A DNA stretch of 64,000 bases, from contig JACQFZ010000050.1 in NCBI GenBank assembly GCA_016199745.1, forward strand, positions 1-64,000, read 5' to 3'. The position numbers and the translations under genes were made by a program. The notes under the pieces were generated by a model, which saw only the letters and a list, made by a program, of their open reading frames with translations, did no database searches and was not told where the DNA came from. The stretch comes from Gammaproteobacteria bacterium (GTDB lineage Bacteria; Pseudomonadota; Gammaproteobacteria; Acidiferrobacterales; Sulfurifustaceae). Below are positions 1-64,000 of this stretch, one piece after another (position 1 is the first letter of the stretch; each line of letters begins with the position of its first letter).

Positions 1-67
1 CTTGGCCCGGCAGTAAATCCTTGATTCGTTCCCACTGGTCGTCTCGCAATCCGTATCGTCTGGCCAT
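1..67 (-). mobile_element. IS5-family transposase, N-terminal 22 residues only (runs off the left edge)
   Basis: Reading leftward from the ATG at 65-67 gives a peptide beginning MARRYGLRDDQWERIKDLLP, the typical start of IS5-family (DUF4096-type) transposases. The rest lies outside the window. Downstream of its start (on the plus strand, 125-140) there is a candidate insertion-sequence end. The group is inferred from the N-terminus only; whether the element is intact cannot be judged. Confidence 0.75.
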
Positions 68-124
68 CTTCCGCTGTGCTTGCTCGCAGTTGGAGAGAAC
101 AGAAGTATGACAAAGGGGATTAAT

Positions 125-140
125 TGATGACAGGCCCTAG
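125..140. repeat. candidate terminal inverted repeat of the left-edge insertion sequence
   Basis: The sequence TGATGACAGGCCCTAG lies about 60 bp outside the transposase start and resembles the GGGCCTGTCATCA-type ends of IS427-group IS5 elements. CTAG at its outer edge may be the target site. The other end is not in the window, so the assignment is tentative. Confidence 0.4.
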
Positions 141-467
141 GGTGGGGGGTGAGTGAAATGGGCAGTTGTAGTTGCGGTTGCTGTTGCGGTTAATCCCCGT
201 GTGGCGCATTCCGAGCATCGGAGCTTTTGGCCTCGAGCGCGCAGGAGGCGCGCGTCTGGCTCAACACAGGGATGTGTTGTGCCAGACATAGTTAGTAGCC
301 AAAAGTGAGAAGCGGAGGATGTCTTTGCGCCACCCCGGGGGGTGCTTTCTTTTGGATACTTTTCTTTGCACAAGCAAAGAAAAGTATCCCTGGGCTGCGG
401 GGCGGAGCATCCCGCTGATTATATTTATTACACTCGACCATCATCGCCCCACCGGGGCGATTCATCC
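141..467. other. intergenic region with dispersed-repeat sequence, no gene seen
   Basis: No convincing reading frame. The stretch holds an imperfect palindrome around 240-300 (CTGGC/GCCAG-type arms) and the strong hairpin at 354-389. It looks like intergenic repeat sequence between the insertion sequence and the methyltransferase gene. Confidence 0.5.
354..389. repeat. 16-bp perfect hairpin with ACAA loop (TTTTCTTTGC-type repeat)
   Basis: Arms GGATACTTTTCTTTGC at 354-369 and its exact reverse complement at 374-389 flank a 4-nt loop. Similar TTTTCTTTGC...GCAAAGAAAA palindromes occur in many copies in gammaproteobacterial genomes. It lies just past the 3' end of the methyltransferase gene, so it could act as a transcript end or a stability hairpin, although it has no U-run. 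Confidence 0.6.
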
Positions 468-1193
468 CTAAAGCGGCTTCCGCGCCACCACATTAACCAA
501 CGTCTCCTCCCGATCCTTCGGCGGTGGAACCCCAAACCACTCCAACGTACCCAAATCGGAACGGCTCCACCAAAGAAACGGAAACGAAACATTCTGCGGA
601 CCGAACTCGAAGCCCTGCGCACGGATCATGGCCAAATATTCCTCAGCGCTTCGCTGCACATGCATCGGATGACGAAAGAACAACCGAATCATCCAGGAAT
701 GAATGTACGCACGCGTCGACTCGGCGAACAACAACACCCCACCCGGCTTCAGCACCCGATAAAACTCACGCAGCGATTGCTCCTGATGCACCAGATGATG
801 AAACGTCTGATGACAAAACAGCAAATCGACACTGTTATCCGCAAGATCGAGCACAGCGACATTGCCACGACGAATATCGACCGATAAGTTTTCTTTCGCT
901 GCTTCGGCGCGCGCGCACTGCAGGCACTTATCTTCGGCATCGATACCGATCAATTGCTGCGGGTGAAACCGATCGTGCAACAAACGAAACGATTTACCCT
1001 GCCCGCAACCGACGTCGAGCACCACCGGATAGCTCGGGCGACGCTCGGGAAATAACCGGTCTAGATCGGCTAGCGCTACACGCAGAACCTTGAGGACCCA
1101 TGTCTGCGTACCGAGAAACCAAAAACCAATACGGGTTTCAGGAACGAACGCCGTTTTATGACTGGAATTAACCGCCATTTCTTCAGTGGCCAC
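468..1193 (-). CDS. class I SAM-dependent methyltransferase (Methyltransf_11 type)
   Basis: A 241-residue protein with a Rossmann methyltransferase core. Motif I is VLDVGCGQGKS (about residues 58-68), followed by an acidic motif II region (LIGIDAEDK), a post-I aspartate (NSVDLLF) and the motif LKPGGVLLFAES. The substrate cannot be read from the sequence; this subfamily includes small-molecule and lipid-type methyltransferases. The frame opens at a GTG at 1193, and an ATG at 1178 is an alternative start. It lies 23 nt downstream of recR on the same strand and may be co-transcribed with recR-ybaB-dnaX. Confidence 0.8.
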   Translation of the reverse strand: MATEEMAVNSSHKTAFVPETRIGFWFLGTQTWVLKVLRVALADLDRLFPERRPSYPVVLDVGCGQGKSFRLLHDRFHPQQLIGIDAEDKCLQCARAEAAKENLSVDIRRGNVAVLDLADNSVDLLFCHQTFHHLVHQEQSLREFYRVLKPGGVLLFAESTRAYIHSWMIRLFFRHPMHVQRSAEEYLAMIRAQGFEFGPQNVSFPFLWWSRSDLGTLEWFGVPPPKDREETLVNVVARKPL

Positions 1194-1216
1194 GATCGGC
1201 CCCCTACCCTATCTAT

Positions 1217-1816
1217 TCAAGTTTCCCGCCGACCCGAGAGAGCTCGCGCGAGCGTGCTGCGGTCGGTGAATTCGAGCTCACCACCGACCGGCACACCATA
1301 GGCGATGCGGGTCACACGAATGTTACGGCGCCGGACGAGATCGCCGACATAATGCGCCGTCGCCTCGCCTTCGACCGTCAGGTTGGTCGCCAATACGACT
1401 TCCTTGATTAGACCTTGATCGAGTAACGACTCGAGACGATGCAATCCGAGATCCTCCGGACCGACACCGTCGAGTGGCGACAACCGACCCATCAACACAA
1501 AGTACATACCATTATAAACGCCGGACTGATCCAACGACACCAGATCCGACGGCGACTCGACCACGCACAGCAACGACGAATCGCGTCGCGGCGAGCTACA
1601 GATCGGGCACAGCTCGGCTTCACTGAAGTTGTTACAACGCTGGCAATGGATGATGCGCTCGACCGAGTGGGTCAGCGCCTGCGCCAACACCCGGGCGCCG
1701 TCACGATCGCGCTCGAGCAGATGAAACGCCATGCGTTGCGCGCTCTTGGGACCGACACCCGGCAGCCGGCGCAACGCCAGCTTCAGGGCTTCTAACGAAG
1801 GAATCTCATTACTCAT
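1217..1816 (-). CDS. recR: recombination mediator RecR
   Basis: A 199-residue protein, the normal RecR length. It has an N-terminal helix-hairpin-helix (LRRLPGVGPKSAQRMAFHLL), a zinc finger (CQRC near residue 58, then CPIC) and a Toprim domain starting LLCVVESPSDL with a conserved GPEDLGLHRLE region. RecR acts with RecO and RecF to load RecA onto SSB-coated gaps. It follows ybaB with a 3-nt gap; ybaB-recR downstream of dnaX is the standard arrangement in Gammaproteobacteria. Confidence 0.97.
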   Translation of the reverse strand: MSNEIPSLEALKLALRRLPGVGPKSAQRMAFHLLERDRDGARVLAQALTHSVERIIHCQRCNNFSEAELCPICSSPRRDSSLLCVVESPSDLVSLDQSGVYNGMYFVLMGRLSPLDGVGPEDLGLHRLESLLDQGLIKEVVLATNLTVEGEATAHYVGDLVRRRNIRVTRIAYGVPVGGELEFTDRSTLARALSGRRET

Positions 1817-1819
1817 GCG

Positions 1820-2143
1820 CTAGAACGGCAACTTCATACCGCCCGGCAATTCGAGACCGGCAGTGAGACCGGACATTTTTTCCTGCGTGGTCTTCTCGAC
1901 TTTGCGCACGGCGTCGTTGATCGCCGCCGCGACTAAGTCTTCGAGCACTTCTTTGTCGTCCTGCAACAGCGACGGATCGATCGTCACGCGCCGCACGTCA
2001 TAGCGGCAAGTCATGGTCACGTTCACCATGCCGCCACCCGCGCTGCCGCCGACTTCGATCGTCGCCAACTGTTCTTGGGCCTTACGCAGGTTCTCTTGCA
2101 TCGCCTGCGCTTGTTTCATCAAACCGCCTAATCCGCCTTTCAT
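1820..2143 (-). CDS. ybaB: YbaB/EbfC family nucleoid-associated protein
   Basis: A 107-residue protein with the family layout: a Gly/Met-rich N-terminus ([13 protein letters not shown]), a long helix, a central beta sheet carrying the [12 protein letters not shown] motif, and a C-terminal Gly/Leu/Pro tail. YbaB dimers form a tweezer that binds DNA without strict sequence specificity. The gene sits between dnaX and recR, as in most proteobacteria, and is almost certainly in one operon with them. Confidence 0.96.
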
Positions 2144-2230
2144 ATCGCCTCGCTATACGCTGGTAAAATTCGAAAAAGTCATCCATGCCTTTTTCGAAAC
2201 GGCCGACACATCCTTGCACCGGCAATGTCT

Positions 2231-3955
2231 TTATGCGCCGACTTTTCCCGCCGGACGAATCGTTTCAGGATTGACGCGCGCATTGAATTTGTCGCGCAAC
2301 GCCTGGATGTTCGGATCGCTGTTGATAGCGGCGACTGCCGCCTGCTGCTGTTCACTGCCGCGCCGTGCGCGCAATTGCGACGGCGTCTCCGTCGGCGGCC
2401 GGCCGGCACGAATGCTGAGCTTCAGCGGCCGACCATAATGTTGCTCCAACGCCTGCTTGAGCGTGGCTTCGCGTTCTTTATTAAGAAGTTGAGCGCACGA
2501 CTCGTCGACGATCAGATTGATTACATCGTCGCTGATGGATTCCGAGACAGTATTGTTCGCCAACTGCTTGACCAATCCGCTGAGCGTCAATCGGTCGACG
2601 ACGTCCTCCCACGATCCTGCTGGTGCGCGCGACTCGGTTGCAGTAGTCGGCGGCGGCACCACAACAGGTGCCACCGGTTCTGACACCATCATCGGCGCGC
2701 TAGCCAAAACAGCCGGCGCTGGCGACGGTGTGGCAATGGCTGGGCGTTTTACGGCTTCTTTTGCCACCGGCAGTGCAGCCGCTGTTACCGCAGGTTTACT
2801 AGAAATGCTGGAGGCAACACGCGGCGCGGTGCTAGCAGTCGCTGGTCGTGCCGGTTCGCCGCTAGTCACCGTGTCGGTGACGGGACGAAACGCCAACATC
2901 CGCAACAGCGTCATCTCCACGCCGGTCCGCGGATCCGGCGCCAGCGGCAAATCGCGCCGACCCAACAATGCGATTTGGTAATAAAGCTGCACGTCCTCGA
3001 CCGGCAACGCCGCCGCATGCGCTTGCAAGCGCTCGACTTCGTCGTCGCCAGCAAAACGTGTGTCGACTTGGGTCAGCGCCACACGGTGCAGTGTCTGCAG
3101 TAATTCGTCGAGCAATGCCGAGCAATCGGTACCATGGTCGATCACATCGGCAACGGTCGCGAGCAGCGCACTGGCATCGTCGGCCGCCAGCGCCCGCAGT
3201 ATTCGGTCGATCGCGTCATGATCGATGGTACCGAGCATCGCCCGCACCTCGGCCTCGCTTAAACGACCGCCGCCGAAGGCGATCGCCTGGTCGAGCAAGC
3301 TTAGACCGTCGCGCATACTGCCATCGGCAGCGCGCGCTACCAGTCGCACCGAGGCAGGATCGCGCTCGATCTGCTCGGCCGATAAAATCTTTTCGATCTG
3401 CGCCGCAATCTCTTCGACCGACAAGCGCTTGAGACTGAATTGCAAGCAACGCGACAACACCGTCACCGGTAACTTCTGCGGATCGGTCGTTGCCAATAGG
3501 AATTTGACGTGCGGCGGCGGCTCTTCCAGGGTTTTCAACAATGCGTTGAAGCTGTGACCCGACAGCATGTGCACTTCGTCGATGAGGTATACCTTGTAAC
3601 GGCCGCGCGACGGCGCGTATTGCACATTATCGAGCAGCTCGCGGGTATCGTCGACTTTGGTGCGCGAGGCGGCGTCGACTTCGATCAGATCGATGAAGCG
3701 ACCTTCGTCGACTTCGGTGCAGGCACTGCACTGGCCGCAAGGCTTAGAGGTAACGCCGGTTTCGCAATTGAGCGACTTGGCGAGAATACGTGCGATCGTG
3801 GTCTTACCGACACCGCGCGTACCGGTGAACAGAAACGCGTGATGCAGCCGATTGTTGTCGAGCGCATTGACCAACGGGCGCACCACGTGGGTCTGGCCGA
3901 CCAGCTCCCCGAACGCGCGGGGGCGCCACTTGCGTGCCAGCACCTGGTAGCTCAT
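2231..3955 (-). CDS. dnaX: DNA polymerase III subunits gamma/tau
   Basis: A clamp-loader AAA+ ATPase of about 574 residues. It starts MSYQVLARKWRP, has Walker A GTRGVGKTT, a zinc module with CGQCSAC, Walker B YLIDEVHML and sensor-1 LLATTDPQKLPVTVLSRC. Domain III and an Ala/Pro-rich linker lead to a tau-like C-terminal domain. I chose the ATG at 3955 (GAAAGG ribosome site just upstream) because the frame stays open to 4015 only by running into the SRP RNA gene. I see no A6G-type slippage site of the kind that produces gamma in E. coli. Confidence 0.96.
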   Translation of the reverse strand: MSYQVLARKWRPRAFGELVGQTHVVRPLVNALDNNRLHHAFLFTGTRGVGKTTIARILAKSLNCETGVTSKPCGQCSACTEVDEGRFIDLIEVDAASRTKVDDTRELLDNVQYAPSRGRYKVYLIDEVHMLSGHSFNALLKTLEEPPPHVKFLLATTDPQKLPVTVLSRCLQFSLKRLSVEEIAAQIEKILSAEQIERDPASVRLVARAADGSMRDGLSLLDQAIAFGGGRLSEAEVRAMLGTIDHDAIDRILRALAADDASALLATVADVIDHGTDCSALLDELLQTLHRVALTQVDTRFAGDDEVERLQAHAAALPVEDVQLYYQIALLGRRDLPLAPDPRTGVEMTLLRMLAFRPVTDTVTSGEPARPATASTAPRVASSISSKPAVTAAALPVAKEAVKRPAIATPSPAPAVLASAPMMVSEPVAPVVVPPPTTATESRAPAGSWEDVVDRLTLSGLVKQLANNTVSESISDDVINLIVDESCAQLLNKEREATLKQALEQHYGRPLKLSIRAGRPPTETPSQLRARRGSEQQQAAVAAINSDPNIQALRDKFNARVNPETIRPAGKVGA

Positions 3956-3994
3956 CGCCTTTCGGAAAACCTCTCGGAAACTTCGAACAATCGG

Positions 3995-4110
3995 GTGGCG
4001 GCTCAGGCCAGCCACACCCCAGCACCCAGGGCGGCTGCTGCGGCTGCTTCCTTCCGGACCTGACCGGGTTCACAGAACCCTGTCGCCGAGGGGACCGACC
4101 TTCGCCGCCA
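3995..4110 (-). ncRNA. ffs: signal recognition particle 4.5S RNA (small bacterial type)
   Basis: On the minus strand the conserved SRP apical domain is present: GTCAGGTCCGGAAGGAAGCA at about 4035-4054, the Ffh-binding loop with the GGAA tetraloop. The RNA ends pair: GGCGGC near 4104-4109 with GCCGCC near 3997-4002. The length is about 115 nt. The gene lies directly upstream of dnaX, a frequent position in beta- and gammaproteobacteria. Exact ends are estimated from the closing helix. Confidence 0.92.
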
Positions 4111-4216
4111 TAAACGATGCGCCAGTTTATCACGTGAGAACCCAAGGGACAGTACGGAATTTCGGGCGGACGAACGCGGATATAGGTTGTATTGCCGCCG
4201 GTATTTTCGTAGGCGA

Positions 4217-5836
4217 TCAGTCCACGCGTTCACTGACGGCGGTCGCACAGTCACAACTACTATTATTTTTCTGATCGAATTCGCAGCTCAAGCCGGTGCG
4301 CCCGATTTTGCGGCGGACATCATCGAGCGCTAGTCGGTAATACACCGGGCGGTTGTGGGCGCAGGCATGGGGATTGGCGGTCTGGCGCCAGCCGGCAATC
4401 AGCCGTTCTTGCTGTTCCGGCGTCAGCGGCCAACCGGCCTTCATAGCCGCCAAACAGGACAGAGCTTGGTGCAGCTCCTCGCGCCCACTGCGCACGCGCG
4501 CCAGCAGTTGTGCAAAGACGCGCGCCGACTCTTTGGGTGCGACGATCTCCGGGATCGAACGCAGCGCCAACACCAACGGACCGAACGGTTCAATCACAAA
4601 TCCACAGGCGGCAAGCGCTTCGGCGTTGGCCTCGACGAACGCACGCTCGTCTTCGGTCAACGTCACCACCTGCGGTGCGATCAAATCACGACGGCCGACC
4701 TTTCCTTGACGCAGCCGCTCGTAGAACACGCACTCCTCAGCAGCGTGCTGATCGATGACATAAAGATGACCGTCATGGAGTGTGAGCAGAAACGTGTCTT
4801 CCACCTGTCCGAGCAGCTTGAAACCTTCGGGCACGTTATAACCGGCGGCGTCTTCCGCGGCTTGCAGGTGCGAGCTACCGAACACGCGCGCGCGGCGCCG
4901 CAGCGCATGACGCACGCGTTCGAAGATCTCGAACGGCTGACGAAAGCGCACCTCGGTTTTCGCCGGATGCACGTTGATGTCGATCTCCGGCGCATGGACT
5001 TCGAGAAATAACACCACCAAACCGGTCAGGCCTTGCAATCCGTCGGCAACGGCACGGGCGAGCATGGCGTCACGCACCGGACGCCGGTTCACGTAGAGAT
5101 GCACCCGCCGCTGGCCACCCTGCTCCGCCGCGACGAAGCCCCAAACCCGGCCCCAGTTACCGACTTCGTCGAACTCTTCCAGATGCGAGGTCAGCTGTTG
5201 GCCGAATACGGCGGTGATGCGTTCGCTCGGAGACGCCGACGGAAAACTGTAGACCTCCCGACCGTCCATATTCAGGACAAACTGTTTCTCGGGAAAGGCC
5301 AGCGCGAAGCTAGTAAACACGCGCAACAGATGGCCGTACTCGGTCTTGAGACTACGCAAAAACTTCTGTCGCGCCGGTGTGTTGTAAAACAGATCCCACA
5401 CCTCGAAGCGCGTACCGATCGGCGCACCGGCCTCGCCGAGCGACACCATCCGTCCACCTTCCAAACGCGCTTCGCTGCCGAGCAACGTGTCGCGCGTGCG
5501 CGTGAGCAGACGTACGCGGGTCACCGAGGCGATGCTGGCCAGTGCCTCACCGCGAAAGCCGAATGAACGCACCGTCGCCAGATCGTCGACCGAGCCGATC
5601 TTGCTGGTGGCGAAGCGTTCAAACGCGAGCGGCACCTCGGCGGCGGGAATGCCACAACCGTCGTCGGTCACGCGAATCAGGCGGCGCCCGCCCTCTTGAA
5701 TCTCGACGCGCACGCTCTGCGTGCCAGCATCGAGTGCATTCTCGATCAATTCCTTGAGCACGCTCGCCGGCCGGTCGACGACTTCGCCGGCGGCGATGCG
5801 TTGTTGGACTTCCGGAGATAAAACGCGAATGCTCAT
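4217..5836 (-). CDS. mutL: DNA mismatch repair protein MutL with endonuclease motif
   Basis: A 539-residue protein with a GHKL ATPase N-terminus (ENALDAG, DDGCGIP, FGFRGEALASI) and a C-terminal dimerisation domain. Residues 362-373 read DQHAAEECVFYE, matching the DQHA-X2-E-X4-E metal-binding motif of endonuclease-type MutL. The accompanying motifs are SCLAAMKAG and CAHNRP (usual form CPHGRP). E. coli-type MutL lacks this motif and relies on MutH. The linker is short, so the protein is somewhat smaller than usual. The start overlaps the mutS stop by 4 nt (ATGA), indicating translational coupling. Confidence 0.96.
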   Translation of the reverse strand: MSIRVLSPEVQQRIAAGEVVDRPASVLKELIENALDAGTQSVRVEIQEGGRRLIRVTDDGCGIPAAEVPLAFERFATSKIGSVDDLATVRSFGFRGEALASIASVTRVRLLTRTRDTLLGSEARLEGGRMVSLGEAGAPIGTRFEVWDLFYNTPARQKFLRSLKTEYGHLLRVFTSFALAFPEKQFVLNMDGREVYSFPSASPSERITAVFGQQLTSHLEEFDEVGNWGRVWGFVAAEQGGQRRVHLYVNRRPVRDAMLARAVADGLQGLTGLVVLFLEVHAPEIDINVHPAKTEVRFRQPFEIFERVRHALRRRARVFGSSHLQAAEDAAGYNVPEGFKLLGQVEDTFLLTLHDGHLYVIDQHAAEECVFYERLRQGKVGRRDLIAPQVVTLTEDERAFVEANAEALAACGFVIEPFGPLVLALRSIPEIVAPKESARVFAQLLARVRSGREELHQALSCLAAMKAGWPLTPEQQERLIAGWRQTANPHACAHNRPVYYRLALDDVRRKIGRTGLSCEFDQKNNSSCDCATAVSERVD

Positions 5837-8496
5837 GCCTTGATCGGCTTCGGTGTGAGCGACGTTATCCGCGCCGGTTCGTGCGCGCGCTTGGAGTTCT
5901 TGTCGACCGTGTGCGTCACAAGCTCCTTGAGCTCGGCCAGGCGCTGCAACGCCTCGATCGGTGTGGTGTGCAACGGATCAATCTGACGTAAACGTTCCAG
6001 CAACGCCTCATGCTCCATCGATCGGGTAGCCGGAGACACCCCCGGTCCCGGTTTGCCGATAGTATCTGGTGCGCGCGCCGTGCCCAGTTCCCATTCCGCG
6101 AGCAACGCCGCCGCGCGCTGCACCACCGCTGCCGGCAGTCCGGCAAGTTGGGCGACGTTAATGCCATAACTCTTTTGCGTAGCACCGGGCATGACTTTAT
6201 ATAGGAATGTCACCTGTTCGCGCTCTTCGCGCACCGCCAGGCGCGCATTAACGATGGTCGGAATGCGCTCCGCCAACGCCGCGAGTTGATGGTAATGCGT
6301 CGTGAACAATGTCTTGGCACCGACCGTTTGCGCCAGCGCTTCCGCCACCGCTTGTGCAATCGCCTGACCATCGGCGCTGCCGGTACCGCGGCCGACCTCG
6401 TCCAAAATGACCAAGCTCCGTGGGCTGGCGTAACGCAGGATATTCGCCGTCTCCATCATCTCCACCATGAACGTGGACAAACCGCGCGCGAGAAAATCAG
6501 CCGCGCCCACGCGCGTGAAGATACGATCGACCACGCCGATAATCGCGCGCTGCGCCGGCACGAAGCTGCCGATCTGCGCCAGCAACACCAGCACCGCCGC
6601 CTGTCGCACATAGGTACTCTTGCCGGCCGCGTTCGGGCCGGTCAATAACAAGAACGACTTACCTTCGTCCAAGTGCAAATCGTTCGGCACAAAACCGTCG
6701 GCCAGCGCTTCGACTACCGGATGACGGCCTTCGTCGATGGCAATGCGATAATCGTCCGACACCTCCGGCCGAATCCAACCCTTGAGCATCGCAACGTGCG
6801 CGAACGCTGCCAGTACATCGATAGTGCCCAAGGCTTCCGCCGTCTGCCGCAGACGACCTGCATGGCTCGCCACTTGATCGCGCAGGCCGACAAACAACTG
6901 ATACTCCAATTCCTTCGCCCGCTCGACCGCCGACAAACTCTTCGTCTCGAACTCGCGCAGCGCATCGGTGATGAAACGCTCGGCGTTTACCAATGTCTGC
7001 CGACGCTGATAGTCCGGCGGGATTGCGCGCAGGTACGACTTCGTGATCTCGATGTAGTAACCGTGAATCTTGTTGAAACCGACTTTGAGGTTGGGGATGC
7101 CGCTGCGCTCACGCTCTTGCGCCTCGAAGGCGGTGAGCCAACCGCTGCCGTGGTGTTGCAAGGTATGCAACTCGTCCAGCTCGGTCGATACGCCGGTACG
7201 AACAAGGCCGCCTTCACGCGTTACGGCACGCGGCTCGTCCACCAGCACCCGCGCAATCTCGGCATGTACGTCCGTCAACGCATCGAGTCGCTCATGCAAT
7301 TGCCGAAGCAGCGGCGCCTTGACCGTCGTCAGACACTCACGCACTCGCGGTAGCGCCGCGATCGACGCGCGCAACGACGCGAGATCGCGCGGATTGGCCA
7401 CTGCCGAGGTAATACGCGAGGTTAGACGTTCGAGATCCAAAATGCCGGCAAACGTTTCGCGCAACTCATCGCGTAGGCGATGGTTCGCCACTAACTCCGC
7501 CACCGCTTCCTGGCGCGCGCGGATCGCCGCCACGCCACGCAACGGATGCAACAGCCATTGCTGTAAACGCCGCCGACCCATGCTGGTCGCGGTTTGGTGC
7601 AGTACCGAGAACAACGTCCCCTCGGTCGTCCCTTGGAACAGATTCTCGACCAGCTCCAGATTGCGTTGCGTCTGCGGGTCTAGCCAGACGTACTCTTCGT
7701 TGGCATACGGCTTCGGCGCCTGCAAATGCGGCAGGAACGCCATTTGCGTTTCTTGCAAATAAGCGAGCAATGCACCCGCCGCCGACAACGCCCCGAACAC
7801 CGACAGCTTGAGCGGCTCGATCGCCTCGCGACCAAAGTGACCGGCAAGCCGGGTCAGCGCCACTTGCGATTGAAACGCCTCGGCCGGCCGCTCAACCACG
7901 AACGGGCGATACAACGGCAACTCCGGAAGCTGATCGCCGGCCGCCAGCAGCACTTCCTCCGGCCGCAGTCGCGCGAGCACCGCCGCCAGCTCGTCGCGGC
8001 CAATATCGGTCACGAGGAATTCACCGGTCGCCAGTCGCAGAAACGCGAGACCAACGCGGTCGCTATCGAAACGCAAGGCCGCGAGCGCGCCTTCTTGCCG
8101 TTCGGATTCGTAAAAGGTACCGGGCGTGACGACGCGGATCACCTCACGCCGGATCAAGCCGCGGCCCTTACTCGGAGCTTCGAGCTGTTCGCAAATCGCG
8201 ACGTGGTGACCCTTCTCGATCAGGCGCGCCAGGTAAAATTCCAACCGATGATGCGGCACCCCGCACATCGGCACGCGGTCCCGGTCTTTCCCCTGCGGTC
8301 GTGCCGTCAGCACAATGTCGAGCGCCCGTGCAGCCAGCACGGCGTCGTCGTAGAACAACTCGTAGAAATCGCCAAAGCGGTAAAACAGCAGAACGTCGCG
8401 GTACTTCTCCTTGACCCGAGCGTACTGCTCCATCATGTCGGTCTCGGGCGCGCGCGGCGCCAATCCGGCGCGTGTTTGATTTTTTCCTCTGCTCAC
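5833..8496 (-). CDS. mutS: DNA mismatch repair protein MutS
   Basis: An 887-residue protein with the mismatch-reading motif FYRFGDFYELF near residue 38 (usual form FYRMGDFYE), the connector, lever and clamp domains, and a C-terminal ABC ATPase with Walker A TGPNAAGKST and Walker B VILDEVGRGTGSADG. It binds base mismatches and recruits MutL. I keep the GTG start at 8496, which has GGAG upstream and gives an N-terminus of normal length; the next ATG (8436) would trim it. It forms an operon with mutL. Confidence 0.97.
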   Translation of the reverse strand: MSRGKNQTRAGLAPRAPETDMMEQYARVKEKYRDVLLFYRFGDFYELFYDDAVLAARALDIVLTARPQGKDRDRVPMCGVPHHRLEFYLARLIEKGHHVAICEQLEAPSKGRGLIRREVIRVVTPGTFYESERQEGALAALRFDSDRVGLAFLRLATGEFLVTDIGRDELAAVLARLRPEEVLLAAGDQLPELPLYRPFVVERPAEAFQSQVALTRLAGHFGREAIEPLKLSVFGALSAAGALLAYLQETQMAFLPHLQAPKPYANEEYVWLDPQTQRNLELVENLFQGTTEGTLFSVLHQTATSMGRRRLQQWLLHPLRGVAAIRARQEAVAELVANHRLRDELRETFAGILDLERLTSRITSAVANPRDLASLRASIAALPRVRECLTTVKAPLLRQLHERLDALTDVHAEIARVLVDEPRAVTREGGLVRTGVSTELDELHTLQHHGSGWLTAFEAQERERSGIPNLKVGFNKIHGYYIEITKSYLRAIPPDYQRRQTLVNAERFITDALREFETKSLSAVERAKELEYQLFVGLRDQVASHAGRLRQTAEALGTIDVLAAFAHVAMLKGWIRPEVSDDYRIAIDEGRHPVVEALADGFVPNDLHLDEGKSFLLLTGPNAAGKSTYVRQAAVLVLLAQIGSFVPAQRAIIGVVDRIFTRVGAADFLARGLSTFMVEMMETANILRYASPRSLVILDEVGRGTGSADGQAIAQAVAEALAQTVGAKTLFTTHYHQLAALAERIPTIVNARLAVREEREQVTFLYKVMPGATQKSYGINVAQLAGLPAAVVQRAAALLAEWELGTARAPDTIGKPGPGVSPATRSMEHEALLERLRQIDPLHTTPIEALQRLAELKELVTHTVDKNSKRAHEPARITSLTPKPIKA

Positions 8497-8703
8497 CTAC
8501 TCCGCTGTCCCGTCAGGATGCCCGCCGCAGTCTGCCATATGAACTAAAAGGCATCCAGGTGTTCAGTGGGTGAATGTCGATAGCGAGCTAGGTCTGCCTT
8601 GCTCGTATTGATGTCTGGTCGCGTTATTGATTTGGGTGCGCGATGCGCACCCAATATGCACTAACTAATCGAAGCGCAAATGCAACGGCAGGCACTACAA
8701 AAA

Positions 8704-8795
<92 letters not shown>

Positions 8796-8827
8796 GGAAG
8801 GAACGACTGCTGATCTTTTCGCGGGAA

Positions 8828-8917
8828 TGGCGGAGAGGAAGAGATTCGAACTCTTGATGCGCTTGCGCACATAACGGTTTTCGAGACCGTCGCCTTCGAC
8901 CACTCGGCCACCTCTCC
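8828..8917 (-). tRNA. tRNA-Ser(CGA)
   Basis: A 90-nt class II tRNA on the minus strand, 5' GGAGAGGTGGCCGAG, with the acceptor pairing CCTCTCC and an encoded CCA end. The anticodon loop CTCGAAA gives anticodon CGA (codon UCG). The long variable arm contains GTGCGCAAGCGCAT. It is tandem with tRNA-Ser(GGA). Confidence 0.95.
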
Positions 8918-9043
8918 GAACGCTTACCAGGCCCCGGAAAGCGGCGTAGCTTACGAAAACCTCGCCTATATCACAAGTTAAGCATGGCCCTCGGCCACAA
9001 ACCTATCGTGACAAAGCCGGCGACCGAGGTTAGGCTCAAAACC

Positions 9044-10492
9044 ATGGGGATGGGGATTCTGACGTACGCCAAGCGGCCGGGCCGCAATTTTCTGCACCGA
9101 CTCGCAAAAATAGTCCTATTTGCTTCGTTGTCCGCGCTTTTTAGCTGCTCGCTGGTCGAGCGCCGCCAGCTCGATCGGATCAAACGCGCCGGCGAGATCC
9201 GCGTTCTCACCTACACCAGCGCCGCCACTTATTATGAAACCCCCGAAGGCCCGACCGGTTTCGAATACGATCTGGCCAAGGCGTTCGCCGACCGACTGGG
9301 TGTGCGGCTGCGCGTCATCGTTGCCGATCAATTCACCGATATTTTGCCGCGGCTGCGCAATGGCGATGCCGACTTTGCGGCCGCCGGTATTGCCGACACC
9401 GAGGCGCGGCGCAGCGAAGTGCGTTTCACCCCGCCCTATCACGAAATCCGTCAACAGGTGGTTTATCGCAGCGGTACAACGCCGCCGACCAAAATCGAAG
9501 AATTGACCGGTCGCGAGATCGAAGTTCCGACCGACAGCCTTTATGCCGAGCGCTTGCAGACGTTGCAAGAATCGCATCCGGCGCTGAGCTGGCTCGAGAG
9601 CCGCGACAAGACGTCGGAAGATCTGTTGCAGCTGGTGTGGGAAGGATTGTTGGAACTGACTGTCGCCGACTCGACCATCATCGCCGTTAATCGTCAATAT
9701 TTTCCGGAATTGGAAGTCGCCTTCGACCTTAGCAAACAACAACCGCTGGCGTGGGCGTTCCCGCTGTCGGAGGACAACAGTGTTTACGACGTCGCCACCG
9801 ACTTTATAAAGGAACAGCGCCAGGCCGGCGTACTAGCGCAATTGATCGACCGTTATTACGGCCCGGCGGCGCGCTCGAACTTCATCAATCTCGCGGTGTA
9901 CCGTGATCGCATTCAGAATCGTTTGCCGCAGTACCAGCAGTTGATGGAAGACGCGGCAAAAAAATACGACATCGACTGGCGCATGCTCGCCGCCGTTGCC
10001 TATCAAGAGTCGTATTGGGACCCGACGCAGGTTTCGCCGACCGGCGTGCGCGGCCTGATGATGTTGACCCACGATACCGCCGAAGAGCTCGGCATCGTCG
10101 ATCTCAAGGACCCGGCACAAAGCATCGACGGCGGCGCCCGCTATTTGCGCCAGTTGATCGACAACGTGCCGGAACGCATTCCGCTGCCGGATCGTCTGTG
10201 GTTCGCGCTCGCCGCTTATAACGTCGGCCCGGCGCATCTGGAAGACGCGCGCGTGCTGACGCAGCAACAAGGCAAAGACCCCGATAAATGGAACGACGTG
10301 AAAGAACGGCTGCCGTTACTCGCCGAGCCGCAGTGGTATCTGAAAGCCAAGTACGGTTACTGCCGCGGCGATGAGCCGGTGCTTTTTGTGAATCGGGTGC
10401 GCGCTTATCACGATATTCTGGCCAAGATCGACGACGAAGAGCGGACCAAACGGGTGACGCATGCGCTTCACTTCAAGGCGCCGGCGATTTGA
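9044..10492 (+). CDS. mltF: membrane-bound lytic murein transglycosylase F
   Basis: It has two parts: a SBP_bac_3 (amino-acid binding-like) regulatory domain starting IKRAGEIRVLTY, and a C-terminal SLT lysozyme-like domain with LAAVAYQESYWDP, where Glu322 (counted from 9044) is the expected catalytic acid, and a following GVRGLMML. MltF cleaves peptidoglycan to 1,6-anhydro-muropeptides at the outer membrane. An N-terminal hydrophobic segment (IVLFASLSALFSC) acts as signal peptide, possibly lipidated, though the lipobox is weak. The frame is open from an ATG at 8984, but the extra 20 residues look non-native, so I prefer 9044. Confidence 0.92.
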   Translation: MGMGILTYAKRPGRNFLHRLAKIVLFASLSALFSCSLVERRQLDRIKRAGEIRVLTYTSAATYYETPEGPTGFEYDLAKAFADRLGVRLRVIVADQFTDILPRLRNGDADFAAAGIADTEARRSEVRFTPPYHEIRQQVVYRSGTTPPTKIEELTGREIEVPTDSLYAERLQTLQESHPALSWLESRDKTSEDLLQLVWEGLLELTVADSTIIAVNRQYFPELEVAFDLSKQQPLAWAFPLSEDNSVYDVATDFIKEQRQAGVLAQLIDRYYGPAARSNFINLAVYRDRIQNRLPQYQQLMEDAAKKYDIDWRMLAAVAYQESYWDPTQVSPTGVRGLMMLTHDTAEELGIVDLKDPAQSIDGGARYLRQLIDNVPERIPLPDRLWFALAAYNVGPAHLEDARVLTQQQGKDPDKWNDVKERLPLLAEPQWYLKAKYGYCRGDEPVLFVNRVRAYHDILAKIDDEERTKRVTHALHFKAPAI

Positions 10493-10518
10493 AACACCTC
10501 TCCGTTCCCAATCATAAA

Positions 10519-10584
10519 ATGTAGGGCGGACTTGTCCGCCGTTCGACAAAAAATGGCAGAACGGCGGACAAGTCCGCCCTACAT
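10519..10584. repeat. 26-bp inverted repeat of the GTAGGGCGGA palindrome family
   Basis: Arms 10519-10544 and 10559-10584 are exact reverse complements, and each arm contains its own GGCGGACttgTCCGCC palindrome. It sits between the convergent genes mltF and tadA, where it could end transcription from both sides. Related copies occur at 38889-38912 (single palindrome) and, diverged, at 49028-49068. Confidence 0.85.
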
Positions 10585-10613
10585 GATTCGAATACCGAAA
10601 TTAATCAGCGTTC

Positions 10614-11081
10614 CTAACGCCGCGCGCGAAAAAACGCCGACAACTTCTGGCTGCACAACTCGCCGAGCACACCGCCCTCCACCACCGCTCGGTGATTGAG
10701 CGCATCCGACTGCAACAAGTTGTAAACCGTACCGGCGGCGCCTGCGCGCGGATCGGTCGCGCCATACACCACGCGCACGACGCGCGCATGGATGATGGCG
10801 CCGGCACACATGGGACAAGGTTCGAGCGTGACGTACAGCGTGCTGCCGGTCAGCCGATAATTGCGTAATCCCGAGGCGGCGCTGCGCAGTGCGACAATTT
10901 CTGCATGTGCCGTCGGATCGTTCGTCGAAATCGGTCGATTCCAACCTTCGCCGATCACATCGCCGTCCAACACCAGCACGGCGCCGACCGGCACTTCCCC
11001 TGCCGCTTCGGCACGCTCGGCCAGCTCCAACGCGCGTTGCATCCAACGCTGGTCGTCGGCCAGGGTCGGCGTCATTCCCAT
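10614..11081 (-). CDS. tadA: tRNA-specific adenosine deaminase TadA
   Basis: A 155-residue cytidine-deaminase fold protein with zinc and catalytic motifs H59-A-E61 and P-C89-P-M-C92. It converts adenosine 34 to inosine in the anticodon of tRNA-Arg(ACG), allowing wobble decoding. The start is either ATG 11081 or ATG 11075; the latter gives an ATGA overlap with the guaA stop. Coupling to guaA is common in Gammaproteobacteria. Confidence 0.96.
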
Positions 11082-12646
11082 TCGATGGTCGCCGGCGGCT
11101 TGCCGGAGATGTCGTAGACGACGCGCGACACATTGCTCACTTCATTGATGATGCGGTTGGAGACGTTGGCCAATACTTCGTACGGCAGATGCGCCCAGGT
11201 GGCGGTCATGAAATCCACGGTCTCGACCGCGCGCAGCGCGATAACGTATTCATAAGCGCGCGCATCACCGAGCACCGCCACCGACTTCACCGGTAGAAAC
11301 ACCGCGAACGCCTGGCTGGTGCGCTCGTACAGCTCGTTGCGATACAGCTCTTCGAGGAAGATCACGTCGGCACGCCGCAGAATATCGGCGTACTCTTTTT
11401 TTACTTCGCCGAGAATGCGCACGCCGAGGCCCGGCCCCGGGAACGGATGCCGATAAATCATTTGGTGCGGCAAGCCGAGTTCTTCGCCGATGCGCCGTAC
11501 TTCATCTTTAAACAGCTCGCGCAGCGGTTCGAGCAGTTTCAACTTCATCCGCTCGGGCAAACCGCCGACGTTGTGATGCGACTTGATGACATGCGCCTTG
11601 TTGATCTTCGCCGCCGCCGATTCGATGACGTCAGGATAGATCGTACCCTGCGCCAACCACTTGGCGTTTTTGATCTTGTGCGATTCTGCCTCGAAGATTT
11701 CGATGAACACCCGGCCGATGATCTTGCGCTTCTGCTCCGGGTCGGACACGCCTTTCAGCGCCGACAAAAATTGTTCTTCGGCATTGACGCGGATGACCTT
11801 CACGCCCATGTGCTCAGCGAAGGTCGCCATGACTTGATCGCCTTCGTTCAACCGCAACAAGCCGTTGTCGACGAAGATGCAGGTCAACTGCTTGCCGATC
11901 GCCCGATGCAACAGCGCCGCCACTACCGATGAATCGACGCCGCCGGAAAGACCGAGAATGACTTCGTCCGTGCCGACTTGCGTGCGTACGCTGTCGATCA
12001 TGTTGTCGGCGATATTGCTCGGCGTCCAAAGCGCGGCACAACCGCAGATGTCGTGCACGAAACGTTGCAGAATCGCCCGGCCCTGAGTCGTGTGCGTGAC
12101 TTCCGGATGGAACTGCACGCCATAAAAACCGCGCGCTTCATCGGCGATACCGGCGAACGGCGCATGCTCGCTGGCGGCAATAACCTTGAACCCTGGCGGC
12201 AATGCGGTCACGCGATCGCCATGACTCATCCACACGTGCAGGTATTCGGCGCCGCTCACCTCCGCTTCATCGCGGATCGATTTGAACAGCTTCGAGTGCC
12301 CATGCATCCGCACCCGCGCATAGCCAAACTCGCGTTTGTCGGAGCTCTCGACCTTGCCGCCGAGCTGCGCCGCCATCGTCTGTTGCCCGTAACAAATGCC
12401 CAACACCGGCACGCCCAGCTGAAATACCTCCGCCGGTGCCCGCGGCGTATCGGCGGCCGTCACTGTCTCCGGCCCGCCCGACAGAATTACGCCGCGCGGT
12501 GCAAACCGGCGGATTTCTTCTACCGGCATATCGAACGGGTGCAGCTCACAATAAACCCCCGCCTCGCGCACGCGACGGGCGATTAACTGAGAATATTGGG
12601 CGCCAAAATCGAGGATAAGAATTTTCTGCGAATGCGGATCGGTCAT
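11072..12646 (-). CDS. guaA: GMP synthase (glutamine-hydrolysing)
   Basis: A 524-residue protein. The class I glutamine amidotransferase domain carries Cys85 in GICYGQQ and the partners FHPEV. The ATP-pyrophosphatase domain has the P-loop [13 protein letters not shown]. The C-terminal dimerisation domain ends KPPATIEWE. It aminates XMP to GMP. guaB is not next to it in the window: the upstream 295 bp contain only a small repeat at 12763. It overlaps tadA downstream. Confidence 0.98.
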
Positions 12647-12762
12647 AGCGGAGATGAGGTTAGCTCGTCAAAAACACCAGGAACGCAATGATAATTGAGT
12701 CCGGCGCTGATTTCTCTGGCTGGTTTAGGGAATTATTTATTGACGGAGCCAAACGCAGGATT

Positions 12763-12786
12763 CCCTCTCCCCTTGCGGGAGAGGGA
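12763..12786. repeat. CCCTCTCC/GGAGAGGG hairpin (dispersed family copy 1)
   Basis: Inverted repeat CCCTCTCC...GGAGAGGG in the guaA upstream intergenic region. The same short palindrome family recurs at 41350-41380, 41425-41450, 45046-45072, 47704-47728 and 51241-51270, always outside genes. Confidence 0.7.
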
Positions 12787-12941
12787 CAGGGAGAGGGGGA
12801 ACCTACTATCTATTTCTAAATTTACCCAGCTCCCACCAGGGGAGGGCCAACATGGCATTTACGCCCCCCGCCGCGACTCAACCTTGACCCACCCTTCCAT
12901 AGGCGTATCGAACGCTTTGTAGGATCAGGTGTTTCTGTAAA

Positions 12942-14426
12942 TTAAATACTTACCTCAATGCGTTCTTCGCGCGCGTTTTGTCCAGCGCTGGCGAGCGGCG
13001 CAGTAACACCCACTCGATCCATCGAATCCAAAGTCGTAACCAGGAAACGAAAGCAGAGACAGCCATCGCCGATCCGGCAATGCTGTACTGCAGCCAGCGT
13101 GCGTGTGCATAGTGCGGACGACGGAGCAACAGCGCCGACAAACCACAACCGCGTCATCAAGCGGTGTCCGGCCGGGCGGATGCCATAGTCCCAGTAACGC
13201 GCGATAACCAGCCCGAGCGCCGCCGCGACCCAACCGCCGGCCGCACCGATCAACACATCGGACGGCCAATGTACCCCGACAGCAATGCGGGAAAACGCCA
13301 CCAGACTACCGACACCCACCAGCAACAGGCGCGAATAACGCATTGGCACATATGCTACGCACACACCGGCCAGGGCGATGTCGCACGTTTGGCAGCGTAT
13401 GCCATTAACAAAAACAACGGTGTCGCCCCGTAAAGCAAGTAATGCGGTAGTTGAGTCGCCGATAACGAGAAAAATACGAACACCACGCCGAACCACAACC
13501 ACAGAAACATCACTCATGGTTGACGGAACACCTGGCGATTGCGCAGTAGCGCACGCACCAACAACATCGAGTACGGCAACAAAATCAGCGGCAACGCAGC
13601 GAAACGGTCGGGTACCGATCGATTCGCCCAACAAGAACTTTACGTAGCCGAGGTACGCGAGAATCGACGTTCCCATTGTGCCAAGGACGATGCCGACACC
13701 GCCGAAAAAGTGTCCGGGACGTGCACGAAAACGCAGGAAGAAGTACATCGCCAGCAGATCCAGCAATACCCGGAAGGTACGCGTGATGCCGTATTTTGAA
13801 CGACCAAAACTGCGCGCCCGGTGATTCACCACTTCTTCACCAATGCGCCGCGGCGAGGTGACAGTAATGATCCACGTAGGGATGAAACGATGCATTTCAC
13901 CGTAAAGGCGCACGCGCTTCGCCACCGATGCGCGCAACACTTTGAGCGTGCAACCGTAATCGTGTACGCGCACGCCGGTTAAGCGACCGATCAAGAAATT
14001 GGCGACACGCGACGGCGCGCGCCGCAACCACAAGCCGTCACGGCGGTGGCGCCGCCAACCAACGAGCAAATCCAAATCCTCACGCAGCAACCGTTCGACC
14101 AAGCGCGGAATGTCGCCTGGATCGTTCTGTAAATCGCCATCGAGGATCGCGATGACGTCGCCGCGCGCCGCGTCGATACCCGCCTGCATCGCCGCAGTCT
14201 GACCGAAGTTGCGCTCAAGCTCGATGATGCGCACGTGCTCGCCGTAGCGACGGCGCGCAATCGTTAGTCGCGCGAGTGTGTCGTCGCTGCTGCCGTCATC
14301 GATCACAATCAGCTCCCACGGCACATCACAGTTGGCGAGTGCCGCATGAATGCATTCCAGCATCGGCGCGACGTTCTCGGCTTCGTCGAACATCGGCACA
14401 ACAACGCTCAGGCGAGCACGACTCAT
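12942..14426 (-). CDS. GT2 glycosyltransferase (ArnC/DPM1-like), truncated and fused by read-through to unrelated remnants
   Basis: Residues 1 to about 274 are a polyprenyl-phosphate glycosyltransferase: VVVPMFDEAENV, DDGSSDDT, FGQTAAMQAG, DGDLQNDPGDIP, and two C-terminal membrane segments ending GESIGTRP. Such enzymes transfer a sugar to undecaprenyl phosphate for lipid A or O-antigen modification. After residue 274 the reading frame no longer looks like protein. Shifting frame gives an ArnT-like fragment (13358-13610), after which the original frame resumes as a PAP2 fragment. The 494-residue frame is therefore probably an artefact of decay with a real GT2 N-terminus. Whether the GT2 part is still active is unknown. 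Confidence 0.7.
   Translation of the reverse strand: MSRARLSVVVPMFDEAENVAPMLECIHAALANCDVPWELIVIDDGSSDDTLARLTIARRRYGEHVRIIELERNFGQTAAMQAGIDAARGDVIAILDGDLQNDPGDIPRLVERLLREDLDLLVGWRRHRRDGLWLRRAPSRVANFLIGRLTGVRVHDYGCTLKVLRASVAKRVRLYGEMHRFIPTWIITVTSPRRIGEEVVNHRARSFGRSKYGITRTFRVLLDLLAMYFFLRFRARPGHFFGGVGIVLGTMGTSILAYLGYVKFLLGESIGTRPFRCVAADFVAVLDVVGACATAQSPGVPSTMSDVSVVVVRRGVRIFLVIGDSTTALLALRGDTVVFVNGIRCQTCDIALAGVCVAYVPMRYSRLLLVGVGSLVAFSRIAVGVHWPSDVLIGAAGGWVAAALGLVIARYWDYGIRPAGHRLMTRLWFVGAVAPSSALCTRTLAAVQHCRIGDGCLCFRFLVTTLDSMDRVGVTAPLASAGQNAREERIEVSI
12950..13357 (-). pseudogene. PAP2-family phosphatase C-terminal remnant with frameshift
   Basis: The motif SRIAVGVHWPSDVLIG is the third PAP2 signature (SR-x5-H-x3-D), but signatures one and two are absent. 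Near 13140 the sensible frame changes: one base over, the continuation is LSALLLRRPHY, then a hydrophobic stretch with WLRLWIRWIEW and a stop at 12950-12952, while the annotated frame turns to unconvincing sequence. It is most simply a decayed lipid phosphatase gene. Confidence 0.55.
13358..13610 (-). pseudogene. ArnT/GT83-type glycosyltransferase C-terminal remnant
   Basis: One base out of frame with the surrounding ORF, this stretch encodes RFAALPLILLPYSMLLVRAL, an in-frame TGA at 13514-13516, then MFLWLWFGVVFVFFSLSATQ followed by LPHYLLYGATPLFLLMA. The pattern FFS-x-LP-x-Y-x-L-x4-P-L-x-LL is characteristic of ArnT and related GT83 membrane glycosyltransferases. The N-terminal catalytic part is missing. 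The fragment lies between the GT2 and PAP2 pieces, so a larger lipid-modification locus appears to have collapsed here. Confidence 0.6.
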
Positions 14427-14970
14427 ACGCGCACCGGCGGCAAATTGAGACTAAAACTACGGACATGTATTGCGCAGAAATACCGGAGAAACTGCCGGTA
14501 CAGCGAGATACGGAAATTTGGCAACCCGGCAATGAATGCGACAAAAATTGCGACACTCGTCAGCCAACGCCATGCTGCAGCGCTGGCTGCCATCGTCATA
14601 CTGCTTTTCGAAAAACGTTCATGGCACGTAACGATGACAGATCGCGCGTCATGACTCTAATCGGAGTTGTGTGGGCGGAGCCTCTCTATTGTTTGATAAC
14701 CTACATAGTGATCGTAAGAGTTATTTTTTTATCCGATGCTATTTAAAAATTCGAATGAACAAATGTTTCAAATTTATTGCGTCTCTTCACAATGACGTCT
14801 TCGTGACAAACGCTGCTGGCAAAATTCGGAGCGAGTTGGCCTGAAAGAATAATGGACTTACGACAGCTCATCAGGAGCTGAACCGCTATTCAATGCAGGC
14901 TGTTCTTCTATGAAAAAAATTTGTTACTATGCGGCGGCTTTTCATCATACTCAAAATAAGGAGTTAAGAA
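14427..14970. other. intergenic region, no supported gene
   Basis: 544 bp with an AT-rich centre (about 14700-14780). Only short unconvincing frames are present. It must contain the promoters for the divergent GT2 gene and the Cys-rich protein gene; TACTAT near 14925 is a possible -10 box for the latter. I see no RNA gene or repeat. Confidence 0.4.
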
Positions 14971-15333
14971 ATGAAACGGATGTCGTTATTGTTGTTCGCC
15001 ACCACTGTCATTTTTTCCGTCAGCACCGTACAGGCAGAAGAAAAAACCGATTGCGCCGTGAAATACACGCGCACGGCATGCCCCGGCAAGGAAGCAGAAA
15101 GCTACAAGAAGTGCGACGGGAAAAAATCCTGTACTCAATACAAGCCGGCAAGTTCGGCAGAAGAATGCCAAGCGGCGGCGCTCAAAGCCTGTGCTAACGA
15201 CAGGCTAGATATCACCAAGAGCAAGGTGATAAACGCGGCCTACAAAGGCAAACCTATCAAGTCGACATCAGGCAAAGACGATTTCTGCGTTGACTATCCG
15301 AATAGAAGTACCGAGTTTGACAAGTGTTCTTAA
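14971..15333 (+). CDS. small secreted cysteine-rich protein, family not recognised
   Basis: A 120-residue protein with a clear signal peptide (MKRMSLLLFATTVIFSVSTVQA, cut after AQA-like VQA) and a strong ribosome site (AAGGAGTTAAGAA before ATG). The mature part is Lys-rich and has eight cysteines (spaced pairs such as KKCDG...KSC, EECQ...KAC), which suggests four disulfides in the periplasm. No family is recognised and no function is proposed. It is followed by a good terminator, so it is a single-gene unit. Confidence 0.8.
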   Translation: MKRMSLLLFATTVIFSVSTVQAEEKTDCAVKYTRTACPGKEAESYKKCDGKKSCTQYKPASSAEECQAAALKACANDRLDITKSKVINAAYKGKPIKSTSGKDDFCVDYPNRSTEFDKCS

Positions 15334-15403
15334 AAAACCTCTGCGCCTAAAAAGTAGCGACCGGTTCAAGACGGAAGAGAGAAGAGATAATCGAAGAAAT
15401 CGT

Positions 15404-15440
15404 CCCAGCACTCGGATGGTATCCAAGTGCTGGGATTTTT
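15404..15440 (+). terminator. rho-independent terminator of the Cys-rich protein gene
   Basis: Stem CCCAGCACT/AGTGCTGGG extended by GGAT/ATCC, a 3-nt loop, then ATTTTTCG. It lies 70 bp downstream of the stop codon on the plus strand and also faces the 3' end of eda. Confidence 0.85.
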
Positions 15441-15508
15441 CGTTGCGCTCAGCTTTAGCCATCTGCTGGACCCGCGGCCTCCCACCAGGCACCGTGCTTA
15501 CTCGAACT

Positions 15509-16147
15509 TCAAGTACGGCATGTAATCCGGCGCAATTCCGCTGCCGCAAGCGCCAAGCGATTTATTGCCGTCCAGTTGCCTGTGTCCAACAGCGCCTTCG
15601 GCGTCAGCCACGATCCACCCACACAGGCGACGTTCGGTAACGCCAAATACGGCGACGCCGTTTCGATCGTGATACCACCCGTTGGACAAAAAATGACGTC
15701 AGGAAAAGTGGCGTGAAATGCTTTTAGTGCGGCGATACCGCCCGCTTGCTGGGCGGGGAAAAACTTGAGCGCTTTATATCCATGCTCGACCGCTGCAATG
15801 ATATCGGTCGGCGTCATCACCCCTGGCAAGAAATACAAATCGCTCTGGCGTGCCGCCTCCGCCAGCGCCGGCGTTAGGCCGGGGCTAACGGCAAATTGCG
15901 CGCCGGCTTCATGCGCGAGGTTGAATTGATGCGCTTGTGTCACCGTACCGACGCCGACCGCCACATCCTTTACGCCGCGCGCGATCGCACGGACGGCTGC
16001 CAGTGCCGCCGGTGTGCGCAGCGTAATTTCCAAAACGCGAATACCGCCGTCGACCAATGCTTGCGCCATCGGCACGGCATGCTTGACGTCATCGATGACG
16101 ATGACCGGAATGACGGGCGCGATGCGCATTAATTGGATCATGGACAT
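15509..16147 (-). CDS. eda: 2-keto-3-deoxy-6-phosphogluconate aldolase
   Basis: A 212-residue class I aldolase with Glu40 in LEITLRT, the Schiff-base Lys128 in ALKFFPA, and the phosphate-binding loop FCPTGGI. It splits KDPG into pyruvate and glyceraldehyde-3-phosphate, the last Entner-Doudoroff step. Its start overlaps the edd stop by one base (TAATG), indicating an edd-eda operon. Confidence 0.96.
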   Translation of the reverse strand: MSMIQLMRIAPVIPVIVIDDVKHAVPMAQALVDGGIRVLEITLRTPAALAAVRAIARGVKDVAVGVGTVTQAHQFNLAHEAGAQFAVSPGLTPALAEAARQSDLYFLPGVMTPTDIIAAVEHGYKALKFFPAQQAGGIAALKAFHATFPDVIFCPTGGITIETASPYLALPNVACVGGSWLTPKALLDTGNWTAINRLALAAAELRRITCRT

Positions 16148-17979
16148 TAATGAGTCTCGCTGCTGAGAAATCGAAAATTGCTGGCACCCTGTTCGGCAGC
16201 GGCAACGTTAGCGCGGAACACGGCGAACAATTCCCGGCCGATGCCTTCCTGATTCTTCGCGAGATCGGCGATCGCCGGCTCGCGGCGGCTCCACTCGCTT
16301 GCGGATACGTCGGCTTCGAGCACTCCGTGCTCAGCATCGAGCCGAATGATGTCGCCGTCCCGAACTTTCGCCAACGGTCCGCCGCGCATGCATTCGGGTG
16401 TCACATGAATCGCCGTCGGAATTTTGCCGGAGGCGCCGGACATACGACCATCGGTAACCAACGCCACCGAAAAACCACGGTCCTGTAACACCCCAAGTAA
16501 CGGTGTCAGCTGATGCAGCTCCGGCATCCCATTGGCATGTGGACCTTGGAAGCGCACGACGGCGACGAAATCGCGCTCGAGCCAACCCGCATGAAACGCC
16601 GCTACTAGCTCTTCCTGAGTGTCGAAAACCAACGCGGGCGCTTCGACCCGCCGGTGCTGCGGCTTCACCGCCGAGGTTTTGATCACGGCACGTCCGAGAT
16701 TTCCGGTGAGCAACTTCAACCCACCGTCCTTGCTAAATGGCGCCGCTATTGGCGCCAGCACGTTCTCGTCGTGACTTCGTGTCGGCGCCGGACGCCATTC
16801 GAGCGTGCCATTGTTTAACCACGGCTCGGTCGCGTAACGTCGCAAGCCGCGTCCCATAACAGTAAGGACGTCGTCGTGTAGCAAGCCACCGTCCAACAAC
16901 TCTCGAATCAACAAGCCAACGCCGCCGGCGGCATGAAACTGATTAACATCGGCGTTTCCGTTCGGATAAATCCGGGCAATGAGCGGCACCACCGCCGACA
17001 AATCGCTGAAGTCATTCCAATCGATGACAACGCCGGCAGCCGCTGCCATGGCGACTAAATGCATGGTGTGGTTGGTAGAACCGCCGGTCGCAAGCAGCGC
17101 GACGATCGCGTTGACGATCGACTTCTCGTCGATCATGCGACCGATCGGCAGATACTCGTCGCCGAGCACCGTGATCTGCAGCGCCCGCTGCACCGCGGCG
17201 ACGGTCAAGGCATCGCGCAGCGGCGTGTTCGGATTGATGAACGCCGCCGCCGGCAAGTGCAATCCCATAATCTCCATCATCATCTGATTGCTGTTGGCGG
17301 TACCGTAAAACGTGCAAGTACCCAAACCGTGATAGGACTTCGCTTCCGCCTCGAGCAACTGGTCGCGGCCGACTTTACCTTCGGCATACAACTGACGAAT
17401 TCGACTCTTCTCGTCGTTCGGCAATCCGGTTGTCATCGGCCCGCCGGGCACGAATATCACCGGCAAGTGACCGAAACGAAGCGCGCCGATCAGCAATCCT
17501 GGCACGATCTTGTCGCAGATCCCGAGGCACAACGCGGCATCGAACATGTTGTGCGACAGCGCGATCGCGGTCGCCATGGCGATCACATCGCGCGAGAACA
17601 GCGACAGCTCCATTCCCGGCTCGCCTTGGGTAACGCCGTCGCACATCGCCGGCACGCCGCCGGCGACCTGCGCCGTGGCACCGCTGCGCCGTGCCGCCTC
17701 TTTAATGATTTCCGGATAATTGCCGTACGGTTGATGCGCCGACAACATATCGTTATACGCCGTGACGATACCGACGTTTGGCGTTCGCACTGCTCGCAGT
17801 CGCACTTTATCGATCGCCGGCACAGCGGCGAAACCGTGGGCGATATTGGCGCAAGAAAGATGAGCCCGCGCCGGACGTGACGCCACCGCGTTAAGACGTG
17901 CCAGGTAACGCTCGCGTGTCGACGCGCTGCGCCGGCGGATGCGCTCTGTCACTTCGATTAGCGTTCGGCTTGGACTCAT
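16147..17979 (-). CDS. edd: 6-phosphogluconate dehydratase
   Basis: A 610-residue IlvD/Edd-family Fe-S dehydratase. Cluster-type cysteines are seen in [27 protein letters not shown] and [13 protein letters not shown]. It dehydrates 6-phosphogluconate to KDPG. The frame is open to a TTG at 18015, but the ATG at 17979 gives the family N-terminus ([14 protein letters not shown]) and normal length. It lies between zwf (48 bp upstream) and eda. Confidence 0.96.
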
Positions 17980-18027
17980 ACCGTCGACATCACGGTCTCT
18001 GCAATCCGCCGGCAAGAAACGACCCGA

Positions 18028-19506
18028 TCAATGTTCCTCCCGCCATGCCGAGCCCGCGCGCGCCACCAGCGCGCTCGCCGCCGCTGGTCCCCAACTGCCG
18101 GCGGAGTATGGGCGCGGTGCTTCATCGCCCTCTTCCCAAGCCCGCAAAATCGGTTCAACCCAACGCCAGGCGGCGTCCAGCTCGTCACGACGCATGAACA
18201 GCGTGAGCTTGCCGCGGAGCACGTCCATGAGCAGTCGTTCGTACGCGTCCATCGGTCGAGTTTTGAACTGCTCGCTGAAGTCGAGGTTTAAATACACCGG
18301 CTTTAGCAGCATTCCATCGCCGGGCGCCTTCGCCTTTAGATACAGCTTCAGTCCTTCTTCCGGCTGCAGTTGAATGACCAACTGATTGCCCTGATTGTCG
18401 CCATTGGCGCAAGGGAAGATCGAGTGCGGTACATCGCGGAAGTTAATAACGATTTCGGCCAGCCGATGCTGAAGCCGCTTGCCGGTTCGCAGATAGAACG
18501 GCACGCCGGACCAACGCCAATTGTTGATGTCGGCCCGCAGCGCAATGAACGTCTCTACTTTGCTGTTCACGGCGATCCCGGGCTCTTCGAGATAACTGCA
18601 AACCGGTCGATCGTTGATCGCGCCGGCGCGATATTGCCCGCGCACGGTTCGCTGGGCGACATCGTCCGATGTGATTGGCGCGAGCGTACGCAATACCTTG
18701 AGCTTCTCGTCGCGTACTGCATCCGGATCGATACTGGACGGCGGTTCCATGGCAGTGATGCAAAGCAACTGCAGCAAATGGTTCTGTACCATATCGCGCA
18801 ACGCGCCGGCACGATCGTAAAAGCCGCCGCGACCTTCGACACCGAGCTGCTCAGCGATGGTGATCTGCACATCATGTACACGGCCGCGGCTCCAAAGCGG
18901 CTCGAACAAGGCATTACCGAAACGCAAGGCCAGTAAATTTTGTACCGGCTCTTTGCCGAGATAATGATCGATGCGATAAATCTGTGGCTCGGTGAAAACG
19001 CTGCCGACGGCCTCGTTGATTTTCTGCGCCGACGCGAGATCGTGACCGAGCGGCTTCTCCAAGACGACGCGCGCGTTCTGATGAACCAAACCGGCGTCGG
19101 CAAGGTGGCGGCAAATCGGCAAGAACAAGTCGGGTGCCGTCGACAAATAGAAGACACGCACTTCGGCCGCCGACTCTTTTAGATAAGCGGCTAACCGCTG
19201 GAAGTCATCGGCCGAACGCGCGTCGACCGCCAAATAATCGAGTCGCGTTGCGAATGACGTGAAGATCTCTTCGCTAAATTGTTCCGGCGGTACGAACTTG
19301 GCACAGCTCTCTCTGACCCGGGCTAGATATTCCTCACGCGTCCAAGGTTGTCGGCCTAGGCCAACGATCCGGCCATGCACCGGGAAATCGCCGTCTCGAT
19401 GGCGGAAGTAAAGCGCCGGCAATAGCTTGCGCAAGGCGAGATCGCCGGTACCCCCAAAGAGCAATAAGTCGAACGATGGAACAGAATGCAAGGCAATCTC
19501 GGGCAT
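18028..19506 (-). CDS. zwf: glucose-6-phosphate 1-dehydrogenase
   Basis: A 492-residue protein counted from the ATG at 19506: nucleotide-binding FGGTGDLALRKLLPAL and the substrate motif RIDHYLGKE. It oxidises glucose-6-phosphate to 6-phosphogluconolactone and feeds Edd-Eda downstream. A GTG at 19539 would add 11 residues that do not resemble the family. No phosphogluconolactonase gene (pgl) is found beside it. The upstream gene is a HAD phosphatase/mutase and beyond that lies a hexose-phosphate-type ABC importer. Confidence 0.96.
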   Translation of the reverse strand: MPEIALHSVPSFDLLLFGGTGDLALRKLLPALYFRHRDGDFPVHGRIVGLGRQPWTREEYLARVRESCAKFVPPEQFSEEIFTSFATRLDYLAVDARSADDFQRLAAYLKESAAEVRVFYLSTAPDLFLPICRHLADAGLVHQNARVVLEKPLGHDLASAQKINEAVGSVFTEPQIYRIDHYLGKEPVQNLLALRFGNALFEPLWSRGRVHDVQITIAEQLGVEGRGGFYDRAGALRDMVQNHLLQLLCITAMEPPSSIDPDAVRDEKLKVLRTLAPITSDDVAQRTVRGQYRAGAINDRPVCSYLEEPGIAVNSKVETFIALRADINNWRWSGVPFYLRTGKRLQHRLAEIVINFRDVPHSIFPCANGDNQGNQLVIQLQPEEGLKLYLKAKAPGDGMLLKPVYLNLDFSEQFKTRPMDAYERLLMDVLRGKLTLFMRRDELDAAWRWVEPILRAWEEGDEAPRPYSAGSWGPAAASALVARAGSAWREEH

Positions 19507-19520
19507 AAAAAGTTGTCGGG

Positions 19521-20195
19521 TTAGTTGCCGTTCGTACACAACGCAACACCCGTCGCCGTCACTGCGAGATCAATGAAGTTAGGCGCTGTGGCGATGACGT
19601 TATCGAACTCGGCAAACTCGTCGGCCGACAACATCGTTGTCATGGCAACGCTGCGCATGCCGGCGCGGCCGGCGGCCTCTACGCCGAGGAGCGCGTCTTC
19701 AAACACAATGCACTCCGCCGGCGTCACGTCCAGACGCCGCGCTGCTTCCAGAAAAAGATCGGGTTGCGGTTTACCACGAAGACCCGGGCCGGGATGCACC
19801 ACCGTCACGAACCGACCGGCGACCCCCAAACCCTCCAAGGTAAAACTAATGTTTTCCGGCATCGCCGAGGTGGCGACGGCGAGCTTAAGTCCACGCCGCA
19901 CGGCGGCGTCGGTGAACGACTCGAAGCCGGCGACTAGCCGTAGGTGCGGTCGGTAAAGCTCGCGATAGATGGCTTCCTTTTCTTGCGCAAAGAGGTACAA
20001 GTCGCCAGGCGTTGCCCCGGGAACAAGGCTGGAAAAAATTTCGATATTCGCGCGGCCAGTGGTGCGACGCGCGAAATCGTCGCGGTCGAATGGCAACCCA
20101 TGGCGACGGTGCCACTCGCTCCAAGCATCATGATGAAAATGCATGTTGTCGACCATGGTGCCGTCCATATCGAAGATCAAAGCGCGAATCGTCAC
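19521..20195 (-). CDS. HAD-IA hydrolase, beta-phosphoglucomutase/sugar phosphatase-like
   Basis: A 224-residue protein with motif I DMDGTMVDN (Asp9 and Asp11), a helical cap containing HHDAWSEWHRRHG, motif II ATSA, and motif III GKPQPDLFLEA with motif IV VFEDALLGVEAA. The second Asp followed by G-T-M/L fits phosphatases and phosphomutases. The position between zwf and the importer genes suggests a sugar-phosphate substrate. The start is a GTG. Mutase and phosphatase cannot be separated from the sequence alone. Confidence 0.85.
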   Translation of the reverse strand: MTIRALIFDMDGTMVDNMHFHHDAWSEWHRRHGLPFDRDDFARRTTGRANIEIFSSLVPGATPGDLYLFAQEKEAIYRELYRPHLRLVAGFESFTDAAVRRGLKLAVATSAMPENISFTLEGLGVAGRFVTVVHPGPGLRGKPQPDLFLEAARRLDVTPAECIVFEDALLGVEAAGRAGMRSVAMTTMLSADEFAEFDNVIATAPNFIDLAVTATGVALCTNGN

Positions 20196-20230
20196 TCGGT
20201 GTGGTTCCTATTGCCGGGATGGATTTCTTA

Positions 20231-21295
20231 TTATTGAGGAATGACAACCACGCCGTGCGAAGACAATGTCACCGTCACGTCGTCTCCTGGCGAGAAGCGG
20301 CGATGTACCTCGGTGTTGACCGCGAACAACTCGCCGATCGATGTCGCCAACGTGTATTCCATCAGGCCGCCGAGGTAGGCGGACTTTTTAACGGTGGCAA
20401 CTAAGCCGTTGTCGATAGCGGCACCGTTAGTTTTGTGAATCGTCAACGCCTCCGGGCGAATGGCGACCATTACCTCACCATCGGGTAACTGCCGATGCGA
20501 AACGATCGTGTTTAGCGTACCGAGAATGAGCCGGCCATGATGCGCATCGGTCCGCTGCAATACGCCGCGTACCTGGTTCGCGTCGCCCATGAAGCCGGCG
20601 ACAAACGGACTCACCGGGGTCTCATAAAGCTCGTCCGGCGTTCCTTCTTGCGCGATCACCGCCTTGTTCATGACGATGATGCGATCGGAAACCGCCATTG
20701 CTTCCGCCTGGTCATGCGTCACGTAAACCACCGTTAATTGCAAGCGGCGCTGCAGGTCGCGTATCTCTTCGCGCATCTGCCGGCGCAAACGGGCGTCGAG
20801 GTTCGACAACGGCTCGTCGAACAACAGCACGCTCGGTTCCAACACCAACGCGCGCGCTACCGCCACTCGCTGTTGCTGACCGCCGGATAGCTCGCTCGGA
20901 AGGCGTTTTCCGAAACCGCTCAAGCCGACGGTGGCGAGCGCCTTCTCTGCCCGCTGCCGTACATCTCGCTTTGGCAGGCGTTGGACGTTCAGCCCGTAAC
21001 CCACGTTCTCCAACACGGTCATGTGCGGAAACAACGCGTAACTCTGGAATACCATCGACACATCACGCTCGCTGGCCGGGATATTCGTCACATCCTGATC
21101 GCCGATGAGGATGCGACCGGATGACGCCATCTCGAGTCCGGCGATCATGCGCAACGTGGTCGTCTTGCCGCAGCCCGACGGTCCCAGCAGCGTAACGAGC
21201 GTGCCGGCGGCAACGGTGAAGCTTACGTGCTCGACTGCACAACCCTCGCCGAAGCGTTTGGTCACGTTTTCGAAACGAATCGATTTTGCCGTCAT
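20231..21295 (-). CDS. ABC transporter ATP-binding protein, AfuC/FbpC-like
   Basis: A 354-residue protein with Walker A GPSGCGKTTTLRM, signature LSGGQQQRVAVARAL, Walker B LLFDEPLSNLD, His-switch VTHDQAEAM, and a C-terminal TOBE-type regulatory domain. It energises the fused permease encoded 41 bp upstream. General family assignments (Fe3+, spermidine, hexose phosphate) overlap. The binding-protein partner points to the AfuABC branch. Confidence 0.88.
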   Translation of the reverse strand: MTAKSIRFENVTKRFGEGCAVEHVSFTVAAGTLVTLLGPSGCGKTTTLRMIAGLEMASSGRILIGDQDVTNIPASERDVSMVFQSYALFPHMTVLENVGYGLNVQRLPKRDVRQRAEKALATVGLSGFGKRLPSELSGGQQQRVAVARALVLEPSVLLFDEPLSNLDARLRRQMREEIRDLQRRLQLTVVYVTHDQAEAMAVSDRIIVMNKAVIAQEGTPDELYETPVSPFVAGFMGDANQVRGVLQRTDAHHGRLILGTLNTIVSHRQLPDGEVMVAIRPEALTIHKTNGAAIDNGLVATVKKSAYLGGLMEYTLATSIGELFAVNTEVHRRFSPGDDVTVTLSSHGVVVIPQ

Positions 21296-21336
21296 ATATA
21301 AAAAGCCTTGCGTCCTTCTTATTGGACTGAAATTTT

Positions 21337-23553
21337 CTAAACGCTCGCTACGGCGGCGGCCGCGGTTACCGGTACGGTCTTGCGCCGACCGATACGACGC
21401 TCGCCCACGAGCAGACGGATTAAACCGATCGCAAGCAGCATCAACACAATAAGCACAGAGCAGTAAGCAATGGCGACACCGTAATCGCCGTTAATCACGC
21501 GATTGATGATATAAACCGTGGCCATTTCGTGGTCCGCCGACACCAGAAAAATGATGGCGCTCACTGTCGTCACCGCGCGCACGAAGCTATACACCAGCGA
21601 CGCAATGACGGCCGGCCTTAGCAACGGCAATATCACCAGACGCAACGTGCGGAAGCCGCTAGCGCCGAGCGTGACCGATGCCTCGTCCAGGCTCTTGTCG
21701 AGCTGACTCATCGCCGCTATGCCGGCGCGCACGCCGACCGGCATGTTGCGAAACACGAAGCACAGCACCAAGATCAACGCGGTACCGGTAAGCTCGACCG
21801 GCGGAACATTGAACGCGAAAATATAGGAGACGCCGATGACCGTGCCGGGCACGGCAAAACTGAGCATGGTGCCAAACTCAAACAATCCACGGCCGGCGAA
21901 TCGCTGCCGCGTTAGCAGGTAGGCGGTGAGTATGCCGACGGCGGCGGTAAGCGGTGCGGCGATGCTCGCAAGCTGCAGTGTCGTCCAAAAAGAATTCCAG
22001 GCAGCGCCCGACCAGACGATGCCGTGCGGCCCGATATCGATCGAAAATGCCTTGATGTAGTGACGCAACGTCGGTGTGTAGTTGCGCCCCCAGGTCTCGA
22101 CGAAGCCGCCGACGATAGCCATCGCATAGACCACCATCGTCAATGCGGTCCACGGCAACGCTATCGAAAAAGCAAGGTTGCGCACGCGTTTCGGCAACAG
22201 CGCAGGCAGCCCGCTTTCGCCTTTGCCTGACATCGACGTATAAACTTTCTTGCCGAGGATTCGCCGTTGCAGAAAAAAGGCACCGAGCGCAAAGCTAAGT
22301 AGAACTAACGCGAGTGCCGCCGCCCGGCCATAGTCCAGCTGCGCGCCGACGATAGAGAAAAAGACTTCGGTCGATAACACGCCGAAATTGCCGCCCAACA
22401 GAATCGGATTTCCGAAGTCGGCGATACTTTCGATAAATGCGACTAAGAACGCATTGACGATGCCCGGCCGCATCAGCGGCAAAGAAATATCGACGAAGGT
22501 GCGCCAACTTGTCGCGCGTAACGTCTGCGCCGCCTCTTCCATGCTCGGCGCCACGCCTTCGACGACGCCGATGAGTACTAAAAAGGCGATCGGCGTAAAT
22601 GCGAATACCTGCGCCAGCAACACTCCTTGCAAGCCGTAGATCCAACGCGATGGCTCAACTTCGAATACTCGTTCGAGAAACTGATTCACCAAACCCGAAC
22701 GACCGAAAATAAGAATGAGTCCGAGACCGATCACGAACGGTGGCGTGATGATCGGCAATATGGTGAGTACCCGCAGGAATTTTTTATAAACGAAGCCGGT
22801 GCGGGTGACGATGAGCGCGAACGCCAATCCCAGGCTGGTAGCACCGGTCGCCGTCAGTAGCGCCAACAGCAACGTGTTCCAGGCAACGCCGCAACCACCG
22901 CCGCCGGTTATGCAATTCAATCCCCAGATGCGTGTCGCGAACAAGCGCTCTGCGAGCAGCGACAACGAATTGCCGCCGTCGGCATTCTGCACTGCCGTCG
23001 CAAGAATCTTGGCGACCGGGAAGAACGTGAACAGCAATACCAAAGCGGTAACGCCGACGACACTGCCGGCGACAAAAGCATCGCCCCTAAAGAACCCGCA
23101 CAGCGCGAGCCCGAAGGCGAACAACATCAGCAGCGCTACCCCGACTAGCATGCCGCCGGCGCCAATCCCGTACTGGCCGCTACTCAATGCCGGCAATGTC
23201 GCTTGTAATGTTGCGAACGACCAACCGCCGGGACCGATGGCAAACGCTTGCAACAACCCGAAAAGCACACCGCCGCCGCCAGCGATAAGCAACGCCCGTC
23301 CGAGCGTTTCGCGCGTACGGAACAGATAAGGCGCCGCGCCGCAGAACGCGAGCGCGGCGGCACAACCCCATAACCAAGGACGTCCATATGCCGTGGCTTG
23401 CGCTATACCGGCAGCCATTTGATCGTTGCTATAGACACCGACTAACCAATGCAACGACCAGAGGCTGTCCTGCAAGGCATACCATGGCAGCAGCAAGAAT
23501 CCGACTAAGCCGACGATCAACCAGCTCATGACCGTGCGCTGCGTAGCTTTCAT
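21337..23553 (-). CDS. ABC transporter permease, two fused transmembrane domains (AfuB-like)
   Basis: A 738-residue membrane protein with two BPD_transp_1 domains. The EAA loops are EEAAQTLRATSWRTFVDISL and DEASVTLGASGFRTLRLVIL, each followed by LP-L-RP. Fused permeases are typical of FbpB/AfuB systems. The ATG at 23553 has GAGG upstream; the frame opens earlier at a GTG but overlaps the binding-protein gene. It lies 28 bp downstream of the binding protein. Confidence 0.9.
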   Translation of the reverse strand: MKATQRTVMSWLIVGLVGFLLLPWYALQDSLWSLHWLVGVYSNDQMAAGIAQATAYGRPWLWGCAAALAFCGAAPYLFRTRETLGRALLIAGGGGVLFGLLQAFAIGPGGWSFATLQATLPALSSGQYGIGAGGMLVGVALLMLFAFGLALCGFFRGDAFVAGSVVGVTALVLLFTFFPVAKILATAVQNADGGNSLSLLAERLFATRIWGLNCITGGGGCGVAWNTLLLALLTATGATSLGLAFALIVTRTGFVYKKFLRVLTILPIITPPFVIGLGLILIFGRSGLVNQFLERVFEVEPSRWIYGLQGVLLAQVFAFTPIAFLVLIGVVEGVAPSMEEAAQTLRATSWRTFVDISLPLMRPGIVNAFLVAFIESIADFGNPILLGGNFGVLSTEVFFSIVGAQLDYGRAAALALVLLSFALGAFFLQRRILGKKVYTSMSGKGESGLPALLPKRVRNLAFSIALPWTALTMVVYAMAIVGGFVETWGRNYTPTLRHYIKAFSIDIGPHGIVWSGAAWNSFWTTLQLASIAAPLTAAVGILTAYLLTRQRFAGRGLFEFGTMLSFAVPGTVIGVSYIFAFNVPPVELTGTALILVLCFVFRNMPVGVRAGIAAMSQLDKSLDEASVTLGASGFRTLRLVILPLLRPAVIASLVYSFVRAVTTVSAIIFLVSADHEMATVYIINRVINGDYGVAIAYCSVLIVLMLLAIGLIRLLVGERRIGRRKTVPVTAAAAVASV

Positions 23554-23581
23554 CGAGATGCCTCGGCGAGACGATGGTGGA

Positions 23582-24634
23582 TTATTTGGACAAGCTGCCC
23601 ACTTCACGATCCCAACGCTCGATCAGACGCTTGCGCTCGGCCGATGATCCGTACTTGGCGAAGTTGTAATCGATAAACTTGATGTCGCTGAACTTCGGCG
23701 CCTGCGGCGGTAACGCCGAGCTGACATTGGATGGCACCTGGAACTGCTTCGCGTCCGCGCCCAACTTCTGCGCCGCCGGGGTCAACGCCCAGTCGTAAAA
23801 CTTTTTGGCGTTGTTCAAATTACGGGCGCCTTTAATGAGACTCATCGAGCTAATTTCGTAGCCCGTGCCTTCGCACGGCGCCGACACCTTCACCGGGAAA
23901 CCACTGACCAGCTCGGTTACGCCGTCGTGCATCCAGCCGACGCTCACCGACGTCTCACCGCGCGCTGCGCCCTTAACCGCGCCGCTGCCGGATTTCGTGT
24001 ACTGGTTTACGTTCTTGTGCAGCGATTGCATGTACTTGAACGCCGCGTCTTCGCCCATCAGCTGGACCAAGGTCGCGATAACGACGTACGCGGTCCCGGC
24101 CGAATTCGGATTGGAGATTTGCACCTCTTCTTTGTATTCCGGCTTCAGCAAGTCCTTCCAGCACGCTGGCGCCGGCAGTTTCTTCTTCGCCAGCAGCTCG
24201 GTGTTGTAGACGAAACCGAGTGCGCCGGCAGCGACGCCGACGGTCCGATAGTTCGACTGCTCGGCCTGCCGCCGCGCCCAATCATGCAGCTGTGGCAAAA
24301 CCGGCGACTTGTAGCTCACGGTCAAGTCCTGCTCGGCTGCCTGTAAATGCGGATCGCCGGTGCCGCCGAACCAGATGTCGACCTTCGGGTTGGCCTTCTC
24401 CGCGGCAATTTGCGCCAGCGCTTCGCCGGTGCTCTTTTGCGTCATGTTGACGGTGACGCCGTTCTGTTTTTCAAATTCGTTTTTTACGTTGGTGCACCAT
24501 TCGGCTTGATAGCTACAGATAAGGTTTAGCGTTCCGTCGGCGTGTGCCGCCATTGGCAGCAACAAGGTGGCGAGCGTCCACCATTTACTTTTTATAACGC
24601 GACGAAAATTAAATGCCCGAAGTGAAAGATACAT
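23582..24634 (-). CDS. periplasmic solute-binding protein, AfuA-like (candidate hexose-phosphate binder)
   Basis: A 350-residue protein with a signal peptide ending AAHA. The mature start LNLICSYQAEWC and the motifs STGEALAQI, VDIWFGGTGDPH, CWKDLLKPEY, QISNPNSAGTAY, QYTKSGSGAVKGAARGE, GWMHD and PCEGTGYE closely follow AfuA, which as I recall binds glucose-6-, fructose-6- and sedoheptulose-7-phosphate rather than iron. The HD and E residues in the last two motifs match the sugar-contact positions I remember. A strong AGGAGG ribosome site is present. Context (zwf-edd-eda, HAD, gmhA) supports a sugar-phosphate ligand. Aminoethylphosphonate or iron are alternatives. Confidence 0.8.
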   Translation of the reverse strand: MYLSLRAFNFRRVIKSKWWTLATLLLPMAAHADGTLNLICSYQAEWCTNVKNEFEKQNGVTVNMTQKSTGEALAQIAAEKANPKVDIWFGGTGDPHLQAAEQDLTVSYKSPVLPQLHDWARRQAEQSNYRTVGVAAGALGFVYNTELLAKKKLPAPACWKDLLKPEYKEEVQISNPNSAGTAYVVIATLVQLMGEDAAFKYMQSLHKNVNQYTKSGSGAVKGAARGETSVSVGWMHDGVTELVSGFPVKVSAPCEGTGYEISSMSLIKGARNLNNAKKFYDWALTPAAQKLGADAKQFQVPSNVSSALPPQAPKFSDIKFIDYNFAKYGSSAERKRLIERWDREVGSLSK

Positions 24635-24957
24635 TCGAATCCTCCTATAACTTGCTAATTTAATTTCGCGGGATGGGTGCCCTTACCGCGGCGCTTGGAT
24701 CCCATCTTCTTCTCTATCAACCGACTGCCGACGCTTTGTACTACCGGCGGCAACGAGAAACGCGAATGCGTTACAGTCTGTTACAGTCTTCGCTCGACCG
24801 CACACTCTCCGGAAGGTGTAGCAAATGCCGGCTGAAACCCTGCGAGATCAGAATTCCACGACTCTATAACAGTCTCAGTAATCTAGCGGAACCTGAAAGC
24901 CGGTCGACGCTACTTACTGGTTATATACCGAGCCGAGCACAGTTATCGGCAACTCGC
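24635..24957. other. regulatory intergenic region upstream of the AfuA-like gene
   Basis: 323 bp containing the tandem-box element at 24731-24788 and the leader of the binding-protein gene. No coding frame is supported between the TPR-PhnD stop (24958) and the AfuA-like start. Confidence 0.6.
24731..24788 (-). promoter_or_regulatory. tandem CTGTAAC operator plus conserved promoter block, copy A
   Basis: On the minus strand, ACTGTAACAGACTGTAACGC (two CTGTAAC boxes, 10-bp period) followed by ATTC, 19 nt, then GTAGTACAAAGCG. The same arrangement occurs at 27785-27842 before the porin gene. Both copies end about 95 bp before a start codon. A 10-bp tandem repeat just upstream of a presumed -35 fits a response-regulator (OmpR/PhoB-type) activator site. 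The regulator is unknown. Confidence 0.7.
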
Positions 24958-26220
24958 TCAGTACTCTTCCTTCGACATACGCAGATAAAGTTCCAGGTGA
25001 CCGCCACGCTCGCTGAGCTCGCGTTCCTGGCGCTTGCGTTCTTCCGGCAGCGATGTCTTGTCGTTCCACAGCTTCAGCCACTTGTTGAACAATTCCAGGT
25101 CGGCAATGGTCGTCAGTTGGCGATTGGACGAACGACTGAAGCCGCTCAACTCGTTGGCTTGCATTAACACCTTGCGCTCCGCTTCACTGTTTTTGCCGTA
25201 GCTCGTTACGAACCCGCCAATCTGGCGTTTTAGCGCCGCCGGTAGGCTGTTGCGCCATACCAGTGGACTTTGCGGAATCTCCGGCGACGTCCAAATCACG
25301 CGTAATTGCGCAGATAGGTCCGGGCTGTCTTTGCTGAAGAAATCCATCTCTTCGGTATTGTTGGTGGCGACGTCGACTTCTTTCTGCGCCGTGCGCAGTA
25401 AATTGGTCCGGTGGTTCGCCGACTTTATTTCTTTGAACAAGGTCGCAGGATCATTGATCTTGTTCTTGACGAACGCGTAGTACAACGGCACCACATGACC
25501 CGACGTGGATTTAGCGTCGCCATCGCCGAACACAAGACCATCCAGCGGCTGGAGTTTGAGCACATCCTCGAGTGTTTGAATGTTACTGTCCTTATGGACG
25601 ATCAGCACCGACCTATAGCTGCTGCTTCCGGTCTTGGTAATCATCCTGGCAAACACGGCGCCCTTCCGCGCCTCGACAACCTCCAACGCCGGGGTATTGC
25701 CGAGCCATGCGAGATCGAGTTTTCCCGCCTTAAAAAGCTCGACGATTTCTTTGACGTCGTCGCGCACGACAAGCTCGATCGGAATTTGCAATCGCGCCGC
25801 CAGCGCGTCCGCGAATGGACGCCAATTGTTGGTCGTCGTTTCGACGCCACGGGGAGCGATCAATCCGAAAAATATTTTGTTTACCGAGCCGACGGCGGCA
25901 ATCTCGCTCTGCAAACCGGAGGGTGCCGGCGCTCGGCCACGCTGCTCGCGGATGCGCGCCGCCGAGTCGCGAAGACGGGGACTCTGTACCCGATAAAGTG
26001 CGGCAAGATTGCCCATCGATTCTGCGGTCTCAAGACTTTCGGCGCCGAACTCAGCCTTCGCCACTAGTAGCGCATGTTGCGTGAGTTCGATCGCGCGCTG
26101 TGGATCGCCTTGACGGTAAACGGTGAGTGCTTGCTCGGTTAGCGCCTTCCAAGAAGTTTCGCTGGCAACGGATACTCCGTGGGTAAGAACAAAAAGCAGG
26201 ACAGCGAAAATGAATCTCAT
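24958..26220 (-). CDS. secreted TPR and PhnD-like (phosphonate-type) binding protein
   Basis: A 420-residue protein with signal peptide MRFIFAVLLFVLTHGVSVAS, a TPR-like helical pair (about residues 25-80: ALTVYRQGDPQRAIELTQHA and AESMGNLAALYRV), and then a PhnD-type periplasmic binding domain (FGLIAPRG, WRPFADALAARL, LDLAWLGNTPALEV, DVATNNTEEM). The family usually feeds phosphonate or phosphite importers, but no matching permease or ATPase lies beside it, so a sensory role is possible. The ribosome site GGGAGGTGACTA precedes the ATG. It sits between the importer and the porin. Confidence 0.75.
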   Translation of the reverse strand: MRFIFAVLLFVLTHGVSVASETSWKALTEQALTVYRQGDPQRAIELTQHALLVAKAEFGAESLETAESMGNLAALYRVQSPRLRDSAARIREQRGRAPAPSGLQSEIAAVGSVNKIFFGLIAPRGVETTTNNWRPFADALAARLQIPIELVVRDDVKEIVELFKAGKLDLAWLGNTPALEVVEARKGAVFARMITKTGSSSYRSVLIVHKDSNIQTLEDVLKLQPLDGLVFGDGDAKSTSGHVVPLYYAFVKNKINDPATLFKEIKSANHRTNLLRTAQKEVDVATNNTEEMDFFSKDSPDLSAQLRVIWTSPEIPQSPLVWRNSLPAALKRQIGGFVTSYGKNSEAERKVLMQANELSGFSRSSNRQLTTIADLELFNKWLKLWNDKTSLPEERKRQERELSERGGHLELYLRMSKEEY

Positions 26221-26324
26221 TAGTCACCTCCCGATAAGCGCGCGAGTGCACCTTTACATCCCCGAGGCGAAGCCGTTGCCAGGCGTCATACGGTACAGCG
26301 TCCACCAAGCGATTACGTGCGTGC

Positions 26325-26380
26325 TAAAAAAACGTCTCCCCGCACGCCACACGGCAAACGCCGTGCATGTCGAGGAGACG
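26325..26380 (-). terminator. second hairpin-plus-U-run downstream of the porin
   Basis: On the minus strand, outer stem CGTCTCC/GGAGACG, inner hairpin ACGGC-GTTT-GCCGT, then seven Ts. It is about 65 nt beyond the porin terminator, so it either backs it up or ends an independent short RNA from 26380-26444. Confidence 0.65.
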
Positions 26381-26444
26381 TTCAACCACACGGGGGTGCT
26401 TTCCTTGCTCTGTCGGTCCTAGCGGTACCGCTAACCTAATTTGC

Positions 26445-26480
26445 AAAAAAAAGGAGCACCGCGTTCCGCGGTACTCCTTC
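26445..26480 (-). terminator. rho-independent terminator of the porin gene
   Basis: On the minus strand, stem GGAGTACCGCG/CGCGGTGCTCC with a GAA-type loop followed by eight Ts, 26 bp after the porin stop codon. Confidence 0.9.
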
Positions 26481-26505
26481 GGTCTTCCAGACAACGGTGT
26501 ACGCA

Positions 26506-27696
26506 TTAAAACGTGTAACGAATGCCAAAACCAAAACCGGTCGGATCAGCGCCGACAGCCGGCGAAATGGCGTTGCCGTCGAAGTCGTATTTGGCACGTT
26601 CGTTATTTGTTACGCGACTGTAGAACGTCTTCAGCATGGTTTGCTTGGAGAAAACGTAGTTGTAACCGACGACGTATTGACTCGCTTTAGAGTCGACATC
26701 GTTGCACGCAGAGCCGTCGGCATTGCTGCACTTGATCTTGCCGGCCGTGCCGTAGGCGCCGTAAATCTGGTGCGTCTCACCGATGTCCTGCTTAGCGCCG
26801 AGCTGCCAGGCACTTTTCTTTAGATTGCTCTTGCTGGTACCGGTAGCGGTAGAGTCATCGAACTCCATACGATCGAAGATCACGCCGATGGTCGTGCGGC
26901 TGGGAAAGGTGTAGCTGACGCCGGCGCGAGTATCGGTATCTTTGGTGTCGTTGCCGGCGGTGGCCGATTGCGTGGTACCGTTGAGCGTGCCTTTGTCGTA
27001 ACGAACCTCGCGGGCAAGGCGCACGTCGATCGGACCACTGGCGTATTGCAGACCCAAGCTCAACGTCTTGTCATCCAACGCCGGATTAACGTCGCTGTTG
27101 CTCTTGTTTTCATTCGCGCCGAAATAGGCGCGCACGCCGAAACCGCCCCAGCTGGCCGATTCGAAAGCGAGCGCATTTTCGAGCCGGGTGTTGAATTGTG
27201 GGGAAGCGCCGGTGAAGCCGCCGACCTGTGCGATCACCGACTGCGACGATTCGATGCCGGTGGCACCGGGCGAGTAATCGGCGATGCCGCTGATCCAACG
27301 GCCGGCGGCGGTCACACGGCCGAGTTTGAGCGTGCCGACACCATCCATCGCGATGCCGACATAGGTATCACGGGCGCTGCCGAAGATATTTTTGCGATCG
27401 GAGCTATCGGCTTCGAGCTGGATGGTGTTTTCGAACTGGAGCAATCCCTTCAAGCCACTGCCGAGATCAGCCGAACCTTTGAACCCGAGATAAGAACTAT
27501 TGGTGGTGCCGCGCCAACGCGACGGTTTGTTGGGCGTACCGCTGGCGGTCGAACCTTCGGCCTTCACACTTTCATACTGCCCGTCTGCAACGCCGTAAAC
27601 ATTGATGTTGACCGTCTCGGCATAGGCCGGCGCCAGCGCGGTGCCCCCCACCGTGAGTGCGGAACCGATCGCCATCGTCAAAAGTTTCTTGTTCAT
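26506..27696 (-). CDS. outer-membrane general porin (Gram-negative porin family)
   Basis: A 396-residue protein with signal peptide MNKKLLTMAIGSALTVGGTA ending AYA, N-terminal strand NINVYGVADGQYE, the porin motif SSYLGFKGSADLGSGLKGLLQFE, many alternating beta strands, and a C-terminal GFGFGIRYTF ending in Phe, as needed for BAM assembly. It forms a diffusion channel, probably trimeric. A strong GGAGG ribosome site is present. Its upstream element matches that of the AfuA-like importer, suggesting that it admits the same substrate across the outer membrane. Confidence 0.93.
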   Translation of the reverse strand: MNKKLLTMAIGSALTVGGTALAPAYAETVNINVYGVADGQYESVKAEGSTASGTPNKPSRWRGTTNSSYLGFKGSADLGSGLKGLLQFENTIQLEADSSDRKNIFGSARDTYVGIAMDGVGTLKLGRVTAAGRWISGIADYSPGATGIESSQSVIAQVGGFTGASPQFNTRLENALAFESASWGGFGVRAYFGANENKSNSDVNPALDDKTLSLGLQYASGPIDVRLAREVRYDKGTLNGTTQSATAGNDTKDTDTRAGVSYTFPSRTTIGVIFDRMEFDDSTATGTSKSNLKKSAWQLGAKQDIGETHQIYGAYGTAGKIKCSNADGSACNDVDSKASQYVVGYNYVFSKQTMLKTFYSRVTNNERAKYDFDGNAISPAVGADPTGFGFGIRYTF

Positions 27697-27784
27697 CAGG
27701 GTCCTCCGAGTTTGAGTTGACTCTAGTTTTACCGCGCAGATGCACCACTACGTTTTGCCGATTTTTTGCTTGTGTTACTGCACG

Positions 27785-27842
27785 GCGCTTTGTACTACGC
27801 AGAGGGAGGGAGAAGCAGGAATGCGTTACAGTCTGTTACAGT
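27785..27842 (-). promoter_or_regulatory. tandem CTGTAAC operator plus conserved promoter block, copy B
   Basis: The same element as at 24731-24788: ACTGTAACAGACTGTAACGC, ATTC, a 20-nt spacer, GTAGTACAAAGCG. It lies between the porin (minus) and the oxidoreductase gene (plus, start 38 bp away), so it could serve either or both. The spacers differ in sequence while the boxes are identical, which argues for a functional site and not a recent duplication. Confidence 0.7.
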
Positions 27843-27879
27843 TCCCGCCCCACTCGAATCACAATATCGGTAACGGACT

Positions 27880-28950
27880 ATGACGATTGTCCGAGTCGGA
27901 TTAATTGGATATGGCTATTCCGGTGCGACTTTCCATGCGCCGCTGATTGCTACCGTGAATGGATTGGTCATTGCCCGTATCGCTTCTTCCAATGCGGACA
28001 AAGTCCGGCACGATTTTCCCGATGTTACGTTGGCGCAGCACCCAGACGGCGTCATCAGCGCGCCTGATGTCGACCTGATCGTCATTGCGACGCCGAACAA
28101 CACCCATCACTTATTGGCTAAACAAGCGTTGCTCTCCGGCAAACATGTCGTCGTGGAAAAGCCGTTTACGGTAACGACCGCCGAGGCGGCGGAACTGGTC
28201 GAGCTAGCGGCCGAGAAAAATCGAGTCCTCAGCGTGTTTCACAATCGTCGTTGGGATAATGATTTCCTCACGGTCCGACGCTGTATCGAATCCGGCATGC
28301 TTGGGGAAATTAATACGTATGAGTCGCACTTCGATCGTTACCGCCCCGACGTGCGCCAGCGCTGGCGCGAGCAGGACGTGCCCGGAGGCGGCATCCTTTA
28401 CGACCTCGGCTCGCATCTACTCGATCAAGCGCTGGTACTGTTTGGTAGGCCGCACACGCTATTCGCCGACATCGGCATTCAACGCACCGGCGGAGCGGCG
28501 GTAGACTATTTCCACTTGGTGTTGGGCTACGGGGCTAAACGGGTACTGCTGCATTCCGGGGCAATCATTCGACGTTCGGGGCCGCGTTTTCAGGTACACG
28601 GCAGCGTCGGCAGCTACATTAAGCAGGGTCTGGACCCGCAGGAAGACGCGCTGAAGGCGGGTCAACGACCGGGCGACACACGCTGGGGCATCGAACCGGA
28701 AAGCGCCTACGGGCACATCACCCGGGAGCATCAAGGCACCGTTGTCGACGAGAGAGTCGAAACCTTAACCGGCAGCTATCAAACGTACTATCAAGGAATA
28801 TTCGACGCCCTTACCCGCGGCACGCCCGTTCCCGTCCCGGCCGGCGACGCATTGAACGTCATACAAATGATCGAGCACGCACGACGAAGCAGCCGCGAAC
28901 AAAGAGTCATTGCCGTGAATAAGGAGTTAACACATGCAACAGCACATTAA
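27880..28950 (+). CDS. Gfo/Idh/MocA-family oxidoreductase
   Basis: A 356-residue protein with an N-terminal Rossmann fold ([18 protein letters not shown]), the family motif [10 protein letters not shown], and a C-terminal alpha/beta domain with [11 protein letters not shown]. These enzymes oxidise or reduce sugars, inositols or related compounds using NAD(P). The substrate is not known. Its 3' end overlaps gmhA by 17 nt, and AAGGAG for gmhA lies inside its last codons, so the two are translationally coupled. Confidence 0.88.
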
Positions 28951-29518
28951 AAACGCTTTAGGAGAAGCGCGAGCCGCGCTGGATGCGCTTCTGAATAACG
29001 AAGGTACACTCAGCGCTATCAGCCGCGCCGCAACCTTGCTGATCGACACCATCGACGCCGACGGCCGAATGTTTTCTTGCGGTAACGGCGGCTCGATGTG
29101 CGACGCTATGCACTTCGCTGAAGAAATCACCGGCCGCTTCCGCAAAGACCGCCGCGCCTTCGCCGCCACCGCCATCAGCGATCCCGGACATTTATCGTGC
29201 GTCGGCAACGACTACGGCTACGACGAAGTATTCGCGCGTTATATGCAAGCGCACGGCCGCAAAGGCGACTGCTTGGTGGCCATCAGCACCAGCGGCAGCA
29301 GCAAGAACATCCTACGCGCCGCCGAGGTCTGTCGGTCGCAAGGTATCTCAGTGATCGCGCTGACCGGCAAACCCGGTTCGACGCTCGAGCAACTGGCCGA
29401 CGTTTGTATCTGCACACCGGGCGGACAGTTCGCCGATCGGGTGCAGGAGCTGCACATCAAAGTCCTGCACATCCTCATTGAACTGATCGAGCGGAAGTTT
29501 TGTCCGGAGAACTACTAA
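28934..29518 (+). CDS. gmhA: phosphoheptose isomerase (SIS domain)
   Basis: A 194-residue protein with SIS-domain motifs [54 protein letters not shown] and [21 protein letters not shown], following E. coli GmhA closely, including the Glu in FAEE and the His in QELHIK used in catalysis. It isomerises sedoheptulose-7-phosphate to D-glycero-D-manno-heptose-7-phosphate for LPS. DiaA is the nearest alternative. Location with an oxidoreductase and a sugar-phosphate importer is unusual, since LPS heptose genes are normally elsewhere. Confidence 0.88.
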
Positions 29519-29532
29519 AAACTTCTTTGTCG

Positions 29533-29565
29533 CCCGGATGGAGGCGCGAAGCGCCGTAATCCGGG
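29533..29565. repeat. CCCGGAT...ATCCGGG REP-like palindrome, copy 1
   Basis: CCCGGATGGAGGCGCGAAGC at 29533-29552, continuing GCCGTAATCCGGG. The same unit in reverse orientation is at 47766-47798. This is a known type of dispersed palindrome in proteobacterial genomes. It lies after gmhA and may also end its transcript. Confidence 0.75.
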
Positions 29566-29618
29566 AAGCTGCCCTCACTGCGTCCGGTTGGACGACTATT
29601 GGGCATTCGTTTAGTGAA

Positions 29619-30065
29619 TCACGGTAGCTGCTTGTCGAACACATTCTGGTTTTTCTTGATGACATAGGCCAGCTTCTCATAAAACTGCTTCGCGTTTGCC
29701 CGCATCGAATTACTACGGACACGGATTTTCGAACACGATTTCTCCAAAGCCCATTGCTCCGCTACACCTACTAACTCTTTGCCTATGCCATGGCCTCGCT
29801 CCGTTTCCGCAACTACCACTCCCCGAATTTCTGCAAACGGAGCGCTCCCCAATGATTCGACCCTGCAAACATGAATCCAGCCAACAATAGTACCGGCCAA
29901 CTCCGCAACGAATACGGAATGGTCCGCTCTAGAGCAAATAGCGGAAAGCCGAGGTCCCATCTCGATTGCTGAGGCGGAATAGCCCAAGTCGCCGGCGAGA
30001 GCAGAGATCACTTCAACATCTCTAGAAGTTGCAGATCGCGTTGTGACTTGTCGTAGTTTTTTCAT
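29619..30065 (-). CDS. GNAT-family N-acetyltransferase
   Basis: A 148-residue protein with the GNAT core: IVGWIHVCRV (beta 4) and the acetyl-CoA loop VVAETERGHGIGKELV (R/Q-x-x-G-x-G/A variant), ending AKQFYEKLAY. The acceptor is unknown. It is the leftmost of several small minus-strand genes with flanking attC-like sequences, and its codon use appears less GC-rich than that of the core genes. Confidence 0.85.
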   Translation of the reverse strand: MKKLRQVTTRSATSRDVEVISALAGDLGYSASAIEMGPRLSAICSRADHSVFVAELAGTIVGWIHVCRVESLGSAPFAEIRGVVVAETERGHGIGKELVGVAEQWALEKSCSKIRVRSNSMRANAKQFYEKLAYVIKKNQNVFDKQLP

Positions 30066-30087
30066 CTCGGATGTTTGTGTTCATTCT

Positions 30088-30175
30088 GCCCAACGCGTTG
30101 TGGAATGGCCCCACCCCGAACCGAATCAAAGGCGGCAATCGCGTAACAGCGTCTGCTCGAACTAAAGGTGAGGCT
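30088..30175 (-). repeat. attC-like recombination site after the HIT gene
   Basis: On the minus strand it starts GCCTCAC at 30169-30175 (imperfect R'' box), has GTTCGAGCAGACGC and ends GTTGGGC (30088-30094, matching R' GTTRRRY). The size (88 bp) and the GTTCGAG block at the same offset match the site at 31190-31260. Pairing of R'' with R' is 5 of 7. Confidence 0.4.
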
Positions 30176-30179
30176 TAAC

Positions 30180-30587
30180 TTAAAGATGTTGTCGGATTAG
30201 CGCTGCCTGACGATCCAGCTCCTCTTTGGATCTCGTTATCACTTCGCCAGCAAGTTGCCGTTTACTCGTGATATCTAGCCGCGAGTTTATGGGAACCAAG
30301 TGAAAATGCGCATGCTGCACGTCTAGACCCATTGCGACTAAAGCAACGCGTTTCGGGGTTACCGCCTTTAATATTGCATTCGCCATCAATCGTGCTGCAA
30401 CCATTAGTTGCTCGATCTCGAGGGGCGGCGTCGAAAATATGTCCTCGTAGTGATTCCTCGGCATGACGAGAACATGTCCAGGATTTTCAGGGTCTAGCGG
30501 CACGAAACAAATTGTATGCGCATCTTCATAGACGAGTGAACATTCAATTTTTTTGCTGATGATGGAGCAAAAGACGCAGTCGTTCAT
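30180..30587 (-). CDS. HIT-family nucleotide hydrolase/transferase
   Basis: A 135-residue protein with an N-terminal CVFCSII and the histidine triad HAHFHLVP (H-x-H-x-H) near residue 94, plus the family segment GHVLVMPRNHYEDIF. HIT proteins hydrolyse dinucleoside polyphosphates or AMP-linked compounds. The substrate is unassigned. It is a single gene in a cassette-like arrangement, followed by an attC-like site. Confidence 0.88.
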   Translation of the reverse strand: MNDCVFCSIISKKIECSLVYEDAHTICFVPLDPENPGHVLVMPRNHYEDIFSTPPLEIEQLMVAARLMANAILKAVTPKRVALVAMGLDVQHAHFHLVPINSRLDITSKRQLAGEVITRSKEELDRQAALIRQHL

Positions 30588-30661
30588 TTGTTACCTAATG
30601 ATCTGCTTGAAGCGCCGAGGAAAGCGCGCGGCGCTTTACGAGGTTGTACCCGAAGCGGTTT

Positions 30662-31175
30662 CTATTCGATAACGGACCCAACAGGCGACCCGCATTGACT
30701 GCAGTATTTATCATTTGCCTGTAGAGGGTGCCCATTTCTACACCTGCGTACAACATCGTTATCGGCAACCTGAATAGCAGAATACAGAATGGCATATGCC
30801 GCAAAATAAAAAATTAGCCAATGCCCAGAAAAGCCTCGAATAGTACTAGCTTCATTTCCCGAGGTAGCATCAAGTGCCATAAACGCAAAAAAAGCTTAAT
30901 AAAGCGTACCCAAATAGGACATAAAACGTTTTTCTCATCCAGGGAGGGCAGCCACGCAAAGTGGCCTTCCACAAATCTTTCTGCGGAAACTCCTTCGACA
31001 AACGTCGTGACGCCAGTACTGCTGGCAGCCAAACAATAAAAATACCGACATGCAATGGCCAAGGATTGAAGCCAAACGGCTTTCCAATTCCCATGTAGCC
31101 CGCTAGATGCGCAATGAGGCTCGCCAGAAAACCAGCCAATGCTAAGTACATAAAGGGTTTAAGGAGGCTGTTCAT
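30662..31175 (-). pseudogene. membrane protein with C-terminal zinc ribbon, split by a frameshift in a T7 tract
   Basis: The upstream frame (31175-30870) encodes 101 residues with three hydrophobic segments and ends FFCVYGT. The second frame (30880-30662) continues with RGFSGHWLIFYFAAYAILYSA and a zinc ribbon CRNGHPLQANDKYCSQCG. Seven As at 30887-30893 (T7 in the gene) separate them; one T fewer gives LLSFFAFMALDATSGNE and a single protein of about 170 residues. It could be a null allele, a phase-variable or slippage-decoded gene, or a sequencing error. Function unknown. Confidence 0.7.
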
Positions 31176-31189
31176 GTTTTTCTCTTACA

Positions 31190-31260
31190 GCTAAACCGCG
31201 CCGAGATAACAGCAAACCCGGCGTCGTTTCACCACATCCGCCTCGAACCGGTTGTTAGAC
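31190..31260 (-). repeat. attC-like recombination site after the histidine phosphatase gene
   Basis: On the minus strand, GTCTAAC (31254-31260, a perfect RYYYAAC R'' box whose TAA is the stop codon of the phosphatase gene), AACCGGTTCGAGGCGGA, and at the far end GTTTAGC (31190-31196, one mismatch to GTTRRRY). The length is 71 bp. A stop codon inside the R'' box is typical of integron cassettes. Confidence 0.5.
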
Positions 31261-31803
31261 TTTTTCATAAACGCTCACGCTCCAATATTTGCTTTGGGGT
31301 CTTCCGCCTCGCCAACCCATGGCGTTGAGCTCTTTGGCAATCAGATGATTCATGATGCCATGGCCGACGAGCAGAACAGAACCTTGCGCCGAAAGAGCAA
31401 TGAGTTTGTCGGCTGCGGCCTTGGCGCGACGTCTGGTGGCTCGGATCGACTCGGCGCCTCTGGAATAACCGAAGAACCAAAGCATGCGAAATATCGCCGC
31501 CCAAACAAGTGGGGGAAGCCAAGGGTAGCGCACGAGTGCAAATGGAAGCTCAGCCTCGCTAAATAGGGCGTCTACGACCGCGGGAACCTTGTCCAGAGCG
31601 CGCGCCGATGACAACGCTCGGCGCGCAGTACTTGAAACAACAATAGTTGCTGACTTCATTAGCTCTGTACTTTTGTTTGGGATCTGCCCGATTTCAACTT
31701 CAGAGCGATCGTAATGTTCGATCCATTGCGCCATCTGAACTGGTGCAATCCAAACATCCAAGGACAAGTTCGGCTTTCCATGCCGCATGAGCATGATCGT
31801 CAT
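31255..31803 (-). CDS. histidine phosphatase superfamily protein (SixA/PhoE-like)
   Basis: A 182-residue protein with the RHG motif at LMRHGKP (His8 is the phosphate acceptor), the arginine in SSTARRALSSA and a second histidine in VLLVGHGIMNH. A hydrophobic stretch near the middle (LPPLVWAAIFRMLWFF) is unusual for the family. The substrate is unknown. It is the upstream member of the cassette-like group and its stop codon overlaps the attC-like R'' box. Confidence 0.8.
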   Translation of the reverse strand: MTIMLMRHGKPNLSLDVWIAPVQMAQWIEHYDRSEVEIGQIPNKSTELMKSATIVVSSTARRALSSARALDKVPAVVDALFSEAELPFALVRYPWLPPLVWAAIFRMLWFFGYSRGAESIRATRRRAKAAADKLIALSAQGSVLLVGHGIMNHLIAKELNAMGWRGGRPQSKYWSVSVYEKV

Positions 31804-31911
31804 TGAGGAGAGAACCTAATGAATGATAAGGGCTCCCCCCTGCCCCTAACGGCATCAACGTGCCAGATTGAAGTCGGTTCAACTCAATCAACGGAACAGG
31901 AGGAGTCGGCC

Positions 31912-32090
31912 ATGAACGTTACTGCGATCGGGATTGATCTGGCAAAAAACACCTTCAGCGTGCATGCCACGGATGATCGAAGCAAAACGGTGTTTCGTAA
32001 AAATATCAGTCGCGCCAAGTTGTTACTCTTTATGGCCGAGCAACCAGCGAGTCGGATCGGTCTGGAAGCCTGTTCGGCGGCACCAATGCT
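31912..32090 (+). mobile_element. IS110/IS1111-type transposase remnant (first 60 residues)
   Basis: From the ATG at 31912 (GGAGGAG upstream) the frame encodes MNVTAIGIDLAKNTFSVHAT, then SRAKLLLFMAEQPASRIGLEAC, the N-terminus of IS110-family DEDD transposases. Similarity stops abruptly near 32090, where the 3' end of the SRPBCC gene begins on the other strand. The frame stays open to 32313, but only antisense to that gene. The catalytic Ser domain is missing, so it is inactive. Confidence 0.82.
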
Positions 32091-32535
32091 AGCCGGGAAT
32101 CTCGGCTTCGACGAGTTGCGCGAGAAGAATGAGCGATTCTTGCCAACCGAGATAGCAAGCCTCGGCCGGAATGGCTGCCGGTATCCCTTCTTGGACGATG
32201 TTCACGTCAGTACCGCAAAAAACTTTCTTCAACGATATCGTCGTCTGCATTTCTCCGGGCAAGTTCGGGTCGTCGAATTTGTCGGTGTGACGGATTCGTT
32301 CGTTGGGTACTAGTTCTAGATACTTTCCGCCGAACGAGTGGCTGTGGCCGGTGGTGAAGTTGGTGAATGACATCTTAAAGCTACCGCCGACTTTCGGATC
32401 TATTTGGTGAATCTTTCCGGTAAAACCATTCGGTGGAAGCCACTTGGCCAAGGCGTCGGCATCGAGAAACGCCCGATAGATTCTCTCTGGGGTAGCACGG
32501 AGTACACGGTGAAGCTGGACGGCATTTGTGAGCAT
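32089..32535 (-). CDS. SRPBCC/AHSA1-domain protein
   Basis: A 148-residue START-like fold with the family pattern TPERIYRAFLDADALAKWLPP, VGGSFKMSFTNF, GKYLELVPNERIRHTDKF and a C-terminal GWQESLILLAQLVE. Such proteins bind hydrophobic ligands or act with transcription factors; nothing specific can be inferred. It has a good GAGAGGTGA ribosome site. It abuts the IS110 remnant tail to tail. Confidence 0.85.
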   Translation of the reverse strand: MLTNAVQLHRVLRATPERIYRAFLDADALAKWLPPNGFTGKIHQIDPKVGGSFKMSFTNFTTGHSHSFGGKYLELVPNERIRHTDKFDDPNLPGEMQTTISLKKVFCGTDVNIVQEGIPAAIPAEACYLGWQESLILLAQLVEAEIPG

Positions 32536-32810
32536 GGTGACTTCACCTCTCGATGGGTTGTGATGCTTAACGCTGTTTTAAACCGGCGCGGAGCGCAACT
32601 CCAGAACATTAACAGACATTCGTCTTCTGCTCTTTTGACCCCGTTGATCATAGTTGAGCTTTCATTCTTCCGTTGACGCTGAGTCACGAGCGGCCGGTTG
32701 TATTCCTCGGGGTTATCGCTCTCACGCAATCTTATGCCGCCGGGTTTCAGCGCATCAAAGATCTCTTTCAGTGCCGCTTGCCTGAGATCGCACGCCGCTC
32801 GATGAATGGG

Positions 32811-33659
32811 TTAGCTACCGCTTGCCGTGGTGGAAGCACGAAAAAGCGCATTGAGCTCCCGTCCCGCTGAGCCGACGAATCCATCGAACTTACCTTCGTC
32901 CGCCAACAATCGCGCGGCGCGCATGAAACCAAGCCATGCTGAGCTCGCAAGCGCGCCACCGACACTCACCCGCCGCACACCCAAAGCGGCGACATCCGAC
33001 ACCGTAAGCTCGCTCGCCCAGCCGATAAGCAGATTCACCGGCTTTGGCGCAACGGCGTCGACCACAGCAACGATCTGCTCGCGAGTGCGTAACGCCGGCG
33101 CATAGAGACAATCCGCTCCGACTTGCGCGTAGGCTTTGAGCCGCGCAATCGTCTCGTCAAGATCGGGGCGGCCCACCAAAAAGCACTCGGCACGTGCAAC
33201 CAGCAGGACCTCGCCCCCTGCCCGGTCAATGGCTTTGCGCGCCGCGCGCAACCGCTCCACCGCCACGTCCAGCGAATGCAGTGGTTGCGCCGCATCGCCC
33301 GTAGAGTCTTCTATCGATAGCCCGGCAATGCCAGTCTCAACAGCAAGGCGCACGCTCTCCGTCACGTCCGCCGCGTCGAGCGCAAACCCGCTTTCGAAGT
33401 CAGCATTGACGGGCAGATCGGTAGCATCCACCAACTGGCGTAGGTGTCCGAGCACCCTATCGCGAGTGATGCCGCCATCAGCGTATCCGCTCGACCAGGC
33501 AAAACCGGCACTGGTCGTGGCCAGCGCTTTGAAGCCCAAGCTCTGCAGGAAACGCGCACTGCCTACGTCCCAGGGGTTGGGAATGACGAAGCATCCTGTC
33601 TCGTGCAGTTGTCGGAAGGTACGGCGCTTGTCGGCGATGCTCGGACGAGTTGAGGTCAT
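32811..33659 (-). CDS. PEP mutase/isocitrate lyase superfamily protein
   Basis: A 282-residue TIM-barrel protein with FVIPNPWDVGSARFLQ, LATTSAGFAWSSGY, VNADFESGF and LSIEDSTGD, the family's metal-binding and substrate motifs. Members include carboxyphosphonoenolpyruvate mutase, oxaloacetate decarboxylase and 2-methylisocitrate lyase-like enzymes. The typical lyase loop K-x-R-x-C is not seen, so a lyase of the oxaloacetase or decarboxylase type is as likely as a mutase. No phosphonate genes are next to it. Confidence 0.82.
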   Translation of the reverse strand: MTSTRPSIADKRRTFRQLHETGCFVIPNPWDVGSARFLQSLGFKALATTSAGFAWSSGYADGGITRDRVLGHLRQLVDATDLPVNADFESGFALDAADVTESVRLAVETGIAGLSIEDSTGDAAQPLHSLDVAVERLRAARKAIDRAGGEVLLVARAECFLVGRPDLDETIARLKAYAQVGADCLYAPALRTREQIVAVVDAVAPKPVNLLIGWASELTVSDVAALGVRRVSVGGALASSAWLGFMRAARLLADEGKFDGFVGSAGRELNALFRASTTASGS

Positions 33660-34211
33660 GGATACTCCGATGCAATGGGTGGCAGTTGCGCGGCGGCTAA
33701 CGCGTCAACGTCTAAAAAATTGATACCGCCCAATCGATATCCTCGTTTCGAAAAAACTAGGGCGGCTACCAAACGTGTTCGTGTCATTCGTTCAATGTTG
33801 AACCTAATACGCTTATCCGTTTCGTGCAACGGACAAAAGAATGGACCGCCAAATATAGATGCGGCTTCAAGAACGTTCCTTTTTTCGGGTTCCGTTTTTT
33901 ATTAGCTCGGCGATTCGAGCAAGTGGACACTTGCCTTGTTAAACGTCCCAGCCTCCCTCGTGAACGATAATAAAGAACAATTAAGCCATTCAACTGACAA
34001 AAGTGCCTTGCCACAACAAAGCCATAGGGCTTAAGGTACCGCCCCTTACGGTCACGTGGCTTTGCCCTTTCGCGCCCCGACTCGGGTTCCTGGGAGAACG
34101 AGAAATGCCGATGGAACAAAACGACACCGGTCAACAATGCCGGTTCAGGTCTATGCCTCGGTACTGCCCGAAAACTAAAAGCACATACCTAAATTAGAGA
34201 GAGAGGACCCA
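33660..34211. other. intergenic region upstream of the beta-lactamase-like gene, no gene seen
   Basis: 552 bp. Open frames on the minus strand (33784-34137) have no recognisable protein character. At 34017-34064 there is a pair of 8-bp arms CAAAGCCA/TGGCTTTG enclosing GC-rich, partly self-complementary sequence, which might be a structured leader for the gene that starts at 34212. I cannot match it to a known riboswitch. Confidence 0.4.
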
Positions 34212-35480
34212 GTGTTCACTGATTTACGACAGCAATCGGCTCGTAGGAAGAAAAACCGAATCCGCGCCGCCTTCGTCGGCAGCTTCTGTTTGCTGCTGGC
34301 AGCTTGCGGCACCTTGTCGCACCGGGAGCTGGACGCTAACGACGAAGCGGCGATGCACTATGCTGGTGGCGACCTGCGCTCGGAAATCACATCGCTGGCG
34401 CAGCCGCTGGTCGAGCGCGGCGAAACGCCCGGTATCGTGGTTGGCGTGTTATCACCGGACGGTGCGATGCAGTTTTTTGGATACGGCGTTACCGATGAGG
34501 GCAGCGGTATCACCCCCAACGGCGATACGATTTTCGCCTTGGGCTCTCTGAGCAAAGGATTCTTGGGTGCGCTCGCGTCGACACTGGTGGCAGAACACGT
34601 GGTCTCGTGGGATGACACGCTGGCACAGTTGCTGCCGCCGGAACTGCCGCTCAGCGCCGATGCCAAGAAAATCAGCTTGTTGCAACTAGCCACGCACACC
34701 TCCGGCTTACCACGCCAACCGATGACGTTTCAGCAGTGTCGTTACTTCACGCAATTCCTATTTACCGGCAAAAATTTCTATCGCCATCTCGACGCCGATC
34801 AGGTGTTCAACTATCTCGCCGATTTTCAGGTCCCGAAAAAAATCGAGATCCAATATTCGAATATCGGTTACGGACTGCTGGGGTATGTTCTCGAACATCG
34901 CACCGGTGTGCCGTTAGCTACGCTGCTAAAGGAAAAAGTACTGGCGCCGCTAGGCCTGCAGAACACCGGCTATGTGCCGGAAGAATTACCCGGTTATACC
35001 ACTCGCGCCCACGGTCATGCCGGCGATCAACCGAAATTCATTGCGCGCGGTCGGCATGTTCCCGAATGGCAATTTACCGAATTGATGAAAGGTTCCGCTG
35101 GCGTGTATTCAAGCGCGAGAGATTTGCTGACGTTTGCCGCCGCCCATCTCGACGCCAACGGCACGCGGCCGAACCCGGCGCTAGTCGATGTGTTGCAAGT
35201 GCGAGTACCGCGACGCACGGAAGCGGCGGCGGTGGCGTGGATGGTCGACGAGATTCATGGGCAACATATTACATATCAGTTCGGTGTCGTTGCCGGTTAC
35301 ACCAGTTATATCGGCCTCGATATCGATCGGCATACCGCGGTCGTCGTGCTTCAGAACAGTTTCAACTGGACCGACCGCATCGGCCATAAATTGTTGGCGC
35401 GAATGGCGTACGCCTACGATCAAACGCTCGCTAAAAAATCCGCCGCTGCCGAGGACCATAGTGCGGCGAAGGCTCAATAA
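34212..35480 (+). CDS. lipoprotein serine hydrolase, class C beta-lactamase/esterase fold
   Basis: A 422-residue protein with a GTG start (GAGAGAGG upstream). The lipobox LLAAC places the lipidated Cys at 32. The catalytic S112-L-S-K115 and Y215-S-N217 match the S-x-x-K and Y-x-N motifs of the Pfam beta-lactamase family; the third KTG-like motif is not obvious. It may be a penicillin-binding-type DD-peptidase or an esterase and not a resistance enzyme. A two-component system lies convergently 40 bp downstream. Confidence 0.85.
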   Translation: MFTDLRQQSARRKKNRIRAAFVGSFCLLLAACGTLSHRELDANDEAAMHYAGGDLRSEITSLAQPLVERGETPGIVVGVLSPDGAMQFFGYGVTDEGSGITPNGDTIFALGSLSKGFLGALASTLVAEHVVSWDDTLAQLLPPELPLSADAKKISLLQLATHTSGLPRQPMTFQQCRYFTQFLFTGKNFYRHLDADQVFNYLADFQVPKKIEIQYSNIGYGLLGYVLEHRTGVPLATLLKEKVLAPLGLQNTGYVPEELPGYTTRAHGHAGDQPKFIARGRHVPEWQFTELMKGSAGVYSSARDLLTFAAAHLDANGTRPNPALVDVLQVRVPRRTEAAAVAWMVDEIHGQHITYQFGVVAGYTSYIGLDIDRHTAVVVLQNSFNWTDRIGHKLLARMAYAYDQTLAKKSAAAEDHSAAKAQ

Positions 35481-35519
35481 GCTGACCTGAGGAAACCGTG
35501 GACGCGGTTTACAACAACC

Positions 35520-36269
35520 TCACTTGTCGGCGACTGGTTCGGGATTGGAACTGCCGCCGCCGGTATCCAACTCGGACCGACCGTCGCGCAGTAGCTCCAA
35601 GCGATAACCGATGCCATACACCGATTGAATCTGCCAATCGTCGGCATGAAGTTGACGCAGCTTCGTCCGCAGGCGACTCACGTACATATCGACGGCGCGC
35701 GTCTCGATGTTCGGGCCAAAACCCCAAACATCCGCCATCAGTTGCTCGCGCAAGATCACCTGACCGACACGCGTCGCCAACTGCCAGGCGATGGCGAATT
35801 CTTTTTCGCTCGGCGACAACGAGCCGGTATGGGTTTTCAAGGTCTGCGACAGCTGAATCAAGGTAACGCTACCGACTTTCAGCAGGCTCTCGCGATCGGG
35901 CAACGCTTGCGTGCGTCGCATTACCGCGCGTACGCGCGCGAGCAATGTCAATTTCTGCACCGGTTTGACCAGATAGTCGTCGGCACCGGCGTCGAGAATG
36001 CGGACGATGTCCTCTTCGCGATCGTGTACCGTTTGAAAAATTACCGGCAGCGACGCGTGTCGCCGGCCGCGCACCCAACGCAATAAGTCGTCTCCGGGAA
36101 CGTCCGGCAAGTTCCAATCGAGGATCAGCAAGTCGGCCGGTTCAGCTTCGAGCGATTTGATTAAGCTGCGTCCGTCTTCGAGCGCCTCGACGCGATAGCC
36201 TTCACCCTTCATCCAATGCGTCAGCAATGCGCGCTGCGCACGATCGTCTTCGACGATTAATACCTTCAC
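35520..36269 (-). CDS. OmpR-family response regulator
   Basis: A 249-residue protein. The receiver domain has acidic Asp8/Asp9, phospho-acceptor Asp51 in LLILDWNLPD, Thr in FQTVHD and Lys in DDYLVKP. The C-terminal winged helix has LSPSEKEFAIAWQLA and RAVDMYVSRLRTKL. It is the partner of the histidine kinase encoded 12 bp upstream. OmpR-type regulators bind tandem 10-11 bp repeats, which makes it one candidate for the CTGTAAC elements 8-11 kb away, but nothing here proves that. Confidence 0.93.
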   Translation of the reverse strand: MKVLIVEDDRAQRALLTHWMKGEGYRVEALEDGRSLIKSLEAEPADLLILDWNLPDVPGDDLLRWVRGRRHASLPVIFQTVHDREEDIVRILDAGADDYLVKPVQKLTLLARVRAVMRRTQALPDRESLLKVGSVTLIQLSQTLKTHTGSLSPSEKEFAIAWQLATRVGQVILREQLMADVWGFGPNIETRAVDMYVSRLRTKLRQLHADDWQIQSVYGIGYRLELLRDGRSELDTGGGSSNPEPVADK

Positions 36270-36281
36270 GATCCCCCCTTC

Positions 36282-38627
36282 TTAGTCGGCCAAACTAAAT
36301 CCTTCGGCCAATACCGGCAACCGTACTTTGACTTCCGTACCGCGACCGGCGGCGCTATCGATCTGCAACGTGCCGCCGTGCTTCTCGACGACCACTTTAA
36401 CGAACGTCAGCCCAAGTCCGGTACCGCCGCTCTTACCCTCGCGCAATCGCTGATAAGGTTCGAACAAACGCGGCAATTCGTTGGCGGCGATACCGGTGCC
36501 GTAATCGCGCACATGGCACACCCAATCTCCGTGCTGGCGCTCGACCGCGACCCGGATCGTGCCACCCGGCGGGCTGAACTTGATGGCATTGTGTACGAGG
36601 TTGGCCAACATGCGACCGATTAGATTGTGATTGCCGCGCATGGCAGCGAGCTCGGGCAACTGTTGATCGATCCGCACGCGACGTTCACGCGCTAGCGGCC
36701 GCACGAGATCGATACCGGTTTCGGTCGCCTGCGTGAGATCCATGACGTCGAACTCGCGCGGATTGCTGGTCGTAGCATAAGCGAGCTGCAAAAACTCCTC
36801 AGCCAGCGACAGTGTGTGCCGAGCGTAGCGTTTGATCTCGTCGAAGCGTTCGTTGTCGTTGCTCTGCTCGGCGGCTTCGCTGCGCAGCTCGATGAGCGCG
36901 AGGATCGATGCCAACGGCGAGCGCATGTCGTGCGACAGAAAGCGCAGCAGCTCTTCGCGTTGCTCCTCGACCCGCCGCAGCGGTGAAATGTCGGCCAGAG
37001 CGACGATAGCGCCGACGCGGTTGGCGCGCTCGTCGGCAATCTGCCGACAAGCGAGCCAATAGTGCTCGCCGTGCGGACCGGTAAGCTCGCGCGAATGATC
37101 GGTTGTCCAATCTGCTTGCGCCAAGCCGGCACCATCAACACTGCTAAATTTATCGAGCAAGGATCCCAACTCGCGGCCACGGATGGCGTTCGCGTCAATG
37201 ACGCCAATGGCGCGAACCGCCGGCGTGTTGGCGAGCACGATGGCGCCGCGCGGATCGCTGACGATAACGCCGATCGGCAGGCCTTCGATAATGTCGCCGA
37301 TAAACTGCCGCGCCACCCGCAATTTCGCCGTCGCCTCCTGGATCGCCGCCAGTTGTTGATCGATCAACGCCGGCGGCTCATCGTCGTTGCCGGGCTGCCC
37401 GAGCTCCGACGCAAGCACACCCGGTTCCGACCGCATCCGATTGAGCTCGAGACCCACGAAACGATAGGTCGCTGCCAACCGGCGCCAGGCCCACAACGGA
37501 TAAGCAACGGCGATTGTGACGACGAAGCTCGCATGCGGCAGCCAAATGCCGCCGATGCGCAACAGCACCCAACTTAATAGCGATACCAAGCAAATTGCCG
37601 CCCAGGTAATGGCAAATGCGCCGCGATCCGGCAACGCCAGAAACGAAAGCAGCGTCAACAACACCAGTCCGACCGTGATCGATGCCGTCGCCGTCGCCGA
37701 AACGACCGTGGTCCAGCTTTGGTGCCGCAGCGTGTTGATCGCATTGGCGAACAGCTCCAGGCCCCACATCGTCCGCCCTTTCGGCCAGGAACCGGGTACC
37801 ACAACCGACGCATCGGCCAGGCTTGAACCGATCAACACGATCTTCTGATGGAATTGCACGGGCGCAATTTCGCCGTTGAGAATTTGCCGGGCCGAGTAGG
37901 TTTCGAAACTATCGTCGGCGCTGATGAAGCGCAGATACAGATGCTGGGTTTCGCGCCAACCACCGGCGGGATCCGACGGTGTCGGCACCGGCGGTAACTT
38001 GTCGGGCATGGCACCGTTGGCCACCTGCAGGACCGACAACACGACATGCGGCCACTCGATATCGCCATTAGTGATCATCAGCGGCAGACGTCGCGTCACA
38101 CCGTCCGGATGCGTTACTGCCTTGTCGTGACCGATGGCGGCGGCGAAATTGGCGAGCGTCGGCATCGGTAGACGAAAACCTCGGATCGTGTCGCGCTCAG
38201 TCCGCAGAAAGATCGGCAACACCACCTTGCCGTTGTGCCGGATCGCCGCCGATAAGCTCTCTTCGCCCCGATCGTGCAGATCCGATACCGGCATCGGCAC
38301 ATCGAGTAACACCGCCGCCGGTAGGCCAAGCGTCAAACGTTCGAGCAGCTCGGCACTATCCTCTTTGCTCCACATCCGCCGACTCAAGTCGCGCCGATCG
38401 AGCGTATCCGGCTCGATCGTAATCAGCACGACATCGTCCGGAACCGGCAATGTTTGGCGAGCGACGATCGAGTCGTACCAAAGCGCATCGAGCGGCGAAA
38501 GCGTTTCGTACGTGGCAAGAACGCCGGCGACGGTGCACAAGACTACTGCCAATAATATCCACTCGCGCCGCACCGACATCGGCACTGCCTGCAAACGTGC
38601 GGTTAACGAGGTTCGACGCGGGTTCAT
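36282..38627 (-). CDS. CHASE2-domain sensor histidine kinase
   Basis: A 781-residue protein. Transmembrane segment at about 24-43, extracytoplasmic CHASE2 domain to about 300, three hydrophobic segments near 305-385, a PAS-like domain (GDIIEGLPIGVIVSDPRGAI), HisKA with phospho-acceptor His566 in FLSHDMRSPLAS, and HATPase_c with N box LANLVHNAIKFSP, G1 DYGTGIA and G2 GGTGLGLTFVK. CHASE2 ligands are unknown. It forms an operon with the downstream regulator. Confidence 0.93.
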   Translation of the reverse strand: MNPRRTSLTARLQAVPMSVRREWILLAVVLCTVAGVLATYETLSPLDALWYDSIVARQTLPVPDDVVLITIEPDTLDRRDLSRRMWSKEDSAELLERLTLGLPAAVLLDVPMPVSDLHDRGEESLSAAIRHNGKVVLPIFLRTERDTIRGFRLPMPTLANFAAAIGHDKAVTHPDGVTRRLPLMITNGDIEWPHVVLSVLQVANGAMPDKLPPVPTPSDPAGGWRETQHLYLRFISADDSFETYSARQILNGEIAPVQFHQKIVLIGSSLADASVVVPGSWPKGRTMWGLELFANAINTLRHQSWTTVVSATATASITVGLVLLTLLSFLALPDRGAFAITWAAICLVSLLSWVLLRIGGIWLPHASFVVTIAVAYPLWAWRRLAATYRFVGLELNRMRSEPGVLASELGQPGNDDEPPALIDQQLAAIQEATAKLRVARQFIGDIIEGLPIGVIVSDPRGAIVLANTPAVRAIGVIDANAIRGRELGSLLDKFSSVDGAGLAQADWTTDHSRELTGPHGEHYWLACRQIADERANRVGAIVALADISPLRRVEEQREELLRFLSHDMRSPLASILALIELRSEAAEQSNDNERFDEIKRYARHTLSLAEEFLQLAYATTSNPREFDVMDLTQATETGIDLVRPLARERRVRIDQQLPELAAMRGNHNLIGRMLANLVHNAIKFSPPGGTIRVAVERQHGDWVCHVRDYGTGIAANELPRLFEPYQRLREGKSGGTGLGLTFVKVVVEKHGGTLQIDSAAGRGTEVKVRLPVLAEGFSLAD

Positions 38628-38888
38628 CCTGTAGCAGAATACCCGGAGTCTGATTCACGTGGCAGGGGTCCAGCCGTTTACTGGCGCCGCGTGATGGTTC
38701 GGCACCGTGGATTTAACGTTCGTGCCGACTAATTTTCTGCATCACCAGCGACGTGTCCTCGACTAACACCTTGATCAGCGATCTCACTTCGCGATGACAC
38801 AACAACGGCGCCGCCTGGCCCGATCACAACGACAGCAAGCCAGTCGGTATGTTTCCACGTGATTGGATCTCGTACATTGATAGTTAAC

Positions 38889-38912
38889 GTAGGGCGGACG
38901 GGTCCGCCCTAC
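38889..38912. repeat. GTAGGGCGGA palindrome, single unit
   Basis: GTAGGGCGGAC-GG-GTCCGCCCTAC, a perfect palindrome of the same family as 10519-10584, 11 bp after the GST stop codon. The rest of 38628-38888 shows no gene or RNA that I can support. Confidence 0.8.
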
Positions 38913-38923
38913 CTAACTAAGTG

Positions 38924-39532
38924 TTAATTTAGCAAGCCTTCCGCCTTCAGCGCTGCTCGCACCGCCGGTCGCGCTGCCACCCGCTTTAAGAAACTTTGCA
39001 GCTCCGTCAGGTCCGACAGATCGAGGCCGACGAATTTAGCCCAACCCGTGACCACGAACAGGTAAGCATCGGCAGCAGTGAAGCTATCGCCGGTCAAGTA
39101 CGACTTGCCGTGCAGTTGATTCGATATCCATTCGAACTTCTTGTGCAGCGCTGCCGTTAGGATCGCTTTGTTCGGTGCATCGACGTCCGGGTTGAACAGC
39201 GGCGCGTAGCCTTTGTGCAGCTCGGTGGTGATGAAGTTTTGCCATTCCATGACACGGTAACGCGCCATGCTGCCGGCCGCCGGCATTAGATGGTGGTTGC
39301 CGGCGTTGTCGCTGATGTATTGAGCGATAATCGCGCCTTCGCTTAAGCGCTCGCCGTTATCCAGCTCGAGCAACGGCGTCTGCCCCTTTGAATTGATCGT
39401 GTAATAATCCACGCCGTGCTCAGTCTTGTGCGTGTTGGTGTCGACCCGTTCCAGTGAAAACGGCAGCTCGGCTTCGCGCAGGATGATGTGCGGGGCAAGC
39501 GAACACAGGCCGGGGGTGTAATAAAGCTTCAT
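38924..39532 (-). CDS. glutathione S-transferase, beta class (GstA-like)
   Basis: A 202-residue protein with N-terminal thioredoxin fold MKLYYTPGLCSLAPHI (Cys10 as in beta-class GST), SKGQTPLLELDNGERLSEG for glutathione binding, and a C-terminal helical domain with the N-capping motif SFTAADAYLFV. It conjugates or reduces electrophiles with glutathione. AGGAG lies upstream of the ATG. The divergent LysR regulator suggests local control. Confidence 0.92.
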   Translation of the reverse strand: MKLYYTPGLCSLAPHIILREAELPFSLERVDTNTHKTEHGVDYYTINSKGQTPLLELDNGERLSEGAIIAQYISDNAGNHHLMPAAGSMARYRVMEWQNFITTELHKGYAPLFNPDVDAPNKAILTAALHKKFEWISNQLHGKSYLTGDSFTAADAYLFVVTGWAKFVGLDLSDLTELQSFLKRVAARPAVRAALKAEGLLN

Positions 39533-39683
39533 CGATAGACTCCTCTAATTTTTTGAAAGGTGCTTTCCACCGCTGTCCGACAAAGCGGCACAGATAGGTG
39601 GGATGTGGTGTAGGCTATTTGTGATCAGTCGATGGATAAACCGCCGGCGGATCACATTTCCTAATACACGGTGTAACGAATCG

Positions 39684-40604
39684 ATGACCCGACAATTCGA
39701 CGATGTCTTGATTGGCAGCATCGAGCTCTTTTGTTTGGCAGCAGAACTGGGCAGCTTTACCGACGCCGCGGCGGCCGCCGGCGTAACGCCGGCGGCCTTG
39801 AGTCGATCGGTATCGCGCTTAGAAACGAGGCTGGGTGTACGACTGTTCGTGCGCACGACTCGACAAATTCGCTTGACCAACGGTGGCCAGGTGTACTTCG
39901 AGCAGTGCCGGCAGGCGCTCACGCAGCTGGCAGACGCCGAGCGCGCCGTTACCGGTCAACAAGTGGCGCCATCGGGCACGCTACGCATCAGCATGCCGAC
40001 GACCTATGGTCACTATCGCGTGCTGCCGTTACTGCCGACGTTCCGCGAACGTTATCCGGCGGTCGATGTCGAGGTACATCTCAGTAACCGTAATATCGAT
40101 TTCGTCGCCGAAGGCTACGATCTTGCGATCCGCGCCCGCACGCCGACCGAATCGAATTTGATCGCACGGAAACTGGAAGACGCCGAATTGGCAGTAATCG
40201 CCACGCCGGCCTATCTCGACCGTGCCGGCATGCCGACGTCGATCGACGCGCTGCGCGATCACACTTGCATACAGTTCGTGTTACCGAGCAGCGGCCGGCA
40301 GATTGCTTGGCTATTCCGCCAGGACGGCAACGATGTGGAGGTGGCGACGGAGGGAGGTTATTGCTGTTCGGAGGACATACTGGGATGCATAACGTTAGCG
40401 CGTAACGGCGCCGGGCTGTTCCAGACGTATCGGTTCATCGTCGAGCAAGACTTACGCGGCGGCACCCTGATCGAAGTACTGCAGCCCTTCGGCGGCCGAT
40501 CACGCCCGTTTTCGCTGCTTTATCCCCATGGCCGACATGTCCCCTTACGGGTCCGCGCATTTGTCGATTTTCTGCTGGTGGCGGTCGGCGAACATCGGTC
40601 CTAA
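39684..40604 (+). CDS. LysR-family transcriptional regulator
   Basis: About 306 residues from ATG 39684. The N-terminal winged helix has FCLAAELGSFTDAAAAAGVT and SRSVSRLETRLGVRLFVRTT, followed by a periplasmic-binding-like effector domain. The frame is open from 39603, but the extra 27 residues lie in the promoter region. It is transcribed divergently from the GST gene and is its likely regulator. The effector is unknown. Confidence 0.9.
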   Translation: MTRQFDDVLIGSIELFCLAAELGSFTDAAAAAGVTPAALSRSVSRLETRLGVRLFVRTTRQIRLTNGGQVYFEQCRQALTQLADAERAVTGQQVAPSGTLRISMPTTYGHYRVLPLLPTFRERYPAVDVEVHLSNRNIDFVAEGYDLAIRARTPTESNLIARKLEDAELAVIATPAYLDRAGMPTSIDALRDHTCIQFVLPSSGRQIAWLFRQDGNDVEVATEGGYCCSEDILGCITLARNGAGLFQTYRFIVEQDLRGGTLIEVLQPFGGRSRPFSLLYPHGRHVPLRVRAFVDFLLVAVGEHRS

Positions 40605-40686
40605 AGCACCCTTATTGCGCTTAAACCGCCAATACCTGTAAAGCGGAGTACAATCGAGCCAACTTCTATCATCGTCGAGAAAGACA

Positions 40687-40836
40687 TTGGCCAAACCCAA
40701 CTATCAATTCGCAAAACGCCAGAAAGAACTCGCTAAGAAAAAGAAACAAGAAGAAAAACAAAAGCGCAAATCGCTCAAAAACGACGCCGAGCCGGTAATA
40801 GACGGCGCGCCTCCTACCGATGTCACCCCGAAGTAA
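40687..40836 (+). CDS. small Lys-rich conserved protein (49 residues, TTG start)
   Basis: From a TTG at 40687 the frame reads [21 protein letters not shown], then [13 protein letters not shown], and an acidic/Pro tail ending DVTPK with TAA at 40834. Very similar 45-60 residue Lys-rich proteins starting MAKPNYQF are widely annotated as hypothetical in Proteobacteria. GAGAAAG lies 5 nt before the start. The charged helix suggests nucleic-acid or ribosome contact, but the function is not known. yaiI begins 14 bp later. Confidence 0.7.
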
Positions 40837-40850
40837 GAAACAACCAACGC

Positions 40851-41300
40851 ATGCAGATATGGGTAGATGCCGACGCCTGTCCGATCGTTATTAAGGAAAT
40901 TTTGTTTCGGGCGGTGGAACGGGTTGGCATCAAGTTGACCCTGGTAGCCAACCAACCTCTGCAAGTGCCGCCGTCGCGTTATGTAACGGCGATGCAAGTG
41001 CCGGCCGGGCTCGACGCGGCAGATCGGCGTATCGTCGAGCGGGTCGAGCCGGGAGATTTAGTAGTTACCGCCGATATTCCACTGGCCGCCGACGTGGTCG
41101 CGAAAGGCGCGCTGGCGTTGAATCCGCGCGGCGAACTGTACACGGTCGACAATATTCGCGAGCGTTTAGGTGTACGCAATCGTATGGACGAGTTGCGCGG
41201 TATGGGCATCACGACCGGTGGCCCTGCGCCCCTCAACAAAAGCGATCGGCAGGCGTTTGCGAATGCGTTGGATAAAATCTTGGTGCGGCACAAGAGCTGA
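40851..41300 (+). CDS. yaiI: YaiI/YqxD family protein (DUF188, PIN-like)
   Basis: A 149-residue protein with the family start [18 protein letters not shown] and [20 protein letters not shown], whose aspartates resemble a PIN-nuclease acidic cluster. The C-terminal part has [16 protein letters not shown] and [18 protein letters not shown]. The biological role is unknown in the literature I know. It is probably co-transcribed with the small upstream gene. Confidence 0.92.
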
Positions 41301-41349
41301 TACTAGTGGACCTGACCGACTGAAGCTCTTCCCCTCCCCACGAACCATT

Positions 41350-41450
41350 CCCTCTCCCCCGAATTTTTCGGGGGAGAGGGGGACGTTTCTACAGAGGCGC
41401 GGTTCCACGCGCCCCTCTCCCTAACCCTCTCCCCGCAAGCGGGGAGAGGG
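41350..41450. repeat. two CCCTCTCC hairpins after yaiI (dispersed family copies 2 and 3)
   Basis: Hairpin one: arms of 14 bp at 41350-41363 and 41367-41380 with a TTT loop. Hairpin two: CCCTCTCCCCGC at 41425-41436 with GCGGGGAGAGGG at 41439-41450. They lie between the convergent genes yaiI and choX. Confidence 0.75.
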
Positions 41451-41475
41451 AATATTTAGAGTAGTACCCTGTCCC

Positions 41476-42426
41476 TTAATTTATTCCCAATACCCGCTTC
41501 ACCGCCGGCAACCCGTCTGCACCATCGCGCGTTTGCACGCCCGCCAACCAGGCGTCTAACAACGCCGGACGATCCTTCAAGTGGCGCATGGCCGACTTCT
41601 TGGCATCGACTTTATTCTCTAGCACGTCGGTAATGATCTGATTTTCCAAATCGACGTTGAACGCTAACTGGCGGAACAAGCGACCGACATTCGGGCATTG
41701 CGCCTCGTAGCCTTTGCGCATCACGGTATTGACGGAGGCGGCACCGTAGTTCGCACCGAAGTAGGCATCACCGCCGGCGAGGTAGGTGATCTTAAATTTC
41801 GTGTTCATGAGATGCGGCTCCCAGCCGAGAAACACGATCCATTCCTTGTGGCGGGTCTTGCGCGTGACTTGCGTCAGCATGCCCTGCTCGCTTGACGCCA
41901 CCAATGTCCAACCGTCGAGCCCGAACTCTTTCGCCTTCAGCATGCGTTCGATATTTTGATTGGCCGGCGCGCCCGATTCGATGCCGTAGATCTTGTGATC
42001 AAACTTGTCGGCGAACTTGGCGAGATCGGCAAAACTCTTCACACCGGCATCGGCGACATAGCTCGGCACGGCGAGCGTGAACTTGACGTTCTCCAGGTTC
42101 GTGCGCAGCAACTCAATCGATCCCTCTTTGATCTTAGGCTCGACCATCGCCTGCTGCGCCGGCATCCAATTGCCGAGAAATACGTCGGTCTGCCCTTTTG
42201 TCAAACCTTGATAGGTCACCGGTACGGCGATGCGATCGACATGCTGCTCGTAACCGAGCGCGCCGAGCAACACCTCGGCAACCGCGTTGGTGGCAGTGAT
42301 GTCGGTCCAGCCAGGATCGGCCATACGTACCTGCTTGCAGGAATCGGCTTCAGCAGCGAATGCGGTCACCGACATTGCACTGATCGCCACCCACGTCGAT
42401 ACCGCCAACAACGACTTCGTCAACAT
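41476..42426 (-). CDS. choline/betaine ABC transporter substrate-binding protein (ChoX-like)
   Basis: About 316 residues from the ATG at 42426 (AGAGGA ribosome site). It has a signal peptide ending AFAAEADS, then VRMADPGWTDITATNAVAE, GQTDVFLGNWMPAQ and EWIVFLGWEPHLMN, with the aromatic residues expected for a quaternary-ammonium box (OpuAC/ProX type). It captures choline in the periplasm. It lies 18 bp downstream of choline-sulfatase. No permease or ATPase partner is nearby, so the importer must be completed elsewhere. Confidence 0.88.
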   Translation of the reverse strand: MLTKSLLAVSTWVAISAMSVTAFAAEADSCKQVRMADPGWTDITATNAVAEVLLGALGYEQHVDRIAVPVTYQGLTKGQTDVFLGNWMPAQQAMVEPKIKEGSIELLRTNLENVKFTLAVPSYVADAGVKSFADLAKFADKFDHKIYGIESGAPANQNIERMLKAKEFGLDGWTLVASSEQGMLTQVTRKTRHKEWIVFLGWEPHLMNTKFKITYLAGGDAYFGANYGAASVNTVMRKGYEAQCPNVGRLFRQLAFNVDLENQIITDVLENKVDAKKSAMRHLKDRPALLDAWLAGVQTRDGADGLPAVKRVLGIN

Positions 42427-42443
42427 AGTTATGTCCTCTGGGT

Positions 42444-43964
42444 TTACTTGCTGGAAATTCGCGGAAAACGCGCCATCGCTTCGAGCGTGTCGAGATCGAT
42501 GTGGTTGCGCATGTAACGTTGGCTGGCGTCCTGCAGCGGTTGATGGTCCCACGACTTGCGCGTGCCGACGTTCTGCGCGGCAAAGTGAAAATGTCGACGC
42601 CGCTGGCTGGCGATCACCTGTTCACGCAAACGCGACAGGTCCCATCGTGTCGCCACTTCTTTGCGGAACTCCTCGATGACGGCAGCGGCGGACGGCTGCG
42701 GCGCCAGATTGTTCAACTCGTCGGGATCATTCACCAAGTCGTAGAGCTGATCCGGATCGACCGGTGAATGCACGAACTTATAACGACCGGTACGCATCAT
42801 GATGATCGGCGCCAACGCCCCTTCCGCCAAATATTCGCCGATCACCTCGTCATGGCCGTTTCTTCCTTGTAAATGCGACAACAAACTGCGGCCGTCGATT
42901 GACTCGGGATACACCGGTTTGGTCGACGCCAAATCCACCAACGTCGGCAAAATGTCGACCAACGACACCGACGCGGCGATGCGCCGCGGTTTGAAGCGAT
43001 CGGGTGCATGCACAATCAACGGTACGCGCGTCGCGCCTTCGAAGAAGTTCATCTTGTACCAAAGTCCGCGTTCACCCAGCATGTCGCCGTGATCGGCGAG
43101 CACGATAATCACCGTGTCTTGCGCCAACCCCGCCTGTGCCAACGTCTTGCGAACGCGACCGATTTGCTCGTCGACGAACGATACGGCGCCGTAGTAAGCA
43201 CGGCGCGCATTGCGGATCTGCTGCTCGGTGATTGGCGTACGATCCATGTCGCAAACATGCCGCAACCGTTGCGAATGCGGATCGAGTTGCTCGGGCGCAA
43301 GCCGCACGCGCGGCATGTCGATTTCGTCGTCGCGATACAGATTCCAGTACGATTCCGAGATCGCGTACGGATCGTGCGGATGCGTCATCGACACCAGCAT
43401 ACAAAACGGACGCTGGTCGTCGTCGCGGGCGATGTCGAACAGCTTCTGTTGCGCGGCGAATACCACTTCTTCGTCGAAATCGAGCTGGTTGGTGCGCACG
43501 CACGGCCCGGCCTCGGTCACCGAGCTCATGTTGTGATACCAGCTCGGTCGTTCCTTAAACCGTTCCCAATCCGGCGTCCAACCGAAATCGGCCGGATAGA
43601 TGTCGGTGGTCAGCCGCTCTTCGAAGCCGTGCAACTGATCGGCACCGCAAAAATGCATCTTGCCGGAGAGAATCGTGCGGTAACCGGCGTGACGCAGGTA
43701 ATGTCCAAACGTCAACACCTCCGACGGAAACTCGGCGGCGTTGTCGTAGGCGCCGATCGCCGACGGCAACTTGCCCGACATGAACACATAGCGCGACGGT
43801 GAGCACAGCGGGCTGTTGCAATACGCCGAGTCGAACACAACGCCGTCCTTTGCCAAGGCGTCGATATTCGGCGTCTTACTGACCTTGTTACCATAGGTCC
43901 GCAACGCTCCCGGCGTCAGCTGGTCGGCCATCAGAATAAGAATGTTAGGTTGGTGTTTGCTCAT
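42444..43964 (-). CDS. betC: choline-sulfatase
   Basis: About 506 residues from ATG 43964. Type I sulfatase signature with Cys54 in LCSPSRYVFMSGK (the cysteine is converted to formylglycine), metal-site residues ILMADQ, HPHDPY and LADHGDMLGE, and a C-terminal extension typical of BetC. It hydrolyses choline-O-sulfate to choline and sulfate in the cytoplasm. It sits between choX and a divergent LysR gene, the usual bet-sulfate layout. The frame also opens at a TTG at 43979. Confidence 0.93.
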   Translation of the reverse strand: MSKHQPNILILMADQLTPGALRTYGNKVSKTPNIDALAKDGVVFDSAYCNSPLCSPSRYVFMSGKLPSAIGAYDNAAEFPSEVLTFGHYLRHAGYRTILSGKMHFCGADQLHGFEERLTTDIYPADFGWTPDWERFKERPSWYHNMSSVTEAGPCVRTNQLDFDEEVVFAAQQKLFDIARDDDQRPFCMLVSMTHPHDPYAISESYWNLYRDDEIDMPRVRLAPEQLDPHSQRLRHVCDMDRTPITEQQIRNARRAYYGAVSFVDEQIGRVRKTLAQAGLAQDTVIIVLADHGDMLGERGLWYKMNFFEGATRVPLIVHAPDRFKPRRIAASVSLVDILPTLVDLASTKPVYPESIDGRSLLSHLQGRNGHDEVIGEYLAEGALAPIIMMRTGRYKFVHSPVDPDQLYDLVNDPDELNNLAPQPSAAAVIEEFRKEVATRWDLSRLREQVIASQRRRHFHFAAQNVGTRKSWDHQPLQDASQRYMRNHIDLDTLEAMARFPRISSK

Positions 43965-44058
43965 GTATTGATTGTTCAAGGGTTACGTGGCCACTATCAT
44001 CACCTCCTAGAAAACGGTGTGAAGACGATCTTTCTTCATGCCCCGATAAGGACCTGTT

Positions 44059-44991
44059 ATGGCAAAACCGCAACGCCTGCCGCCGCTGCAATCGCTGGTC
44101 TATTTCGAGGCCGCCGCGCGCCTGCTGAATTTCACCGCCGCCGCCAACGAACTCGGTACTACTCAACCCGCTGTCAGTCACCGCATCGGCGATCTCGAAC
44201 AAGACCTGGGCACGCCGCTGTTCAAACGCGAGCACCGCGGCGTTTCGTTGACCGCCGCCGGCGTTCGGCTATATGAAGCAGTGCACGAGAGCTTGGGCAC
44301 TATCGGCGTCGCTGCCGCCGAGATCCGCGCCTGCCGTACCCGCCAAGTCCTCACGGTCGCAACCGATTTCGGTTTTGCCGCTTACTGGCTGATGCCGCGC
44401 CTCGGCGCGTTACGCGCATTGCTGCCGGAGCTCGACGTCCGCATTGTCACCGCCCAAAGCGAAATCGACGCCCGCGTCGAACCGGTCCACATATCGATCC
44501 TGTTCGGCACGGGTGAATGGCCCGGTTGCGAGTCCGAGCGCTTGTTTCCGGAAATCGTCGTGCCGGTGTGCAGCACGGCGTTCTACGATCGCCATCGCCT
44601 GACCGGAGACCCGGCCGAGTTGGTGCGATTGCCATTGCTCCATCTAGAACGTCCGGCGCCGAGTCGTTGGCTGGCATGGGACGACTGGTTCGCACTGTAC
44701 AAGCTGCGCGGCGATGCGTCGGCGCACGATCTGACGTTCAACAACTACCCGCTGGTGATTCAAGCGGCGATGGCCGGGCAAGGCGTGGCGCTCGGCTGGT
44801 TGCCGTTGGTGGAAGAAACGCTGAGCAGCGGCCAACTACGGACCGCCGTCGATAAACCGGTGCAGACGGAGCGGGGTTACTTCTTGGTGCAGTCGTTGCC
44901 GGCGAAACGGACCGAATTGCTGCGGGTGTTTCGGCAGTGGATTACCGCCGAGTGCGAATCGGCGACGTTGAAAGGTGGAATACCTAAATGA
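44059..44991 (+). CDS. LysR-family regulator of choline-sulfate use
   Basis: A 310-residue protein with N-terminal HTH FEAAARLLNFTAAANELGTTQPAV (family start LPPLQSLVYFEAAAR) and an effector domain with VATDFGFAAYWLMPRL. The combination with a divergent betC matches the choline-sulfate-utilisation regulator group. An AAGGA ribosome site precedes the ATG. It probably activates betC-choX in response to choline or its sulfate. Confidence 0.9.
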   Translation: MAKPQRLPPLQSLVYFEAAARLLNFTAAANELGTTQPAVSHRIGDLEQDLGTPLFKREHRGVSLTAAGVRLYEAVHESLGTIGVAAAEIRACRTRQVLTVATDFGFAAYWLMPRLGALRALLPELDVRIVTAQSEIDARVEPVHISILFGTGEWPGCESERLFPEIVVPVCSTAFYDRHRLTGDPAELVRLPLLHLERPAPSRWLAWDDWFALYKLRGDASAHDLTFNNYPLVIQAAMAGQGVALGWLPLVEETLSSGQLRTAVDKPVQTERGYFLVQSLPAKRTELLRVFRQWITAECESATLKGGIPK

Positions 44992-45045
44992 TCCGCTGCA
45001 AGGTCGGAGTGATTAAATAAAATTCATTCCGACTCCGCGCAGAGT

Positions 45046-45072
45046 CCCCTCTCCGCCCGAGCGGGAGAGGGG
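45046..45072. repeat. CCCCTCTCC hairpin (dispersed family copy 4)
   Basis: CCCCTCTCCGCCC and GCGGGAGAGGGG arms between the LysR gene and the convergent nuclease gene. Confidence 0.7.
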
Positions 45073-45098
45073 TGAAGTCAGAAGTTTCTTTCCATCGA

Positions 45099-47399
45099 TC
45101 ACGGATTTAGACCGATGATCACCGGATCGTGGTCGGAAGCGCGATAAGCGTCGGCGTTGTACAGCAGATTGATCTGGTTGGCCGTTTTGAACTCGGTGTT
45201 GTAGTCGAGGACGTGTGGCTCATCGCAGTTGTCGTGCCACTCGGTAATTCCCGTCACCTTGGCAGCCAAACTCTTATTCGCCAGCGCATGATCCAGATAA
45301 CCGGACTGACCCGTGAAAAGGTAGGAGTAACCGCTGGCAGCACCGATATGGGCATCGATCAAGTCCGTGTATCCGCCGTTCTTGATAGCGCTGACCGGGT
45401 CTTCTTTGGCATACGAATTCAAGTCGCCGATGATGAGGAAGTCCGGATCGCCACTGTGCGTGGGATCGGTGGCAAGCCAGTCGACCAGTGCCAACGCCGC
45501 GTTCTTGCGCGTGATATTGCAGTTGCCCTGACCGTCGCCGGTGTCCGGATCGTTCACGTCCGTGCAAGCGGATCCTTTGGACTTCAGATGATTCACGGCC
45601 ACGGTCAACTTGCCGCCGGTCGATAACTGGACAAAGGTCTGCGCCAGCGTCGGGCGGTTTTTGGTGTCGTCGAAGCGCGGATCCATGGCGGCGGTTAGCA
45701 GCTTGGCGACACCGCTGGCACTCACTGTCTGCGTGCGATAAATGAGGCCGACGGCAATCTCGTCGGTGCCGATCTTGGCCACGCCCGGGTTGATGTAAGC
45801 GTAACTAGTCCCGGTGGGCGCCGCGGCGTTCAAGCCGTTGACCAGATCGGCGATGGCGCTGGTCGAACCGTAGCCGTCATTCTCGATCTCCATCAAGCCG
45901 ACGATATCGACTTGCATGGCGCTGATGGCGGCGATGATCTTGGCGCGTTGGCGTTGAAACTCCTGGCTGGTGTTGGCACCGCGACTGGTCGGGAATCCAC
46001 CGCCGTGGCCGTCGCCGTTGAAGTAATTGAGCACATTGAAGCTCGCCACCTTCAACGAGCCGCCGACACTCGCCGGCGCTGGGCGACGTGCATTCGCCGC
46101 GACGAAGCTCAGTGCCTGCGTTAGCTGCACGCGGTAAATACCGGCCGCGTCGTCGATCACGCCGACTAGGTTCGCCACGGTGTCACCGACGCGCAGCGTG
46201 TTGAGCGCTGTCAGTCCCGGCGCTGGATATTTGATCGGGTCCGGATTCTGAATGCTCAAGCCGTCGTCGATCACGATGCGGTTCAGATCGTTAGCCGCTT
46301 GCTGCGCATTCGCTGCTGGTCCGGGCGATGCGATATTGGTCGGCTGCTGCAGACGACCCCCCGAGGAAAGCCATACCTGACCATAGCGACCGAGGTCGTA
46401 GTTTTCCGTTACCGTGAGCGTCTGCGGCAGCTTAATGCGCATGCCTTCATACCGTTCCAGTGCGTCGGCGGCAGCGAACGGCAGCTGCACCGTCAGCAAC
46501 GTCGGCAGCGGATTACCGCTGCTGATAACCGTCGTCGTGACGTTTGTAAGCTCGGTCAGGCCGTTGAATTCCGCCACCGTACCGGTCACTCGAACGAGAT
46601 CGCCGACATTGACGTTCACGCCAGCGCCGCCGGTGTATACGAACAAACCTTCGGACGTGAGCACGTTGCCATCGGCTTGCGCGTCTTCTTCCTGAATGAA
46701 GAAGCCCTTCAATTCGTTAGCCGCCTGAAAGTCACCGACGACGATCGCCTCGAGAGTGATCGTCTGGCCGAGCATCGGGCTGGCGGCGCCGGCGCCTTGC
46801 ACGTCATGTGTAAACGGGCCGCCACAGTTAGCACTATGACTGCCGATGCCAGCGAACGTATCGTTGGCGTACCCGTCCCATTGGCCGGCGGGACTGAAGC
46901 TATCGGCGCCGTTCGCGTCGCCGGTGCAGACCGTATTCTTACGGCGAACCGTATTGTCGGTGGTACTGACGTTGCCGGTACCCCACTCCGTGCCCGGATC
47001 GAATCCAATCTGGCCGATCACGTCGACCGCCACGCCGCCGTTGACCAACGCCACCGCGTCGTCGCCGTTATACCAATTGCCGGCGGTGGTGAGATTCGCC
47101 AGCGATTGCAAACTGGCCGCCGCCGAACTGTGCGCCACCACATACACCGCACCCGACGCCAGCGTACCGCTCAAACTAATGGTTCGTCCGGCCGCTGTAC
47201 TGCCGTTGAAGTAAAATTTCAGCGCATAGGTATCTAGCGATACCGGCGCGCTACCGGCGTTGTAGATCTCGACGGCTTTGTTGTAGCCGCTACCTTCGAC
47301 ATATTCCGAGATGAATACATCCGCCTGGACGACTAGCGGGAGGGCTAGTAACGGAACCAACAGGAATCGCGATACCGCACCGAACAGACTGTCCTTCAT
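45099..47399 (-). CDS. ExeM/NucH-family extracellular endonuclease
   Basis: A 766-residue protein. Signal peptide ending VVQADVFISEY; a lamin-tail domain at about 25-140 (YVEGSGYNKAVEIYNAGSAP); a central OB-fold region (LEAIVVGDFQAANELKGFFI); and an endonuclease/exonuclease/phosphatase domain (VASFNVLNYFNGDG, GLMEIENDGYG, VNHLKSKGSAC, IGDLNSYAKEDP, ending SDHDPVIIGL). It degrades extracellular DNA, for example in biofilm or for phosphorus supply. The C-terminal GlyGly-CTERM anchor seen in many relatives is absent, so free secretion is likely. Confidence 0.92.
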   Translation of the reverse strand: MKDSLFGAVSRFLLVPLLALPLVVQADVFISEYVEGSGYNKAVEIYNAGSAPVSLDTYALKFYFNGSTAAGRTISLSGTLASGAVYVVAHSSAAASLQSLANLTTAGNWYNGDDAVALVNGGVAVDVIGQIGFDPGTEWGTGNVSTTDNTVRRKNTVCTGDANGADSFSPAGQWDGYANDTFAGIGSHSANCGGPFTHDVQGAGAASPMLGQTITLEAIVVGDFQAANELKGFFIQEEDAQADGNVLTSEGLFVYTGGAGVNVNVGDLVRVTGTVAEFNGLTELTNVTTTVISSGNPLPTLLTVQLPFAAADALERYEGMRIKLPQTLTVTENYDLGRYGQVWLSSGGRLQQPTNIASPGPAANAQQAANDLNRIVIDDGLSIQNPDPIKYPAPGLTALNTLRVGDTVANLVGVIDDAAGIYRVQLTQALSFVAANARRPAPASVGGSLKVASFNVLNYFNGDGHGGGFPTSRGANTSQEFQRQRAKIIAAISAMQVDIVGLMEIENDGYGSTSAIADLVNGLNAAAPTGTSYAYINPGVAKIGTDEIAVGLIYRTQTVSASGVAKLLTAAMDPRFDDTKNRPTLAQTFVQLSTGGKLTVAVNHLKSKGSACTDVNDPDTGDGQGNCNITRKNAALALVDWLATDPTHSGDPDFLIIGDLNSYAKEDPVSAIKNGGYTDLIDAHIGAASGYSYLFTGQSGYLDHALANKSLAAKVTGITEWHDNCDEPHVLDYNTEFKTANQINLLYNADAYRASDHDPVIIGLNP

Positions 47400-47884
47400 T
47401 AATTTTCTCCCTTCGCATGAACATGAATCCGATAACGAACGGCAGCGGCATATAGCCGTCGTCGAAGTTCATCACGCTAAGAGGATGGAGTTACGGTTTC
47501 ATTAATTCGGAAACAAATCTCGATGGATATTTAGTGACGATCTTGTGTCGGTCAGTTGGGAGTTGCTATACGAATGGCGCCATCGCGTTCGCCGATGGCC
47601 AGTTGTCGACCGGTCACTGGGATGATCTGGATAATATATGTAGGGCGGTGGGCAACCGGTAACCCGGATGGAGCTGATCTTACAAACCGCATCAGTGTAC
47701 CCACTCCCCTCTGCCTTTAGGGAGAGGGATGGGGCGAGGATTAGCGTAAGCCGAAGGCGCACGTTCCCGGATTACGACGCTTCGCGCCTCCATCCGGGCT
47801 ACAACAAATAGTGGCGCTCAGGCGGATGATTCCACGAACTGGGCGGTCACTTCCCGCACCCGTGATCTCTCCCAGAGGGATCCA
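47400..47884. other. intergenic region filled with short dispersed repeats
   Basis: 485 bp without a credible gene. It contains a partial GTAGGGCGG unit near 47640, a partial ACCCGGATGGAG unit near 47663, a CCCCTCT/AGAGGG hairpin at 47704-47728 and the REP-like palindrome at 47766-47798, so four repeat families have accumulated here. Confidence 0.6.
47766..47798. repeat. CCCGGAT...ATCCGGG REP-like palindrome, copy 2
   Basis: CCCGGATTACGACGCTTCGC at 47766-47785, continuing GCCTCCATCCGGG. It is the reverse-oriented match of 29533-29565 with one change in the loop. Confidence 0.75.
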
Positions 47885-48934
47885 TCATTCGCCACGGCGG
47901 CGTCCACGTTGGCGATTGAGGTTAGCGCCGGGGGCAGCTCCGGCAAGCGGATCCTCTTCGCCGCGCCATTGTGCGCGCGCACCGTTCGACACTTCACCGA
48001 GCTCTTTGACAATCGTATCGAGGTCGGGACGCGAGCGGCGTGTGTGTTGCTCCAAGGCGACGCGCATCGCCCGTAGATGCTCAGGCGACGTACCGCAGCA
48101 ACCGCCAATGATGCGTGCACCGGCATCCAACACCATCCGCGCGTACTCGGCCATCAGCTCTGGCGTGCCGTTATAACGAATCGCGCCGTCGACGTATTGC
48201 GGAATACCGCAGTTCGCCTTGGCTACCAATACCGTTCCCGGCTTGGCGGCGGTCGCAAGATTGACGATACAGGCGACCACTTCCGATGCACCGACACCGC
48301 AGTTGGTACCGCAAGCGAGCAGCGCCGGGTTGGATTTTTGAATGAGCTCGGCCAAATCCTTCGGTGTGATACCCATCATGGTCCGGCCGTTGGTGTCGAA
48401 GCTGAGCGTGCACACGATCGGCATGCCGGTGGTAGCAGCGCCGGCGATGGCCGCTTCTACTTCTTCGCGCGCCGACATGGTTTCGATCCACAACACATCA
48501 GCACCACCGCGCACGAGCGCCGCCGCTTGTTCGGCGAACGCCGCCTTGGCGTCGTCGAAGCTAAGCGGACCGATCGGCTGCATGATTTCGCCGGTGGGTC
48601 CGATACTGCCGGCAACGACGACCTCGCGACCGCTGGCATCGGCTTCTTGGCGGGCGATGCGGGCGGCGGCCTCATTGATTTCGCCAACGCGGCCTTCGGC
48701 CTTATGCAGTTTCAAACGATAGCTGTTGCCACCGAAGGTGTTGGTCAAAATGATATCGGCGCCGGCATCGACGAAGCTGCGGTGCAGATTGGCGATGCGG
48801 TCGGGATGCTCGAAGTTCCAGAGCTCCGGGGCGTCGCCAGACATGAGGCCGGCGGCGAATAGATTGGTACCGGTGGCACCGTCGGCGAGCAGCCACGGGC
48901 GGGTTTCGAGGAGCTTGGCAAGGCGGTTAGACAT
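47885..48934 (-). CDS. bmtB: homocysteine S-methyltransferase module BmtB
   Basis: A 349-residue homocysteine-binding TIM barrel: LLADGATGTNLFAAGL, NTFGGNSYRL, and zinc ligands Cys212 (CGTNCGVG) with Cys279-Cys280 (GGCCGTSPEHL), equivalent to the three cysteines of MetH. It has no cobalamin or folate domain of its own; these are encoded upstream as separate proteins. It is annotated in relatives as betaine-homocysteine methyltransferase, but the neighbours fit a split methionine synthase better. The C-terminus ends in a basic tail NLNRQRGRRRGE, resembling tails on two neighbouring cluster proteins. Confidence 0.85.
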   Translation of the reverse strand: MSNRLAKLLETRPWLLADGATGTNLFAAGLMSGDAPELWNFEHPDRIANLHRSFVDAGADIILTNTFGGNSYRLKLHKAEGRVGEINEAAARIARQEADASGREVVVAGSIGPTGEIMQPIGPLSFDDAKAAFAEQAAALVRGGADVLWIETMSAREEVEAAIAGAATTGMPIVCTLSFDTNGRTMMGITPKDLAELIQKSNPALLACGTNCGVGASEVVACIVNLATAAKPGTVLVAKANCGIPQYVDGAIRYNGTPELMAEYARMVLDAGARIIGGCCGTSPEHLRAMRVALEQHTRRSRPDLDTIVKELGEVSNGARAQWRGEEDPLAGAAPGANLNRQRGRRRGE

Positions 48935-49027
48935 GAGGCAGCACTATCCTAGTTAGCGTATGTCTCCCTTTGTACCGTCCTCATCGTCACACAGCAAGCG
49001 CTAACGCGGCTTACTTATATATGAGAG

Positions 49028-49068
49028 CTTATCCGCCGCGTAAAAGCCCTGATAGAACGGCGGATAAG
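49028..49068. repeat. diverged GTAGGGCGGA-family inverted repeat
   Basis: CTTATCCGCCG at 49028-49038 and CGGCGGATAAG at 49058-49068, preceding CCTCTAC. It resembles the 10519-10584 element with changes, and lies between bmtB and the reactivase gene. Confidence 0.6.
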
Positions 49069-49089
49069 TTCCTCTACATCTTTATCTTC

Positions 49090-51120
49090 CTAACGCCGAC
49101 CCCGTCGACCGCGATGGCCACCGGCGCCAGAGCCGGACGAATCGGCGGTCGATGTCTTCGGCTCGGGCAAGGTGACCACCTTGCGCAAATTGGGGAACGG
49201 CGCCGTTTTATGCGGAATTGCCATGGCGTCGACGAAAAATTCTTGAAAGCGCGGTTCGATGGCGGTTTCGATTTTTTCGATACGACGCACGAGCTGTTCA
49301 ATGTCAGTACGCGCGCGACCATCGAGCAAGGCAATACGAGCACCGGTACCGGCAGCATTGCCCGCGGAACTGACGTTCTCGACCACGCAGTCGGGAATCA
49401 TGCCAAGCACCATCGCGTACTTCACATCGATGTGGCTACCGAAAGCACCGGCCAAGCGAATGCGATCGACGGTGGCGACGTGCATGTGCTCCATCAGCAA
49501 CCGGATGCCGGCGTACAACGCTGCTTTGGCAAGTTGAATGGCGCGCACGTCGTTCTGGGTAATGCGCAACGCCGTGGCACCGTTATCACCGGTATGCAGC
49601 AAGTATGAGAAGGTACGACGGTCGGCCTGAATGCGCGAGCTCTTTTCGGCCAAACTGCCGTCGATGGTGCCGTCTTGCAGAATGATACCGGCGAGGTACA
49701 TCTCGGCAATGATTTCAATAATGCCGGAACCGCAGATACCGGTGACGCCGATTTGAGTAACAGCGTCAGCGAACCCAGGCTCGTTCGACCAAAGATCGGA
49801 GCCGATGACTTTGAAGCGCGGTTCGAGCGTGACTGGATCGATGCGTACGCGCTCGATGGCACCCGGCGCAGCGCGTTGGCCGCAGCTGATCTGCGCGCCT
49901 TCGAACGCAGGACCGGTCGGACTTGAACAAGCGAGCAAGCGCGAGCGGTTGCCGAGGACGATTTCGGCGTTGGTGCCGACGTCGACCAGCAACGTGACTT
50001 CATCGGCCAGATCGGGACGCTCGGCCAACACCACGCCAGCCGCATCGGCACCGACGTGGCCGGCGATGCACGGCAACACGTAAATGCGCGCGTTGCGATG
50101 TATATGAAAATCGAGCTCGACCGCCCACAGCGTAATCGCTTTGTCGGTGGCGAGCGCGAACGGCGCGCCGCCGAGCTCGGTCGGATCGATGCCGAGCAAT
50201 AGGTGATGCATGATCGGATTGCCGACGAAGGTCGCTTCGAGGATGTCGGCGGTAGAGATGCCGATCTGTTGGGCAACGTTCTCCGCCAATTCGTTGAGCG
50301 CGGCGCGCACGGCGGCGGTCATTTCTTTTTCGCCGCCGGGATTCATCATCACGTACGACACGCGGCTCATCAGATCTTCGCCGAAACGAATCTGTGGATT
50401 CATCACACCGGCGGCAGCAACGACTTCGCCGCTGGTGAGATCGCACAAGTGCGCGGCGATCGTGGTCGAACCGACGTCAATGGCGATGCCGTAGGCCTTC
50501 TCATGGAAGCCGGGCCAAACGGCGATGATTTGGCTGCCGCCATGGACGGCGACCGTGACGTTCCAATTGCCCTTACGCAGCGCCAGCTGCAATTGCTGGA
50601 GGACGCGGATGTCGCAAGCGAGATTGGTCAGACGCCATTCGAATTCAAGCGCGTCTTCGAGCCGGCGCAAATCGCCGGATGGATCATGCATGTCGGGCTG
50701 CTGCACTTCGATATAGTGCAAGCGAACCACCGGATCCATCTCGATGTCGTGCGCCTCGGCGGCTTTACGCACCACCTGCCGATGCACCTGGCTGTCGGGC
50801 GGTACGTCGATGACGCAATCGCCGAGAACCTGGGTCGAGCATGACAACCGGCGCCCATCCGCCAACGGCTGGCGCGTGCAGTAGTCGCGCTCGACGTCGC
50901 TGAACGGCGTGAGATTCTCAGCGCGCGAGGTAACACCATGTTTGGCGAACTCACCGGCGGACAGCAAAACCTGACAGCGCCCGCAGATACCGCGGCCGCC
51001 ACAAACAGAATCGATATCGACGCCGAGCGAACGCGCGGCTTGCAGTAACGGGGTACCGACAGGGAAACGTCCACGACGTCCCGAAGGCGTAAATACGACT
51101 AACGGATCTTTCTCGCTCAC
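49090..51120 (-). CDS. ASKHA-domain ferredoxin-type corrinoid reactivase (RACE/RamA-like, DUF4445)
   Basis: A 676-residue protein. The N-terminal plant-type [2Fe-2S] domain has Cys40, Cys46, Cys49 (C-x5-C-x2-C) and Cys94. A linker is followed by an actin-like ATPase domain from about residue 209 (GIAIDVGSTTIAAHLCDL, ATFVGNPIMHHLLLGIDP, LLVDVGTNAEIVLGN, GICGSGIIEIIAEMYLAG). Such proteins reduce inactive Co(II) corrinoids to Co(I) using ATP. It would replace the SAM-dependent reactivation domain of MetH. GTG start. The tail GAGGHRGRRGRR is basic like those of BmtB and the pterin methyltransferase. Confidence 0.88.
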   Translation of the reverse strand: MSEKDPLVVFTPSGRRGRFPVGTPLLQAARSLGVDIDSVCGGRGICGRCQVLLSAGEFAKHGVTSRAENLTPFSDVERDYCTRQPLADGRRLSCSTQVLGDCVIDVPPDSQVHRQVVRKAAEAHDIEMDPVVRLHYIEVQQPDMHDPSGDLRRLEDALEFEWRLTNLACDIRVLQQLQLALRKGNWNVTVAVHGGSQIIAVWPGFHEKAYGIAIDVGSTTIAAHLCDLTSGEVVAAAGVMNPQIRFGEDLMSRVSYVMMNPGGEKEMTAAVRAALNELAENVAQQIGISTADILEATFVGNPIMHHLLLGIDPTELGGAPFALATDKAITLWAVELDFHIHRNARIYVLPCIAGHVGADAAGVVLAERPDLADEVTLLVDVGTNAEIVLGNRSRLLACSSPTGPAFEGAQISCGQRAAPGAIERVRIDPVTLEPRFKVIGSDLWSNEPGFADAVTQIGVTGICGSGIIEIIAEMYLAGIILQDGTIDGSLAEKSSRIQADRRTFSYLLHTGDNGATALRITQNDVRAIQLAKAALYAGIRLLMEHMHVATVDRIRLAGAFGSHIDVKYAMVLGMIPDCVVENVSSAGNAAGTGARIALLDGRARTDIEQLVRRIEKIETAIEPRFQEFFVDAMAIPHKTAPFPNLRKVVTLPEPKTSTADSSGSGAGGHRGRRGRR

Positions 51121-51240
51121 CGAAGTTTTTTCACTCTCTACAGACCACTGCTAAATACTCTCTCGCGTCGAGCTGGAGAGACTCGGTGCGAAAAGCGGAT
51201 GTCAGGCATCCTGCAACTGCAGATCAATACCCCGCCCCTA

Positions 51241-51270
51241 CCCTCTCCCCGCTCGTTGAGCGGGGAGAGG
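51241..51270. repeat. CCCTCTCCCCGC hairpin (dispersed family copy 5)
   Basis: CCCTCTCCCCGCTC and GAGCGGGGAGAGG arms between the reactivase and pterin-methyltransferase genes, inside the one-carbon cluster. Confidence 0.75.
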
Positions 51271-51286
51271 CACTACTACAACTATA

Positions 51287-52198
51287 TTAGACGCGCCGAC
51301 GCCGACCAACTTCACGGCGACCGCGACCGGCTTCACCGTCGGCGCCCGGAACAGGTTGCTCGCGGAAGCGGCGGATCCAGCGCGCGCAATCCGGATCGTG
51401 GCCCATCATGACATCGGCCGCCATCACCGCTCTGACGACTTCTTCGTGCAATGGGTTCGTGATCGACGAGGTCATGCCGGCAGCCATCGTCATCGTCAGG
51501 AACGCGGCATTGATGCCGTTCCGCTGCGGCAGACCGAAGCTGATGTTGGAGGCGCCGCAGGTGGTGTTGACCTTGAGCTCGGTGCGCAACCGATGCAGCA
51601 GCCGCATCACCTGCACGCCAGCCTGATTGATCGCACCGATCGGCATCACCAGCGGATCGACGACGATGTCGCTGACCGGAATGCCGTGATCACGCGCGCG
51701 CTCGACGATCTTCTTGGCGACCGCGAAACGCACGTCCGGATCTTGCGAAATGCCGGTCTCGTCGTTGGAGATGGCGACGACCGCGGCGCCATACTTCTTC
51801 ACCAGCGGCAACACGGATTCCAAGCGATCTTCTTCGCCCGTCACTGAATTCAACAGCGCCTTGCCCTTGTACACCTTCAGACCGGCTTCGAGCGCCGCAA
51901 CGATCGACGAGTCGATACACAGCGGCACGTCGGTGATCGACTGCACCAGCTGCAACGTCTTCGCCAAAATCGCCGGCTCATCGGCCAGCGGAATACCGGC
52001 GTTGATATCGAGCATGTGCGCGCCGGCTTCAATCTGCGCGATGGCATCCGCCTCGACGCGACTAAAATCGCCGGCGGCCATTTCCGCGGCCAGCATCTTG
52101 CGGCCGGTCGGGTTGATACGCTCACCGATGATGACGTACGGACGATCGAAACCGATCACCACCTCTTTGGTGGCGGAACTAATTACTGTGTCTGTCAT
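51287..52198 (-). CDS. methyltetrahydrofolate:corrinoid methyltransferase (pterin-binding domain)
   Basis: About 303 residues from ATG 52198. Pterin-binding TIM barrel: IIGERINPTGRKMLAAEM, AGAHMLDINAGIPLADEP, LCIDSSIVAALEAGL, LLNSVTGEEDRL, VDPLVMPIGA and TTCGASNISFGLPQRNGIN. It equals the folate module of MetH or the MeTr of acetogens. It transfers the methyl of 5-methyl-THF to the corrinoid protein, or the reverse. An ATGA overlap with metF upstream shows coupling. It ends in a basic tail with GRGRREVGRRRRV. Confidence 0.87.
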   Translation of the reverse strand: MTDTVISSATKEVVIGFDRPYVIIGERINPTGRKMLAAEMAAGDFSRVEADAIAQIEAGAHMLDINAGIPLADEPAILAKTLQLVQSITDVPLCIDSSIVAALEAGLKVYKGKALLNSVTGEEDRLESVLPLVKKYGAAVVAISNDETGISQDPDVRFAVAKKIVERARDHGIPVSDIVVDPLVMPIGAINQAGVQVMRLLHRLRTELKVNTTCGASNISFGLPQRNGINAAFLTMTMAAGMTSSITNPLHEEVVRAVMAADVMMGHDPDCARWIRRFREQPVPGADGEAGRGRREVGRRRRV

Positions 52199-53214
52199 GA
52201 GGCTGACCTTTGCTGTTGAATGTCTTTGTCGCGGCCGGGGTACCACGGGATGCGGCCTTGCAGCACACCGGATTTATCGATCACTTCGGCGACGGATTCT
52301 TCCTGGCGATACGCCATGACGTGCACGCCACTCACGCCTTTAATTTCGCGCAACTGCTGGACGATCTCGATGCAGATCTTGCGGCCCTCAGCCGCCTGAT
52401 TCTCGGCGCCGGCCATGCGTTTAATGATCGCATCGGGGATGTGGATGCCGGGCACGTTGGTGCGCATCCAGTCGCCGGCCTTGGCCGATTTGATCGGACC
52501 GACGCCGACCAGGATGAACACCTTGTCGAGCAGGCCGAGATCTTCGACCTTGGTCATGAATTGCTTCATCAACGGCAGGTCGTAGCAATATTGCGTCTGA
52601 ATGAATTGCGCACCGGCGGCAACCTTCTTCGCCAGGCGATGCGGCCGCCACTCGAACGGCAGACCGAACGGATTTTCGGCGGCGCCGAAGAATACGCGCG
52701 GCGACGATGTCAACTTGCGGCCGCTTTGAAATTTTTGTTGGTCACGTAGGCCGCGAGCGATTTCGAGCAGGCTCATGCAATCGAGATCGAACACCGGCTT
52801 CGCCTGTGGATGATCGCCGGCCTGCACGCCGTCGCCGGTCAGGCACAGCATGTTGCTGACGCCCATGGCCGAGGCGCCGAGGATGTCGCCTTGAATGGCG
52901 ATGCGGTTCTTGTCGCGGCAGGAGATCTGCATCACCGGCGCGTAGCCTTGGCGGATCAACAGCGCGCACACGGCGACGCTCGACATGTGGCAGTTGGCGC
53001 CGGAACCGTCGGTGGCGTTGATCGCGTCGACGTAGCCGTCGAAGATGCGCGCGCGTTTGTAAACTTCCTCGGGATCGGCCGAGTCCGGCGGATCGAGCTC
53101 GCTCGTCACCGCGAACACGCCGGCGCGCAGCACGCGCTCCAAGCGGCCCGGCGATACGTGGCCCGGCAGAATCGGATACGGTTGCCCTGGAACCGGTTCG
53201 TCGTCGAACTTCAT
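52195..53214 (-). CDS. methylenetetrahydrofolate reductase (MetF-type)
   Basis: A 339-residue TIM barrel with FAVTSELDPPDSADPEEV, MQISCRDKNRIAIQGDILGA, LCLTGDGVQAGDHPQAKPVFD and TQYCYDLPLMKQFM, following the MTHFR family. It reduces 5,10-methylene-THF to 5-methyl-THF, the methyl donor of the pathway. The upstream metV-like gene overlaps by ATGA, as in acetogen-type MetF/MetV reductases, where MetV supplies electrons. Confidence 0.88.
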   Translation of the reverse strand: MKFDDEPVPGQPYPILPGHVSPGRLERVLRAGVFAVTSELDPPDSADPEEVYKRARIFDGYVDAINATDGSGANCHMSSVAVCALLIRQGYAPVMQISCRDKNRIAIQGDILGASAMGVSNMLCLTGDGVQAGDHPQAKPVFDLDCMSLLEIARGLRDQQKFQSGRKLTSSPRVFFGAAENPFGLPFEWRPHRLAKKVAAGAQFIQTQYCYDLPLMKQFMTKVEDLGLLDKVFILVGVGPIKSAKAGDWMRTNVPGIHIPDAIIKRMAGAENQAAEGRKICIEIVQQLREIKGVSGVHVMAYRQEESVAEVIDKSGVLQGRIPWYPGRDKDIQQQRSAS

Positions 53215-53708
53215 GCCTTGGCTCCCGCTTTTGCTTTTGGTTTGTCCTGCTCAGCCACGTAACCGACCTTCTCGCGCACTACGCGCAGGAACGACGACTT
53301 GCCTTGCAAGCGGCGGTCGACGGCAAACTGGACAACGCGGATGTTGGCCGGCCCCTTCTCCATGCGCTCGCTGCCCTTGAACCCCTCGACCCAGACGCAC
53401 TTCATCTCGGGCTTCACTTCGCAATTGCCGTTGGCGCGCACACCGCCGCACGGGCCGTTGCGCAGATTCTTCGGGCAGTTCATCGGGCACGACATGCCGG
53501 TCGAGCTCAGCGCGCACTGGCCGCACATCTGGCAGTCAAACAGAAAACCCTTCACCACTTTTTCGATCGCGGCCACCGGCTTGTCGGCGCGTTCATAGCC
53601 GACGAGCTTCCAGAACGGGTGCAACGCCACGAAGATCTTCTCGACGAAGGCGTAGAAAATCTCCATCCCGCGAGCATGACGTACTGACCAACGGCGTACG
53701 GCGTACAT
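53211..53708 (-). CDS. MTHFR C-terminal-domain protein (MetV-like, cysteine-rich)
   Basis: A 165-residue protein with eight cysteines in a compact array: CQMCGQC, then SCPMNC, GPCGG, NC and KC (residues about 59-105). This is the MTHFR_C domain associated with acetogen-type methylene-THF reductases, probably binding Fe-S or zinc. The ribosome site AGGAAGGATAACGA precedes the ATG. It has a Lys/Ala-rich tail DKPKAKAGAKA. It is fused by overlap to metF downstream and starts 4 nt after the small protein gene. Confidence 0.82.
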   Translation of the reverse strand: MYAVRRWSVRHARGMEIFYAFVEKIFVALHPFWKLVGYERADKPVAAIEKVVKGFLFDCQMCGQCALSSTGMSCPMNCPKNLRNGPCGGVRANGNCEVKPEMKCVWVEGFKGSERMEKGPANIRVVQFAVDRRLQGKSSFLRVVREKVGYVAEQDKPKAKAGAKA

Positions 53709-53711
53709 TCG

Positions 53712-54047
53712 TTATCCTTCCTGTTCGCCGGAACTGGTGCCGGCGTTGTTCTCGTTCAAACCTTTGGAACGGATCAGCCGATCAAGATCGGCGTCCGTGT
53801 ACGCGGCTTCGATCCGCGCCGCCTCGGCGTTCGCCTCGGCCTGCAGATCGGCACCGCACTCGCGCGGCTCGGCGCGCTTCCAGTCGGCGAGATACGCATC
53901 CGAGCTGCCACGACCGGCGCGCATGGCAGCGCGATCAATCGCCTCTTGAAAACGGTGCGACAACTGCACCTTGGCGGTGTCGCGGCCCTGCTTCACGACC
54001 ACCTGCGCCGGGATATCGCGCCACGAAATAAGAATCAGTTTTGCCAC
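53712..54047 (-). CDS. virulence-factor-family small protein (PF13769-like), function unknown
   Basis: A 111-residue protein starting with a GTG and AKLILISWRDIPAQVVVKQGRD, followed by AIDRAAMRAGRGSSDAYLADW. This small family is consistently found beside DUF1638, MetF-like and corrinoid methyltransferase genes in alphaproteobacteria. The virulence name is historical. A GGAG ribosome site sits 8 nt upstream, and its start lies within the DUF1638 3' end (13-nt overlap). An assembly or redox-accessory role is inference only. Confidence 0.75.
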   Translation of the reverse strand: MAKLILISWRDIPAQVVVKQGRDTAKVQLSHRFQEAIDRAAMRAGRGSSDAYLADWKRAEPRECGADLQAEANAEAARIEAAYTDADLDRLIRSKGLNENNAGTSSGEQEG

Positions 54048-54652
54048 GAGGTCACTCCAACTGCGAAACGCTTCAAACTATGTTGCAAGTCGCCGTAACC
54101 GGTACAGCGGTGCTCGAAGCTTAAGCCCAACTGCTCGGCCGCCGCGCGCGCTGCCAGCACCAGCTCCGGGGATTCCACCTGCGCCAGATATACCAACCGC
54201 CGGTAGTTGCCGAAGTACTGCTTGGCGAGCTCGGGATGACGATCGAGCCCGAGACCGCGAATCACCAAACGATCGAAGTGACGGGCGAGAAAATCGGTGA
54301 GATAAAACGTGCCGGGCTCGGCCTCGTGCAGCGCGTCGAACGTCGTGTGGGTCGCGAAAAATTCGTAGCAGTGAGCGCCGGGAATACGCTCGACCCGCTC
54401 CTCGATCAGCACCGCGTCAAGCATGCCGCCGGTACCGCAATCGCCGTAGGCCACGAAGATCGCGGCGTAGCGGTCACGGTTCTCCTGGATCTTGGCGCGC
54501 ACCGCCTCAGGGATCTGATTCGGCGTGTTGTGCAACTCCGCCGGCAGGCACTGCACGTCGATGTGCGGCCAACCATTGATCTTGCGCAGCGCGATGATCT
54601 CGTGCGCCAGCGCACCGCAGGCGATCACGAGTGCCGTTGCTTCGGTACCCAT
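54035..54652 (-). CDS. DUF1638 protein, function unknown
   Basis: A 205-residue protein with conserved-looking blocks ALVIACGALAHEI, CLPAELHNTPNQIPEAV, FVAYGDCGTGGMLDAV, GAHCYEFFATHTTF and RCTGYGDLQHSL. Several cysteines and histidines (CGAL, GDCGTGG, HCYEF) suggest a metal or cofactor site. DUF1638 is linked to corrinoid methyl transfer by gene neighbourhood in bacteria and methanogens. It lies between the corrinoid protein and the small accessory protein in one operon. Confidence 0.82.
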   Translation of the reverse strand: MGTEATALVIACGALAHEIIALRKINGWPHIDVQCLPAELHNTPNQIPEAVRAKIQENRDRYAAIFVAYGDCGTGGMLDAVLIEERVERIPGAHCYEFFATHTTFDALHEAEPGTFYLTDFLARHFDRLVIRGLGLDRHPELAKQYFGNYRRLVYLAQVESPELVLAARAAAEQLGLSFEHRCTGYGDLQHSLKRFAVGVTSWQN

Positions 54653-54665
54653 GATCGCCTGTTCC

Positions 54666-55379
54666 TTAGTGTGCTGCTGCCTTGCGGGCCGCGCGACGCT
54701 GAGCGATCAGCGTCTTTGCCGTTTCCACCGCAATCGCGGCGTCACGGCAGTAGGCATCGGCTCCAACCGCTTGGCCGAAGGCCTCGTTCAGCGGTGCACC
54801 GCCGACCAGCACGATGTAATCGCTGCGGATGCCCTTTTCCTTCATCGTGTCGATGACGACCTTCATGTACGGCATGGTGGTCGTCAGCAACGCCGACATG
54901 CCGAGGATATCCGGCTTGTGCTTGTCGATCGCTTCGAGGTACTTCTCAACCGGGTTGTTGATGCCGAGGTCGATCACTTCGAAACCGGCGCCTTCCATCA
55001 TCATCGACACCAGATTCTTGCCGATGTCGTGGATGTCGCCCTTCACGGTACCAATGACCATCTTGCCGATAGGCTCGGCACCGGTCTCCGCCAGCAGCGG
55101 CCGCAGGATCTCCATGCCGCCCTTCATCGCGTTCGCCGCCAACAACACTTCCGGCACGAACAAAATGCCGTCGCGGAAGTCGATACCAACGATGCGCATG
55201 CCTTCGACCAATGCGTCGTTCAGAACCCGGGACGGGGACCAACCACGATCTAGGAAAATGCGCGTGGATTGTTCAACCTCTTCCTTCAGCCCGTTGTAGA
55301 GGTCGTCGTGTGTCTGTTCAACCAACTCTTCATCGCTAAGGCTGTTGAGGTCGAGATCGTCTTGCGGAGCCTCGGCCAT
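54666..55379 (-). CDS. corrinoid (B12-binding) methyltransferase carrier protein
   Basis: A 237-residue protein. The N-terminal helical cap (LNDALVEGMRIVGIDFRDGILFVPEVLLAANAM) is followed by a Rossmann B12 domain with D115-x-H117-x-x-G120 (VKGDIHDIGKNLV), whose His117 is the lower cobalt ligand, then ALLTTTMPYMK and VGGAPLNEAFG. It corresponds to the cobalamin module of MetH or MtbC/MttC. It carries the methyl group between the folate module and BmtB. An AGGAG ribosome site is present. It is the first gene of the operon that ends with the pterin methyltransferase or beyond. Confidence 0.93.
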   Translation of the reverse strand: MAEAPQDDLDLNSLSDEELVEQTHDDLYNGLKEEVEQSTRIFLDRGWSPSRVLNDALVEGMRIVGIDFRDGILFVPEVLLAANAMKGGMEILRPLLAETGAEPIGKMVIGTVKGDIHDIGKNLVSMMMEGAGFEVIDLGINNPVEKYLEAIDKHKPDILGMSALLTTTMPYMKVVIDTMKEKGIRSDYIVLVGGAPLNEAFGQAVGADAYCRDAAIAVETAKTLIAQRRAARKAAAH

Positions 55380-55751
55380 ACGGATCTCCTATGATCAAAG
55401 TAAGTCAATGTTGTGTAAGGGGTTAAATTTCAGACTGGGCACTCTGCCGTGACGTTTGGAGCCACGATAAAAGGCTGACTGAATGGATAAATACAGTAGT
55501 TGTCGCGTACCGGGGCTGCTGCCAGGGCCGCGACCCACGCTTGTCGAGCAACGACAAGTTGGTCGCACTTTGGCATTTGCCTCACCATTAACCGTAGATC
55601 GCTATGCTCCTTGTTCTCTCGCGAAGAAGCAAGGGTACGCCAGCCGCTTTTACGCCTAGTCCTACCATGTAGTGTTTGCTACGCCGGGTAATCTTAGTTC
55701 GCCGATAACGGTTGCCGGATCGCCGCAATTACCTCCTTAAAACTGCCACTG
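55380..55751. other. intergenic region between soxG and the corrinoid operon
   Basis: 372 bp. No cobalamin-riboswitch B12 box is seen on the minus strand and no convincing gene. A short basic frame after AAGGAGGT (TTG near 55729) gives 46 residues without known similarity. The region presumably holds the promoter of the corrinoid operon. Confidence 0.45.
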
Positions 55752-56309
55752 TTAGCTGTCAGTACCGCCGAACTCCTGCAGCGACGCGATCAGCCAATCG
55801 CTGAACGCGCGTGCATACCCGGCGGGGACAACCAAATCATATGAAGGGGTATCGTCCAACCTATATATATAGGCCGATATCTCGGCGACCACGGTTTGGG
55901 CGCACATTCCGCTGCTAAAGACCGCCGGGTCGATATCGAGACGACAGCCCTTGCGCAACACAGCATGGGCGCTTGCGCCTGAAAGCCGCAGTACCACGCG
56001 CGCATGGCTCTGATCGCTGACATAGGCAAGCCCGGCAATCTTCGAACTTAGCTCGGGCAGAAACTGGTGAGCGACGGTCGTCAGCAGCATCCAATAGCCC
56101 GGCGCCGTCGGCAGCGCGGTAAACAAAGGCTCGCACGTCACCTGCCCGGGGCGCATCGACAATCCCAAAGCACCGGCAACAGTTTCAGCTTGGTGCGGCA
56201 GCGCCAGCAGTTGATAAGTAGCGACGTCGCGGCGCTCGGCAATCGTTACACCCGTATCCCGGCGGTTGCCAAGTCCGGCGACGTCTTGCAGCGGATAGAT
56301 TCGCGTCAA
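55752..56309 (-). CDS. sarcosine oxidase gamma-subunit-like protein (SoxG), orphan
   Basis: A 185-residue protein with SoxG-like sequence: GYWMLLT region, YVSDQSHARVVLRLSGASAH, AVLRKGCRLDIDPAVF, SSGMCAQTVVAEISAYIYRL and YDLVVPAGYARAFSDWL. SoxG is normally one of four subunits (BDAG) that oxidise sarcosine and pass one carbon to THF. No soxB, soxD or soxA is nearby. The start codon would be TTG without a good ribosome site, so the N-terminus is uncertain. Presence beside folate-linked genes fits a one-carbon role. Confidence 0.72.
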   Translation of the reverse strand: MTRIYPLQDVAGLGNRRDTGVTIAERRDVATYQLLALPHQAETVAGALGLSMRPGQVTCEPLFTALPTAPGYWMLLTTVAHQFLPELSSKIAGLAYVSDQSHARVVLRLSGASAHAVLRKGCRLDIDPAVFSSGMCAQTVVAEISAYIYRLDDTPSYDLVVPAGYARAFSDWLIASLQEFGGTDS

Positions 56310-56395
56310 CTCAAGCTAACCGCCTGGTCAAACAATGGTTTTTGCGCCAGAACCTACCTCGCGGCGGGTATGCCCTCGCACCGTTAGGAGAAGTG

Positions 56396-56425
56396 CCGAC
56401 GACCGCGATTAATCGTGGTCGTCGG
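56396..56425. repeat. 15-bp hairpin between soxG and the ABC operon
   Basis: CCGACGACCGCGATT followed directly by AATCGTGGTCGTCGG, with one non-Watson-Crick position and no U-run. It lies between the ATPase gene stop (56495) and soxG, so it may mark the 3' end of the transporter mRNA. Confidence 0.55.
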
Positions 56426-56494
56426 TTAGCTGTTTGTCGAGTGCTGAAACGGTGGAGACAAGAACGATGTGCCTTCCTTGTCCCACCCTAGCGA

Positions 56495-58123
56495 CTAGTT
56501 GCGCACGCGCCGCTTGAGCGCCTCGTCCAACCAATTGGTTCGCATCTCTGGAACCGACGACAACAACAGCTCGGTATAGGGATGATACGGCGGCGAGAAT
56601 ACCTGCTGCAACGGACCGGTAGTCACGAATTTACCGCTGAGCATGACGCCGACGTTATTCGCGATCCGCCGCACGACGCCGAGGTCGTGAGTAATAAATA
56701 CATAGGTTAAGCCGAGTTCATTCTGCAGCCGTTGCAGCAGTCGCAGAATTTCGTCGGCAACCAACTGATCGAGCGCCGAGGTCACTTCGTCGCAGATCAA
56801 CAGTTCCGGCTCAGCAGCGAGCGCCCGGGCAATGCAAATACGCTGTTTTTGTCCGCCGGACAACTCGCTCGATTTGCGGTCGATGAAGTGTTCCGGCAAA
56901 TCGATCAGCTTGAGCAGCTCGACCACACGCATCCGAATCTTCTCTTTCGGATACTTGAAGTAGAAACCAAGCGGGCGCCCAATAACATCGAGCACGGTTT
57001 GCCGCGGATTGAGCGCAACGTCGGGAATTTGATAGACCATCTGCACGCGTCGCAATTCGTCGCGCGTGCGCTTGCGATAATCCGGCGGCAAGCTCTTGCC
57101 GTCGAGCAAAATCTCGCCCGACCAGCGCGGCAACAAGCCGGTGATGATACGTGCCAGCGTACTCTTACCGCTGCCCGATTCGCCGACGATCGCCAATGTC
57201 TCGCCACGATCGACCGACACACTGACGTCATCGACAACCTTCATGCCCTTGCCGTAACCGGCCGTAAGGTTGCGAATTTCGAGATGCGGCTTACTCTTCC
57301 CGGGCTTCACCTTCGGGCTATTTGTTTGCTTTTCAGCGGCGCTGCGCACGGAAACGAGCTTGTTCGTGTATTCCATTTGCGGCTTATGCAGGATCTGCTC
57401 GGCGGCACCGAGTTCGACGACCTTGCCATGCCGCAATACCATGATGCGATCGGCGACCTGCGCCACCACCGCCAGATCGTGCGTTACATAGAGCGCGGCC
57501 GTCCCGTGCTCACGGATCAAGCGTTTCAGCACTGCCAACACTTCGATCTGCGTCGTGACGTCGAGCGCGGTGGTCGGTTCGTCGAGCACCAAGATGTCCG
57601 GACGACACGACATCGCCATCGCCGCCATTGCCCGCTGTAACTGACCGCCCGAGACCTGATGCGGATAGCGCTTACCAAATGTCTCGGGCGACGGCAAATC
57701 GAACGCGCGAAACAGCTCGACCGCTTCTTTCTTGGCCTGCGCGTATGACATGAGACCGTGCCGTACCGGACCTTCGCAAACTTGTTGATAAAGCGTCAAC
57801 GCCGGGTTGAACGACGCAGCGGCGCTTTGGGCGATGTAGGCGATACGACGGCCGCGCAACTGCCGCCGGCCGTCAAGCCCGAGCTCACGAATATTGGCGC
57901 CATCGAACATGATGCGGCCGCCGGTAATCTGACAACCGCGACGGGTATAGCCGAGTGCCGCCAACCCAATCGTAGATTTACCTGCGCCCGATTCGCCGAT
58001 CAGACCGAGCACTTCACCACGTTTCAGCGTGAGCGAAACACCATCGACCAGGACCACAGAGTCACCATGCTCGGTGTGCGCCTCAATGCGCAAGTCTTGA
58101 ACATTGAGAATTTGGTCGCTCAT
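56495..58123 (-). CDS. dipeptide-type ABC transporter ATPase, two fused nucleotide-binding domains
   Basis: A 542-residue protein. NBD1: Walker A GESGAGKST, signature VSGGQLQRAMAA, Walker B LVLDEPTTALD. NBD2: Walker A GESGSGKST, signature LSGGQKQRICIARAL, Walker B LICDEVTSALD. It is a DppD-DppF-like fusion (YejF style). It energises import through the two permeases encoded upstream; the start overlaps the permease stop by ATGA. Confidence 0.94.
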   Translation of the reverse strand: MSDQILNVQDLRIEAHTEHGDSVVLVDGVSLTLKRGEVLGLIGESGAGKSTIGLAALGYTRRGCQITGGRIMFDGANIRELGLDGRRQLRGRRIAYIAQSAAASFNPALTLYQQVCEGPVRHGLMSYAQAKKEAVELFRAFDLPSPETFGKRYPHQVSGGQLQRAMAAMAMSCRPDILVLDEPTTALDVTTQIEVLAVLKRLIREHGTAALYVTHDLAVVAQVADRIMVLRHGKVVELGAAEQILHKPQMEYTNKLVSVRSAAEKQTNSPKVKPGKSKPHLEIRNLTAGYGKGMKVVDDVSVSVDRGETLAIVGESGSGKSTLARIITGLLPRWSGEILLDGKSLPPDYRKRTRDELRRVQMVYQIPDVALNPRQTVLDVIGRPLGFYFKYPKEKIRMRVVELLKLIDLPEHFIDRKSSELSGGQKQRICIARALAAEPELLICDEVTSALDQLVADEILRLLQRLQNELGLTYVFITHDLGVVRRIANNVGVMLSGKFVTTGPLQQVFSPPYHPYTELLLSSVPEMRTNWLDEALKRRVRN

Positions 58124-58947
58124 GCGCCTTCTCCGTGTCCACGCGAATGAATGGACAGAAACCAGTCAACCACAAGATTGATGCCGATCGTCAACATCGC
58201 GATTCCGGCCGCCGGAATCAGCGGAGCGTAACCGCCGAAGTTAATCGCTTGCGCATTTTCGCGCACCATACCGCCCCAATCGGCGAACGGCGGTTGAATA
58301 CCGAGACCCAGGAAGCTTAAGGAGGCGATAAACAGGAATTGGAAACAGAAGCGCAGACCGAACTCGGCGATCAGCGGTGGTAACGCATTCGGCAACACTT
58401 CGCGCCGCAGAATCCACCAGGTACGCTCACCGCGCAATCGCGCCACTTCGACGTAATCGAGCACGACGATGTTCATAGCGACCGCTCGGCTCACGCGAAA
58501 GACGCGCGTCGAGTCGAGCGCCGCCAGCGTACAGATCAAGACCGGGACCGAAGTACCGAGCACGGAGATGATCACCAACGCGAAGATCAGCGTCGGAATC
58601 GAGATCATGATATCGACGATGCGCGACATGATATTGTCGACCGCGCGCCCGGCGATCGCTGCCCCGAAGCCACCGATAATGCCGATGAAGAACGAGAGCA
58701 ACGTCGTTGCCAACGCTAGCGCGATGGTGGTACGCGCTCCATAGAGCAAGCGCGAAAGCATATCGCGACCCAGGTTATCCAACCCAAGCAACGCATCCAT
58801 GCTGGGCGGCGCCCAGACATCGCCAACAAACTCAGCTTCGCCATAGGGCGCGATGACCGGCGCGAATAATGCCGCCGCAAGATTGATCACGATGATGGCA
58901 AATCCGATTTGCGCGCTCAGGCTTAATTTTTGGCCAAAAATCTTCAT
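58120..58947 (-). CDS. dipeptide-type ABC permease (DppC-like)
   Basis: A 275-residue membrane protein: N-terminal segment IGFAIIVINLAAALFAPVIAPYG, the DppC motif LLGLDNLGRDMLSRLLYGAR, about six transmembrane helices and the EAA-type loop ARLRGERTWWILRREVLPNALPP. It forms the channel with the DppB-like partner. Confidence 0.94.
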   Translation of the reverse strand: MKIFGQKLSLSAQIGFAIIVINLAAALFAPVIAPYGEAEFVGDVWAPPSMDALLGLDNLGRDMLSRLLYGARTTIALALATTLLSFFIGIIGGFGAAIAGRAVDNIMSRIVDIMISIPTLIFALVIISVLGTSVPVLICTLAALDSTRVFRVSRAVAMNIVVLDYVEVARLRGERTWWILRREVLPNALPPLIAEFGLRFCFQFLFIASLSFLGLGIQPPFADWGGMVRENAQAINFGGYAPLIPAAGIAMLTIGINLVVDWFLSIHSRGHGEGA

Positions 58948-58962
58948 GTGTGTAACCTAAAC

Positions 58963-59910
58963 CTAACGCGGATGACGCAGCCGTGGATTGCTGAGGATAG
59001 CGAATAGATCCGCGAGCATATTGAGACCGACAAAGGTGCTCGCGAAGATGAGGCCACAGGCCTGCACCACCGGGACGTCGCGCTTGGAAACGGCGTCTAC
59101 CATCAACTGCCCCACACCGGGATACACGAACACCACCTCGACGACGATAACGCCGACAACGAGGTAAGCCAGGTTAAGCGCGACGACGTTGATGATCGGT
59201 GCCCATGCATTCGGCAATGCGTGCTGCACGACAATGCGCCACTGCGGAAGACCTTTGAGAATCGCCATCTCGACATATGGGCTCGACATCGCCGCCACTA
59301 CCGACGCACGTGTCATGCGCATCATGTACGCCATGACGACTAACACCAGCGTTATTGCCGGCATCGCCGTGACGAACAGACGCTGCCCGAATCCCATCTT
59401 GTACGTCACCATCGACAGACTCGGGAACCAACCGAGCTTAACCGACAACAAAATGATCAGCACGTAGCCGACGAAGAACTCCGGCATCGATATGGTGATC
59501 AAAGTTGCAGTATTGGTGATCCGGTCGAAGTAACCGTTCTGGCGCATGGCAGCGATGATGCCAAAGGCGATGGAAAGCGGCACCGCAATGACTGCCGCGT
59601 AGCCTGCCAAGAAGAAAGTATTAGCAAGACGTGGGCCGATTTGCTGCGCAATTGGCCGGCCGTTAGCTAACGATGCACCGAGGTCACCTTGCACCAGATT
59701 CCACAGCCAACGTCCATAACGAACGATCGCCGGATCGTGCAAATGCAACGAGCGGCGGATGGCTTCAACCGCCTCGGGTGTTGCCGATTGTCCAAGAATT
59801 GCCGTGGCGACATCGCCTGGCAAAACTTCCGTGCCGATAAAAATCAGCACAGAGACTCCAAATAACGTAATTAAACCGAGTCCGAGTCGGTTTGCGATGA
59901 GCCTTAACAA
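58963..59910 (-). CDS. dipeptide-type ABC permease (DppB-like)
   Basis: A 315-residue membrane protein starting MLRLIANRLGLGLITLFGVS, with a periplasmic loop LPGDVATAILG, GDLGASLANGRPIAQQI and EAA loop AILKGLPQWRIVVQHALPNA. It is the first permease of the operon, separated from the binding-protein gene by 214 bp that contain a strong hairpin. Confidence 0.94.
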   Translation of the reverse strand: MLRLIANRLGLGLITLFGVSVLIFIGTEVLPGDVATAILGQSATPEAVEAIRRSLHLHDPAIVRYGRWLWNLVQGDLGASLANGRPIAQQIGPRLANTFFLAGYAAVIAVPLSIAFGIIAAMRQNGYFDRITNTATLITISMPEFFVGYVLIILLSVKLGWFPSLSMVTYKMGFGQRLFVTAMPAITLVLVVMAYMMRMTRASVVAAMSSPYVEMAILKGLPQWRIVVQHALPNAWAPIINVVALNLAYLVVGVIVVEVVFVYPGVGQLMVDAVSKRDVPVVQACGLIFASTFVGLNMLADLFAILSNPRLRHPR

Positions 59911-60075
59911 AATCTACCCCCTACATAGACTGCCGCCGTCCCATGCGGCTTACTCACACGGCTCACTCTGGATTAGGCGAGTTAGTTATATTGACTCGGT
60001 TATACCGAATCCATGCCAGCTCCCGAATAAGGGCAACCCGGCGATCCATATCCGAGCTACCGAACAACAGTAGGA

Positions 60076-60112
60076 CGCTATGCGCCGCTTAGGTCATAAG
60101 CGGCGCATAGCG
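60076..60112. repeat. 16-bp perfect hairpin between binding protein and permease genes
   Basis: Arms CGCTATGCGCCGCTTA (60076-60091) and its exact reverse complement (60097-60112) around GGTCA. It has no U-run. Stable hairpins at this position commonly protect the binding-protein mRNA and lower expression of the permeases. Confidence 0.75.
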
Positions 60113-60124
60113 ATCCTAGCTATC

Positions 60125-61723
60125 TTAAGTTTCCAGCCAAACCTTTTCAGGCGCCCGATAACCACTCATTAGGTTAGTCGGGAGGGCAACAAAGCCTTTG
60201 ACCTTGCTTGAACCGGCATCGATAGTGTTGTTGAACATCGGGATCACTTCCCCACCGTCCTCATGCACCATCTGTTGCAAGTCGTAATACATCTTCTTAC
60301 GCTTGGATACGTTGAGTTCAGCACGCGCCGTCTCAAGCAGCTTGTCGAAGTCTGCACGCTTCCAGAACGTTTCGTTCCAGGAAGCATCCGACTTGTAGAC
60401 TACCGACAACATCAGATCCGCCGTTGGGCGCCCGTCCCAATACGACGCGCACCACGGTTTCTTCATCCATACGTTGTCCCAGTAGCCGTCGGCCGGTACA
60501 CGATCGATCTGCAGATCGATACCCGCTTTCTTGGCGCTCGCCTGGTAGATCTGCGCCGCATCGACCGCGCCGGTAAAGGCGCCGTCGGACACGCTGAGTA
60601 CAACCGGTGCATTGTGCCCCGAATTCTTGAAGTGGAACTTTGCCTTTTCCGGATCGAACGGCCGTTGCGCGATGTTGGCATAGAATAAATCGGTCGAACC
60701 GATCGGCTGATCGTTACCGATCTTGCCGTGACCGACCAATACTTTGTCGATGATCGCCTGACGGTCGATGGCGAACTTCATCGCTAACCGCAGATCTTTA
60801 TTATTGAACGGCGCAATGTCGCAACGCATCGGGAAGGTGTAGTGCGATGGGCCGAGAATCTCGAACACCTGCACGCCCTTGTTACGCGACAACGACAACA
60901 CCGCTTTCGGATCAACGCGGTTGATCAAATGGACTGAACCCGAGATCAACGCATTGAGACGCGCCGTCGGATCGTTGATGGCGATGGTCTCGACAGAGTC
61001 GACAAAACCGCGATCGGAACGGAAATGATTGGGATTGCGCTTAGTGAGAGTGCGAACGCCCGGCTCGTAATTTTCCAACATGAACGCGCCGGTGCCGATA
61101 CCCTTGGTGAAATCGTCTCCTTCAGGACCAATACCGAGGTGGTAATCGGCCAACAGGTACGGTAGGTCGGCGTTGCCGCTGTTAAGCGTGATCACAACTT
61201 CATGCGTGCCGTTTGCCTTGATGTCGGCAACCGGCGCGAACAGCGACTTGGCACCCGACTTGGAATCCGGCTTACGGTGATGGTTGAGCGAGTAAACCAC
61301 GTCGGCGGCCGTCAGCGGTTTGCCGTTGTGGAACGTTACGTCCTTGCGAATCTTGAAGATCCACTCTTTCGCGCCCGGTTTTGCTTCCCACTTCTCGGCC
61401 AGCGACGGCTGAGCGGAAGGTTTAGCACGTACATCGAGACCGGAATCGACTTCAACGAGAGTGTTGTAGAGCTGCAGACCTGTGACTTGTAAATGGCTAG
61501 CGGTAAATGTTGCGGGATCCAAACTATCGCCGGCGTTTGCGCCGTTGAGACCAATCAGGAGATGACCGCCTCGTTTTGGTTTGTCAGCCGCTGATGCAAC
61601 ATTGGACAACATACTGCCGGCAAGTGCCGTAGAGATACCAAGTGCCGCCGAACGCCTTAGAAAATCGCGTCGGTTAATGCGTCCAGCGGTCAACATCGCC
61701 TTTAGATCTTCCCAATCACGCAT
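60125..61723 (-). CDS. dipeptide-type ABC substrate-binding protein with Tat signal
   Basis: A 532-residue SBP_bac_5 family protein. Twin-arginine leader NRRDFLRRSAALGISTALAG ending ASAADKPKRGG, then LTAADVVYSLNHH, GTGAFMLENYEPG, AMKFAIDRQAIIDKVL and a C-terminal lobe with PMFNNTIDAGSSKVKG. Ligands of this family include peptides, opines and glycosides; none can be fixed here. It is next to the one-carbon cluster, so a methylated amine or amino acid is possible but unproven. Confidence 0.9.
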   Translation of the reverse strand: MRDWEDLKAMLTAGRINRRDFLRRSAALGISTALAGSMLSNVASAADKPKRGGHLLIGLNGANAGDSLDPATFTASHLQVTGLQLYNTLVEVDSGLDVRAKPSAQPSLAEKWEAKPGAKEWIFKIRKDVTFHNGKPLTAADVVYSLNHHRKPDSKSGAKSLFAPVADIKANGTHEVVITLNSGNADLPYLLADYHLGIGPEGDDFTKGIGTGAFMLENYEPGVRTLTKRNPNHFRSDRGFVDSVETIAINDPTARLNALISGSVHLINRVDPKAVLSLSRNKGVQVFEILGPSHYTFPMRCDIAPFNNKDLRLAMKFAIDRQAIIDKVLVGHGKIGNDQPIGSTDLFYANIAQRPFDPEKAKFHFKNSGHNAPVVLSVSDGAFTGAVDAAQIYQASAKKAGIDLQIDRVPADGYWDNVWMKKPWCASYWDGRPTADLMLSVVYKSDASWNETFWKRADFDKLLETARAELNVSKRKKMYYDLQQMVHEDGGEVIPMFNNTIDAGSSKVKGFVALPTNLMSGYRAPEKVWLET

Positions 61724-62259
61724 ATATTGCCCTCCTGCCCCGTTTGATGGCGTTTCACGTTTATATCGATACCGTTACTTACTGATAGGTACGACTCGTG
61801 TATTTCTCGTCTCACTTCGACTGGCTGGTCAACAAGACGCAGGTCTCAGTTAGATAAGACTCACCTCTCAATCAACCATGTTACTCAGGGGATATGCCAG
61901 TCATTTTCCTAAAAACGACTCCGGCATGAGCAAGATCCGACAAGCGCCAACGACCGACTTAGCCGAGGAACCCAAGGACCACGGCTAACGCCGGGTCACT
62001 ATCAACAGCCACGCAATCCGCGCGTTCAACACTAGCGCGCTTTACTGTTGTAACACGTAAAGGATTGACCCCTCTAGCGGTATTGTAAAAAAAGACAGGC
62101 TGTCGCATCGGCAGGTCTGCCCGCGACATAAGTCGACGATGCGTCCCTGTCCCTCTTTCCCCTCCTGGGTCAGGCGCTTTGGCCGAAGACTTCGGCGCGC
62201 CCGCATTCAAACCGGTATTCGTACGGATCAGAAACCGCTGCAAATTGAAAAAAGCGAAA
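61724..62259. other. intergenic region upstream of the ABC operon, no gene seen
   Basis: 536 bp between the binding-protein start and the universal stress protein gene. A 94-codon frame at 61959-62243 (minus) has atypical composition and no recognisable family. A poly-A run lies at about 62087-62093. No RNA gene is supported. Confidence 0.4.
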
Positions 62260-62694
62260 CTACTCTTCCTTCAATTTAACGATCAGACACGAGCAATGGA
62301 TTCGTCGTGCGACATAATAGGTCGTCGCACCAAAAAACGCCTTAGATAGGCTGCTAGTGCCATGAGAACCCAGCACCACGAGGTCGACCTCATGTGCCTT
62401 GGCCGCGCGCACAATCGTAGCTCCCGACCGACCGTACTCGACGACAGGGGTCACCGCTTTGCAGCCGGCGGCAGTGCGCGCTAAATTCACTAGCTTATTG
62501 TGCGCGACGTCCTGTGCCCGCGCGTATAAATCGCCCATCATTCCATCGTCATCGGACGGTGTCGGCGCATTTTCTACGACATGCAGCAGTACGAAGGTAG
62601 TCTGCGGCGAGCCGAATCGTTTGAGCGCAACTTCAAGAGCATGGCGGGAACTGTCGGAAAAATCTAAAGGAACTAAAACACGCTCAAATTCCAT
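62260..62694 (-). CDS. universal stress protein (UspA family)
   Basis: A 144-residue protein with the Usp fold: RVLVPLDFSDSSRHALEVAL, VLLHVV and VDLVVLGSHGTSSLSKAFFGATTYYVARR. The ATP-loop pattern G-x2-G-x9-G-(S/T) is nearly complete but has Ala after the last Gly, so nucleotide binding is uncertain. Single gene, with GGAG-like sequence upstream of the ATG. Confidence 0.92.
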   Translation of the reverse strand: MEFERVLVPLDFSDSSRHALEVALKRFGSPQTTFVLLHVVENAPTPSDDDGMMGDLYARAQDVAHNKLVNLARTAAGCKAVTPVVEYGRSGATIVRAAKAHEVDLVVLGSHGTSSLSKAFFGATTYYVARRIHCSCLIVKLKEE

Positions 62695-62926
62695 TGGGTC
62701 TCTCCTAGGGCGAGCACTTCAGGAAACCAGTTTCTTAGTCCGTTTGGCCGTTATGTCCGGGTGCCACACGCAAAGTATAAGACCTTTCCCTAACGATGCG
62801 AGAGGCGTTTTTTGAACAGACCTCAGCCCTTTATAGTAGAGGTTGCCGGCACCCGCCACTGTAAAATCGCCGGTCGTAATATCCGCTTATTGTCGCTGTT
62901 TCTACAAGGATCACGGGCACACCCTT

Positions 62927-63334
62927 ATGAATACCAAGACTCGTTCGCTGCTCGAGCGCTACTACGCCGCCTTCAACGCCGCCGCCTGGGACACATTCCT
63001 TGGCTTGCTGACCGAGGATGTGATTCACGATATCAATCAAGGAGGTCGCGAGGTCGGACGGGCTACGTTTGCTCGCTTCATGGAGCGCATGAATACCAGC
63101 TATCGCGAACAAATTGCCGATATCGTCATCATGACCAACGACGATGGCAGTCGCGCTGCGGTTGAGTTCACCGTGCTGGGCCAATATTTGAAAACCGACG
63201 AAGGCCTACCGCCGGCCGCCGGACAAACGTATCGCCTTCCCGGCGGCGCATTTTTTGAAATCCGCGACGACAAAGTCGCGCGCGTGACTAACTATTACAA
63301 CCTGCAAGATTGGCTGCGACAGGTGGGTACCTGA
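62927..63334 (+). CDS. SnoaL-like/NTF2-fold protein (ketosteroid isomerase-related)
   Basis: About 135 residues from ATG 62927: LERYYAAFNAAAWDTFLGLLTEDVIHDINQGG, then a cone fold with AAVEFTVLGQYLKTDEGLPP and FFEIRDDKVARVTNYYNLQDWL. The ligand is unknown. The frame opens at 62843 but the leader is not protein-like. The stop overlaps the next start by ATGA. The same three-gene order (SnoaL, GNAT, carbon-nitrogen hydrolase) occurs in other Proteobacteria. Confidence 0.85.
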   Translation: MNTKTRSLLERYYAAFNAAAWDTFLGLLTEDVIHDINQGGREVGRATFARFMERMNTSYREQIADIVIMTNDDGSRAAVEFTVLGQYLKTDEGLPPAAGQTYRLPGGAFFEIRDDKVARVTNYYNLQDWLRQVGT

Positions 63335-63936
63335 TGGCGGACTTACGGCTGGAGTCGTTACGGGGTGCAGCGATCGCACAACAGCTCGACACACTGGCCG
63401 AGTTGCGCATCACTGTCTTTCGCGATTGGCCGTATTTGTACGACGGTACACGCGAGTACGAAAAAAAATATCTCGATGTGTATTTGCGCTGCCCGCGCAG
63501 CTTGGCGGTGTTGGTGTGGGATGGCAATCACTGTATCGGCGCGACTACCGTGTTGCCGTTAGCGGACGCGGGCGCTGAGTCGCAACAACCGTTTATCGAT
63601 CACGGCCACGATATTTCACGCATCAATTATTTCGGTGAGTCGGTACTGCTGAAACCTTATCGCGGTCGTGGCTTAGGTGTGCGCTTTTTCGAACTGCGCG
63701 AAGCGCATGCGCGCGAACACAACTTGTCGATTTGTGCTTTCTGCTCAGTCGAGCGCCCGATGAATCATCCGGCGAAACCGGTCGACTATGTGCCGAACGA
63801 TGCCTTCTGGACGCGCCGCGGATATCACAAGGTAGCGGACATGGTGACGACCTACTCTTGGCCCGATATCGGTGAAACCGAATCTACCGCCAAGCCGATG
63901 ACGTTTTGGCGGCGCGACTTGAGCGCGACCGCATGA
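63334..63936 (+). CDS. GNAT-family N-acetyltransferase
   Basis: About 200 residues from ATG 63334: LRITVFRDWPYLYDGTREYEKKYL, HCIGATTVLPL, a GNAT acetyl-CoA loop LLKPYRGRGLGVRFFELREA and an aromatic C-terminus. The substrate is unknown. It overlaps both neighbours by 1-4 nt, so the three genes are translated together and probably act on one compound. Confidence 0.87.
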   Translation: MADLRLESLRGAAIAQQLDTLAELRITVFRDWPYLYDGTREYEKKYLDVYLRCPRSLAVLVWDGNHCIGATTVLPLADAGAESQQPFIDHGHDISRINYFGESVLLKPYRGRGLGVRFFELREAHAREHNLSICAFCSVERPMNHPAKPVDYVPNDAFWTRRGYHKVADMVTTYSWPDIGETESTAKPMTFWRRDLSATA

Positions 63937-64000
63937 ACGGATTCGTCGCCGCCGCCGCGCAATATCCGGTCAGCAAACCGGCGTCGTGGACCGAAATCGA
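63933..64000 (+). CDS. carbon-nitrogen hydrolase (nitrilase family), N-terminal fragment cut by the window edge
   Basis: ATG at 63933 overlaps the GNAT stop (ATGA). The visible residues MNGFVAAAAQYPVSKPASWT match the first beta strand of nitrilase-family amidohydrolases (A-A-Q-Y/F-P). The catalytic Glu-Lys-Cys lie outside the window. Confidence 0.7.
   Translation, partial: MNGFVAAAAQYPVSKPASWTEI

What the first reader, a model, noticed from the sequence alone, without database searches (positions are those of the whole stretch)
12942..14426. One 494-codon ORF that is really three broken lipid-glycosylation genes
The GT2 part stops making sense after GESIGTRP (13605). One base over, the DNA encodes an ArnT/GT83-like C-terminus (VFFSLSATQLPHYLLY) with an internal TGA. 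Then the first frame resumes as the last third of a PAP2 phosphatase (SRIAVGVHWPSD), which itself frameshifts near 13140. GC-rich DNA lacks stops, so automated calling gives a false single protein. It records loss of a lipid A or O-antigen modification locus.
Basis: seen in the sequence. Interest (0 to 1): 0.55.

Follow-up and report, generated by a model that had tools for sequence, protein, structure and literature searches.

The report
Wrecked three-gene lipid-sugar operon remnant
What looks like one long protein gene is really the leftover pieces of three neighbouring membrane-sugar-transfer genes, squeezed together by two large deletions, so it is an ordinary gene ruin rather than a new protein.

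Summary
The 494-codon ORF (12942-14426, minus) is a composite of three gene remnants. Residues 1-275 are an ArnC-like GT2 lacking its C-terminal tail. One frame over, 13597-13367 encodes about 77 residues from the middle of an ArnT-like GT83 protein, with a TGA inside. From about 13388 the first frame resumes as the C-terminal half of a PAP2 phosphatase, which probably changes frame near 13140 (the weakest step). Intact relatives exist: of 80 related loci, 35 carry GT83 just downstream of GT2 and 10 have GT2-GT83-PAP2 in that order. There the pieces lie about 1 kb apart; here they abut, so two ~1-kb deletions made the composite. No listed match spans the joins, and the missing GT83 parts were not found elsewhere in this genome. 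The other 19 family genomes held show no such GT2 (11 are under 90% complete), and the guaB-guaA neighbourhood, kept in 8 of 8 relatives checked, is broken here: probably a module acquired at a rearranged site, then lost. Sugar and acceptor are unproven. Open question: whether the well-preserved GT2 domain still acts. Ordinary pseudogene remnant; low interest.

The parts
13602..14426 (-). ArnC-like GT2 (polyprenyl-phosphate sugar synthase type) remnant, residues 1-275; C-terminal tail with the second membrane helix missing
   Evidence: Pfam PF00535 E 4e-32; 47-68% identity to GT2 in 80 of 80 loci; homologues run to 318-361 residues from the match start in the 25 loci measured; 82 of 84 near-invariant positions kept
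13597..13605 (-). Join 1: GT2 to GT83; about 1 kb missing relative to intact operons
   Evidence: GT2 residue 275 to GT83 fragment: 926-1428 nt, median 998, in 35 of 80 loci; about 7 nt in the window
13367..13597 (-). GT83/ArnT-like fragment, about 77 residues from between residues 260 and 355 of proteins of 521-559 residues, in the other frame; TGA at 13516-13514
   Evidence: tblastn of 8 intact GT83 proteins, E 4e-23 to 3e-16; own-genome search 53% identity, 1 TGA inside
13367..13388 (-). Join 2: GT83 to PAP2; about 1 kb missing relative to intact operons
   Evidence: 957-1115 nt, median 1026.5, in 10 of 80 loci; about 0 in the window
13143..13388 (-). PAP2 phosphatase C-terminal half, first frame; keeps the SRxxxGxHWPxD block, lacks the KxxxxxxRP and PSGH blocks (block names recalled)
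   Evidence: PAP2 profile 68.8 bits; Pfam PF01569 positions 62-126 of 130
12953..13141 (-). Probable PAP2 C-terminal tail in the shifted frame
   Evidence: 7.1 bits at profile 253-288, collinear; 2 of 500 shuffles as high; L052_PAP2 residues 240-271, 45%, and weakly L051_PAP2 residues 212-247, E 0.091; no Pfam PAP2 hit for this piece and no match in the 80 loci at E 0.01
11072..12646 (-). guaA, intact neighbour; guaB, within 1 kb upstream of it in 8 of 8 relatives checked, is on another contig here

Best explanation
The ORF is a pseudogene composite: the leftovers of a GT2-GT83-PAP2 operon. In intact form the GT2 enzyme would load a sugar onto polyprenyl phosphate, a flippase would turn it over (a LPG_synthase_TM-family protein lies just upstream of GT2 in locus L041; its role is inferred), the GT83 GT-C enzyme would transfer the sugar to a periplasmic acceptor, and the PAP2 enzyme would remove a phosphate from a lipid. 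Here two deletions of about 1 kb removed the GT2 tail with the first half of GT83, and the end of GT83 with the first half of PAP2. A stop in GT83 and a probable frame change in PAP2 came before or after. SHOWN: the pieces, their order, frames and missing lengths. INFERRED: acquisition by transfer, loss of function, sugar and acceptor.
For: Domain hits; three-frame reading; 8 intact GT83 and 5 intact PAP2 proteins match the pieces in order; 35 of 80 loci have GT83 downstream and 10 of 80 have GT2-GT83-PAP2, with ~1 kb at each join; shuffle control; an own-genome search with an intact GT83 finds only the fragment; at E 1e-60 no such GT2 in the other 19 family genomes held and in only 2 of the other 56 order genomes; guaB and guaA apart here; AlphaFold2 pLDDT 70 or more in all but one ten-residue block up to residue 290 (that block 67), under 50 for 296-494; the GT2 profile matches ArnC structures and a GT83 relative matches ArnT 5EZM.
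Against: The ORF stays open through about 71 and 65 codons of foreign frame. In 18 window genes such shifted stretches are open in 12-22% of cases; with a one-in-three frame return this is roughly a 0.6-1.4% coincidence, although the ORF was picked for being long. The GT2 part shows little decay: 82 of 84 near-invariant positions kept and third-position G+C like other genes. No sister genome with the same broken copy was found, so the breaks rest on one assembly. L041_PAP2 does not support the PAP2 frame change.
Confidence: 0.9

Rival explanations
1. The breaks are assembly or sequencing errors and the organism carries an intact operon.
For: The genome is a 72-contig draft, 98.05% complete with 2.22% contamination; no second genome shows the same breaks.
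Against: An intact GT83 finds nothing but the fragment in the assembly. The damage is of several kinds (two ~1-kb deletions, a stop, a probable frame change) in one place, while guaA matches its relatives over its full length and mutS, edd and zwf have long open frames (names by eye, length not compared).
Confidence: 0.05
2. The GT2 domain is still made and active as an orphan polyprenyl-phosphate sugar synthase, anchored by its first membrane helix and a chance helix read from the wrong frame.
For: 82 of 84 near-invariant GT2 positions kept; residues 1-230 modelled at pLDDT 79 or more per block and a helix predicted at 274-296.
Against: The native second helix is gone, and the predicted helix may be imposed by the aligned homologues (block pLDDT falls to 53 at 291-300). 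Without its GT83 partner the product would be a dead end: a review lists arnT and gtrS, but not arnC or gtrB, among genes whose loss is expected to trap the carrier lipid (PMC12826051, passages), so selection should oppose it.
Confidence: 0.12
3. The 494-residue protein is a selected, functional GT2-PAP2 chimera.
For: The frame is open throughout. GT2 and PAP2 do occur in one 569-residue ORF in a Competibacteraceae genome, L043.
Against: In L043 the order is PAP2 then GT2 and Pfam covers both domains nearly whole. In the window PAP2 lacks its first half, residues 276 to about 346 are out-of-frame GT83, and 296-494 model at pLDDT under 50. No orthologue among the listed matches in 59 other genomes or in the 80 loci.
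Confidence: 0.03

Closest known systems
Three-component extracytoplasmic glycosylation systems (GtrA-GtrB-Gtr*; GT136 systems, PMC11127046, passages read)
   Same: A polyprenyl-phosphate sugar synthase plus a GT-C transferase; in the intact locus L041 a membrane protein upstream that could be the flippase (LPG_synthase_TM)
   Different: GT-C part is ArnT-like; a PAP2 phosphatase gene is added; the window copy is broken and no flippase remnant was found
Arn pathway (ArnC, ArnT), L-Ara4N transfer to lipid A
   Same: GT2 profile matches ArnC structures 9BHC, 8VXH and 9HWJ (E about 1e-67); GT83 relative L057 matches ArnT 5EZM (E 1.7e-33)
   Different: Scores far below the ArnC and ArnT equivalog cut-offs: 154 (window), 189 and 192 against 529 bits; 125 and 145 against 567 bits
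Rhizobial rgtE/rgtD/rgtF with lpxE/lpxF (galacturonate on lipid A; PMC7663294, passages read)
   Same: Similar kinds of enzyme: polyprenyl-phosphate sugar synthase, GT83 transferases (family recalled), PAP2-type lipid phosphatases (recalled); 58-63% GT2 identity to loci titled Rhizobium and Mesorhizobium
   Different: Whether those loci are rgtE was not tested; no GT83-fragment match in the loci titled Rhizobium or Mesorhizobium

Membership tests
Operon type GT2-GT83-PAP2 (as in Thalassolituus, Marinobacterium, Nevskia loci) | Three consecutive same-strand genes in this order | tested here: met
   Pieces of all three in this order in the window; same order in 10 of 80 loci
Operon type GT2-GT83-PAP2 (as in Thalassolituus, Marinobacterium, Nevskia loci) | All three genes intact | tested here: not met
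   GT2 lacks its tail, GT83 keeps about 77 of 521-559 residues with a TGA, PAP2 lacks its first half
ArnC (NF007986) | Score over the equivalog cut-off of 529 bits | tested here: not met
   153.9 bits for the window ORF; intact relatives L057 189 and L043 192 bits
ArnT (NF009784) | Score over the equivalog cut-off of 567 bits | tested here: not met
   125 and 145 bits for intact relatives L041 and L057; the window holds only a fragment
PAP2 superfamily (PF01569) | Complete domain with its first conserved blocks and PSGH | tested here: not met
   Score over the Pfam cut-off (32.6 against 27.2 bits) but only profile positions 62-126 of 130 matched; similarity starts after the PSGH seen in intact relatives
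Three-component glycosylation system | Flippase gene in the module | tested here: not met
   Flippase-like proteins from 6 loci have no credible hit in the window, best E 0.041 over 22 residues at 54402
Three-component glycosylation system | Sugar transfer to a periplasmic acceptor | not testable with these tools
   Needs biochemistry

The most novel reading that the evidence does not exclude
The wreck still yields a working orphan GT2: the conserved catalytic domain is kept, a chance helix from the wrong reading frame replaces its lost membrane helix, and the cell carries a polyprenyl-phosphate sugar synthase with no transferase, a natural case of carrier-lipid sequestration or of donor re-use by another enzyme.
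Probability: 0.1. Interest if true: 0.45.

Novelty: new member of a known kind. Interest (0 to 1): 0.17.

Why it matters
Mostly as an annotation caution: a long ORF with two recognisable domains would pass as a 494-residue fusion protein, though residues 276-494 (44% of it) are out-of-frame or a truncated PAP2. It also suggests that a GT2-GT83-PAP2 module, whose GT2 is found in only 3 of 57 genomes of this order, reached this genome and was lost at a rearrangement point. If the GT2 domain were active it would be a natural test of carrier-lipid sequestration.

Tried and rejected
Listed matches cover GT2, or in one case PAP2 (G035), not the join region. A second copy or displaced pieces: the own-genome search with an intact GT83 finds only the fragment; the one other PAP2 (C50:71409-71744) is a separate 287-residue ORF with PSGH. 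Flippase remnant: none found. ArnC/ArnT membership: rejected on score. A named donor by tree: the window GT2 has a long end branch (0.74, median 0.13), the nearest row by path is L038 (a Rhodocyclales MAG), no starred set holds it, the tree is of the quick kind, so no donor is claimed. Deletion-mediating repeats: only short repeats in 12600-15000, none tied to the joins; the lost ends are not available. Papers: searches; one search (at least 4 of 5 terms) found none; I make no wider claim that the operon is undescribed.

Of these 80, 38 have a GT83-fragment match, 35 downstream of GT2 and 3 upstream (L043, L084, L094); 42 have none, absent or too diverged. 2 of 80 are too short downstream, and PAP2 lies upstream of GT2 in 15 of 80. 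The PAP2 profile used 10 proteins: 9 of the 10 in-order loci (L100 left out) plus L043. The structure alignment A2 used 25 of the 80 loci. The guaB-guaA check used 8 relatives of the 11 searched for guaA. The family and order counts are at E 1e-60; 11 of the 19 other family genomes are under 90% complete.

Full report
OBSERVATION. The 494-codon ORF at 12942-14426 (-) is real as an open frame. Pfam finds a GT2 domain at residues 7-171 (E 4e-32) and the end of a PAP2 domain at residues 352-410 (E 7.8e-8), with nothing between. With intact proteins from related loci as queries, GT2 similarity stops at 13605 for L057 and runs weakly to 13578 for L041. Eight of eight GT83 (ArnT-like) proteins match within 13597-13367 in the next frame at 45-63% identity (E 4e-23 to 3e-16), with one TGA at 13516-13514. 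Five of five PAP2 proteins match in the first frame, the earliest from 13388. In 300 dinucleotide shuffles the best scores were 28.9 (GT83) and 30.8 bits (PAP2), against 85.5 and 78.6 for the real DNA.

THE PAP2 FRAME CHANGE is the weakest piece. A profile of 10 intact PAP2 proteins scores 68.8 bits on the first-frame piece (profile 170-247) and 7.1 bits on the next-frame tail (profile 253-288, collinear). 2 of 500 shuffled tails scored as high. The first-frame tail scores -2.2 bits. L052_PAP2 supports it and L051_PAP2 weakly (E 0.091), but L041_PAP2 aligns on in the first frame to 13086, Pfam finds no PAP2 in the tail alone, and the tail finds nothing in the 80 loci at E 0.01.

INTACT RELATIVES. 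The genome-contig scan gave 80 loci, the best of a larger, capped set. The GT2 part is 47-68% identical in them. 35 of 80 have the GT83 match 600-1600 nt downstream on the same strand; 10 of 80 have GT2-GT83-PAP2; 15 of 80 have PAP2 upstream of GT2 instead. In the Thalassolituus locus L041 the genes are 352, 523 and 255 codons and nearly touch. The distance from GT2 residue 275 to the GT83 piece is 926-1428 nt (median 998, 35 loci), and from that piece to the PAP2 piece 957-1115 nt (median 1026.5, 10 loci). In the window both distances are close to zero. So two ~1-kb stretches are missing. GT83 keeps about 77 residues of 521-559. PAP2 keeps roughly its second half, without the PSGH block that the intact proteins show.

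ONE PROTEIN? No match spanning the joins is listed for the 59 other genomes (capped list) or the 80 loci. AlphaFold2 on the ORF as it stands gives high confidence for the GT2 domain and pLDDT under 50 for 296-494. The open frame needs some luck: shifted 71-codon stretches of 18 window genes are open in 1071 of 8890 (shift 1) or 1695 of 8890 (shift 2) cases, and 65-codon stretches in 1278 or 1989 of 8998. In three genes that look like permeases, 71-codon stretches are open in 7 of 1136 (shift 1) or 223 of 1136 (shift 2). With the return to the first frame (one in three) this is about a 1% event, for an ORF that was chosen because it is long.

WHERE IT CAME FROM. An intact GT83 finds only this fragment in the own genome, and the next best GT2 there has E 5.6e-9. 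At E 1e-60, 1 of 20 family genomes (G000 itself; 11 of the other 19 are under 90% complete) and 3 of 57 order genomes have this GT2. The two others (G031, G035) show no GT83 or PAP2 in the ~1.3 kb held downstream. guaB lies 31-905 nt upstream of guaA in 8 of 8 relatives checked, with another ORF between them in G001. In G000 guaB is on contig C56 next to an ORF that reads like xseA (name recalled), while guaA is in the window. The remnant therefore sits where guaB would be expected. Acquisition by transfer is the simplest reading but is inferred; repeated loss elsewhere is possible, and the tree names no donor.

HOW RECENT, AND DOES GT2 STILL WORK? The GT2 part keeps 82 of 84 positions that at least 95% of the other rows share. 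It ranks 17th most deviant of 81 rows, and the median number of deviations in the others is 1. Third-position G+C is 0.67-0.72 in the pieces, like guaA, mutS, edd and zwf (0.67-0.74). Either the breaks are recent or the GT2 domain is still used. The second membrane helix is replaced by out-of-frame residues that AlphaFold2 models as a helix at 274-296 with falling confidence, possibly because the aligned homologues have one there. A review lists arnT and gtrS, but not arnC or gtrB, among genes whose loss is expected to trap the carrier lipid (PMC12826051, passages read). By that logic an active orphan GT2 should be harmful, which favours a dead locus.

WHAT IT WORKED LIKE. In kind it resembles three-component glycosylation (PMC11127046, passages read): donor synthase, flippase, GT-C transferase, here with a PAP2 phosphatase. 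A LPG_synthase_TM protein lies upstream of GT2 in L041, and similar ORFs by eye in five more loci; none of the six finds a remnant in the window. Profile searches link the GT2 to ArnC structures and a GT83 relative to ArnT 5EZM, but both are far under the ArnC and ArnT cut-offs. So 'lipid A or O-antigen' is a reasonable guess, not a result. Rhizobial rgt genes with lpxE/lpxF are a similar toolset (PMC7663294, passages read), not tested here.

VERDICT.

Noticed in passing
L043:4269-5978 (+): A Competibacteraceae MAG holds one 569-residue ORF with a PAP2 domain (56-174) followed by an ArnC-like GT2 (from 241): a natural PAP2-GT2 fusion.
   Followed up: partly
window 11072-12646 and upstream: guaA is separated from guaB, which lies within 1 kb of it in 8 of 8 relatives checked; a rearrangement break lies upstream of guaA.
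   Followed up: partly
12763-12797; 41350-41450: Palindromic CCCTCTCCC/GGGAGAGGG elements, repeat-like, one of them between guaA and the remnant.
   Followed up: no
31819-32313 (+): Short ORF that by eye begins like an IS110-type transposase and then breaks off; no Pfam hit.
   Followed up: no
14971-15333 (+): 120-residue ORF with a signal-peptide-like start (by eye) next to the remnant; no Pfam hit.
   Followed up: no
12956-12977 and 13324-13345: 22-nt inverted repeat pair, 86% complementary, inside the PAP2 remnant; possibly chance.
   Followed up: no
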